In this document: positions 1-34,727 of the stretch, in pieces
Layout of the letters: every line of letters starts with the position of its first letter
Position numbering within the stretch: the stretch's first letter is position 1
Source: Paracoccus sp. (in: a-proteobacteria)
GTDB lineage: Bacteria > Pseudomonadota > Alphaproteobacteria > Rhodobacterales > Rhodobacteraceae
Assembly (NCBI RefSeq): GCF_030536915.1
Contig: NZ_JAUNPC010000016.1
Location: 9,133 to 43,859 of the forward strand
DNA length: 34,727 nucleotides
Direction of reading: 5' to 3'
Translations under genes and position numbers: made by a program
Notes under the pieces: generated by a model
What the model saw: the letters and a program-made list of their open reading frames with translations, nothing else
The model's database searches: none
What the model was told of the DNA's origin: nothing

Positions 1-419
1 GCAACGACAACGGCAACGGCCGGACCATCGAGGGCGGCAGCGGCAACGACGTGCTGCGCGGCACCAGCGGCGACGACATCCTGGTCGGCAAGGGCGGACG
101 CGACATCTTCACGGGCGGTTCGGGCCGGGACACCTTCGTGTTCAGCGAAGCCGGGTCCTATGACCGCATCACCGACTGGGAAAAGGGCGACAGGATCGAC
201 CTGCGCGGCCTTGACGCCGATTCCGGGCGCTGGGGCCACCAAGGCTTCGACTTCGTCGGCTCGAACTGGCTGCGGGACGCGGGCGACCTGGGGGTCTACA
301 CCAACCGGGCGCAGAACAAGACCTATGTCCAGGCCAATACCGACAACGACCGCGAGTTCGAGGTCAACATCGTCCTGGACGGCGTCCACCAGCTCAGCGC
401 GTCGGACTTCCTGATCTGA
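1..419 (+). CDS. C-terminal end of an RTX-type (type I secreted) calcium-binding protein, 5' partial
   Basis: The reading frame is open from base 3 to the TGA at 417-419, so the gene begins left of the window and only about 138 codons are visible. The first 40 residues carry glycine/aspartate nonapeptide repeats of the GGxGxDxxx type (GGSGNDVLRG, TSGDDILVG, KGGRDIFTGG, SGRDTFVF), which bind calcium and fold as a parallel beta-roll. They are followed by a tail resembling the serralysin C-terminal domain: a D-R-I-T-D-W-x-x-G-D-R-I-D-L segment and an end in S-D-F-L-I. In that family this end is the uncleaved secretion signal for a type I ABC exporter. The catalytic part is outside the window. 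In this setting the protein could be an EPS-modifying lyase or glycanase, or an adhesin; that is inference. Confidence 0.85.
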   Translation, partial: NDNGNGRTIEGGSGNDVLRGTSGDDILVGKGGRDIFTGGSGRDTFVFSEAGSYDRITDWEKGDRIDLRGLDADSGRWGHQGFDFVGSNWLRDAGDLGVYTNRAQNKTYVQANTDNDREFEVNIVLDGVHQLSASDFLI

Positions 420-428
420 TCCGCAGCT

Positions 429-1586
429 TCACAGGATATGGCGGGCGCTGACGACCTCGGCGCCCGCCTTTTCCGCCAGCAGCTCGTTGTAAAGCGCCGT
501 GACCTTGGCCGTCATCTGCACGGTCGTGTAGCGGGCCAGATAGCGGCGGCGGCCGTTTTCGCCGAAGCGGGCCAGTTCGGCATCCGGCGTGGCGCGGATC
601 ATCGCCACGATCCCCTGCACGTCGTCGGGCTGGAACAGCCGGCCCGTCTCGTTATCGACGACGATGTCCTGCAGCCCGCCCACCTGGCTGGCGAAGACCG
701 CAAGCCCCTGCTGCATCGCCTCGGCGGCGACAAGGCCGAAGCCTTCCCAGCGGGACGGGACCAGCAGCAGGTCGGCCCGGCGATACAGGTCGAACACCGT
801 CGCGCGGTCCTGCCAGCCGATGATGCGGACGTTGTCGGGGCAGTCCGGCAGCGCCTCGTCCGAGGTGATGCTGCTGCCGATGGCGACGGCCTCGGCCTCG
901 TCCCCCAGTTCGCGCATGACCTCGAGGAAGGTGTCGAAGCCCTTCTGCCGGTCGAAGCGCCCGGCGAAGGCGATCAGCCGGCGGGCGGGCGCGGGCGTCA
1001 GGTAGTCGCCCGCGATCCCGGTCCCCGGCGGCGGGCTGATGCCGTTCTCGATCACCACCAGCCGGTCGGGGGAAATGCCCGCGGCCAGCGCCTCGCGCCG
1101 CTCGTGGTCCGAGATGCAGACGATCCGCTCGGTCACGCGGGCCAGCAGCCGTTCCACGAGGGCCGTCGCCCGCCGCATCCGGCTTGAGCCTTCGCGCGAG
1201 AAGGCCCAGCCATGCGGGCAATAGACCACATGCGTCCCCTTGGGGATCAGCGGGAAGAAGGCGCGGATCGCGGCGCCGGCGAAGGTCGAATGGATATGCA
1301 GGATGTCCGGCCGGGTCCGGCGGACATGGCGCAGCGTCATGAGCGCCATCCGCAGAAGCGCCCGGACCGAGCCGCGGCGGTGGCGGAAGGTGATCAGGCT
1401 GAACCGCGGGCCGGACAGCTTCGACAGCGCCTCGCGGTTGATTTCCGGGGTGATGACGTCGATCTGCACATCCGCGAGGCTGTGCAGCTGCTCGCCCACC
1501 AGTTCCTCAAGATAGGTCACGACACCGCCCAAGGGGGCCTCGGTGACGTGAAGGATGCGGTGCAGGGGGGGGTTGACGTCACGCAT
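429..1586 (-). CDS. Glycosyltransferase family 4 (GT-B fold)
   Basis: This 385-residue protein has the layout of retaining GT4 enzymes. The N-terminal acceptor domain opens with R-I-L-H-V-T-E-A-P-L-G-G-V, the usual glycine-rich loop. A linker contains PHGWAFSREG, and the C-terminal donor domain has FAGRFDRQKGFD near residues 207-218. The E-x7-E motif, which contacts the nucleotide sugar, is at E281 and E289 within RWEGFGLVAAEA. No signal peptide or membrane span is seen, so it should act at the cytoplasmic face on a lipid-linked sugar intermediate. Its start overlaps the end of the upstream GT2 gene by 8 bases, so the two are co-transcribed leftwards. Which sugar is transferred cannot be told from the sequence. 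Confidence 0.92.
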   Translation of the reverse strand: MRDVNPPLHRILHVTEAPLGGVVTYLEELVGEQLHSLADVQIDVITPEINREALSKLSGPRFSLITFRHRRGSVRALLRMALMTLRHVRRTRPDILHIHSTFAGAAIRAFFPLIPKGTHVVYCPHGWAFSREGSSRMRRATALVERLLARVTERIVCISDHERREALAAGISPDRLVVIENGISPPPGTGIAGDYLTPAPARRLIAFAGRFDRQKGFDTFLEVMRELGDEAEAVAIGSSITSDEALPDCPDNVRIIGWQDRATVFDLYRRADLLLVPSRWEGFGLVAAEAMQQGLAVFASQVGGLQDIVVDNETGRLFQPDDVQGIVAMIRATPDAELARFGENGRRRYLARYTTVQMTAKVTALYNELLAEKAGAEVVSARHIL

Positions 1587-2538
1587 GGCGCACCTTTGTC
1601 ACGGCGTCGCGCAGGCGGCCGTAGATGCCCGGCGCCGCGCCCCGCGCCAGCAGCATGGCGGCGCGGCTGGGGCCAAGGCCGCCATGGCGGATCGCCGCGG
1701 CCAGCAGCGACACGGCGCGCAGGGGCCGGGTGCGGACGATCTGGGGGACGAGAAAGCGGGCCAGATAGCCGTGCATGGCGCGGGGCGACAGCCGCCCGGC
1801 CTGCCGCGCCGCCCATTCCAGCACCTCGACCTGCGAGGTGGTGTAGCTCAGCCGCCCGGCGGCGCGGTCGTCGTGCCAGATCACCTCGGGCTCGGGCAGC
1901 ATGCGGAAACGGGCGCCCGCCTCCTCCAGCCGCAGGCAGAGGTCGAGGTCCTCGAGGCAGCGCAGGCCGCGGTCGAAGCTGACCCGCGCGAACAGCGCCC
2001 GCGGGATCACGAGGGTCGAGGTCTGCATCAGCCCCTCGTCCGCGAACAGGTAGTCGCCGACGCTTTCATCCGGGCCGATGGCGCGCGGCGGCTTGACCAT
2101 GCGGTTGCCGTCGCCGCGATCGAACAGCAGCGGCGAATACCAGACGGTCAGTTCCGGCGCGTCGGCGGCGCGGATCGCCGCCTCCAGCCGCTGCAGCTTG
2201 TGGGGCAGGAACTCGTCGTCGGAATCGAGAAAGGCGAGGAACTCGCCCGCCGCCGCGCCCGCACCCGTGTTGCGCGCGGCCGAGGCCCCGGCATTGGGCT
2301 GGCGGATGCAGCGGATGCGGGGGTCGCCCATGGCCTCGACCGCCGCGGCAGTGTTGTCGCGCGAGCCGTCGTCGACGACGATCACCTCGAAGTCGGGACA
2401 GGTCTGGGCCAGGCAGGATTCGATCGCGCGGCCAATGGTGTCGGCGCGGTTGTAGGCCGGGATGACGATCGAGAATCGCGGCGGGCCGCCTGCGCGATCG
2501 CCGCCGGGCGCTGCTGCATTCCTGATTGTCCGGTTCAT
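1579..2538 (-). CDS. Glycosyltransferase family 2 (GT-A fold)
   Basis: This is a 319-residue GT2 enzyme. The nucleotide-binding strand FSIVIPAYNRADTI is at residues 22-35, VVDDGS at 54-59, and the metal-binding DxD is LDSDD at about 104-108. A later E-D-L-D segment (CLEDLDLCLRL) matches the catalytic-base region of the family. I start it at the ATG at 2538; a TTG one codon upstream is the only longer option nearby. It is the first gene of a leftward pair with the GT4 gene. It probably adds a sugar to the undecaprenyl-linked EPS repeat unit. The C-terminal 80 residues are rich in Ala, Arg and Leu, and they may be a membrane-contact region. Confidence 0.92.
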   Translation of the reverse strand: MNRTIRNAAAPGGDRAGGPPRFSIVIPAYNRADTIGRAIESCLAQTCPDFEVIVVDDGSRDNTAAAVEAMGDPRIRCIRQPNAGASAARNTGAGAAAGEFLAFLDSDDEFLPHKLQRLEAAIRAADAPELTVWYSPLLFDRGDGNRMVKPPRAIGPDESVGDYLFADEGLMQTSTLVIPRALFARVSFDRGLRCLEDLDLCLRLEEAGARFRMLPEPEVIWHDDRAAGRLSYTTSQVEVLEWAARQAGRLSPRAMHGYLARFLVPQIVRTRPLRAVSLLAAAIRHGGLGPSRAAMLLARGAAPGIYGRLRDAVTKVRHA

Positions 2539-2758
2539 CAAGCCCGCCGTTGCGTAACAGGGAAATGGTTATCGGTTAATAGGACGCCCGCGATCACCCG
2601 AAGGCAAACCAAAATGTGTTTCACCGGCGGGGAATTGCCGAAATACGGAGGTTGCGCCCGTCCCGTTGTTCCTGTCAGAAGACCTCGCACCCGTCCCGGC
2701 CGGGCAGGTAGTCCGATCTATTGTGCATGGATCAACTGTTGATTGAGGTTTTGTTTTG
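2539..2758. promoter_or_regulatory. Divergent intergenic region between two glycosyltransferase operons
   Basis: These 220 bases separate the leftward GT2-GT4 pair from the rightward EPS operon, so promoters for both must lie here or in flanking coding sequence. The stretch is less GC-rich than its neighbours, especially at 2561-2625 and 2720-2758. I could not find a convincing -35/-10 pair or an obvious operator palindrome. A ribosome-binding site (GAGG, 2745-2748) precedes the rightward start at 2759. Confidence 0.5.
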
Positions 2759-3784
2759 ATGGCTGGCGATTTTCAGCTTTCGGTTGTAATTCCCAACAGG
2801 AACCGGGCCCATTCGCTTGCCCGCGCGGTCCTTTCGGTGCGCGATGACAACGCCGGGGCCGAAATCATTGTCGTTGACGACTGCTCGGACGAGGACCTGT
2901 CCGCGGAATACGCCCGGCTGCAGGCCATGGGGGTGCGGGTGCTGCGGCAGGACAGCCGCCGGCGCGGCGGGGCGGCGCGGAACCGCGGCGTGGACGAGGC
3001 CACGGGCACCCATGTCAGCTTTCTGGATTCCGACGATGTCTGGCTGCGGGGCCGCCACGACCGCATCCGCCGCTTCTATGCCGCGCCCGGACGGGACCGG
3101 ACGGTTCTGGTCAGCGCGGCGCTGCTGCATATCAACGGCGACATCCGCAGGCCGCACCAGCCGGACTGGCGGCCGGGCCGCTCGCTGGTCGAATACTGCT
3201 ACCGCGACGGCGGCCGGGTGCAGACCTCGATGCTGAGCCTGCCCGCCCCCATCGCCCGCGCCCATCCCTTCGACGAAAGCCTGCGGGTGAACCAGGACAC
3301 CGACCTTGCCATGCGGATGGACCGGGCGGGGATCGCCTTTCACATCGACCCCGAGCCGGGCGTCATCAAGGAGGAATCCCCCCGCCCCGACCGGCTGACC
3401 ACCGGGGCCGAGACGGCGGACCTGTCCTTTGCCTGGTACCGGCGCGAGTCGGGCGACTGGTCGCCTGCCGCCCGCAGCGGCTATTTCCTGCAGGACCGGG
3501 TCTGGCGGCTGGCCGATTCCGGCCGCCGCCCGGCCGCCTTCGCGGCGCTGGCCCGCAGCCTCGCGCCCCCGGTCTCGCCGTGCGAAATCGCCCGCCGGGC
3601 GCTGAGCCTGACCGCAGGCGAACGGCTTTACAACCGGCTGCGCACGGGCTGGCGGCAGCGGGCCCCGGCGCCGGCCGAGCCCGGACTGGTCGCGGCGGGC
3701 GAAAGGTGGCGCGAGTTCGACGCCCGCGCCCGCGACTTCTGCGCCACGGCGCGCGAGGCCCTGGCTCTTGGGGCCGTCCGATGA
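2759..3784 (+). CDS. Glycosyltransferase family 2 (GT-A fold)
   Basis: This 341-residue GT2 enzyme is the first gene of the main EPS operon. It shows LSVVIPNRNRAHSL at residues 7-20, IIVVDDCS at 36-43, GGAARNRGVDEA at 70-81 and the DxD motif LDSDD at 89-93. The ATG at 2759 is preferred over a TTG one codon earlier, because the GAGG at 2745-2748 then has normal spacing. The C-terminal third contains many Arg and Ala residues and no recognised domain. Its TGA overlaps the ATG of the export gene in an ATGA tetranucleotide, which implies translational coupling. It should transfer a sugar in the cytoplasm to the lipid-linked repeat unit; donor and acceptor are unknown. Confidence 0.92.
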   Translation: MAGDFQLSVVIPNRNRAHSLARAVLSVRDDNAGAEIIVVDDCSDEDLSAEYARLQAMGVRVLRQDSRRRGGAARNRGVDEATGTHVSFLDSDDVWLRGRHDRIRRFYAAPGRDRTVLVSAALLHINGDIRRPHQPDWRPGRSLVEYCYRDGGRVQTSMLSLPAPIARAHPFDESLRVNQDTDLAMRMDRAGIAFHIDPEPGVIKEESPRPDRLTTGAETADLSFAWYRRESGDWSPAARSGYFLQDRVWRLADSGRRPAAFAALARSLAPPVSPCEIARRALSLTAGERLYNRLRTGWRQRAPAPAEPGLVAAGERWREFDARARDFCATAREALALGAVR

Positions 3785-5025
3785 CGCGCCTCATCTGGCC
3801 GCTTCTTCTGCTGCTGGCCGCGGTCGCGCCCGCGCAGGCCCAGGATCATGTGATCGCCTCGGGCGAGACGCTGGAAATCTCGGTCTTCCGGGTGCCCGAA
3901 CTGACGCGCGAGGCGGTCGTGGACGTCGACGGGCAGATCGCCTTTCCGCCGCTGGGACGGATCGCCGTCGCCGGAAAGACCACCGAGGACGTCGCCGCGC
4001 TTCTTCAGGACCGCATGTCGGGGCTGGAGATCATGCTGGACGCGCAGGTGACGGTGGGGCTTGCCGCCGTGCGTCCGGTGGTGATCGGCGGCGATGTCGC
4101 CCAGCCGGGCGCGATCCCCTTTCAACGGGGGATGACCGTGCGCCGCGCCATCGCCATGGCGGGGGGCCTGGGGGCGCTGCGCCCCTCTCCCGGTGCCGCG
4201 GCCGAGCTGCGCGCCGAGGGCGAGGCCATCGCCGCCGAGCTTCTGGCCCGGCACGCGACGCTGGCCCGCGCCCGCGCCGAACTGGACGGCGCCGCGCAGA
4301 TCGCGGCGGCCGACCTGCCCCGGCTTGCGGGCAACGAGGACGAGGCCGTCCTTGCGCTGGCCAACCGCCTGCTGGCGGCGGCCAATGCCGAAAGCGAGGC
4401 GGAAAAGGCCTTCTACGCCCGCGACATCGCCATGATCGACACCCGCATCGCCCGGCTGAAGGAACAGATCGAGCATCAGCGGGCGCTGGTCGAGCAGCAG
4501 ATCGAGGAAGTCACCCGCTATACCGACATGCAGGGTCGCGGGTTGACCCCGCAGACCCGCGTGTCCGAGGAATACCGCACCCTGAACGAGCTGCGCGGCA
4601 ATCTTTCCGAGGTCGAGGCCTCGATCGCCGATGTCGAGCGCCAGCGCGAAACCGTCGCCCATGAGCTTGACCGCCACGACGCCCGCCGCACCGCCGCGCT
4701 GGAAGCCGAGGCGCAGGAGGCGCTGGCCGCTATCGCCGCGCTGAACGCGCGGATGAACGGCGTCGCCGGCCAGCTTTCCCAGCTTGGCGCCGGCGGCATG
4801 GACGCCGTCGAGGTGACGCTGTACCGCGCCGCCGACGGGCAGGAAACACCGGCGATGGCCAGCGAGGACACCGTCCTGCAGCCCGGCGACCTGATCGAGG
4901 TCGACCTGCCCGACAGCTTCTTCGGGATGCTTCCTTCCGCCAATGCCGTGTCGGCCGATCCCGCCTCGGTCCCGCAGCGGTCCGTCCAGCCCTCGACGCT
5001 GGCCCAGCAGAGGCCCATGCCATGA
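3781..5025 (+). CDS. Polysaccharide export protein, ExoF/Wza-like, with periplasmic coiled coil
   Basis: This 414-residue protein begins with a clear Sec signal peptide (MTRLIWPLLLLLAAVAPAQA, cut before QDH). No lipobox cysteine is present, unlike classical Wza. Residues about 25-105 match the poly-export domain (IASGETLEISVFRVPELTREAVVDVDGQIAFPPLGRI). They are followed by an SLBB-type segment with RPVVIGGDVAQPGAIPF near 100-115. Residues about 140-350 are rich in Ala, Glu and Arg with heptad-like spacing and are predicted coiled coil. This build resembles rhizobial ExoF-type proteins, which link the inner-membrane polymerisation complex to the outer membrane. The gene overlaps both neighbours by ATGA. 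The family assignment is secure; whether it alone forms the outer-membrane channel is not known. Confidence 0.88.
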   Translation: MTRLIWPLLLLLAAVAPAQAQDHVIASGETLEISVFRVPELTREAVVDVDGQIAFPPLGRIAVAGKTTEDVAALLQDRMSGLEIMLDAQVTVGLAAVRPVVIGGDVAQPGAIPFQRGMTVRRAIAMAGGLGALRPSPGAAAELRAEGEAIAAELLARHATLARARAELDGAAQIAAADLPRLAGNEDEAVLALANRLLAAANAESEAEKAFYARDIAMIDTRIARLKEQIEHQRALVEQQIEEVTRYTDMQGRGLTPQTRVSEEYRTLNELRGNLSEVEASIADVERQRETVAHELDRHDARRTAALEAEAQEALAAIAALNARMNGVAGQLSQLGAGGMDAVEVTLYRAADGQETPAMASEDTVLQPGDLIEVDLPDSFFGMLPSANAVSADPASVPQRSVQPSTLAQQRPMP

Positions 5026-6059
5026 ACCACGTCAGCGTTCCCGCCGGGCAGCAGGGGGCCGAGGCGATGCCGCAGCCCGCCGCCTCGTTCACCTTGGGCG
5101 AGGTCTTCGCCGCGATCCGGCGCAGCCCGCTTCTGGTGCTGCTGTTCACCGCGCTTGGCGGCGGCGGCGCCTTCATGGCCGCCAAGTCGATGCCCGACAG
5201 CTATTCGGCCACCGCCAAGCTGATTTCGGACGCCGACCGCGCCGGCATCATCCAGCGGACCGAGCCGGGAACCCAGGTCACCGCCGAGGATTCCGCCACC
5301 GCCACCATCGTGGAAACCATCGACACGCCCGTGTCGCTGGCCTATGCGCTGGACGCCCTGACGCCCCAGCAGCATGCCGAACTGGTCGTCACCGCCGAGT
5401 TCCCGCCCGACGAGCCGATGACCGCGGCGCAGGAACGGGCGCAACTGCTGCGGCACATGTCGCGCAGCCTCGACGTGACCCACAGCGGCCGGTCCTATGT
5501 CGTCAACATCACCTACAACTCGAAAAGCCCCGGGCTTTCGGCCACCATCGCCAATGCGGTTGCACAGGGCTACCTGAAATCCCGGTCGGACCTGCGGCTG
5601 GACGTCTACCAGCAGATGCTGGTGAACCTCGACCGCGAGCTGGACACCCTGACCCGCGACCTCGAGGAAGCCGAGCGCCGCGCCCAGACCACCCGCGAAC
5701 GCGGCCGCCTGATGCAGTTGCGCTTCGAGACCCTGACCGGCCAGCGCCAGACCGAGGCCATCGAGGCCAGCGCCGAGGTCTATGCCCAGCAGCGCGAGGC
5801 CGAGCGCGAGGTGGAGGCCACCGCCGCCGTCTATGAACAGCTTCTGCTGGAACACCGCCGGATTCAAAGCCGCATCGGCGCGCCGGAACTGACCGTGCAG
5901 CTTTTCGCCCCCGCCGTGGTCCCGCTGACCCCGGCCGGGTTCAACGCCAAGCCGGTGATCCTTGCGCTGGGGCTGGTGGCGGGCTTCCTTGCCGGATCGT
6001 CGCTGGCCATCCTGCGAAGCGCCTGGCAGCGTCGGCGCCTTGCGCGGAGGGACCAATGA
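5022..6059 (+). CDS. Chain-length determinant (Wzz/PCP-type) membrane protein
   Basis: This 345-residue protein has the polysaccharide co-polymerase layout. One membrane span lies near residues 33-53 (SPLLVLLFTALGGGGAFMAA), followed by a large periplasmic domain with long helices around 195-280. A second span lies near 311-332 (ILALGLVAGFLAGSSLAIL), preceded by the proline-containing stretch V-P-L-T-P-A-G-F-N-A-K-P typical of the family. The protein ends about 13 residues after the second span and has no Walker motifs. It therefore lacks the fused tyrosine kinase found in many EPS co-polymerases. It should set chain length together with the Wzy-like polymerase and hand the polymer to the export protein encoded just upstream. 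Both gene ends overlap their neighbours by ATGA. Confidence 0.88.
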   Translation: MNHVSVPAGQQGAEAMPQPAASFTLGEVFAAIRRSPLLVLLFTALGGGGAFMAAKSMPDSYSATAKLISDADRAGIIQRTEPGTQVTAEDSATATIVETIDTPVSLAYALDALTPQQHAELVVTAEFPPDEPMTAAQERAQLLRHMSRSLDVTHSGRSYVVNITYNSKSPGLSATIANAVAQGYLKSRSDLRLDVYQQMLVNLDRELDTLTRDLEEAERRAQTTRERGRLMQLRFETLTGQRQTEAIEASAEVYAQQREAEREVEATAAVYEQLLLEHRRIQSRIGAPELTVQLFAPAVVPLTPAGFNAKPVILALGLVAGFLAGSSLAILRSAWQRRRLARRDQ

Positions 6060-6856
6060 CCGAAGCAAGACCCGATCTCTGCGTGCTGATCCCGGTCTTC
6101 AGGGACCAGTCCGGGCTGATCGAGACGTTGCAGGTCCTGGGCCGCGAGTCCCACCCCTTCGACATCGTGGTGGTGGACGACGGCTCGCCCGAGCCGATCA
6201 CCTGCGCCGACAGCTACGGCCCCCATGCCGTGACCCTGATGCGGCTGGACCGCAACCGGGGGATCGAGCACGCCCTGAACGCCGGGCTCGAGACGATCCT
6301 GGCCCGTGGCTATCCGCATGTCGCCCGGCTGGATTGTGGCGACCTGCCCCTGCCCAGCCGGTTCGCGCGGCAGGAGGAGTTCCTGAAGGCCAACCCGCGC
6401 GTCGGCATGGTCGGCACATGGGCGCGCTGCGTCGATGACGACGGCAACTACATGTTCACCCTGCGCTTCCCGGTGGACCATGACGAGATGCTGCGCAAGC
6501 AGCGCTATGTCCCTGCCCTTCTGCATCCGACCATCATGATCCGGGCCGAGGCCCTGCGCGACATCGGGCTTTATTCCGACCGCTACAAGACCGCCGAGGA
6601 TTACGACCTGTTCGTCCGCATGGGCCGCAACTGGCGGCTGGCGAACATCCCCGAGGTGCTGACGCAATACACGATCAGCGCCACCGGCACGACCGCGGCC
6701 AAGCGCAAGCGCAACCTCGTGGCGCGCTTGCGGGTGCAGCGGGACAATTTCTCGGCCCGCGATCCCCATGCCTGGGCCGGGATGGCGCGGACGCTGCTGT
6801 TCATGGCCATCCCCTTCGGCTGGCTGAACGCGGTCAAGAAGAAGGCGTGGAAGTGA
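6056..6856 (+). CDS. Glycosyltransferase family 2 with unusual DxD region
   Basis: This 266-residue GT2 enzyme shows LCVLIPVFRDQSGLIETL at residues 8-25, IVVVDDGSPEP at 37-47 and RGIEHALNAGLE at 68-79. The metal-binding site reads LDCGD (92-96), so the central aspartate of the usual DxDD is a glycine. A downstream YKTAEDYDLFVRM carries the acidic pair expected near the catalytic base. Subfamilies with variant DxD regions are known, so this need not mean loss of activity. The C-terminus (LLFMAIPFGWLNAVKKKAWK) is hydrophobic then basic, which suits membrane association. It lies between the chain-length and polymerase genes in the same operon. Confidence 0.9.
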   Translation: MTEARPDLCVLIPVFRDQSGLIETLQVLGRESHPFDIVVVDDGSPEPITCADSYGPHAVTLMRLDRNRGIEHALNAGLETILARGYPHVARLDCGDLPLPSRFARQEEFLKANPRVGMVGTWARCVDDDGNYMFTLRFPVDHDEMLRKQRYVPALLHPTIMIRAEALRDIGLYSDRYKTAEDYDLFVRMGRNWRLANIPEVLTQYTISATGTTAAKRKRNLVARLRVQRDNFSARDPHAWAGMARTLLFMAIPFGWLNAVKKKAWK

Positions 6857-8244
6857 CGGCCAGCGCCCCGGCCGCCACGCGCGAGGGGCTGCGGGCCGCG
6901 CCGCTGATCGTGCTGCTGGTGGTGGCGACGGTCTTCAACGACCTGATGCCGCTTTTGCCGGCGGGCGAGCTGTCCAAGGACGGCTTCATCTATGTCCTGC
7001 CGCTGGCGCTGCTTTACTTCGTGGTGCAGCCGGGACGGATCGCGATCCCTTCGGCCTTCTTCCTTGTGACCGTGGGTTTCCTTGTGGTCGTGGTGGCGGG
7101 GGTCGCGATCAATTTTCCGGAAATCTCGACCGTCTGGTACAAGGGACGCTCGGGGATGAGCCGGGTCATCACCCAGGGCATGGCCGTGGCGCTGGGGCCG
7201 CTGGTCACGCTGATGTTCTTCAACTTCGCGTCCCGCGGGCCCGAGGGGCTGGCCGCGATCTCGCGCGGGGCCTGGGTCGCGCTGATGGTGATGGCGGGCA
7301 TCGCGGTGATCGAGGTCGCCTCGTGGTACGGCATCCCCGGCCCGACCCAGATCTATGGGGCGCTGTCGCTGGTCATCCATGCCGAGACGCATGAATATTA
7401 TCCCGACCGGCTGCGGATGACCGCCTTTGAATCCTCGTGGGCGGCGGTGATGCTGACCTTCATCTTCCCCTTCGCCATCACCCGCGGCAGCGGGCGGCGA
7501 GTGGCGCTGGTGCTGGCCATCGTTGCGGTGATGATGGTGCTGCTGCAGTCCCGCACCGCGATGCTGGTGATCGGGGTCCAGTTCATCCTGTTCCTGCTGG
7601 GCTTCCTGCGCCACCGCAAGGACTGGCTGCTGCACGGCGCCTCGGCCGCGGCGGTGGGACTGCTGGTGATGATGCTGATCCCCGGCGTGCAGAACGCGGT
7701 GATGGAAAAGGGCAGCAACCTGATCCGCTATGGCAGCATGGACGGGCTGATCGACCCGACTCCGGGGGCGACCGAGAACGTGTCCAACGTCACCCGCCTG
7801 GCCGCCATCCGTGCGGGCCTGTCGATGTTCGAGGAACGCCCGGTCCTGGGCGTGGGCCTCGGGCAATACGGCTTCAACTATCCTTATCATATCCGCGCCG
7901 AGGACCTGCGAAGCTGGGAGGTCCGCAGCTACGCCACCGCCGCCGACGTGGGGCTGACCTGGCCCCCCGCCTATTCGTTGCATGTCCGCCTGCTGGCCGA
8001 AACCGGGCTGCTGGGATACCTGCTGTGGCTTGCGATGATCCTGCCGCTGCTGCTGCGCTCGCTCTTGCGGGCCTCGGGGGCGACCTACACGGGCCGGCTG
8101 CACCTGGCCGTCGCCATGACCCTCAGCGGCTGGCTGATGCTGGGGGCCAGCATCGACAGCTTCCGCTTTTTCGGGGGCTGGATCGCCCTGGGGGTCGGGC
8201 TGGCGCTGTGGCGCTCGCCCGCGCGCTCGTCGGCCGCCGCGTAA
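6853..8244 (+). CDS. Wzy-like O-antigen/EPS polymerase (polytopic membrane protein)
   Basis: This protein of about 463 residues consists mainly of hydrophobic segments, with roughly ten to twelve membrane spans. A large periplasmic loop lies in the second half (about residues 290-390). That loop contains the sequence NVTRLAAIRAGLSMFEERPVLGVGLGQYGFNYP, the hallmark of the O-antigen ligase/polymerase family. I start at the GTG at 6853, which forms a GTGA overlap with the previous stop, like the ATGA overlaps elsewhere in this operon, and has GAAGG seven bases upstream. A GTG at 6847 is also possible. The predicted role is periplasmic polymerisation of flipped repeat units. The WaaL-like ligase alternative is less likely next to Wzz, Wzx and export genes. 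Confidence 0.85.
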   Translation: MTASAPAATREGLRAAPLIVLLVVATVFNDLMPLLPAGELSKDGFIYVLPLALLYFVVQPGRIAIPSAFFLVTVGFLVVVVAGVAINFPEISTVWYKGRSGMSRVITQGMAVALGPLVTLMFFNFASRGPEGLAAISRGAWVALMVMAGIAVIEVASWYGIPGPTQIYGALSLVIHAETHEYYPDRLRMTAFESSWAAVMLTFIFPFAITRGSGRRVALVLAIVAVMMVLLQSRTAMLVIGVQFILFLLGFLRHRKDWLLHGASAAAVGLLVMMLIPGVQNAVMEKGSNLIRYGSMDGLIDPTPGATENVSNVTRLAAIRAGLSMFEERPVLGVGLGQYGFNYPYHIRAEDLRSWEVRSYATAADVGLTWPPAYSLHVRLLAETGLLGYLLWLAMILPLLLRSLLRASGATYTGRLHLAVAMTLSGWLMLGASIDSFRFFGGWIALGVGLALWRSPARSSAAA

Positions 8245-8260
8245 GGCCGGCCCCCGCGGA

Positions 8261-9310
8261 TCACGAGATCAGCCGGAACCGCCGCAGCCAGCGCATGGCC
8301 TTTGTCTCGTTGTGAAGCTGGTGCAGGCCCCGCATGGCCATGTGGACCGCCCGCCGCCGCGTGGGCGTCCAAGGGACCCGGCCCGTGCCCTCGGGAATCT
8401 CGCGCCAGGTGCCGGCTTCGGGCGGCGAAAGCCTGTGCAACTGCTGCAGCGCGTCGATCCAGCAGGCGACGGTGCGTTCCGCGCCGGCGCGGGCAAGGGC
8501 GGGCACCCGTTCGGGCGGCTCGACCCAGGGGTTGGTGTTGATCTCGAAGATCTGCGGGCGGCCGTCGATCACGGCGTAATCGGCCCGGCCATACTGGATG
8601 CCCGTGGCCTCGAAGGCGGCGCGCAGGACGGGTTCGTCCTCGTTGGCCTGCATGAAGGCCATCTCGCGCTCGGTCGCGGGCACGTTGCCGAGGTCGGAAT
8701 ATTCGCCCTTGCAGATCCAGTCCCGGCTCTGGTCCAGCGCCGAGGGGAACAGCCGGTCGCCCACGCGGGTGTAGGACCGCTTTTCATGCAGGCCCAGATC
8801 GTTGCGGGCATCGACATATTCGGTGACGACGAAACGGTCCCCCTGCCGGTCGTCAAGATCCAGTGCGGCGACGGCGGCGCGCAGCGCCTCGGGCGTGCGC
8901 AGAAGCCCGGACCGCGGCCCGTCGTGATCGTCCAGCCGGCGCAGGAACACCGGGTAGCGGAAGGATTCGGGCGGGGTCCGCAGCGGCATCACCTGGAAAT
9001 CGTTGATCCCCGCCTTGTGCAGCCGGTGCATGATGTCCAGCCGGTTGCCGATGCGGTCGGGCAGGTTCAGCATCGTGCAGTCGGGACAGGCGCGGCGCAG
9101 CGCCGCGATCCGGTTCAGCACCGCGGGCAGCTCGTCCTCGTCCAGCCGCTCGTGGTCGGCAAAGATATAGGCCGAGACCGGCAGGCGCGGCAGGCCGGTG
9201 AATTCCTGGTAGCTCAGGATGACGATGCGGCCGTGCAGGGGATGGTCCCTGGTTTCGAGCACATCGCGGACGGTGTACTGGTGCTCGGCTGTAGCTACAA
9301 AGGTGATCAT
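8261..9310 (-). CDS. ATP-grasp-like protein of unknown function in the EPS locus
   Basis: This 349-residue protein has no signal peptide or membrane span. Its C-terminal half ends in GRADYAVIDGRPQIFEINTNP (241-261). That is the ATP-grasp magnesium site, with D244, E256 and N258 or N260 as likely ligands, as in RimK and D-Ala ligase relatives. The N-terminal 110 residues may be a Rossmann-like pre-grasp domain. ATP-grasp ligases join a carboxylate to an amine or thiol through an acyl phosphate. The gene starts 6 bases after the flippase gene and shares its strand, so it probably belongs to EPS production, for example in attaching an amino acid or other acid to a sugar. The fold is well supported; substrate and role are not. 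Confidence 0.75.
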   Translation of the reverse strand: MITFVATAEHQYTVRDVLETRDHPLHGRIVILSYQEFTGLPRLPVSAYIFADHERLDEDELPAVLNRIAALRRACPDCTMLNLPDRIGNRLDIMHRLHKAGINDFQVMPLRTPPESFRYPVFLRRLDDHDGPRSGLLRTPEALRAAVAALDLDDRQGDRFVVTEYVDARNDLGLHEKRSYTRVGDRLFPSALDQSRDWICKGEYSDLGNVPATEREMAFMQANEDEPVLRAAFEATGIQYGRADYAVIDGRPQIFEINTNPWVEPPERVPALARAGAERTVACWIDALQQLHRLSPPEAGTWREIPEGTGRVPWTPTRRRAVHMAMRGLHQLHNETKAMRWLRRFRLIS

Positions 9311-9316
9311 GTCAAC

Positions 9317-10762
9317 TCACGATTTCCGGTTGCGAAGCAGAGAAATGAAGTCCTGGGCACATGAGCGGCATGTCACCAGAAGAGCGATCGGGTAGGCCGC
9401 CGCTCCGGCCAGGATCATGACGGCCAGGGTCGGCACCGAAGGCTCGGGGACGCCGTTCCGAAAGCACAATGCGGCAAGCGCGGCACTCATGGCAAGCGCC
9501 GCCAGCCAGACCTGCGCGATGCGGCGGGCGGCCGGGGCCACGTTCGCCGGCGCAAGGCGGATCGCGAAGAAGAGGCCGGCGGCGATGGTGGCCAGCTCAT
9601 GGACCAGGAAGGCGATCGCGGGCGCGTTGCCGCTTCCCGCGCCGGTCGTGATCACAAATCCCGTGACCATGCAGGACAGCGCGAAGATGCCGCCGATCAG
9701 CCCGTATTCGGGGCGGCCCAAGGCCGAATAGGCGGAATCGTAGAACTGGAAGGGCAGCGACAGCGCCACCGCAAGGCACAGGATCTGCGACAGCGGCACC
9801 GCCTGGTCCCAGCCCGGTCCCACCAGCAGCGGCAGCAGCACCGGGGCGACGATCGCCAGCCCGACGAAGGCCGGGACGGCGACCATGGCAACGCCCGCGA
9901 CGATCTCTCCGGCCGTGCGGACCAGGCGGGGCGGGTCGAGCTGCAGCCGGACCAGCACCGAGAACGCAAGATTGTGCCCCACCCCCATCAATGCCATCCG
10001 CAACGGATCAACGATCCTCAGCGCGATGTTGAGCTGGCCCAGGGTGGCGCTGCCGAAGACCGCGTTGACCATGAAGGCCAGCACCGCCGGCACCGCGGAA
10101 CCGACGCCGACATCGGCCAGGCTCAGCCAGGAAAAGCGGAACAGTTCGCGGAACCGCTGCGGATGCCAGCGCACCGGCGTCCGCAGCACCTGTCCCCGAT
10201 AGCGCAGGAACAGCGTCGCCAGCAGCGGATACAGCAGGTTCGGCAGCAGCCGCTGCAGCAGCAGCGACCAGACCCCCCATCCCGCCAGAGCCGCCAGCAC
10301 CGCGACCAGCGAGGCGATCACCGTGCTGGCGGCCTGGCAGAACGAGATCTCGACAAAGCGGCGGCTGCGCCGGGCCACCGCCCGCGCCACCGCCCCCGGT
10401 CCCTGCCCCGCCAGCAGCACGGCCGAGACGACGAGGTAGAGGGCAAATCCGGGGGCGGCCGCCCAATGCTCGATGACCGGACCCAGAAGCAGCGACAGCA
10501 GGACCGCGGCCCCCGTCAGCACCATCGAGACGAACAGCGCGGTTTCCAGATGCGCGGTCCGCAGCCGCCGCCGCTGGCTGAGGGATTCCTCGAAGGGCAG
10601 GCCGATGAAGGCGCCCATGATCGTGGTCACCGCCAGAACCAGCGTCGCCACGCCGAATTCCGCGGGCGACAGGATGCGGGCCACCACAACCGTGCTGGCC
10701 ATCTGGGCAGACAGTCGCAGAACAGCATCTGCTGCGGAACTTCCGATCCAGATCCTGAACAT
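9317..10762 (-). CDS. Wzx-like polysaccharide flippase
   Basis: This 481-residue polytopic protein has about twelve to fourteen hydrophobic spans. Its N-terminus, with AQMASTVVVARILSPAEFGVATLVLAVTTIMGAFIGLPFEESLSQRRRL, is typical of the WzxC/RfbX branch of the MOP superfamily. Short charged loops alternate with spans through the whole length. The expected job is to flip the lipid-linked repeat unit to the periplasm for the Wzy-like polymerase. It points left, opposite to the polymerase operon, and is followed after 6 bases by the ATP-grasp gene. Its promoter should be in 10763-10923, shared with the divergent glycosidase gene. Confidence 0.9.
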   Translation of the reverse strand: MFRIWIGSSAADAVLRLSAQMASTVVVARILSPAEFGVATLVLAVTTIMGAFIGLPFEESLSQRRRLRTAHLETALFVSMVLTGAAVLLSLLLGPVIEHWAAAPGFALYLVVSAVLLAGQGPGAVARAVARRSRRFVEISFCQAASTVIASLVAVLAALAGWGVWSLLLQRLLPNLLYPLLATLFLRYRGQVLRTPVRWHPQRFRELFRFSWLSLADVGVGSAVPAVLAFMVNAVFGSATLGQLNIALRIVDPLRMALMGVGHNLAFSVLVRLQLDPPRLVRTAGEIVAGVAMVAVPAFVGLAIVAPVLLPLLVGPGWDQAVPLSQILCLAVALSLPFQFYDSAYSALGRPEYGLIGGIFALSCMVTGFVITTGAGSGNAPAIAFLVHELATIAAGLFFAIRLAPANVAPAARRIAQVWLAALAMSAALAALCFRNGVPEPSVPTLAVMILAGAAAYPIALLVTCRSCAQDFISLLRNRKS

Positions 10763-10923
10763 TCATGTCCCGCACTCGGCCCGTTTCCGATGCCTAATCC
10801 TCGGGTGCCCCATAAACAAGCATGGTTAACGCTAAAATCGGCGATCACGAATGATCCGGCCGCGTTGTGCCGCAATTGCAATATGCCTTAGGGTCCCGGC
10901 GGTGAAATGAACGGAAATCACCC
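10763..10923. promoter_or_regulatory. Divergent promoter region between flippase and glycosidase genes
   Basis: These 161 bases separate the leftward flippase-ATP-grasp pair from the rightward glycosidase gene. A relatively AT-rich core (about 10810-10885) contains GTTAACGCTAAAAT and GCAATTGCAATATGCC. I cannot place a confident -35/-10 pair on either strand. The region most probably holds both promoters. Confidence 0.4.
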
Positions 10924-12057
10924 ATGCCCGGAATGACCCCTGCCCCCTGCCACCCGCCATTCACCCCGGCCGACCGCCTGTGCCGCGGAATGTCACGGAA
11001 ATTTCGGCGTGCAACCATGACGGGAATTACCGCATTTCTGCTGCAATTCGGGATTGCAGGCGGGGCGGCGGTTCAGGCCTCGTCGATCCCCGATGACGCC
11101 GTGGGCCTTGCGGTGGGCCTTGACGCTTTGCGCTGGCAGGACAGCCTCGACCTGCGGGCCGAGTTCGCAGATTACGCCGCCATGGGGGTGCGCTGGTTGC
11201 GGACCGACCTGAACTGGGCCAGCGTTCAGCGCGACGGCCCCGACAGCTTCGACTGGAGCGAGATGGACCGCATCGTCGATCTTGCCGCGTCCTTCGGCAT
11301 CGGGGTGCTGCCGGTTGTCGGTTCCACCCCCGAATGGGCCTGGTCGGACCCTGACAACTATTCGCCGCCCGGCGACCCGCAGGTATTCGGCCGCTTTCTT
11401 GAGGCAGCGGTCCGCCGCTATCAACCGCGCGGCATCGACACCTGGGAAATCTGGAACGAGCCGAATTTGGACGGACCCTTCCCGCCCCGGCCCGATCCCG
11501 TGGCTTTTGCCGCGCTTCTCAAGGCGGCGCATGCGGGCATCCGCACGGCCGACCCGGATGCAACGATCATCCTGGGTGGCCTTGCCGCCGCGACCTCGAC
11601 CGACCGGTCCGGCGGCGCCATTGCCGCCGTGGAGTTCCTGCAGCGCGTCTATGACGCGGGCGCGGCCGGCAGCTTCGACGTGCTGGGCTTTCATCCTTAT
11701 ACCGGCGCGGGCCTGCCCGACCTTCGGGGCTGGCGCAATTCCTGGGCGCTTATGGCGGGGCCGATCCGCGAGCTGATGGCGGCGCATGGCGACGGCGAGA
11801 AGAAGATCTGGATCACCGAATACGGCGCCCCCACGAACGAGACCGAAGGGGGCGCCTCGGAGCCCCGGCAGGCCGAGCAGTTGGCCGCCAGCGTGGAGCT
11901 TGCCCGCGCCACGCCGTGGCTCGGCCCGGTGTTCTGGTACAGCTACCGCGACTTGGGGACCGACCCAGAGGACCGCGAGGACTGGTTCGGACTGATGGCC
12001 GTGGATGGCCGAGCCAAGCCGGCGCGCGCGGTTCTTGAGCGGGTAGAGGGGAAGTAA
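10924..12057 (+). CDS. Secreted glycoside hydrolase, GH39/GH5-like (clan GH-A)
   Basis: The protein is up to 377 residues. A Sec signal appears from Met23 (MSRKFRRATMTGITAFLLQFGIAGGAAVQA, cut before SSIPDD), so translation may really begin at 10990 or 11017. The mature part is a TIM-barrel hydrolase. The acid/base motif WEIWNEPN carries E179, and the nucleophile motif IWITEYGAP carries E299, about 120 residues apart as in clan GH-A. LRTDLNWASVQ and DVLGFHPYTGAG are also typical. Periplasmic PslG-like hydrolases occur in EPS loci, where they trim polymer or clear aborted chains. By analogy this enzyme probably cuts the locus's own polysaccharide. Substrate specificity cannot be inferred. Confidence 0.88.
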   Translation: MPGMTPAPCHPPFTPADRLCRGMSRKFRRATMTGITAFLLQFGIAGGAAVQASSIPDDAVGLAVGLDALRWQDSLDLRAEFADYAAMGVRWLRTDLNWASVQRDGPDSFDWSEMDRIVDLAASFGIGVLPVVGSTPEWAWSDPDNYSPPGDPQVFGRFLEAAVRRYQPRGIDTWEIWNEPNLDGPFPPRPDPVAFAALLKAAHAGIRTADPDATIILGGLAAATSTDRSGGAIAAVEFLQRVYDAGAAGSFDVLGFHPYTGAGLPDLRGWRNSWALMAGPIRELMAAHGDGEKKIWITEYGAPTNETEGGASEPRQAEQLAASVELARATPWLGPVFWYSYRDLGTDPEDREDWFGLMAVDGRAKPARAVLERVEGK

Positions 12058-12174
12058 AACAACAGATTGTCTGCTTCGTCCTGATTGACGCTGGTGGTTT
12101 TTCCCAAGCCACTGGCAAAGCATGGCCTGGCCGCTGCAGGCCTTACCGACACAAGGCCTCCTGTCCCATGCGAA

Positions 12175-12192
12175 AATTGCCAGTTGGCAATT
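12175..12192. repeat. Putative parS palindrome (copy 1, downstream of rep)
   Basis: This 18-base site has perfect 8-base arms (AATTGCCA and TGGCAATT) around a central GT. It overlaps the last base-pair of the rep stop codon. The same core, ATTGCCARTTGGCAAT, recurs twice just after parB (15980-15995 and 16013-16032), so the copies bracket the whole rep-ori-par cassette. Repeated palindromes close to parAB are typical ParB-binding centromeres. The palindrome itself is seen directly; the parS role is inferred. Confidence 0.75.
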
Positions 12193-13241
12193 CAGATCGG
12201 ATTGCCCTCGGCATAGCGGCGGAAGAAGGCCAGGAAGGCGCGGTCGGGGTCCTGCGGAGGCTCTTTCCCCTGGGCCCAGGCGCGCCATTCGCCTTCGACG
12301 AAATAGATGTCATAGCCGGGATGGCGCAGGCGCGCCGTCTCGTAGGTTTCCGTCAGCAAGGGGGCGCCTCGGCTTTCCAGCCAAGCGGGACGCGGGCGCA
12401 GGCTTGCGGACCCCTGCCCGGCCGGGGGCTGCGGCGCCGGGGCCTCGGCCTTCCGTGCCGCCTCGTCGGCCCTGGCGCGGCGGCCGACCTTCGAGAATTG
12501 CAGCGCCCGGTCGGCCGCCCCCGAGGCATCGCCGTCCTTGCGCCACCAGCGCAGTTCCACATGCGTGACCGCCCTGCCCGTCTTGACAGGCAGGATCTCG
12601 ACCATGAAATCCGACAGCGCGTTCACCTCGGCCACCGCCGGGTCGATGGCGCGCAGCTTGAGGTTCGACCAGGACGACAGCTTCCCCCGGGGCACGCCGA
12701 TGATGCCGCGGAAGCTGTCCAGCGCGAAACGCTCGGACGCCTTCCAGCGCAGGTTGCCGCGCTTCTGCACCATCTCGTACAGCGTCAGCGCGTATTTCGA
12801 TGACAGCGCGAACATCACCTCGCGCTGCAGCCGGGCAAAGACCTGGCTGTTGCGGATGATCTTGCGCAGCCGCGCCGGGATCTCGTATTCCAGCAATCCA
12901 TCGGCGCGCCGGCTTTCAAGGTTGCCGCCCAGCAACTGCACCCGCTCGATCGCCGGCTCGCCGTCCCGGTCCACAGCGACCTTGACGATCGCCGACATCA
13001 GCCGTTCGAGGCTTTCGCCGACTCGGTCGTTGGAATTGTGGTTTCCCCGCAGCGCCGACTTGGCGATCACATGCGTCACCGGCTTGTCGATGGCGTCCCA
13101 GGCGTTTTCCAGAAGCTGGTTGTAGATGCGCCGGTCATTCAACGTCAGCGGCGTCACCTCGACCAGATCGACCAGTTCGCCGGGCTTGATGAGGCTTTCA
13201 GCATTGGGCCGCGCCTCCACCGTGCGAATCGCTGTTGTCAT
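12192..13241 (-). CDS. Plasmid replication initiator, Rep_3 superfamily (winged-helix)
   Basis: This 349-residue protein carries the Rep_3 signature. LVEVTPLTLNDRRIYNQLLENAW (about 26-48) begins the first winged helix, and REVMFALSSKYALTLYEMVQKR follows near 140-161. A second winged-helix region includes FRGIIGVPRGKLSSWSNLKLRAIDPAVAEVN. The C-terminal 90 residues are Ala/Pro/Arg-rich with an aromatic end. I start at the ATG at 13241, which has a GGGGCAAGG leader; an upstream TTG at 13298 would begin inside the operator-like repeat. Such proteins bind iterons as monomers to open the origin, and as dimers to repress their own gene. It is transcribed away from parAB with the origin between them. 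Confidence 0.92.
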   Translation of the reverse strand: MTTAIRTVEARPNAESLIKPGELVDLVEVTPLTLNDRRIYNQLLENAWDAIDKPVTHVIAKSALRGNHNSNDRVGESLERLMSAIVKVAVDRDGEPAIERVQLLGGNLESRRADGLLEYEIPARLRKIIRNSQVFARLQREVMFALSSKYALTLYEMVQKRGNLRWKASERFALDSFRGIIGVPRGKLSSWSNLKLRAIDPAVAEVNALSDFMVEILPVKTGRAVTHVELRWWRKDGDASGAADRALQFSKVGRRARADEAARKAEAPAPQPPAGQGSASLRPRPAWLESRGAPLLTETYETARLRHPGYDIYFVEGEWRAWAQGKEPPQDPDRAFLAFFRRYAEGNPI

Positions 13242-13260
13242 GGCCTTGCCCCGTCGAATT

Positions 13261-13288
13261 CTTACCTGACTATCGCGAGGCGGGTAAG
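13261..13288. promoter_or_regulatory. Inverted repeat upstream of rep, probable autoregulatory operator
   Basis: The arms CTTACC (13261-13266) and GGTAAG (13283-13288) face each other across 16 bases, 20 bases upstream of the rep ATG at 13241. The arm sequence GGTAAG is the right half of the iterons found at 13413-13454. In Rep_3 systems an inverted pair of iteron halves in the rep promoter is the dimer-binding operator. The repeat is directly visible; the autoregulation is inferred. Confidence 0.6.
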
Positions 13289-13311
13289 TCTTCAACAAGG
13301 CAGCGTGCGTT

Positions 13312-13520
13312 GCACCCGAAAAGTAAGCAACGGCTTGACAGTGGAAACAGAGGTGATTCGCAGAGGACTGTATTCATTGAGAAAACAAGCCGGTCCCTGC
13401 GGGTTTTAGGTCACACCCGAAAGGTAAGCCTTGCGCCCATCCCGGAAGGTAAGCCATGCCATCCCGATCCGTAAGGACAAGGCACCCGAAACGTAGCCCA
13501 AGGCATCCCAAGAAGTAGGA
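13312..13520. repeat. Iteron array of the plasmid origin (one isolated and five tandem copies)
   Basis: The unit is about 17 bases, consensus CAYCCCGAAAGGTAAGCC. One copy stands alone at 13312-13328. Five more begin at 13414, 13438, 13460, 13483 and 13504, spaced 24, 22, 23 and 21 bases apart, about two helical turns, so the bound faces align. Copies 13414 and 13438 are the best matches; the last two are degenerate. The array lies between rep and parA and leads into an AT-rich stretch and a DnaA box. This is the classic layout of an iteron-controlled origin recognised by a Rep_3 initiator. Confidence 0.85.
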
Positions 13521-13613
13521 ATAAATAGGAATTATTGTTTCTTCTCCGTGTTTTGCACCATATGAACAGAGAACAAGAAGAATCTAGAACAAGAGAAGAG
13601 TTTTTTATCCACA
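13521..13613. other. Putative origin unwinding region (AT-rich) ending in a DnaA box
   Basis: From 13521 to 13607 the sequence is strikingly AT-rich for this replicon, with runs such as AATAAATAGGAATTATTG and GAACAAGAAGAATCTAGAAC. It ends at TTATCCACA (13605-13613), a perfect match to the consensus DnaA box. Next to the iterons this fits the DNA-unwinding element of oriV. The boundary of melting cannot be fixed by eye. Confidence 0.75.
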
Positions 13614-13833
13614 GGGTTTGAAATGGATCAGACTGCCAGGATCTGGGATATCTTACAAATCGGGATGCCTGATCGCTCGCGACGTGCCGAAAGCAAAGCT
13701 GGATGCCCTGAAACTCCGCTCATGGGCTGCGGAGACCCGACTTACGCTTTCTCAAGCCTGCACACTTGCAAGACCGAACTTTACCACAAGGGCATGCCGG
13801 TGCATGGTCGCCCGCAAAGCAAGGAACAGGATC
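13614..13833 (+). promoter_or_regulatory. Leader and presumed promoter region of parAB
   Basis: These 220 bases separate the DnaA box from the parA start. The frame of parA stays open across them, but the good ribosome-binding site (AAGGA, 13821-13825) lies just before the ATG at 13834. I therefore read the stretch as untranslated. It should hold the parAB promoter. I could not identify clear -35/-10 elements, and no palindrome of the parS type is present. Confidence 0.45.
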
Positions 13834-15033
13834 ATGGACAGCGTTCTGCCTCCCGTCACACTGGACGAACTTTCCGTTCTCAGCCGCCGCGCCGCTACCG
13901 TGATCGAGCGGCTGCGCGAGCGCGTCTTCGCCCCCGGCACGCAGAAGCAGCTGGACCTGCGCTTCAACGTCCGCACCGCGGCCGAGATGGTCGGACGGTC
14001 CGAAAAGGCGATCCGCGATGCCGAGGGCGACGGGCGGCTGCCATCCCCCGACAAGGACGAGGACACCGGGCGCCGCCGCGGCTATTCGCTGGCCGACATC
14101 GCCCGGATGCGCGAGGTCTTCGGCACCCTGCCGCATCGCGCCCCCGAGGACCCTCCGCTGGTTCTGGCCGTGCAGAACTTCAAGGGCGGCGTCGGCAAGT
14201 CCACGGTCGTCACGCACCTGGCGCAGTATTTCGCGCTCAAGGGCTATCGTGTCTGCATCATCGATTGCGACAGCCAGGCCTCCAGCACCGCCGTCTTCGG
14301 GCTGAACCCCGACGTGGACGTGGATGAAGAGGAAGACACGCTTTATCCTTTCCTGCGCCATGGCGGCCCGAAGACGCTGCATTACGCGTTGCGGGCGACC
14401 TATTGGCCCGGCATCGCGATCATCCCGGCGAACCTCGGCCTTTACGATGCGGAATATGAATTCGCGGCCCGGATGGCGCGTGACCCGGCCTTCATCCTCG
14501 ACCGGCTGCGCGAAGGGGTGGACAGCATCGCCGACCAGTTCGACATCATCCTGCTGGACCCGCCGCCCGCGCTGGGGATGCTGTCGCTGTCGGTGCTGCG
14601 GGCCGCGAATGCGCTGCTGGTGCCGGCGCCGCCCAACAACATCGACTTCGCCTCGACCGCGCATTTCCTCAAGATGCTGGAGGCGACGCTGGCGGAACTC
14701 TCGCGCCACGGGGGCGAGCGGCAGTACAGCTTCGTCAAGATCCTGACCTCGAAGATGAACGAGCAGAAATCGGCGCATCAGGCGATCAAGCGGATGATGG
14801 ACGCGGTCTTTCCCCAGGACATGCTGATGGCGGTCCTGAAGGACAGCGCCGAGATCGACAATGCCAGCGCCAACCTGATGACCGTCTATGAGATGACTGG
14901 CGCCGCCACCCGGACCGAGACGCACAAGCGCTGCCGGGCCTATCTGGACGCCGTGGGTCGCGAGGTCGAATTGCTGGCCCGCAAGACCTGGCCCAGCCAT
15001 CACCGCGATCTGCGCAAGGAGGGACTGCTGTGA
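13834..15033 (+). CDS. parA: ParA-type partition ATPase with N-terminal DNA-binding domain
   Basis: This 399-residue protein has the large (type Ia) ParA layout. Residues 1-100 form a helix-turn-helix region (NVRTAAEMVGRSEKAIRDAEGDGRLPSP, then RRRGYSLADIARMREVFG). The deviant Walker A motif follows as FKGGVGKST, with K117 and K122. The A' box is CIIDCDSQASS (D144, D146), and the Walker B-like strand is FDIILLDPPPALG. Such proteins bind ATP and nonspecific DNA to move ParB-bound plasmid copies apart, and they often repress their own operon. The start at 13834 follows AAGGA at 13821-13825. The stop overlaps the parB GTG in a GTGA tetranucleotide. Confidence 0.95.
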   Translation: MDSVLPPVTLDELSVLSRRAATVIERLRERVFAPGTQKQLDLRFNVRTAAEMVGRSEKAIRDAEGDGRLPSPDKDEDTGRRRGYSLADIARMREVFGTLPHRAPEDPPLVLAVQNFKGGVGKSTVVTHLAQYFALKGYRVCIIDCDSQASSTAVFGLNPDVDVDEEEDTLYPFLRHGGPKTLHYALRATYWPGIAIIPANLGLYDAEYEFAARMARDPAFILDRLREGVDSIADQFDIILLDPPPALGMLSLSVLRAANALLVPAPPNNIDFASTAHFLKMLEATLAELSRHGGERQYSFVKILTSKMNEQKSAHQAIKRMMDAVFPQDMLMAVLKDSAEIDNASANLMTVYEMTGAATRTETHKRCRAYLDAVGREVELLARKTWPSHHRDLRKEGLL

Positions 15034-15974
15034 GCAAGCGCCACAACGCGATCTTCGACGACGTCTTGCGCGACATGGACGACCCGGCGCCTGCGGCGGA
15101 AAAGGGCGGGGCGCGGTTCCTCAAGCGTTCGAACGCGCTGGCCGACAGCGGCACGCGCGAGGAAAAGGTGCTGCGCTGGGTCGATCCCGCCACCTGCGTG
15201 ATGTGGGAACGCCACAACCGCGCCTATGACCTGCTGAACGAAACCAACTGCCGCGAGCTGATCGACAGCATCCGCGCCCAAGGCCAGCAGGAGTTCCCGG
15301 CCATCGTCCGCCGCCGTTCGGGCGAAGGGGCGGATTACGAGGTGATCTGCGGCGCCCGGCGGCATTTCGCGATCTCTTGGCTACGCGCCAACAACTACCC
15401 TCAGTTCCGCTATCTGGTCGAGGTCCGCGACCTCACCGACGAGGAGGCCTTCCGCCTTGCCGATATCGAGAACCGCGACCGGGCGGATCTGTCGGATTAC
15501 GAGCGGGCGCGGGACTATGCCCGCGCCCTGGATCTTTACTACGGCGGCAAGCAGAAGGCGATGGCGGCGCGGCTGGAGGTGTCAGAGGCATGGTTGTCGC
15601 GCTATCTCTATCTCGCGCGGCTGCCCGAAGTCGTGGTCCGCGCCTGGCCGCAGATCACCGACCTCAAGGAACTGCACGCCCGTATCCTGCGGCCGCTGCT
15701 GTCGGATGCCGGGGACCGGGTGCTGGCCGAGGCCGGCGCGATCGCCGCCGAGCAGGACCGGGCGCGGGCGGGACAGGGGGCCTTCATCCCCGTTCCCCGC
15801 GTCCTGTCACGGCTAAAGGCGGCAATCGCGCCCGCCGCCAACCCCGCGCCGCCCTTGGTCAGACTGCGGGTCCGCGAACGGGGGCGCGAGGTGACGCTGC
15901 AGTTCGACCGCGACATCGACGAGCCAACGCTGCGGGCGGAACTCGACCGCTTCCTTGCGGAACGGTTCGGCTGA
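15030..15974 (+). CDS. parB: ParB-type partition protein
   Basis: This 314-residue protein has a ParB N-terminal nuclease-fold domain with the nucleotide-binding motif CGARRHFA (107-114). ENRDRADLSDYERARDYARAL (147-167) follows, then a helix-turn-helix near 174-197 (KQKAMAARLEVSEAWLSRYLYLAR). The last 80 residues should form the dimerisation end. Known family members bind parS palindromes and spread or slide with CTP. It starts with GTG at 15030 behind a strong AAGGAGG (15017-15023), and is translationally coupled to parA. Two copies of the palindrome lie directly after its stop codon, with a third behind rep, and these are its likely targets. Confidence 0.95.
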   Translation: MSKRHNAIFDDVLRDMDDPAPAAEKGGARFLKRSNALADSGTREEKVLRWVDPATCVMWERHNRAYDLLNETNCRELIDSIRAQGQQEFPAIVRRRSGEGADYEVICGARRHFAISWLRANNYPQFRYLVEVRDLTDEEAFRLADIENRDRADLSDYERARDYARALDLYYGGKQKAMAARLEVSEAWLSRYLYLARLPEVVVRAWPQITDLKELHARILRPLLSDAGDRVLAEAGAIAAEQDRARAGQGAFIPVPRVLSRLKAAIAPAANPAPPLVRLRVRERGREVTLQFDRDIDEPTLRAELDRFLAERFG

Positions 15975-15979
15975 GGGAA

Positions 15980-15995
15980 ATTGCCAATTGGCAAT
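15980..15995. repeat. Putative parS palindrome (copy 2, just after parB)
   Basis: ATTGCCAATTGGCAAT is a perfect 16-base palindrome starting five bases after the parB stop. It shares the core ATTGCCARTTGGCAAT with copies at 12175-12192 and 16013-16032. Its start lies 35 bases from the same point in copy 3. The ParB-binding role is inferred. Confidence 0.78.
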
Positions 15996-16012
15996 CCAAG
16001 CTCGACTATCGG

Positions 16013-16032
16013 AAATTGCCAGTTGGCAATTT
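16013..16032. repeat. Putative parS palindrome (copy 3)
   Basis: The site has perfect 9-base arms, AAATTGCCA and TGGCAATTT, around a central GT, 20 bases in all. It is the longest of the three related palindromes and lies between parB and the toxin-antitoxin pair. The ParB-binding role is inferred. Confidence 0.78.
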
Positions 16033-16089
16033 CTCAGATGGCCGGACTGCAAGGGCGTTTCCCTGAGCTTGCACAAGCCCCGGCCAGGC

Positions 16090-16104
16090 ATTACCCTTGG
16101 TAAT
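16090..16104. promoter_or_regulatory. Palindromic operator of the toxin-antitoxin operon
   Basis: ATTACC CTT GGTAAT is a perfect 6-base inverted repeat with a 3-base centre, 18 bases before the antitoxin ATG. A TAATAC box overlaps its right arm and could be the -10 element. AbrB-type antitoxins usually repress their own promoter through such a site. The palindrome is seen; the binding is inferred. Confidence 0.6.
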
Positions 16105-16122
16105 ACTGGCAGGGGAACCATC

Positions 16123-16362
16123 ATGCGCATCACCATCAAGGGGCAGGTCACGATCCCGCAGCCCATTCGGGATGCCGCCGGTTTCCATCCGGGGACCGAG
16201 GTCGATTTCGTGCTGGGCGATGACGGGCTGGTGCGGGTGATCGCCTCTGACCGGCTGCGGGCCGAACGTGCGCAGGCCGTGGACAGCGCCATCGCGCGGC
16301 TCAGGGGCAGCGCCGATGCCGGGATGACCACGGACGAGATCATGGCCCTGACCCGCGGATGA
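16123..16362 (+). CDS. Antitoxin, SpoVT/AbrB-type (VapB-like)
   Basis: This is a 79-residue protein whose first 45 residues are the swapped-hairpin AbrB DNA-binding domain (MRITIKGQVTIPQPIRDAAGFHPGTEVDFVLGDDGLVRV). The tail (about 46-79) would wrap and neutralise the toxin. The ATG at 16123 follows AGGGG at 16111-16115. Its stop overlaps the toxin start by ATGA, the usual arrangement that keeps antitoxin in excess. It lies directly beside the partition block, as expected for an addiction module that stabilises the plasmid. Confidence 0.9.
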   Translation: MRITIKGQVTIPQPIRDAAGFHPGTEVDFVLGDDGLVRVIASDRLRAERAQAVDSAIARLRGSADAGMTTDEIMALTRG

Positions 16363-16772
16363 CGCCGGTCCTGGTCGATTCCAACATCCTGATCGACATT
16401 GCCACCGACGACCCCCGATGGGCCGCATGGTCGGCCGCGGCGCTGGCGCGGGAAGGGCAGGGGGCGCGGCTGGTCATCAACCCGCTGATCTATGCCGAGG
16501 TTTCGGTCGCCCATGCCCGGATCGAGACGCTGGATACGCTGCTGCCCGAGGAAGTCTTTGCCCGCGAGCCCCTGCCATGGGCGGCGGGCTTCCTTGCCGG
16601 CAAGGTCTTTGTCGCCTACCGCCGCCGGGGCGGCGCCCGGCGCTCTCCGCTGCCCGATTTCTACATCGGCGCCCATGCCGCCATCCGGGGCTACCGCCTG
16701 CTGACCCGCGACCGCAGCCGCTATGCCGGCTATTTCCCCAAGGTCGAACTGATCGCGCCCGAAGACCCGTGA
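16359..16772 (+). CDS. PIN-domain ribonuclease toxin (VapC-like)
   Basis: This 137-residue protein is a complete PIN domain. The four acidic residues that hold the metal ions are visible: D7 (VLVDSNILID), E47 (NPLIYAEVSV), D100 (SPLPDFYIGAHA) and D118 (LLTRDRSRY). VapC toxins cut tRNA or rRNA when the antitoxin is lost. The gene is the second of a two-gene operon. Nothing suggests that it is inactivated. Confidence 0.9.
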   Translation: MTPVLVDSNILIDIATDDPRWAAWSAAALAREGQGARLVINPLIYAEVSVAHARIETLDTLLPEEVFAREPLPWAAGFLAGKVFVAYRRRGGARRSPLPDFYIGAHAAIRGYRLLTRDRSRYAGYFPKVELIAPEDP

Positions 16773-16787
16773 CCTGCCGGAAGGGCG

Positions 16788-16818
16788 GGCATCCGTCGCG
16801 CATCCCGGGAAGGATGCC
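16788..16818. terminator. Possible bidirectional terminator hairpin
   Basis: GGCATCC (16788-16794) can pair with GGATGCC (16812-16818). An alternative smaller hairpin, GGAAGG-ATG-CCTTCC, is at 16808-16822. It lies between the convergent toxin and sulfotransferase genes. No T-run follows, so the call is weak. Confidence 0.35.
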
Positions 16819-16850
16819 TTCCTGCGGCTGCAGGGGCAGGGCGCCCGGCC

Positions 16851-17504
16851 TCAGCCGTCGAAGGTCCAGCCGAAGCGGGCGATGTCCTCGGCGGCGGCAT
16901 GGGCGATAAGCGCGCGGGTTTCCGCGTCATGGCTGCCGCGCCAGTCCGCGCCGGGCGGGCCGGAAGCATTGCTGCGCGGCAGGGGGCCTGGCGGAAAGCC
17001 CAGGTGTGCCTCCAGTTCGGCCAGGCCGGGGCCGAGGTCGTCCAGCCGCAGGATCAGGGCGGGATATTCCTGCCCCCGCGCATCGGTCAGGTAATGCCGG
17101 ACCGGCACCGCCATGTGCGACAGGATCAGCGGCTGGCGCAGGAAGTCGCGGAAATCCAGCGCCTTGGCCAGCGCCACGGCCGGGTTCTCGAAGCTTTGCA
17201 GCCGCAGCCAGCGGTGGTAGCTGACCGCCCGCGCCCAGGGGTTGCGCGCCAGCGTGACCAGCAGATAGCCGGAAAAGATCGCCGGATCGACCAGCCCCTC
17301 GATGTCGGCGAGGGTCGAATGTTTCCACAGCCGCCCGCGGGCGGCGACGCCCCTGACCCGCCGCCGCCGCTTCAGGCCCTTGGGGGTGTCCGACAGCACG
17401 ATGTCTTGCGGCCCCAGCCGGCGTTCCAGCGCAAGCGTCAGCGAGGTGCCCCCGGTCTTGGGAATATGGACGAACACATAGCGGTGCCGGTGAGAGATGA
17501 TCAT
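16851..17504 (-). CDS. Small sulfotransferase-family protein
   Basis: This 217-residue protein opens with RYVFVHIPKTGGTSLTLALE. Residues 13-22 (HIPKTGGTSL) are the PAPS 5'-phosphosulfate loop of the sulfotransferase family. A 3'-phosphate-binding region follows as LVTLARNPWARAVSYHRWL. Size and motifs match bacterial members that act on carbohydrates or other hydroxylated substrates. I start at the ATG at 17504, because the upstream extension is Arg/Pro-rich and non-conserved in character. It is a single gene facing the toxin. Sulfation of the EPS made by region 1 is an attractive idea but is not shown by the sequence. Confidence 0.85.
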   Translation of the reverse strand: MIISHRHRYVFVHIPKTGGTSLTLALERRLGPQDIVLSDTPKGLKRRRRVRGVAARGRLWKHSTLADIEGLVDPAIFSGYLLVTLARNPWARAVSYHRWLRLQSFENPAVALAKALDFRDFLRQPLILSHMAVPVRHYLTDARGQEYPALILRLDDLGPGLAELEAHLGFPPGPLPRSNASGPPGADWRGSHDAETRALIAHAAAEDIARFGWTFDG

Positions 17505-17582
17505 GCGCTGCCCCCGGGCCGGGGCCGGATCGCCCCGCCGCCGGTCTGCCGGACGCGGGCGGCGCAAGGCAAGACCCCCGCC

Positions 17583-18683
17583 TCAGGGCCGAGTGTCGCG
17601 CTGCCCGGCCAGGTGCCGGCGGTCGTCGAGGCTTGACAGCACCACCGCCAGGCAGATGCCGATCGTCGCGCCCAGCAGGGTATCCAGCACCCGCTCGGGC
17701 GCCATCGCCGCGCCCGCGGCATCGGGGGCGGCCAGGTGGGTCATCAGCAGCGCCATGGGCGTGACCAGCACCTGCCCCAGCCCGTAGTTCGCGCCGATGA
17801 CCACCTCGGTCACGAACTGCAGCAGGACCAGCGCCGCGATGACCGCCCCGGCCGTGGGGTTCTGGATCAGGAAGGCCCAAGCCAGCAGCGCCCCCGCCAC
17901 CGTGCCCGCCATCCGCTGCAGCGCCCGGTTCATGCTGATGTGCAGATGGGTGCCCTGCATGACCGCCAGCGTCCCCATCGCGGCCCAAGCGGGATGGTTC
18001 GCGCCAAGGGCATGGCTGGCGTAGGCCGCCAGCGCCGTGCCCGCGGTGATGCGCGCCGCCGCCATCAGCCGGTGCGGCAGCGGGCGCGCCGGCTCGGCCG
18101 GGAAGGGGCGGCCGGGGCGGGGCGGGTGGCGCAGCGCCTCGCTGGCCGCGCAGACCGCCCATGAGAAGGCCGCGGCGGCCGCCGTCGCGGCGGTGCGTTC
18201 CAGCACCTGCGCCAGCGTCAGGCTGTCGGCCATCGAGGCGCCCACGGCAAAGACGAAGATCAGCGGTCCCGGCGCCCCAAAACGGCCGGTCACGCAGACA
18301 AGGAAGAAGAACCCGCAGGCGAAGGCCAGAAGCGCAAGCTGGGCCGCAGACGACGCCCCGAGCCAGACTGCCATCGACATCCCGAAGACGGCAAGGCTCT
18401 GCCACAGGGCGCATTGCAAGAGGATCGGGTTGCGGCTGCGCGGCGGGGCAAAGCGGCCGAACAGGGCCACCAGCACCCCCAGCGCGACAAAGCCGATCAG
18501 GTGCGGCCAGGGCGAGACAAGGGTGAGGGGCAGGGCGATCGCCGCCGCGACCGCCGCCTGCAGCCCGGCCAGCGCCGCGTTGCGCAGCGACGGCTGCGGC
18601 GACAGCGTCAGGCTGCCGCGCAGATTGCGGGGATGCAGCAGGTGGCGGGCTGCCTGCCGGCGGCTGGGGGGACGGGCGCTCAT
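17583..18683 (-). CDS. FUSC-family membrane protein, possible aromatic-acid exporter
   Basis: This 366-residue protein has two blocks of hydrophobic segments. The first lies at about residues 35-185, and the second at about 210-345, beginning RITAGTALAAYASHALGANHPAWAAMGTLAVMQGT. That second block is the fusaric-acid-resistance (FUSC) signature. AaeB-type relatives export hydroxylated aromatic acids. Its ATG overlaps the stop of the upstream MarR gene, so the two form one operon. Control by that MarR protein in response to a carboxylic acid is the likely arrangement. The substrate is unknown. Confidence 0.8.
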   Translation of the reverse strand: MSARPPSRRQAARHLLHPRNLRGSLTLSPQPSLRNAALAGLQAAVAAAIALPLTLVSPWPHLIGFVALGVLVALFGRFAPPRSRNPILLQCALWQSLAVFGMSMAVWLGASSAAQLALLAFACGFFFLVCVTGRFGAPGPLIFVFAVGASMADSLTLAQVLERTAATAAAAAFSWAVCAASEALRHPPRPGRPFPAEPARPLPHRLMAAARITAGTALAAYASHALGANHPAWAAMGTLAVMQGTHLHISMNRALQRMAGTVAGALLAWAFLIQNPTAGAVIAALVLLQFVTEVVIGANYGLGQVLVTPMALLMTHLAAPDAAGAAMAPERVLDTLLGATIGICLAVVLSSLDDRRHLAGQRDTRP

Positions 18684-19150
18684 TCGGCGGCCTCGCCGGC
18701 CCCAGCGCGTTCAAGGACCGCGATGCGCCGCTCGATGGTTTCCAGATGGGCCAGCATGGCGGCCACCTCGGGATCGGAAAGGTCGGCCAGCATGGCTTCC
18801 TCGGCTTGGGCCAGTTCGCGCCGGATCCCGGCCAGCCGCCGTTCGCCCTGCCGGGTCAGGTGGACCAGCCGGGCGCGGCCATCGGCCTCGTCCCGGCGCC
18901 GCTCGACCAGGCCCTCGCGCGACAGGATGTCGATCACCCGCACGAGGCTGGAGCCGTCCACGCCGACCCGCGCTGCAAGGTCCTTCTGGGTGATGCCGCC
19001 GCCGCTTTCCTTCAGATGCACCAGCGGCACCCATGTGGCGTCGGTCAGCCCCGCCTGCGCAAGCCGGGCGTCCAGCATCCGGCGCCAGCGGCGGGCAAGC
19101 AGCGAGAAACGAAGCCCGAAGCGGGCGCGAAGGGGAACAGGATCGGGCAT
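18680..19150 (-). CDS. MarR-family transcriptional regulator
   Basis: This 156-residue protein has the MarR winged helix. ARLAQAGLTDATWVPLVHLKESGGGITQKDLAARVGVDGSSLVRVIDILSREGLVERRRDEADGRARLVHLT spans about residues 28-98, with the wing DEADGRAR. Helices at both ends form the dimer interface. It is the first gene of an operon with the FUSC-like transporter. A palindrome at 19165-19177, just upstream of its start, is the probable operator. MarR proteins of this sort release DNA on binding aromatic or other carboxylates, which fits a link to efflux. Confidence 0.92.
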   Translation of the reverse strand: MPDPVPLRARFGLRFSLLARRWRRMLDARLAQAGLTDATWVPLVHLKESGGGITQKDLAARVGVDGSSLVRVIDILSREGLVERRRDEADGRARLVHLTRQGERRLAGIRRELAQAEEAMLADLSDPEVAAMLAHLETIERRIAVLERAGAGEAAE

Positions 19151-19164
19151 GGCCTGAAATATGG

Positions 19165-19177
19165 TTTGAGTTTCAAA
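19165..19177. promoter_or_regulatory. Palindrome upstream of marR-FUSC operon, probable operator
   Basis: TTTGA GTT TCAAA is a perfect 5-base inverted repeat 15 bases upstream of the MarR start codon, inside a local AT-rich patch (19155-19190). Position and size fit autorepression by the MarR protein. Confidence 0.55.
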
Positions 19178-19249
19178 TCAAATCAAGATGGAGACTGCCG
19201 CACCTGCCCGGCAGAGCCACCGATCTTCATCCCGATAAATGGCAAGGTA

Positions 19250-19278
19250 TTGACACATAACCTGCCCTTGCCTTACCT
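19250..19278 (+). promoter_or_regulatory. Probable sigma-70-type promoter of the substrate-binding protein gene
   Basis: A perfect -35 box TTGACA (19250-19255) is followed after 17 bases by TTACCT (19273-19278), a partial -10 match. Transcription would start near 19285, so the strong hairpin at 19282-19321 would be at the extreme 5' end of the mRNA. Confidence 0.5.
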
Positions 19279-19281
19279 TCC

Positions 19282-19321
19282 GCCCTGTCCCGGACCGTCC
19301 GGTCCGGGAGGAGGACAGGGC
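19282..19321 (+). promoter_or_regulatory. Structured 5' leader: two-tier hairpin before the substrate-binding protein gene
   Basis: The outer arms GCCCTGTCC (19282-19290) and GGACAGGGC (19313-19321) pair perfectly. The inner arms CGGACC (19291-19296) and GGTCCG (19301-19306) close a four-base loop. The only unpaired bases on the 3' side are GGAGGA (19307-19312), which looks like a ribosome-binding site for a six-codon leader reading frame starting at 19323. There is no U-run, so it is not a simple terminator. Control of translation or mRNA stability is inferred. Confidence 0.6.
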
Positions 19322-19322
19322 A

Positions 19323-19343
19323 ATGGCATCGGGGAGGATGTAA
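19323..19343 (+). CDS. Possible six-codon leader ORF
   Basis: ATG GCA TCG GGG AGG ATG TAA encodes M-A-S-G-R-M. It sits between the leader hairpin and the TTG start at 19345, with a GGAGGA ten bases before it. Its own codons 4-6 contain the ribosome-binding site (GGAGGA, 19333-19338) of the next gene. Translation of this ORF would therefore cover or uncover that site. It may be chance; nothing but arrangement supports it. Confidence 0.3.
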   Translation: MASGRM

Positions 19344-19344
19344 T

Positions 19345-20550
19345 TTGCTGCTTGGGATCGGAAAGCATGTGGTCGCGGCCGGTATCCTGCTGGGGGCAGG
19401 GCACGCGATGGCGCAGGAGATGACGGTCAGGATCGGCGTCCTGAACGACATGTCGGGCATCTACTCGGACCTTGCGGGGCCGGGCTCGGTCGTGGCCGCG
19501 CGGATGGCGGTCGAGGACTTCGGCGGCGCCGAAAAGGGCATCACGGTCGAGGTGCTGGCCGCCGACCACCAAAACAAGCCGGATGTCGGCAGCAACATCG
19601 CCCGCGACTGGTTCGACCAGCAGGGGGTGGATGTCATTGCCGACATTCCGGGGTCGGCCATCGCCCTGGCGGTCAGCGACCTTGCCCGCGAAAAGCGCCG
19701 CATCCACCTGAACTCGGGCGCCGGGACGGCGGAGCTGACGGGCGCCAAATGCTCGCCCAACACCGTCCACTGGACCTATGACACCTGGGCGCTTGCCAAT
19801 GGCACGGGGCGGGCGATGGTGGAACAGGGCGGCGACAGCTGGTTCTTCATCTCGGCCGATTACGCCTTTGGCAAGGCGATGCAGCAGGACACCTCGGCGG
19901 TGGTCGAGGCGGCGGGGGGCCAGGTGCTGGGCTCGGCAAGCCATCCGCTGGGGACGACCGACTTCGCGTCCTTCCTGCTGCAGGCGCAGACCTCGGGCGC
20001 CAAGGTCATCGGGCTGGCGAATGGCGGCGGCGACATGATCAACTCGGTCAAGCAGGCCTCGGAATTCGGGATCACCCAGGGCGGGCAGTCGCTGGCGGCG
20101 CTGGTGGCCTTCATCACCGATGTCCATTCGCTGGGACTTGAAACCGCGCAGGGGCTGGTGCTGACCGAGGCCTTCTACTGGGACATGAACGACGAGACGC
20201 GTGCCTGGTCGCAGCGCTTCGCCGAAGGCCATGGCGGGCGGATGCCGACGCAGGTCCATGCGGGCGTCTATTCCTCGATCATGCACTATCTCAATGCCGT
20301 CGAGGCCGCCGGCACCAAGGACGCCGCGGCGGTGATGGCGAAGATGAAGGAAACGCCCATCGACGATCCCCTGTTCGGCAAGGGAGAGATCCGGGCCGAT
20401 GGCCGCGCGATCCACGACATGTACCTGTTCCGCGTGAAGTCGCCCGACCAGTCGGCCGGCGAATGGGACGTCTACGAGACGCTGGCCACGATCCCTGCGG
20501 CCGAGGCCTTCCGCCCGCTTGCCGAAGGCGGCTGCCCGCTGGCGCAGTGA
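19345..20550 (+). CDS. Periplasmic substrate-binding protein of ABC type (branched-chain amino acid/aromatic acid family)
   Basis: This 401-residue protein starts with TTG at 19345, supported by GGAGGA six bases upstream and a signal peptide (MLLGIGKHVVAAGILLGAGHAMAQ). The mature protein begins EMTVRIGVLNDMSGIYSDLAGPGSVVAARMAVEDFGG, the Peripla_BP_6 signature. SADYAFGKAMQQD and GLANGGGDMINSVKQASEFG follow in the second lobe. Members bind branched-chain amino acids, amides or aromatic and alicyclic carboxylates in the periplasm. No permease or ATPase gene is nearby, so it is an orphan that must share a transporter. It converges on badR, so a carboxylate ligand related to the catabolic operon is plausible but unproven. 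Confidence 0.88.
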   Translation: MLLGIGKHVVAAGILLGAGHAMAQEMTVRIGVLNDMSGIYSDLAGPGSVVAARMAVEDFGGAEKGITVEVLAADHQNKPDVGSNIARDWFDQQGVDVIADIPGSAIALAVSDLAREKRRIHLNSGAGTAELTGAKCSPNTVHWTYDTWALANGTGRAMVEQGGDSWFFISADYAFGKAMQQDTSAVVEAAGGQVLGSASHPLGTTDFASFLLQAQTSGAKVIGLANGGGDMINSVKQASEFGITQGGQSLAALVAFITDVHSLGLETAQGLVLTEAFYWDMNDETRAWSQRFAEGHGGRMPTQVHAGVYSSIMHYLNAVEAAGTKDAAAVMAKMKETPIDDPLFGKGEIRADGRAIHDMYLFRVKSPDQSAGEWDVYETLATIPAAEAFRPLAEGGCPLAQ

Positions 20551-20566
20551 CGCGCCGGGAAAGCCC

Positions 20567-20601
20567 GGCAAGGAAGGCCCGCGACCGGCGCCTTCCTTGC
20601 C
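20567..20601. terminator. Bidirectional terminator hairpin between convergent genes
   Basis: GGCAAGGAAGGC (20567-20578) pairs perfectly over 12 bases with GCCTTCCTTGCC (20590-20601) across an 11-base loop. It lies between the stop of the binding-protein gene (20550) and that of the MarR gene (20636). The hairpin is strong, but a T-run is lacking on both sides. Confidence 0.65.
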
Positions 20602-20635
20602 TTAGCGGCGGCTGCCTGCCGCAAAGGGGGGCGGG

Positions 20636-21157
20636 TCAGTCCCCGTCCGGCCCGCCCTGCGCGCGTTCCAGCGCGACGAAGTTCCGCCGCAGGTTCTCAA
20701 GATGATGCATCGCGGCGATGATGTCCGAGTTGGAGAACCCCGCCAGCGAGGCTGCGTAGAAGGCGTTGATCTGCGGCTGCATCGCGATCCATCTCTGCCG
20801 CCCTTCCGCGGTCATGCGGATGAAGCGGGACCGCTTGTCGCGGTCGTCCACCGTCCGGGTGATGAGGCCGCGGGCTTCCAGCCGCGACAGCACCCCCGTC
20901 AGGTTCTGGCGGCTGACCATCAGCAGCCCGGCAAGATCGCCCACCGAGATGCCGCCCTCGCTGCGCGGATCGGCCAGGGCGCCCAGGATCGCCCATTGCT
21001 GGGTGGTCACGCCGTGGTCTTCAAGCGCGCGGGTGCCGGTTTTGTTCAGCAGGTTCGCGGTCTGGTAGAGCCGGAAGAACAGCCGGTTCCGCAGCCCCGC
21101 GGTCAGCGCGTCGATGGCGGCATCCTCGGGGATGGTCGGGGCGGGGCGGATGGTCAT
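20636..21157 (-). CDS. badR: MarR-family regulator of the alicyclic acid operon (BadR-like)
   Basis: This 173-residue MarR protein has its winged helix around residues 50-120 (TTQQWAILGALADPRSEGGISVGDLAGLLMVSRQNLTGVLSRLEARGLITRTVDDRDKRSRFIRMT). RLYQTANLLNKTGTRAL forms the N-terminal dimer helix. It is divergent from badH, the place where BadR sits in Rhodopseudomonas palustris. There BadR represses cyclohexanecarboxylate genes until a CoA intermediate binds. A 14-base near-palindrome at 21185-21198 overlaps the badH promoter and is the likely target. The MarR family is certain; the name badR rests mainly on position and overall resemblance. Confidence 0.85.
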   Translation of the reverse strand: MTIRPAPTIPEDAAIDALTAGLRNRLFFRLYQTANLLNKTGTRALEDHGVTTQQWAILGALADPRSEGGISVGDLAGLLMVSRQNLTGVLSRLEARGLITRTVDDRDKRSRFIRMTAEGRQRWIAMQPQINAFYAASLAGFSNSDIIAAMHHLENLRRNFVALERAQGGPDGD

Positions 21158-21184
21158 GCGCGGCTCCAGCGGGAAGGATTATCA

Positions 21185-21222
21185 GTAAACATGTTGACAT
21201 AGATTCCGATCTGTGGCAATTC
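21185..21222 (+). promoter_or_regulatory. Operator and promoter in the badR-badH divergent region
   Basis: GTAAACATGTTGAC (21185-21198) is an inverted repeat with a single mismatched pair around the centre AACATGTT. Its right end overlaps a perfect -35 box TTGACA (21194-21199) for badH; a CAATTC at 21217-21222, 17 bases further on, is a weak -10. Binding by the MarR protein here would block badH transcription. A related half-site, TTGAACATG, occurs near 21257. Confidence 0.55.
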
Positions 21223-21323
21223 TGCAGACAGGGAGAATCATGACGGCGTTTCATGCTTGAACATGCGGTTGTCTGCCTTGGCAGGCCTGCATCAGTCGTC
21301 GGGCGAAAGGGTCGAGGATCATC

Positions 21324-22091
21324 ATGCGCGGATTGAAAGATAAACTTGTTGTCGTAACCGGCGGCGGCGGCGGCATCGGTTCGGCCACCTGCGAACGGTT
21401 CGGCGAGGAAGGCGCGCATGTCGTGGTCGCCGACATCAAGGCCGAAGCGGCGCAGGCGGTGGTGGACCGCATCGCGGCGGCCGGCGGCAAGGCGTCCCCC
21501 ATGGTCGTCGATCTCACCGATGCGGAAGCCGTGCGCGCCGCCGTCGAGAAGGTCGAGGCCGAGATCGGCCCGATCGATGTGCTTGTCAACAACGCCGGCT
21601 GGGATCTTTTCGTCCCCTTCCTGAAATCGGAACCGGATTACTGGTCGAAGCTGATCGACATCAACCTGAAGTCGGTCCTGAACATCACCCATCCGATCGT
21701 CTCTAAAATGGCCGAGCGCAAGTCGGGCCGGGTGGTCAGCGTGGCCTCGGACGCGGCGCGCGTGGGGTCGTCGGGCGAATCCGTCTATGCTGCCTGCAAG
21801 GCGGGGGTCATCGCTTTTTCCAAGACGCTGGCGCGGGAACATGCGCGCCAGGGGCTGACCTTCAACTGCGTCTGCCCCGGCGTCACCGACACGCCGATGC
21901 TGGACAGCTTCATGGAGGCCGCGGGCAACAAGGACAAGCTGCGCGACGCCTTCACCCGCGCCGTGCCGCTGGGGCGCCTCGGCCGCCCGGATGACCTGCC
22001 GGGCGCGATCCTGTTCTTCGCCTCGGACGACGCCGCCTTCATCACCGGGCAGGTGATCTCGGTGTCCGGCGGCCTGACGATGCACGGTTAA
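21324..22091 (+). CDS. badH: 2-hydroxycyclohexanecarboxyl-CoA dehydrogenase (BadH), SDR family
   Basis: This 255-residue short-chain dehydrogenase has TGGGGGIG (12-19) for NAD binding, NNAG (89-92), and the catalytic S142, Y155 and K159 in ASDAARVGSSGESVYAACK. The blocks NNAGWD, ASDAARVGSSGE-VYAACK, KTLAREHAR and the C-terminal FITGQV-SVSGGLTM match what I recall of R. palustris BadH closely. The enzyme oxidises the 2-hydroxy acyl-CoA to 2-ketocyclohexanecarboxyl-CoA with NAD. It is the first gene of the operon, behind GAGGA at 21314-21318. Its TAA overlaps by one base an ATG in the next frame, but the better badI start is 22118. Confidence 0.9.
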   Translation: MRGLKDKLVVVTGGGGGIGSATCERFGEEGAHVVVADIKAEAAQAVVDRIAAAGGKASPMVVDLTDAEAVRAAVEKVEAEIGPIDVLVNNAGWDLFVPFLKSEPDYWSKLIDINLKSVLNITHPIVSKMAERKSGRVVSVASDAARVGSSGESVYAACKAGVIAFSKTLAREHARQGLTFNCVCPGVTDTPMLDSFMEAAGNKDKLRDAFTRAVPLGRLGRPDDLPGAILFFASDDAAFITGQVISVSGGLTMHG

Positions 22092-22117
22092 TGGGCACGG
22101 CTGAGGGAGAAGCCATC

Positions 22118-22909
22118 ATGGACTACACCGACATCCTTTACGAGATCCGGGGCGGCGCCGCCTGGATCACCATCAACCGCCCCGAGAAATACAACGCCTT
22201 CCGCGGCCACACGGTCGATGAGCTGATCGACGCCTTCCAGAAGGCAGGCTGGGACCGCGAGGTGGGCGTGATCGTGCTGACCGGCGCCGGCGACAAGGCT
22301 TTCTGCACCGGCGGCGACCAGTCGGCCCATGACGGGCAGTATGACGGGCGCGGCGTGATCGGCCTGCCCATCGACGAATTGCAGTCGCTGATCCGCGACG
22401 TGCCAAAGCCCGTCATCGCCCGCGTCAACGGCTTCGCCATCGGCGGCGGCAACGTGCTGGCGACGATCTGCGACCTGACCATCGCCTCTGAGACCGCGCA
22501 GTTCGGGCAGGTCGGCCCCAAGGTCGGCTCGGTCGATCCGGGCTTCGGCACCGCCTATCTGGCCCGCGTCGTCGGCGAAAAGCGCGCCCGCGAGATCTGG
22601 TACCTGAACAAGCGCTACACGGCGAAACAGGCGCTGGACTGGGGCCTTGCCAACGCCGTTGTCCCGCCCGAGGAACTGGACGCCGAGGTGGACCGCTGGG
22701 TGGCCGAACTGATGGACCGCTCGCCCACCGCGCTGGCGATGGCGAAGGTGTCCTTCAATGCCGATACCGAAAGCATCCGCGGGATTTCCGCCATGGGAAT
22801 GCGGGCGCTGTCGCTTTACTACGACACCGACGAGTCGAAGGAAGGCGGCGTCGCCTTCAAGGAAAAGCGCAAGCCCGACTTCCGCAAGCACGTCGCCCGC
22901 AAGGGCTGA
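22118..22909 (+). CDS. badI: 2-ketocyclohexanecarboxyl-CoA hydrolase (BadI), crotonase family
   Basis: This 263-residue crotonase is of the MenB-like subgroup. AFCTGGDQSAHDGQYDGRG (61-79) and FGQVGPKVGSVDPGFGTAYLARVVGEKRAREIWYL (129-163) are distinctive BadI/MenB blocks; D140 in GSVD corresponds to the MenB active-site region. BadI opens the ring of 2-ketocyclohexanecarboxyl-CoA by a reverse Dieckmann reaction with water, giving pimeloyl-CoA. I start at 22118 after AGGGAG (about 22104), rather than the overlapping ATG at 22091, because the family starts with a short residue run before YEIR. BadH and BadI adjacent in one operon strongly support the pathway assignment. Confidence 0.93.
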   Translation: MDYTDILYEIRGGAAWITINRPEKYNAFRGHTVDELIDAFQKAGWDREVGVIVLTGAGDKAFCTGGDQSAHDGQYDGRGVIGLPIDELQSLIRDVPKPVIARVNGFAIGGGNVLATICDLTIASETAQFGQVGPKVGSVDPGFGTAYLARVVGEKRAREIWYLNKRYTAKQALDWGLANAVVPPEELDAEVDRWVAELMDRSPTALAMAKVSFNADTESIRGISAMGMRALSLYYDTDESKEGGVAFKEKRKPDFRKHVARKG

Positions 22910-22916
22910 GACCAGC

Positions 22917-22946
22917 GGGGGCCGTCCCGCCGGGGCGGCCCCCTTT
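22917..22946 (+). terminator. Intra-operon hairpin between badI and aliB
   Basis: GGGGGCCG (22917-22924) pairs perfectly with CGGCCCCC (22936-22943), followed by TTT (22944-22946). The stem is strong and the T-run short, so it may act as a partial terminator or mRNA stabiliser that lowers aliBA expression relative to badHI. Read-through is expected because the downstream genes lack a visible promoter. Confidence 0.5.
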
Positions 22947-22969
22947 CCGATCCGCCGGGGGTGAGGCTG

Positions 22970-24130
22970 ATGGCAAAGACCGTTTTCGACACCGAGGAAC
23001 TGGACCAGATCCGCGATCTTGCGCGCCGCTTCGCGCAGGACCGGGTCGCGCCGGGCTATCAGGCCCGCGAAAGGGCCGGGCGCATGGACATGGACCTCGT
23101 GCGCGAGATGGGCAGCCTCGGGTTGATCGCCCCGGAACTGCCCGAGGAATTCGGCGGCATGGGCGCGGGCACGATCTACGCCGGCGCCATCATCGAGGAG
23201 ATCGGGCGGGCCGATTTCACCTTCGGCTATGTCCCGCTGATGGCCTCGCTCAACGGCCAGATCCTGGCGCAGTTCGCGCGTCAGGAAATCGCGCGGGAAT
23301 GGCTGACGAAGCTGACGGCCGGAGAGATCATGCTGGCCATCGCCCTGACCGAGCCCAAGGGTGGGTCGGACGCCGCGAACCTCGGGCTGCGGATGGAACG
23401 CGACGGGGCGCATTACGTCCTGAACGGGGAAAAGACCTCGATCAGCGCCAACCAGGTCGCCGCCGGCACCGTGGTCTTCGCCCGCACCGGCCGCCCCGAG
23501 GACCGGGCGCGCGGCGTCTCGGCCATTCTCGTGCCGATGGACCTCGACGGCATCACGACGTCCAAGTTCGACAACATGGGCCAGAACTCGGTCGGGCACG
23601 GCTCGATCTGGTTCGACAACGTGCGGGTGCCCGCCGAGAACCTTTTGGGCGAGGAAGGCCGGGGCTTCGCCCAGGTCATGCAGGGCTTCGACTTCTCGCG
23701 CAGCCTGATCGGCCTGCAATGCGTCGGCACCGCGCAGCAAAGCCTGGACGAGACCTGGGCCTATATCGGCGAGCGCAAGGCCTTCGGAAAGCCGCTCGGC
23801 GCCTTCCAGGGGGTCAGCCACCAGCTTGCCGATTTCGAGACGAAGCTGGCCGCCGCGCGGCTTTTGTCGATGAACGCGCTGTGGCTCAAGGACAACAACC
23901 TGCCGCACACGGCAGAGGCCGCGATGACCAAGTGGTGGCCGCCGCTGCTGGCCTATGAGGCGATCCATGCCTGCCTGCTGATCCATGGCCATGCGGGCTA
24001 CGCCAACGACCTGCCCTTCGCGCAGCGTCTGCGCGACGTGCTGGGCCTGCAGATCGGCGACGGCACCGCGCATATCATGAAGAACATCATCGCGCGGGAA
24101 CGCGCCGGACGGGACGCGGTCACCGGCTGA
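22970..24130 (+). CDS. aliB: Cyclohexanecarboxyl-CoA dehydrogenase (AliB-like), acyl-CoA dehydrogenase family
   Basis: This 386-residue flavoprotein has the three-part acyl-CoA dehydrogenase fold. The N-terminal helical domain contains LIAPELPEEFGGMGAG, and the FAD/substrate strand is LAIALTEPKGGSDAANLGLRME. The C-terminal helices run from ERKAFGKPLGAFQGVSHQLADFE to HGHAGYANDLPFAQRLRDVLGLQIGDGTAHIMKNIIARE. At the site of the usual catalytic glutamate (E in YEGT) it has D364 in IGDGT. I start at the ATG at 22970; a GTG at 22961 is in frame. It should introduce the ring double bond to give cyclohex-1-ene-1-carboxyl-CoA. Position between badI and aliA supports this. Confidence 0.87.
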   Translation: MAKTVFDTEELDQIRDLARRFAQDRVAPGYQARERAGRMDMDLVREMGSLGLIAPELPEEFGGMGAGTIYAGAIIEEIGRADFTFGYVPLMASLNGQILAQFARQEIAREWLTKLTAGEIMLAIALTEPKGGSDAANLGLRMERDGAHYVLNGEKTSISANQVAAGTVVFARTGRPEDRARGVSAILVPMDLDGITTSKFDNMGQNSVGHGSIWFDNVRVPAENLLGEEGRGFAQVMQGFDFSRSLIGLQCVGTAQQSLDETWAYIGERKAFGKPLGAFQGVSHQLADFETKLAAARLLSMNALWLKDNNLPHTAEAAMTKWWPPLLAYEAIHACLLIHGHAGYANDLPFAQRLRDVLGLQIGDGTAHIMKNIIARERAGRDAVTG

Positions 24131-24170
24131 GGAGAGCCGGAAGCCGCAATCTGCAAAGGGGGGACCACCA

Positions 24171-25823
24171 ATGAAATTCGACGCGATCCTGATCGAGCCG
24201 CGGCGCGAGGCCATGGTCCGGGACGGCCACTGGCGCAACAAGACCGTCAACGACTATTTCGACGCCGCCCTGGCCGAAAAGCCCGACCGGCTGGCGCTGA
24301 GCTCGATCACCGTGGCCGATGGCTCGCGGCGCGATTTCACCTGGGCGGAACTGGACCGCATGGCGAACCGCGCGGCCGTGGGCCTGACGCGCCTTGGCGT
24401 GAAACGCGACGACGTGGTGACCTGCCAGCTTCCGAACAGCTGGCAGTTCGTGGCGACCTATCTCGGCTGCGCCCGGATCGGGGCGGTGTTCAACCCGGTC
24501 ATGCCGATCTTCCGCGAACATGAACTGCTGTTCATGCTGCGCCACGGCGACTCCGGGGTCTTCATCGTTCCCAAGGTCTTCCGCGACTTCGACCACGAGG
24601 CGATGGCCGAGGGCATGAAGGCCCAATTGCCCGACCTGCGCCACATCGTCGTCAACAAGCCCGAAGGCGCCAACAGCTTCGACGCCCTGCTGGCCAACCC
24701 CGATTTCGACGACGACCCCGAACTGCAGCGGATCGTGACCGCAAACCGCCCCGGTCCCGACGACGTGAACCAGCTGATCTACACCAGCGGCACGACCGGG
24801 GAACCCAAGGGGGTGATGCATACCTCGAACACGATGTATTCGAACCTCATCCCCTATTCGGAACGGCTGGGGCTGACCGAGGATGACGTGATCGCCATGG
24901 CCTCGCCCATGGCCCACCAGACCGGCTTCATGTACGGCCTTCTGATGCCGATCTACCTCAAGGCGCGGTCGATCCTGTTCGACACCTGGGACAAGCGGCT
25001 GAAGGGGCGGATGGTGCAGGACGACCGCATCACCTTCACCATGGCCTCGACCCCCTTCCTGATGGACCTGACGAACGCGGTCGATGAAGACAAGTTCGAC
25101 AGCCGCTCGCTGCGGATCTTCCTGTGCGCGGGGGCGCCCATTCCCGGCGCGGTGGTGGAACGCGCCCGGCAGGTCATGCCCGGCACCAAGATCATCTCGG
25201 CCTGGGGCATGACCGAGAACGGCGCCGTGACGCTGGTCGATCCGGCCGATGACGACGAACGCTCGGTCAACACCGACGGCTTCCCGCTGCCGGGGGTCGA
25301 GCTGCAGATCCGCGACGAGCAGGGCGACATCTGCCCCGTGGGGCAGGCGGGCGAGCTGTTCGTGCGCGCCTGTTCCAACTTCGGCGGCTATCTCAAGCGC
25401 CCGCTGCTGAACGCGACCGACGACGAGGGCTGGTTCGACACCGGCGACGTCGCCCGGATGGACGAGCGCGGCTATATCCGCATCTCGGGCCGGTCCAAGG
25501 ACATCATCATCCGCGGCGCCGAGAACATCCCCGTCTTCGAGGTCGAGGGCATCCTGTTCAAGCACCCCGCCATCCACCAGGTCGCGATCGTGGCCTATCC
25601 CGACGACCGCCTGGGCGAACGCGCCTGCGCCTTCGTCACGCTGAAGCCGGGCGCCGGCTTCAATTTCGACGAGATGCAGCGCCACCTGCGAGAGCACAAG
25701 CTGGCGATCCAGTACTGGCCCGAGCGGCTTGAGATCCGCGACAGCCTGCCCGCCACCGCCTCGGGCAAGATCCAGAAATTCGCGCTGCGCCGGATGCTGC
25801 GCGAGGAGATGGGGCTGGCATGA
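24171..25823 (+). CDS. aliA: Cyclohexanecarboxylate-CoA ligase (AliA), acyl-adenylating family
   Basis: This 550-residue AMP-forming ligase has the phosphate-binding loop YTSGTTGEPKG at 204-214, SAWGMTENG as the A5 region, GWFDTGDVARMDERGYIRISGRSKD as A7-A8, and the catalytic lysine K533 in SGKIQKFALR. Its first 130 residues (FDAILIEPRREAM, TVNDYFDAAL, VTCQLPNSWQFVATYLGCARIGAVFNPVMPIFREHEL) follow the pattern I recall for R. palustris AliA and related medium-chain or alicyclic CoA ligases. It would activate cyclohexanecarboxylate with ATP and CoA in the cytoplasm, the first step of the pathway. AAAGGGGGGA precedes the ATG, and the stop overlaps the next gene by ATGA. Confidence 0.9.
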   Translation: MKFDAILIEPRREAMVRDGHWRNKTVNDYFDAALAEKPDRLALSSITVADGSRRDFTWAELDRMANRAAVGLTRLGVKRDDVVTCQLPNSWQFVATYLGCARIGAVFNPVMPIFREHELLFMLRHGDSGVFIVPKVFRDFDHEAMAEGMKAQLPDLRHIVVNKPEGANSFDALLANPDFDDDPELQRIVTANRPGPDDVNQLIYTSGTTGEPKGVMHTSNTMYSNLIPYSERLGLTEDDVIAMASPMAHQTGFMYGLLMPIYLKARSILFDTWDKRLKGRMVQDDRITFTMASTPFLMDLTNAVDEDKFDSRSLRIFLCAGAPIPGAVVERARQVMPGTKIISAWGMTENGAVTLVDPADDDERSVNTDGFPLPGVELQIRDEQGDICPVGQAGELFVRACSNFGGYLKRPLLNATDDEGWFDTGDVARMDERGYIRISGRSKDIIIRGAENIPVFEVEGILFKHPAIHQVAIVAYPDDRLGERACAFVTLKPGAGFNFDEMQRHLREHKLAIQYWPERLEIRDSLPATASGKIQKFALRRMLREEMGLA

Positions 25824-26581
25824 CCGGCGCCCCGCTTGCCGGCCGCATCGCCGCCGTGACCGGCGCGGGCGGCCCCATGGGCCGGGCGGTCATCGACCGG
25901 CTGGTGGACGACGGGATCGCGGGACTGGCGCTGACCGACATCTCGGGACGGCGGCTCGATGAGACGGTGGCGGCGCTGGCCGGATCGCCCGTCCGGGTCG
26001 CGGCCCTGCGCGGCGACGTGACCCGCGCCGATGAGGCCGGGGCCTTCGCGGAGGCCGCGCGGGCGCCGGGTCCGGTGGACATCCTTGTCAACCTCGTGGG
26101 CGGGTTGCGCTCGCCCCGGCTTTACACGCCCTTCCTCGACATGACCGAGGAGCAGTGGCGCGCGACCATGGACCTGAACCTGATGCCGGGCTTCCACCTG
26201 ATCCGGGCCTTCTCGCCGGGGATGCTGGACCGCGGCTGGGGCCGCATCGTCAACGTGGCCAGCATCGTCTACGGCGGCGAGGGGGGCCAGGCCGACTACG
26301 CCGCAGGCAAGGCCGCCGTCGCCTCGCTGACCCGCAGCCTGGCGGCCGAGTTCGCGCCCCATGTCACCGTCAACTGCGTGGCGCCGGGCCTGACCCGCAC
26401 CTCGGTCACGCAGAACATCCCGTCCGACGAGGCCGACCGGCTGGTCGCCCAAGGGATGATCCGCCGCATGGCCGAGCCTGCCGAGACCGCCGCCGCCATC
26501 GCCTTCTTCCTGCGCGACGACGCGCGCTTCCTGACCGGCGAGATGCTGGCGGTCTCCGGGGGCATCCGCCCGCATCTCTGA
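25820..26581 (+). CDS. Short-chain dehydrogenase/reductase of unknown substrate, last gene of the ali-bad operon
   Basis: This is a 253-residue SDR. The cofactor loop reads TGAGGPMG (14-21), where proline replaces the middle glycine of TGxxxGxG. NLVGG (91-95) takes the place of NNAG. The catalytic residues S148, Y160 and K164 (NVASIVYGGEGGQADYAAGK) are intact, so it should be active. It overlaps aliA by ATGA and must be co-expressed with it. It is not a second BadH, because the conserved BadH blocks are absent. A hydroxylated or keto-substituted ring acid feeding into the pathway is a plausible substrate. Confidence 0.88.
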   Translation: MTGAPLAGRIAAVTGAGGPMGRAVIDRLVDDGIAGLALTDISGRRLDETVAALAGSPVRVAALRGDVTRADEAGAFAEAARAPGPVDILVNLVGGLRSPRLYTPFLDMTEEQWRATMDLNLMPGFHLIRAFSPGMLDRGWGRIVNVASIVYGGEGGQADYAAGKAAVASLTRSLAAEFAPHVTVNCVAPGLTRTSVTQNIPSDEADRLVAQGMIRRMAEPAETAAAIAFFLRDDARFLTGEMLAVSGGIRPHL

Positions 26582-26884
26582 AAGGCTCGCCCGCCGCCGT
26601 CCCCTGCCGGGCGGCAAGGCGGTGCTGGCGGGACCGGGCCTTGCTGGCCGGTGCCGAAGGCAGCGCCGATCCCCCGCATCCCGCCGCCGGGCGCCGGACC
26701 ATCCCCACATGGCGGGGGGAATCCCGGACCGGGCAGGCAGGTTCGTCCCGGAAATGCTTCGGGGATCGCAGGCCCTTGCCGGCCCTGGTCGCGAAAGGGG
26801 GCAGCGGGGCGGCCGCATGGACCGGATCATCGCGCTTACGGCCCGCCTGCCGGAACAGGGACCGCACCCCCGCGTTCGGCCATC
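26582..26884. other. Intergenic stretch without supported gene
   Basis: These 303 bases follow the catabolic operon. They are very GC-rich and contain GGGCGGC/GCCGCC-type short inverted repeats near 26590-26622 that could act as a weak terminator. No ribosome-binding site with a convincing short gene was found. The promoter of the MgtC-like gene should be near the right end. Confidence 0.5.
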
Positions 26885-27409
26885 ATGCAGCCTGACAGCT
26901 TCAATCCCTCTTACCTTGCGTGGGCGGACGCGGTGCTGCGGATGGGGGCGGCGCTGGTCCTGTCGCTGGCGCTGGGGGTAGAACGCTTCCTGCGGAAAAA
27001 GCCCATCGACTTCCGCCCCTTCGTCATCATTGCGCTGGCGTCCCGCGCGCTGACGATCGGGACCATCGAATTCGCCTATCGCGCCGACGACGACACCATC
27101 TCGGTGGACCCCACCCGCGTCCTGCAGGCGGTCATGACCGGCATCGGCTTCATCGCCGCGGGCACGCTGTTCCGCGAGGATTACACCGTGTACGGCGCAG
27201 GCTCGGCCACCTCGATCTGGGCCTCGGGGGCCATCGGGATCATCTGCGGGCTGGGGATGATCTGGCTTTCGGTGCTGCTGACCGGGACGATGCTGGTCCT
27301 GCTTCTGCTCAGCCGCCCCTTTACGCAGGACTACACCATCAAGATGGAGGATGACGACAGCGAGGGGGACGGGAACGGGCAGGGTGGAACCGGCGGGTCC
27401 CGGCCGTGA
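26885..27409 (+). CDS. MgtC/SapB-family membrane protein
   Basis: This is a 174-residue inner-membrane protein with about four to five spans. The first lies near residues 15-35 (RMGAALVLSLALGVERFLRKK). The family signature follows as AVMTGIGFIAAGTLFRED and GAGSATSIWASGAIGIICGLGMIWLSV (about 80-140). The C-terminus is an acidic and glycine-rich tail. MgtC-like proteins act in low-magnesium or acid stress and modulate membrane ATPases. No clear ribosome-binding site precedes the ATG, so the start is uncertain. The gene ends 19 bases before the FGE-like gene and may be co-transcribed with it. Confidence 0.85.
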   Translation: MQPDSFNPSYLAWADAVLRMGAALVLSLALGVERFLRKKPIDFRPFVIIALASRALTIGTIEFAYRADDDTISVDPTRVLQAVMTGIGFIAAGTLFREDYTVYGAGSATSIWASGAIGIICGLGMIWLSVLLTGTMLVLLLLSRPFTQDYTIKMEDDDSEGDGNGQGGTGGSRP

Positions 27410-27428
27410 CGGCCCGGTGAGGCGGCTC

Positions 27429-28310
27429 ATGGCCGGGGATCGCCCGGGCTGCGTCTTCATCCCCGGCGGCAGCTTCCTGATGGGCTCGGACGATTTCTAC
27501 CCCGAGGAGAGGCCGGTCCGCCGTGTCGCCGTCGCGGGCTTCCGGATCGACCGCGGCCCCGTCACCAACGCCGATTTCGCCCGCTTCGTGGCCGCGACTG
27601 GCCATGTCACCCTGGCCGAGCGCGCGCCGGACCCCGCGGTCCATCCCGGCGCCGACCCGGCGCTGCTGGTTCCCGGCTCGCTGGTCTTCCGCCCGCCCCC
27701 CGGCCCGGTGCCGCTGGACGACCCGCGCCTGTGGTGGGCCTATGTGCCGGGCGCCTGCTGGCACCGGCCCGAGGGTCCGGGCGGCGGTCTGAAGGACCGT
27801 AAGGATCATCCGGTCGTCCATGTCACCCATGCGGATGCCGCGGCCTATGCCGCCTGGGCGGGCAAGGCCCTGCCGACCGAGGCGGAATGGGAATATGCCG
27901 CCCGCGGCGGGTTTGACGGTGCGGCTTATGCCTGGGGCGACGATCCCGCGCCGGGCGGGCGCTGGCGGGCCAATACCTGGCAGGGCGGCTTTCCCTGGCA
28001 GGACCTCGGGCTGGACGGCTTTCCCCGGACCTCGCCCGTGGGGGCCTTTCCCCCGAACGGTCACGGGCTTTTCGACATGATCGGCAATGTCTGGGAATGG
28101 ACCGCCGATGCCTTCCGCCTGCCGGGCGCGCATTCCTGCTGCACGCCGGGCGGGGGCGCCACCGGCCCCCGGGTGGTCAAGGGCGGCTCGCATCTCTGCG
28201 CCCCGGACCATTGCCGCCGCTATCGCCCCGCCGCGCGCCAGCCGCAGGCCGCGGACAGTTCCGCCAGCCACATCGGCTTCCGCTGCGTCCGGCGCGGGCC
28301 GGAGGGCTGA
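27429..28310 (+). CDS. Formylglycine-generating enzyme (sulfatase-modifying factor) family protein
   Basis: This 293-residue protein has the FGE fold from end to end. It reads FIPGGSFLMGSDDFYPEERPVRRVAVAGFRID, then WAYVPGACWHRPEGP, then HPVVHVTHADAAAYAAWAGKALPTEAEWEYAARGG, then NVWEWTADAF. It ends with VVKGGSHLCAPDHCRRYRPAARQPQAADSSASHIGFRC. The two cysteines that hold the copper cofactor in known FGEs are present as C257 and C262, so it is likely a true oxidase that converts a cysteine in a target sulfatase to formylglycine. No sulfatase is in the window. I start at the ATG at 27429 behind GAGG (27419-27422); an ATG at 27351 would overlap the MgtC-like gene. Confidence 0.9.
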   Translation: MAGDRPGCVFIPGGSFLMGSDDFYPEERPVRRVAVAGFRIDRGPVTNADFARFVAATGHVTLAERAPDPAVHPGADPALLVPGSLVFRPPPGPVPLDDPRLWWAYVPGACWHRPEGPGGGLKDRKDHPVVHVTHADAAAYAAWAGKALPTEAEWEYAARGGFDGAAYAWGDDPAPGGRWRANTWQGGFPWQDLGLDGFPRTSPVGAFPPNGHGLFDMIGNVWEWTADAFRLPGAHSCCTPGGGATGPRVVKGGSHLCAPDHCRRYRPAARQPQAADSSASHIGFRCVRRGPEG

Positions 28311-28332
28311 GTTCCCCGGCCCTGCGCCGCAT

Positions 28333-28361
28333 CGCCTGCGCTGAAACCCGCCTGCGCTGAA
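28333..28361. repeat. Short direct repeat
   Basis: CGCCTGCGCTGAA occurs at 28333-28345 and again at 28349-28361, a 13-base unit with a 16-base period. It lies in the leader of the next gene. No function is evident. Confidence 0.4.
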
Positions 28362-28421
28362 GACAAGGCCGGGCGGATGCGCTTTCATGGGGTCGCATGC
28401 ACGAAGCACAAGGAGCGCCAG

Positions 28422-28943
28422 ATGAGACGCCTGCCCGCCGCCCTGCTGCTGGCCTGCGGCCTGCTGCTGTCCCCTTGCGCGCAGGCCGGCGAGACGCTGG
28501 ACCGCATGAGTCCGGCGCAGATCGCCGGGCAGGCGGGGTCGCTGCATCCTTCGGCGCTTTACGTCCTCGCCGCCCGGCTGCTGGCCGAAGGCCGGGGACA
28601 GGAGGCGGCGAACTGGATGTATGCCGGGCAGATCCGCTACCGCTTCCTGCTGGCGGCGCCCGGCGCGGGGGCCGATGACCGCGCCCTGTTCTCGGCCCTG
28701 ACGGAACAGGTCGGCCGCCCCGTCAACGAATACATCGCCGGCGATCCCGACGACTGGATCGCGGCGATGGAATGGGCGCTGGACTGGGACGCGGCGAACG
28801 CCAATGACCTGACCTCGAAGAAGGCCCATGCCGCCGAACTGGCCGAGGTGCGCGCAGGCCTTTCCCGACTGATCGCCAGGGTCGATTCCAGCCACGCCGA
28901 GATCCGCCGGCAGCGCCGCGACAACGGGCTGGAAAACCGCTGA
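28422..28943 (+). CDS. Exported protein of unknown function
   Basis: This 173-residue protein starts at an ATG behind AAGGAG and has a signal peptide (MRRLPAALLLACGLLLSPCAQA, cut before GETLDR). A cysteine within the hydrophobic stretch is not placed as a lipobox. The mature part is helical. SALYVLAARLLAEGRGQEAANWMYAGQIRYRFLL (about 44-77) looks like a TPR-like helical pair, followed by RPVNEYIAGDPDDWIAAMEWALDWDAANAN. I recognise the pattern of a periplasmic family found in several proteobacteria, but no function is attached to it. The C-terminus is basic. Confidence 0.8.
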   Translation: MRRLPAALLLACGLLLSPCAQAGETLDRMSPAQIAGQAGSLHPSALYVLAARLLAEGRGQEAANWMYAGQIRYRFLLAAPGAGADDRALFSALTEQVGRPVNEYIAGDPDDWIAAMEWALDWDAANANDLTSKKAHAAELAEVRAGLSRLIARVDSSHAEIRRQRRDNGLENR

Positions 28944-29095
28944 AGCGGGGGAAAGAGGCCGTCGATGCGGCCTGCCGACTTGGCCGACGCCCACCGGTGC
29001 GACGCGGGCCGGGGGGGAACACCGCCTTGCCGTAACCCCTCGGATGCGGTCACCTGCGAAAGCCTTCTGCCATCACGACCCCCGGAGGACGACCG

Positions 29096-29485
29096 ATGAC
29101 GCACCTGCCCGCCGCCGCGGCCCTGCTGGCCGCCCTGACCCTCGCCGCGCCTGCCACGGCGCAGGATTACCTCGGCATCCATCTCGACACGATGCTGGAA
29201 CAGAACCTGCGCACCCATCAGCAGCAGCAGGCCAGTCCGCGCGAATCCCCCGCCCCGCGTCAGGGAAAGTCGCGGCCCGGCGCCATGTCGCCCGCCGCCG
29301 AGGCCCGCGCCCGCGCCGAGGGCGCCCGGATCATGCAGGAACACCGGCGCCAGCTTGAACCCCGCTACCGGATGCGCGTCGGGCGCGACGGCAAGGCCGC
29401 GGCGGACGCCTGGCTTGCGACCGAAGCGCGGCGGTTCGGGATCGAGACCGGCCGGGCGATGCGCAAGAAATACTCGGGGCAATAG
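29096..29485 (+). CDS. Small exported protein of unknown function
   Basis: This 129-residue protein starts behind GGAGG and has a signal peptide (MTHLPAAAALLAALTLAAPATAQ). The mature protein is very hydrophilic, with a Gln-rich stretch (HQQQQASPRES) and an Arg/Ala-rich helical second half (AAEARARAEGARIMQEHRRQLEPRYRMRVGRDGKAAADAWLATEARRFG). No domain is recognised. Coding status rests on the ribosome-binding site, signal peptide and composition. Confidence 0.65.
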   Translation: MTHLPAAAALLAALTLAAPATAQDYLGIHLDTMLEQNLRTHQQQQASPRESPAPRQGKSRPGAMSPAAEARARAEGARIMQEHRRQLEPRYRMRVGRDGKAAADAWLATEARRFGIETGRAMRKKYSGQ

Positions 29486-29494
29486 GGCAGGGGG

Positions 29495-29552
29495 GCCGCG
29501 GTTTTGGCGCGGCTTCCGCCCGGCCCGGCCGGGAAGGGCGGACTGATCCGCC
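29495..29552. terminator. Possible terminator hairpins between convergent small genes
   Basis: GCCGCG (29495-29500) pairs with CGCGGC (29508-29513), and GGCGGA (29537-29542) pairs with TCCGCC (29547-29552) around a four-base loop. They lie between the stops at 29485 (+) and 29602 (-). There is no T-run after either. Confidence 0.35.
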
Positions 29553-29601
29553 GCCTGCCGAAAGCGGAAAGCGCAAGCGCCGCCTCCGGTCGCGGGGGGC
29601 C

Positions 29602-29988
29602 TCATTCGGCGGGCGGGCGGTCAGGCCAGTTGCGGCATTCGCCGGCGATGCGGGCGACCACCAGCGTTCCGCCGCGGAAATGCCCCTCGGCCACCACGCA
29701 GCCGGGGTCCGTGAAGGCGGCCTCGATCCTTGCGCGGTCGCCCGCACTGGCCTCGAGCGGCGGTGGGCCGGGCAGGTCGTCGCCCGACAGCGGGCGGCTG
29801 CGGGTGCCGTCGGGGGCGATGCGGAAGACCCCGCGCCAAGGGCAGGGCGCGCGATAGCAGAGGATGCCGGTCGCGCCGAGGCCCCAGAACTGTCTGCCTT
29901 CAGCCGGGACCGGCAGCGGCTCGGGTTCCTGCGCCTGCAGGGCGGTGCCCGACAGGACCAGCGCGGCGGCAAGGATGCAACGGAACAT
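29602..29988 (-). CDS. Small exported protein of unknown function with paired cysteines
   Basis: This 128-residue protein starts at the ATG at 29988, behind an AAAGGGAAAA leader, with a signal peptide (MFRCILAAALVLSGTALQAQ). The mature part contains ILCYRAPCPWRGVFRIAPDG and two further cysteines (DPGCVVAEGHF and GECRNW), so two disulfides in the periplasm are likely. A longer reading frame to 30057 would place an Arg/Pro-rich run before the signal, which is unlikely. The family resembles small secreted proteins seen in several Rhodobacteraceae, but I assign no function. Confidence 0.72.
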   Translation of the reverse strand: MFRCILAAALVLSGTALQAQEPEPLPVPAEGRQFWGLGATGILCYRAPCPWRGVFRIAPDGTRSRPLSGDDLPGPPPLEASAGDRARIEAAFTDPGCVVAEGHFRGGTLVVARIAGECRNWPDRPPAE

Positions 29989-30413
29989 GGCGGTTTTCCC
30001 TTTGCGTGACCATCGTTCCCCCCAGCGTGGCGGCGGGCGGGCGGCGGGCGCAAGCATGGACTGGACGGGGCCTGTCCGGGAACCGGCTTCGGCTTCTGCA
30101 GTCCGGCCTTCGGGACGAGCCGCCCATGGCCTGACCTGCAGCGAGGTTGACCCGCCGTCGGGTGCCGGAGCGGTAGATTGCGCGGTGATCTGCCCCCCCC
30201 GGCCCCTGAACCCGGCTGAAGCAGAGGAGGATGACCCTGTCCGCTCTGGCGCAGGGGCGGATCGCCGGGATATTCAATGACGATCCGGCGCCCCGCGGGG
30301 CGGATGGAACCAGACGCCGCCGCCGGCAGCGAGGAGGCGCCGATCCGCCGGATCGCCCGCCACGGACCCGCCGGCGGCATCTTCACCAGCCTGCCAAAGC
30401 CGCGCGAGACATC
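29989..30413. other. Intergenic stretch without supported gene
   Basis: These 425 bases lie between the leftward small exported gene and the rightward thioesterase gene. Open frames cross them but have neither a ribosome-binding site nor recognisable protein features. Both promoters should lie here; I see no clear elements. Confidence 0.5.
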
Positions 30414-30893
30414 ATGACCCAGCCATCCCCCGACCATCCCCCGGCCACGCCCTACCGCTACACCCATCACATGGGCTTCGGCGACTGCGACCCGGCGGGG
30501 ATCGCCTATACCGGGGCGCTGGTGAATGCCGCCCTGCGCGCCCTCGACCGCTTCCTGTCGGATGCGACCGCGGGGCGGGGCTGGTATGCCATGTCGATGC
30601 AGCTTGGCGCGGGGATGCCCTTTGTCCATCTCGACGTGGATTTCACCGCGCCCGTCCGGGGCGATGCCGACTTGGATTTCACCGTCGAGGTGACGCGGCT
30701 CGGGGGGACCTCGATGGGGTTCCGCGCGACCGGCTGGCAGCGGGGCGCGCGCTGCCTTTCGCTCAGCAGCGTCAATGTCTTCATCGCCCGCGGGGAAGGC
30801 AAGCAGCCGCTGCCCGACTGGCTGCGTGCGGCGCTTGCGCCCTTTCTGGTCCCGGCGGAACCGGGGCTAGCCGGACAGGGCCGGAACCGCTAG
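30414..30893 (+). CDS. Hot-dog fold acyl-CoA thioesterase, 4-hydroxybenzoyl-CoA thioesterase family
   Basis: This 159-residue protein has the 4HBT signature FGDCDPAGIAYTGALVNAALRALDRFL. D26 in CDPAG corresponds to the catalytic aspartate of the Pseudomonas enzyme. The rest follows the hot-dog pattern (FVHLDVDFTAPVRGDADLDFTVEVTRLGGTSMGFRATG). It would hydrolyse an aromatic or alicyclic acyl-CoA in the cytoplasm. Its stop codon overlaps that of the convergent hydratase gene within a 14-base palindrome. Releasing trapped CoA from dead-end ring intermediates is a sensible role beside these genes, but is inferred. Confidence 0.87.
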   Translation: MTQPSPDHPPATPYRYTHHMGFGDCDPAGIAYTGALVNAALRALDRFLSDATAGRGWYAMSMQLGAGMPFVHLDVDFTAPVRGDADLDFTVEVTRLGGTSMGFRATGWQRGARCLSLSSVNVFIARGEGKQPLPDWLRAALAPFLVPAEPGLAGQGRNR

Positions 30894-30898
30894 CGGTT
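30885..30898. repeat. Perfect palindrome at two convergent stop codons
   Basis: AACCGCTAGCGGTT is a perfect 14-base palindrome whose centre CTAG supplies the TAG stop codons of both the thioesterase gene (+) and the hydratase gene (-). It could also act as a small termination hairpin in either direction. Confidence 0.6.
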
Positions 30899-31666
30899 GC
30901 GGAACCGGGGCTTGCGCTTTTCGCCGAAGGCCGCCATGCCCTCGCGCCGGTCCTCGGTGGCGAAGGTCGCATAAAGCAGCCGGCGTTCCAGGTGGATGCC
31001 CTCGGCCAGATGCGTCTCGTAGGCCTTGTTCACGGCCTCCTTGGCGATCATCACAATGGGGCGCGAGGAGGCCGCGATCTCCTGCGCGACCGCGACGGCC
31101 ACCGTCAGGTGCTGGCCGTCCGGGACCACCCGGCTGACCAACCCGTGGGCGCGGGCTTCCTCGGCCGTCAGGCGGCGGCCGGTCAGGATCATGTCCATCG
31201 CCAGCGCCTTGCCGGCCACCCGCGTCAGCCGCTGGGTGCCGCCCGCGCCGGGGATCACCCCGATCTTCGTTTCGGGCAGGGCGAAGCGGGCGCATTCGGC
31301 GGCGATGATGATGTCGCACATCATCGCCAGCTCGAACCCGCCGCCGATGGCATGGCCCGACACGGCGGCGATCACCGGCTTGCGGCAGCGGGCGACGGCT
31401 TCCCACGTGGCGGTGATGAACTGCTCGTCGAAGACCTCGATGAAGGTCTTGTCGCGGATCTCCTTGATGTCGGCCCCGGCGGCGAAGGCCTTGTCGGACC
31501 CGGTCAGGACGATGGCGTGGATGGCGGGGTCGCGCTCCATCCCGTCCACCGCCTGCGACAGTTCGGCGGTGAGCTGGGCGTTCAGCGCGTTCAGCGCCTC
31601 GGGGCGGTTCAGGGTGATGATGCCCACGGCGCCGTCGCGGGCGGTCAGGATGGTATCGTAGCTCAT
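30890..31666 (-). CDS. Enoyl-CoA hydratase (crotonase family), candidate for the BadK step
   Basis: This 258-residue crotonase has both catalytic glutamates: E112 in GGGFELAMMCD and E132 in ALPETKIGVIPGAGGTQRLTR. The oxyanion-hole segment AFAAGADIKEI is at 60-70. These mark a true hydratase rather than an isomerase or hydrolase. FITATWE-x5-RKPV and the C-terminal EGIHLERRLLYATFATEDRREGMAAFGEKRKPRF also resemble the pattern I recall for BadK, but generic short-chain hydratases are similar. It overlaps the upstream zinc-type dehydrogenase gene by ATGA. It could hydrate cyclohex-1-ene-1-carboxyl-CoA, the one step missing from the bad-ali operon, or serve beta-oxidation of pimeloyl-CoA. Confidence 0.9.
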   Translation of the reverse strand: MSYDTILTARDGAVGIITLNRPEALNALNAQLTAELSQAVDGMERDPAIHAIVLTGSDKAFAAGADIKEIRDKTFIEVFDEQFITATWEAVARCRKPVIAAVSGHAIGGGFELAMMCDIIIAAECARFALPETKIGVIPGAGGTQRLTRVAGKALAMDMILTGRRLTAEEARAHGLVSRVVPDGQHLTVAVAVAQEIAASSRPIVMIAKEAVNKAYETHLAEGIHLERRLLYATFATEDRREGMAAFGEKRKPRFRNR

Positions 31667-32703
31667 GCGGCCCCCTGCGGCGTTGCGATGGAGATGACGA
31701 TCTTGCCCATGCGGTCGGCTTCTTCCAGCCGGGCGAAGGCGGCGGGCACCTCGGCCAGCGGAAAGGTGCTGTCGATGGGCGGTGCGAAGGCACCGGTTTC
31801 AAAGGCGCGGACAAGGCGGCGGAATTCCTCGAGGCTGCCCATGGTCGAGCCGTGGATCGACAACTGCCGCACGAACAGCCGCTGGATGTCGGCCGACGGA
31901 TGCGCCCCGGTCGTGGCCCCGCAGGTCGCCAGATGCCCGCCCCGCGCCATCACCCGCAGCGAGGAGGGCCAGGTCCTTTCCCCCACGTTGTCGATGACCA
32001 GGTCGGCGCCCTCGCCATCGGTCAGGGCCAGCACCTGCTTCACCATGTCGCCGTCGCGGTAATCCACCGCCTCGACGCCGAGGCTGCGGAAATGCGCCAG
32101 CTTCTCCTCGCCCGAGGTCGAGACGATGACCCGCGCCCCCGCCATCCGGGCCAACTGCATGGCGGCATGGGCGACGCCGCCGCCCGCGCCCTGGATGAAG
32201 ACGGTCCACCCCGGCCCGGTCGCCACCTTGCCGAAGACCATGCGCCATGCGGTCAGGTAAGCCACGCCGAGCGTCGCCGCCTGATGCAGATCGGCCCCGG
32301 GTGACAGCCGCAGCAGCGCGCGTTCGGGCACGGCCATGATCTCGGCGAAGGTGCCGTCGATGTGCTCGCCGAAGATGCGGGCGCGGGTGCAGAGGGGCTG
32401 GTCGCCCGCAAGGCAATGACGGCAACGCCCGCAGAAGTCGTAGGGGTAAAGGATCACGCGCTCGCCGGGGCGGAAGGCGGAACCGGGGCCGGCTTCCAGC
32501 ACCTCGCCCACGCCATCGACGCCCATCACCAGCGGCAGGTCATGGGTGATCCCCGCGCCCGAATCGCGCATGTAGAGATCGACGCGGTTGACCGAGGCGG
32601 CCAGCATCCGCAGCAGCACGCCGCCCTCGGGCCGCGCCGGCGTCTCGATCCGCGTCAGGCGCGGACCGGCCGCGCCCCGTTCGTGCAGAAGCACGGCTTC
32701 CAT
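31663..32703 (-). CDS. Zinc-type medium-chain dehydrogenase/reductase
   Basis: This 346-residue MDR protein carries the structural zinc loop with C91, C94, C97 and C105 (CGRCRHCLAGDQPLC) and the sequence FGEHIDGTFAEIM. The cofactor fold shows IQGAGGGVAHAAMQLARMAGARVIVSTSG. The cysteine normally binding catalytic zinc is missing (ASVNRVDLYMRDSG), and GVDGVGEV takes the place of GHE. It may therefore have only the structural zinc, as in quinone oxidoreductase-like members. It starts at 32703 behind AGGGGA and is coupled to the hydratase gene by ATGA. Reduction or oxidation of an acyl-CoA or alcohol in the same route is likely; the exact substrate is unknown. Confidence 0.88.
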   Translation of the reverse strand: MEAVLLHERGAAGPRLTRIETPARPEGGVLLRMLAASVNRVDLYMRDSGAGITHDLPLVMGVDGVGEVLEAGPGSAFRPGERVILYPYDFCGRCRHCLAGDQPLCTRARIFGEHIDGTFAEIMAVPERALLRLSPGADLHQAATLGVAYLTAWRMVFGKVATGPGWTVFIQGAGGGVAHAAMQLARMAGARVIVSTSGEEKLAHFRSLGVEAVDYRDGDMVKQVLALTDGEGADLVIDNVGERTWPSSLRVMARGGHLATCGATTGAHPSADIQRLFVRQLSIHGSTMGSLEEFRRLVRAFETGAFAPPIDSTFPLAEVPAAFARLEEADRMGKIVISIATPQGAA

Positions 32704-32728
32704 CTGTCCCCTCCCCCAGCCAGTGAAG

Positions 32729-32825
32729 CAATGTATTGTCTTATATTTTAACCGGGATGTTCCCATCTGTCGAGTATAACCGCACACTAAAGAGATTGCG
32801 TGCTAAAATATATGACATTATATTG
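32729..32825. promoter_or_regulatory. Paired 21-base inverted repeats in a divergent promoter, probable operators
   Basis: The 21 bases at 32729-32749 and the reverse complement of 32805-32825 agree at 18 positions. The repeat is AT-rich (about CAATATAATGTCATATATTTT) and each copy has partly symmetrical AATATA/TATATT ends. The copies lie symmetrically between the dehydrogenase-hydratase operon and the acyl-CoA dehydrogenase gene. One dimeric regulator, probably TetR- or MarR-like, would control both directions. No regulator gene is adjacent. Confidence 0.7.
32796..32824 (+). promoter_or_regulatory. Promoter of the second acyl-CoA dehydrogenase gene
   Basis: TTGCGT (32796-32801) and TATATT (32819-32824) are separated by exactly 17 bases, a good sigma-70-type pair. 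The right-hand inverted repeat covers the spacer and the -10 box, so a bound regulator would block it. Confidence 0.65.
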
Positions 32826-32848
32826 CTGCAAATAGCGGAGGAGCGACC

Positions 32849-34015
32849 ATGGCCCTTGATCCCGACACCCGAGACCAGTTGATCACCGGCATCCGCCGCT
32901 TTGTCGATGAAAAGCTGATCCCGCGCGAACCCGAGGTGGCCGAGACCGACGCCATCCCCGCCGACGTGCTGGACGGGATGCGCGAAATGGGCCTTTTCGG
33001 CCTGTCGATCCCCGAGGATTACGGCGGCCTCGGCCTGACGATGGAGGAGGAGGTGCTGGTCGCCTTCGAGATCGGCCGCGCCGCCCCCGCCTTCCGGTCG
33101 ATGTTCGCCACCAACGTCGGCATCGGCAGCCAGGGCATCGTGATCGACGGCACCGACGCGCAGAAGGCGCGCTACCTGCCCGGCCTCGCCTCGGGCGAGA
33201 TCATCGGCTCTTTCGCGCTGACGGAACCGGAGGTCGGGTCCGACGCGGGCAGCGTGCGGACCACCGCCCGGCGCGAGGGCGACGACTATATCCTGAACGG
33301 CACCAAGCGCTTCATCACCAACGCCCCTCACGCGGGGCTGTTCACCGTGATGGCCCGCACCGACGCGGGGCGGAAGGGCGCGGGGGGTGTGTCCGCCTTT
33401 GCCGTCGAGGCAGGGGCGCCGGGCCTGTCGATCGGCAAGCCCGAGAAGAAGATGGGCCAGCAGGGCGCCCATGTGGCGGACGTGATCTTCGACGACTGCC
33501 GGGTGCCCGCGGATGCGCTGATCGGCGGCGTCGAGGGGCAGGGCTTCAAGACCGCGATGAAGGTGCTGGACAAGGGCCGCCTGGGCATCGCCGCCGCCTG
33601 CACCGGGCTGGCCGAGCGGATGATCGACGACATGGTGGCCTATGCCGCCGGGCGCAGCCAGTTCGGCCGCCCCATCGCGGACTTCCAGTTGATCCAGGGG
33701 ATGTTCGCCGACAGCAAGGCCGACGCGATGGCCGCCCGCGCGCTGGTCCTGGACGCCGCCCGCCGCCGCGACGCGGGCGAGGACGTGGCCATGGCCTCGG
33801 CCTGCGCCAAGATGTTCGCCTCGGAAATGGTCGGCCGGGTCGCCGACCGCAACGTGCAGGTCCATGGCGGCAACGGCTATATCCGTGAATACCGCGCCGA
33901 GCAGCTTTTCCGCGACGCCCGCCTTTACCGCATCTACGAGGGCACCACCCAGATCCAGCAGACCATCATCGCACGGGCGCTGGTCAACGAGGCAAGAGAG
34001 CGGCTGGCACTTTGA
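32849..34015 (+). CDS. Acyl-CoA dehydrogenase
   Basis: This 388-residue enzyme has all standard motifs. LFGLSIPEDYGGLGLTMEEE comes first, then SFALTEPEVGSDAGSVRTTARR (FAD site), then GRSQFGRPIADFQLIQGMFAD. It ends with DRNVQVHGGNGYIREYRAEQLFRDARLYRIYEGTTQIQQTIIAR, in which E364 is the catalytic base. Unlike the AliB-like protein it keeps the canonical glutamate. The start has a strong GGAGGAG upstream. It is divergent from the dehydrogenase-hydratase pair and shares its putative operator. It may act on straight-chain acyl- or dicarboxyl-CoA such as pimeloyl-CoA made by the bad-ali operon; the substrate is not certain. Confidence 0.93.
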   Translation: MALDPDTRDQLITGIRRFVDEKLIPREPEVAETDAIPADVLDGMREMGLFGLSIPEDYGGLGLTMEEEVLVAFEIGRAAPAFRSMFATNVGIGSQGIVIDGTDAQKARYLPGLASGEIIGSFALTEPEVGSDAGSVRTTARREGDDYILNGTKRFITNAPHAGLFTVMARTDAGRKGAGGVSAFAVEAGAPGLSIGKPEKKMGQQGAHVADVIFDDCRVPADALIGGVEGQGFKTAMKVLDKGRLGIAAACTGLAERMIDDMVAYAAGRSQFGRPIADFQLIQGMFADSKADAMAARALVLDAARRRDAGEDVAMASACAKMFASEMVGRVADRNVQVHGGNGYIREYRAEQLFRDARLYRIYEGTTQIQQTIIARALVNEARERLAL

Positions 34016-34727
34016 GGCGGGCGCGCCGCCGGCGGACAGGCGCCGGTTTCCCGGCAGGCTCATGGCCGCCTGATTGCCGGAAAGCGGGTGCGGGCGGCTG
34101 CCAGAGCAAGACCAAAGGACGCAGGCCCCGCGCGTCCCGCCCGAAGATGGCTGCAGCCTTTGTCCTGAGGGCGACCTGCTGGCGATGATCTCCTGCCGAC
34201 GGCAGGGGCGGTGGATCGGCAAGGCCTGCCCGCTGCAGTCAAAGGACCGCATCGGGGACAAGGTCACGCCAAGGTTTCCCCGAGCTTCTTGCCTGCAGCG
34301 CGGCGGCCCGGCTTTCTTGTGGGCCATGGGGATGCCCGGACGGCATCAGGCCGGACCGCCTTTGCCAGCGCCGGATGCTGACCTTCCCGGGCCGGTCGCC
34401 GAAAACCTGTTGCCCGGTCCGATGCTGGGGGGTCAAGGGGCGCATATCCGGCTGGGCAGGTCACGCTAATCCCGCCGATCCGCATCCCGGTTGAACCGGA
34501 AACGGCGGGCATCGCCCGCTTGTCCGGCTTGATGCCTGACCGGCCACCCCTTGCAGGGGACGCGGGCCACGGATGATGCGCAGGGCTTCATGGAGGACCC
34601 AGCGGGACCTGCGGCGGTCCCATCAGGACAGGAGGCAGCCGAGATTGCAACGCCGATCCGGCGGGACAGCCGGGTTCCCTAAATGAGATCGCCATGCAGC
34701 GGCTTGAAGAACAGCATTACATAATTA
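34016..34727. other. Gene-poor right end of the window
   Basis: These 712 bases contain open frames on both strands, but none has a ribosome-binding site together with recognisable protein features. A small perfect hairpin (CCTGCCG-A-CGGCAGG) is at 34192-34206. Base composition falls to AT-rich only in the last 20 bases. An ATG at 34694 stays open to the window end (11 codons), which is too little to call. The stretch could be degenerate insertion-sequence or gene remnants. Confidence 0.5.

What the first reader, a model, noticed from the sequence alone, without database searches (positions are those of the whole stretch)
12175..16032. Three copies of one palindrome bracket the whole replication-partition cassette
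The core ATTGCCARTTGGCAAT occurs at 12175-12192 (overlapping the rep stop), 15980-15995 and 16013-16032 (just after parB), each with perfect arms of 8 or more bases. I noticed no other copy elsewhere in the window. Sites on both outer edges of a 3.8-kb rep-ori-par unit suggest a ParB complex that could loop or coat the whole cassette. The outer copies are also direct near-identical repeats that could let the unit move or be swapped by recombination.
Basis: partly seen in the sequence, partly recalled or inferred. Interest (0 to 1): 0.75.

Follow-up and report, generated by a model that had tools for sequence, protein, structure and literature searches.

The report
Plasmid centromere sites bracketing replication cassette
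The repeated palindrome is most likely the plasmid's centromere, the DNA site its ParB protein grips to share plasmid copies between daughter cells, and in most of the related replicons examined one copy sits at each outer edge of the replication-and-partition unit.

Summary
ATTGCCARTTGGCAAT occurs at 12176-12191, 15980-15995 and 16015-16030 and nowhere else in the window or the 3.16-Mb draft genome, even with 2 mismatches. The cassette is Rep3 initiator (-), iteron origin, parA-parB (+). In 42 distinct replicons a palindrome lies within about 105 bp of the parB stop in 42 of 42, and a second at the rep stop in 27 of 42; 12 of the other 15 carry two copies after parB. DNA similarity stays within 5 bp of the outer palindromes for 42 of 44 entries compared. 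The site follows ParB, not Rep: two replicons without this Rep keep it. Its centre covaries with ParB residue 215: Arg in 12 of 12 replicons with a C-type centre (one of them mixed), never Arg in 30 with an A-type centre. Residue 215 aligns with SopB Arg219, needed for sopC binding. Best explained as parS of a SopB-like ParABS system. Looping is untested; recombination has no specific support. In passing: one chromosome (Rhodobacteraceae bacterium NBU2976) has a lone ParB relative and 57 scattered sites.

The parts
12175..12192 (.). palindrome copy 1 (rep-edge parS candidate), AATTGCCAGTTGGCAATT, last base overlaps rep stop codon
   Evidence: rep-edge site in 27 of 42 replicons
15980..15995 (.). 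palindrome copy 2 (parB-edge parS candidate), perfect 16-mer 5 bp past parB stop
   Evidence: parB-edge site in 42 of 42 replicons
16012..16033 (.). palindrome copy 3 (second parB-edge copy, 35 bp from copy 2 start to start), GAAATTGCCAGTTGGCAATTTC
   Evidence: the sister plasmid L004 also has two parB-edge copies
12192..13241 (-). rep, Rep3-family initiator (349 aa from ATG 13241; the open frame runs to TTG 13298)
   Evidence: Pfam PF01051 30.9 bits (cut-off 22.4) and PF21205 44.8 bits (cut-off 21.1); start by alignment
13312..13504 (.). iteron-like direct repeats (ACCCGAAAGGTAAGCC type, 4-5 copies), probable oriV between rep and parA
   Evidence: sequence
13834..15033 (+). parA, Walker-type partition ATPase (399 aa; KGGVGKS motif)
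   Evidence: Pfam AAA_31 101.2 bits; TIGR03453 267.8 bits, below its cut-off 348.45
15030..15974 (+). parB, centromere-binding protein (314 aa), SopB-type HTH; Arg191 and Leu215 are the presumed base-reading positions
   Evidence: PF18090 SoPB_HTH 48 bits (cut-off 27); TIGR00180 97.2 bits (cut-off 58.45); alignment to SopB; model

Best explanation
The palindromes are parS centromere sites of a SopB-like (type Ia) ParABS system that maintains a low-copy Rep3-type replicon of Paracoccus. A ParB dimer binds each 16-20-bp palindrome through its helix-turn-helix (Arg191) plus a second reading position (residue 215) that senses the central base pair. From there ParB is expected to load as a CTP-dependent clamp, spread into flanking DNA and be moved by ParA. 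The family usually carries at least two sites, either one at each outer end of the rep-ori-par unit or two in tandem after parB. Shown by comparison: site, layout, conservation, link to ParB, covariation. Inferred: binding, CTP loading, spreading, segregation, and any advantage of bracketing (ParB loaded at both edges of the unit).
For: (1) parB-edge site in 42 of 42 distinct replicons; rep-edge site in 27 of 42, all of which also have the parB-edge site; at least 2 sites in 39 of 42. (2) Conservation covers the 16-mer plus 1-3 bp each side and falls to background beyond. (3) On 16 whole plasmids (46-672 kb) the general core TTGCCNNNNGGCAA occurs 40 times, 31 at the cassette and 9 elsewhere, never more than one elsewhere per plasmid; 6 of those 9 have a non-palindromic centre. 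(4) Exact ATTGCCARTTGGCAAT is listed in 13 of 31 family genomes with this ParB and in 2 of 363 without. (5) All 28 genomes with this Rep also have this ParB; ParB occurs without this Rep in 3. Two of these keep the palindrome after parB: L109, whose initiator is of the RPA type, and L107. (6) ParB residue 215 is Arg in 12 of 12 replicons with a C-type centre and Leu/Val/Ser in 30 of 30 with an A-type centre (L015's mixed centre was counted as C, G362 left out). (7) Residue 215 aligns with an Arg of SopB that is position 219 by counting from the construct SopB(155-323), and invariant Arg191 with SopB Arg195. SopB R219A is used because it loses specific binding to sopC but keeps non-specific binding (PMC7205306, passages). 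(8) 16 further Paracoccus loci not in the first set: 16 of 16 have the site within 50 bp of the parB stop.
Against: No binding data. The C-type centre changed 3-4 times on the ParB trees, but a single origin is not rejected (p-AU 0.195), so the covariation may rest on few events; only 1 independent pair lies on well-supported branches. Besides 215, ParB column 165 also separates the two types perfectly, and so does Rep column 176, so perfect separation alone does not single out ParB 215. One Paracoccus locus with Leu215 (L205) and one replicon with Arg215 (L015) have mixed centres, C on one half and A on the other. L012 and its relative L213 have a degenerate parB-edge site, ATTGACAGGTGGCAAT. 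Two Pseudosulfitobacter plasmids have a same-type copy away from the cassette. Two genomes have an exact site but no ParB of this kind (G120, G189; not followed up).
Confidence: 0.9

Rival explanations
1. The palindromes are operators or initiator sites bound by the Rep protein (or by ParA as autorepressor), not by ParB.
For: One copy lies at the rep stop in 27 of 42 replicons; one Rep column (176) also separates the two centre types perfectly.
Against: They lie at the 3' ends of rep and parB, not in the rep/parA promoter region, which has its own iterons. They persist after parB in L109 (different initiator) and L107, from genomes without this Rep at E <= 1e-60. 15 of 42 replicons lack the rep-edge copy, and 13 of those 15 (all but L107 and L109) have the Rep gene in place.
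Confidence: 0.04
2. The palindromes are transcription terminators or mRNA hairpins at the ends of rep and parB.
For: They sit just past two stop codons. In the window the two parB-edge copies can pair into a strong hairpin (-49.5 kcal/mol, z -7.3).
Against: The rep-edge copy folds little better than shuffles (z -1.1; 25 of 200 shuffles fold at least as well). The terminator scan found none at any copy. 28 of 42 replicons carry a single parB-edge copy, so the long hairpin cannot form there. Base identity, not just pairing, is conserved.
Confidence: 0.03
3. The outer copies are recombination sites that let the rep-ori-par cassette move or be exchanged as a block.
For: DNA similarity between this cassette and those of other replicons stays within 5 bp of the outer palindromes for 42 of 44 entries; tyrosine recombinase genes lie just outside the cassette in L009 and L018.
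Against: Selection on a functional unit gives the same boundaries. About 19 bp of identity is short for homologous recombination (recalled). 15 of 42 replicons lack the rep-edge copy. No junction or empty site was seen, but the look was small: 16 records share part of the right flank (15 listed), their junctions were not examined, and the left flank was not searched.
Confidence: 0.03

Closest known systems
F plasmid SopABC (type Ia ParABS)
   Same: ParB has the SopB HTH (PF18090 above cut-off); SopB structures match the model at TM 0.80-0.81 over the target; palindromic site downstream of parB; the covarying residue lies at the SopB R219 position.
   Different: 1-2 copies after parB, not the tandem array of 43-bp repeats of sopC, and in most members one copy beyond the divergent rep gene; different site sequence.
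repABC replicons of Rhodobacterales
   Same: parS tends to lie in the repB-repC intergenic region and directly downstream of repC, that is, after the ParB gene and after the initiator gene (PMC9040568, section 7 read). The same rule of placement holds here.
   Different: Here the initiator is Rep3, divergent from parAB rather than in one operon; the RepA/RepB models score below cut-off (TIGR03453, TIGR03454).
Bacillus Noc and chromosomal ParB/Spo0J (CTP clamps)
   Same: Noc is the best solved-structure match by sequence profile (1.5e-16) and the top row of the fold search; the ParB carries GARRHFA, which fits the CTP-binding motif GxRRxxA (motif recalled).
   Different: Adjacent ParA and Rep genes; sites confined to the cassette in the window's genome.

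Membership tests
ParABS partition system, SopB-like (type Ia) | Walker-type ParA ATPase gene directly upstream of parB | tested here: met
   AAA_31 101.2 bits; KGGVGKS in the translation; parA and parB overlap by 4 bp
ParABS partition system, SopB-like (type Ia) | HTH-type ParB | tested here: met
   PF18090 48 bits, cut-off 27; ParB_N 24.6 bits, just under its cut-off 26.3; TIGR00180 97.2 bits, cut-off 58.45; fold search
ParABS partition system, SopB-like (type Ia) | conserved palindromic site near parAB | tested here: met
   42 of 42 replicons
ParABS partition system, SopB-like (type Ia) | ParB binds the site; site needed for stable inheritance | not testable with these tools
   needs EMSA/ChIP and plasmid stability assay
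Rep3 (iteron) replicon | initiator with the two winged-helix Rep3 domains, and iterons | tested here: met
   PF01051 and PF21205 above cut-offs; direct repeats at 13312-13504
repABC replicon | repA-repB-repC in one operon with RepC initiator | tested here: not met
   initiator is Rep3, divergent; TIGR03453 267.8 against cut-off 348.45 and TIGR03454 58.5 against 201.5

The most novel reading that the evidence does not exclude
The ParB-palindrome pair of this plasmid family has at least once left the plasmid and become a chromosome-wide system. In Rhodobacteraceae bacterium NBU2976 (G362) a lone ParB relative (52% identical in the match; no parA or rep found beside it) coexists with 57 exact ATTGCCNNNNGGCAAT sites over both contigs, and on the main contig their clusters are more evenly spaced than chance. 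This may be an independently evolved Noc-like or chromosome-organising CTP-clamp network, for which the conserved two-site plasmid parS would be the ancestral state.
Probability: 0.35. Interest if true: 0.8.

Novelty: new member of a known kind. Interest (0 to 1): 0.5.

Why it matters
It gives a sequence-defined centromere candidate for the Rep3-type, ParAB-bearing replicons of Rhodobacterales. The 14-base core was in no paper text of the searched library, but figures, supplements and most subscription journals are outside it. It supplies a natural set of A-centre and C-centre ParB-site pairs in which one residue, equivalent to SopB R219, can be tested as the specificity switch that may define partition incompatibility groups. 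The recurring layout (site after parB, site after the initiator gene) in two unlike replicon types asks why centromeres flank the replication unit.

Tried and rejected
Terminator reading: rejected. Rep-operator reading: rejected. Mobile-cassette reading: not supported; the right-flank search found 16 records sharing parts of it, of which only L004's record is among the cassette records I fetched; their junctions were not examined. Sphingomonad and Amaricoccus relatives (L134-L143, ParB about 47-56% identical) have no exact TTGCCNNNNGGCAA after parB (the single copy found, in L138 at 4232, is upstream of parA), so the palindrome is not traced beyond the family; their own parS was not found. ParB columns 187 and 186 were weaker correlates of centre type than 215. 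A search for further C-type replicons gave none that were new (5 of 147 genomes, all seen before). Independent-pair test: only 1 pair on well-supported branches, so no significance can be claimed. Paper searches for a published parS of this plasmid type found none in the listings and passages seen. The pTAV3 replicator paper (Microbiology 2002) was seen only as a citation in PMC6209633; I did not try to fetch it.

Full report
OBSERVATION. Copy 1 (12175-12192) and copy 3 (16012-16033) have a GT centre inside 8- and 10-bp perfect arms; copy 2 (15980-15995) is a perfect 16-mer. With three mismatches allowed nothing else in the window matches; shuffles give 0.25 matches on average against 6 strand-matches seen. 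In the 3.16-Mb draft genome the only matches with up to two mismatches are these three. The draft is 86% complete, so a further copy in unassembled DNA cannot be excluded.

SURROUNDINGS. The unit reads: palindrome, rep on the minus strand (Rep3 domains above cut-off), an intergenic region with iteron-like repeats at 13312-13504, parA and parB on the plus strand, palindrome, palindrome, then a MazE/AbrB-like antitoxin and a PIN toxin gene (16123-16362 and 16359-16772). ParB has a SopB-type HTH above cut-off and matches the general ParB model.

COMPARISON. A ParB search of PLSDB found 3,312 records, 137 with at least 80% coverage in one place. I fetched 16 of the 60 listed, chosen for diversity (other ends of five circular records). 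A search of 394 family genomes, nearly all one per genus, found ParB at E <= 1e-40 in 31. Larger regions were taken for 29 of the other 30 (the split copy in G139 was left out). Gene borders were set with tblastn. All 42 have a palindrome within about 105 bp of the parB stop (56 sites; 14 replicons have two). 27 of 42 have one at the rep stop (gap -1 to +63 bp). The 15 without it are L014, L015, L019, L094, L096, L097, L098, L100, L102, L106, L107, L108, L109, L110 and L112; 12 of these have two parB-edge copies and 3 (L015, L109, L110) have one. Layout, scored for the bracketed and tandem members only, changed at least four times on the ParB tree. The rule is therefore 'at least two sites', met by 39 of 42, most often as a bracket. 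Per-column information shows a site of about 18-20 bp with unrelated flanks.

SPECIFICITY TO THE CASSETTE. On the 16 complete plasmids TTGCCNNNNGGCAA occurs 40 times: 31 at the cassette and 9 elsewhere, at most one per plasmid; reversed controls total 2. Of the 9, six have a non-palindromic centre, one is TTGCCCGCGGGCAA on an A-type plasmid, and two are same-type copies on the two Pseudosulfitobacter plasmids. In the 394 genomes the exact motif was listed in 15: 13 with this ParB (one of them G362) and 2 (G120, G189) without. Pairwise DNA similarity of the window to 44 other entries (two of them duplicates) stays within 5 bp of the outer palindromes in 42. The exceptions are L004, which is the same plasmid in Paracoccus sp. 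MC1862 and aligns throughout, and a 20-bp stray match in L006. In many entries the similarity ends earlier, inside the 3' part of parB. So the palindromes are the outermost shared bases of the unit.

WHICH PROTEIN. All 28 genomes with this Rep (E <= 1e-60) also have this ParB. ParB lacks it in three: G162/L109 has an RPA-type initiator (PF10134, 319 bits), G311/L107 has no such Rep in the stretch read or the genome, and G362 has neither Rep nor ParA found beside it. L107 and L109 keep the parB-edge palindrome. Sorting replicons by the central bases, A-type (GCCAATTGGC and near variants) against C-type (GCCCATGGGC and variants; the mixed centre of L015 counted as C), ParB residue 215 is Leu 28, Val 1, Ser 1 against Arg 12. 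ParB column 165 also separates the two types completely, and so does Rep column 176. In the HMMER alignment residue 215 faces the Arg in SopB ELSARSGDAL. Counting from the construct SopB(155-323) named, that Arg is 219, the residue whose change to Ala prevents specific binding to sopC in PMC7205306 (passages). Our invariant Arg191 faces SopB Arg195 by the same count. In the AlphaFold model (mean pLDDT 77.7) residue 215 is just before helix 216-226; the fold search lists Noc, ParB, KorB and SopB structures. Arginine reading a G:C pair is the simplest account, but a single origin of the C-type is not rejected (p-AU 0.195). Mixed centres exist with both residues: L015 with Arg, L205 with Leu. In an added set of 23 Paracoccus loci (the split pair L215/L216 of G515 was left out), 7 repeat earlier entries; all 16 new ones have the site near the parB stop, all have Leu215, and in 15 of 16 the copies within 50 bp have no C-type half. 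That set holds no Arg215 case and so does not test the Arg rule.

MECHANISM. Best reading: ParB dimers bind the palindromes as parS, load as clamps and are driven by ParA. Loading, spreading and ParA action are taken from known ParB biology, not tested. Placing one loading site at each edge would put the whole replication unit between two ParB entry points; that bracketing helps partition or copy control is a guess. [quoted passage not shown]

LITERATURE. The 14-base core is in no paper text of the held library. Searches listed papers on Rhodobacterales plasmids. A passage read in PMC3910554 describes palindromes as possible partition anchors for RepABC-9 modules. Passages in PMC3832669 give a parS of 13-bp repeats for a different, type Ib system. 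Passages in PMC3925955, PMC6209633 and PMC9025767 gave no parS for the Rep3 type. I did not read those papers whole, and I did not read the subscription papers on these replicons.

SIDE FINDING. In G362 (Rhodobacteraceae bacterium NBU2976 by a 100% protein match) ATTGCCNNNNGGCAAT occurs 57 times exactly, 44 on the main contig and 13 on the second, with 0 in the reversed control. The other 12 genomes of its genus have 0 to 5; they were not searched for ParB. In the 19 sites read, identity is confined to the palindrome plus 1-2 bp (arms fixed by the search), which argues against a mobile repeat; 9 of 19 lie inside an open frame of at least 100 codons. The 29 clusters on the main contig are more evenly spaced than random draws with a minimum spacing (CV 0.54 against means of 0.93, 0.89 and 0.83; P 0.0004, 0.0008 and 0.0034 for merging at 2, 5 and 10 kb; the test was chosen after seeing the positions). 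The largest gap, 243 kb, is not unusual. The lone ParB relative (331 aa, SopB HTH above cut-off) has three sites around its gene. Its residue 215 is Gly, and ACGT is the commonest centre among its sites. A VirB-like regulator or a Noc-like factor are both possible.

Noticed in passing
L133:6001-6996 (Rhodobacteraceae bacterium NBU2976, = G362:C1:178732-179727): Lone chromosomal ParB relative with no parA or rep found beside it, in a genome with 57 exact ATTGCCNNNNGGCAAT sites, whose clusters on the main contig are more evenly spaced than chance. Possible domesticated Noc-like or VirB-like system.
   Followed up: partly
window 16123-16772: MazE/AbrB-like antitoxin and PIN/VapC toxin gene pair directly after the parB-edge palindromes; a 79% identical stretch lies near the start of a 1.16-Mb Paracoccus aminovorans plasmid record.
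   Followed up: no
L109 (G162:C68): Same parAB family and parB-edge palindrome next to an RPA-type (PF10134) initiator: the partition module paired with a different replication initiator.
   Followed up: partly
NZ_CP085162.1:59585-59598 and NZ_CP087024.1:53439-53452: Third copy of the C-type site away from the cassette in both Pseudosulfitobacter plasmids; its context was not read.
   Followed up: no
L205 (G506:C36) and L015: Mixed-centre sites (ATTGCCCATTGGCAAT type), one with ParB Leu215 and one with Arg215: possible intermediates between A and C site types.
   Followed up: no
G120:C7:389152 and G189:C2:459233: Exact palindrome in genomes without a ParB of this kind at E <= 1e-40.
   Followed up: no
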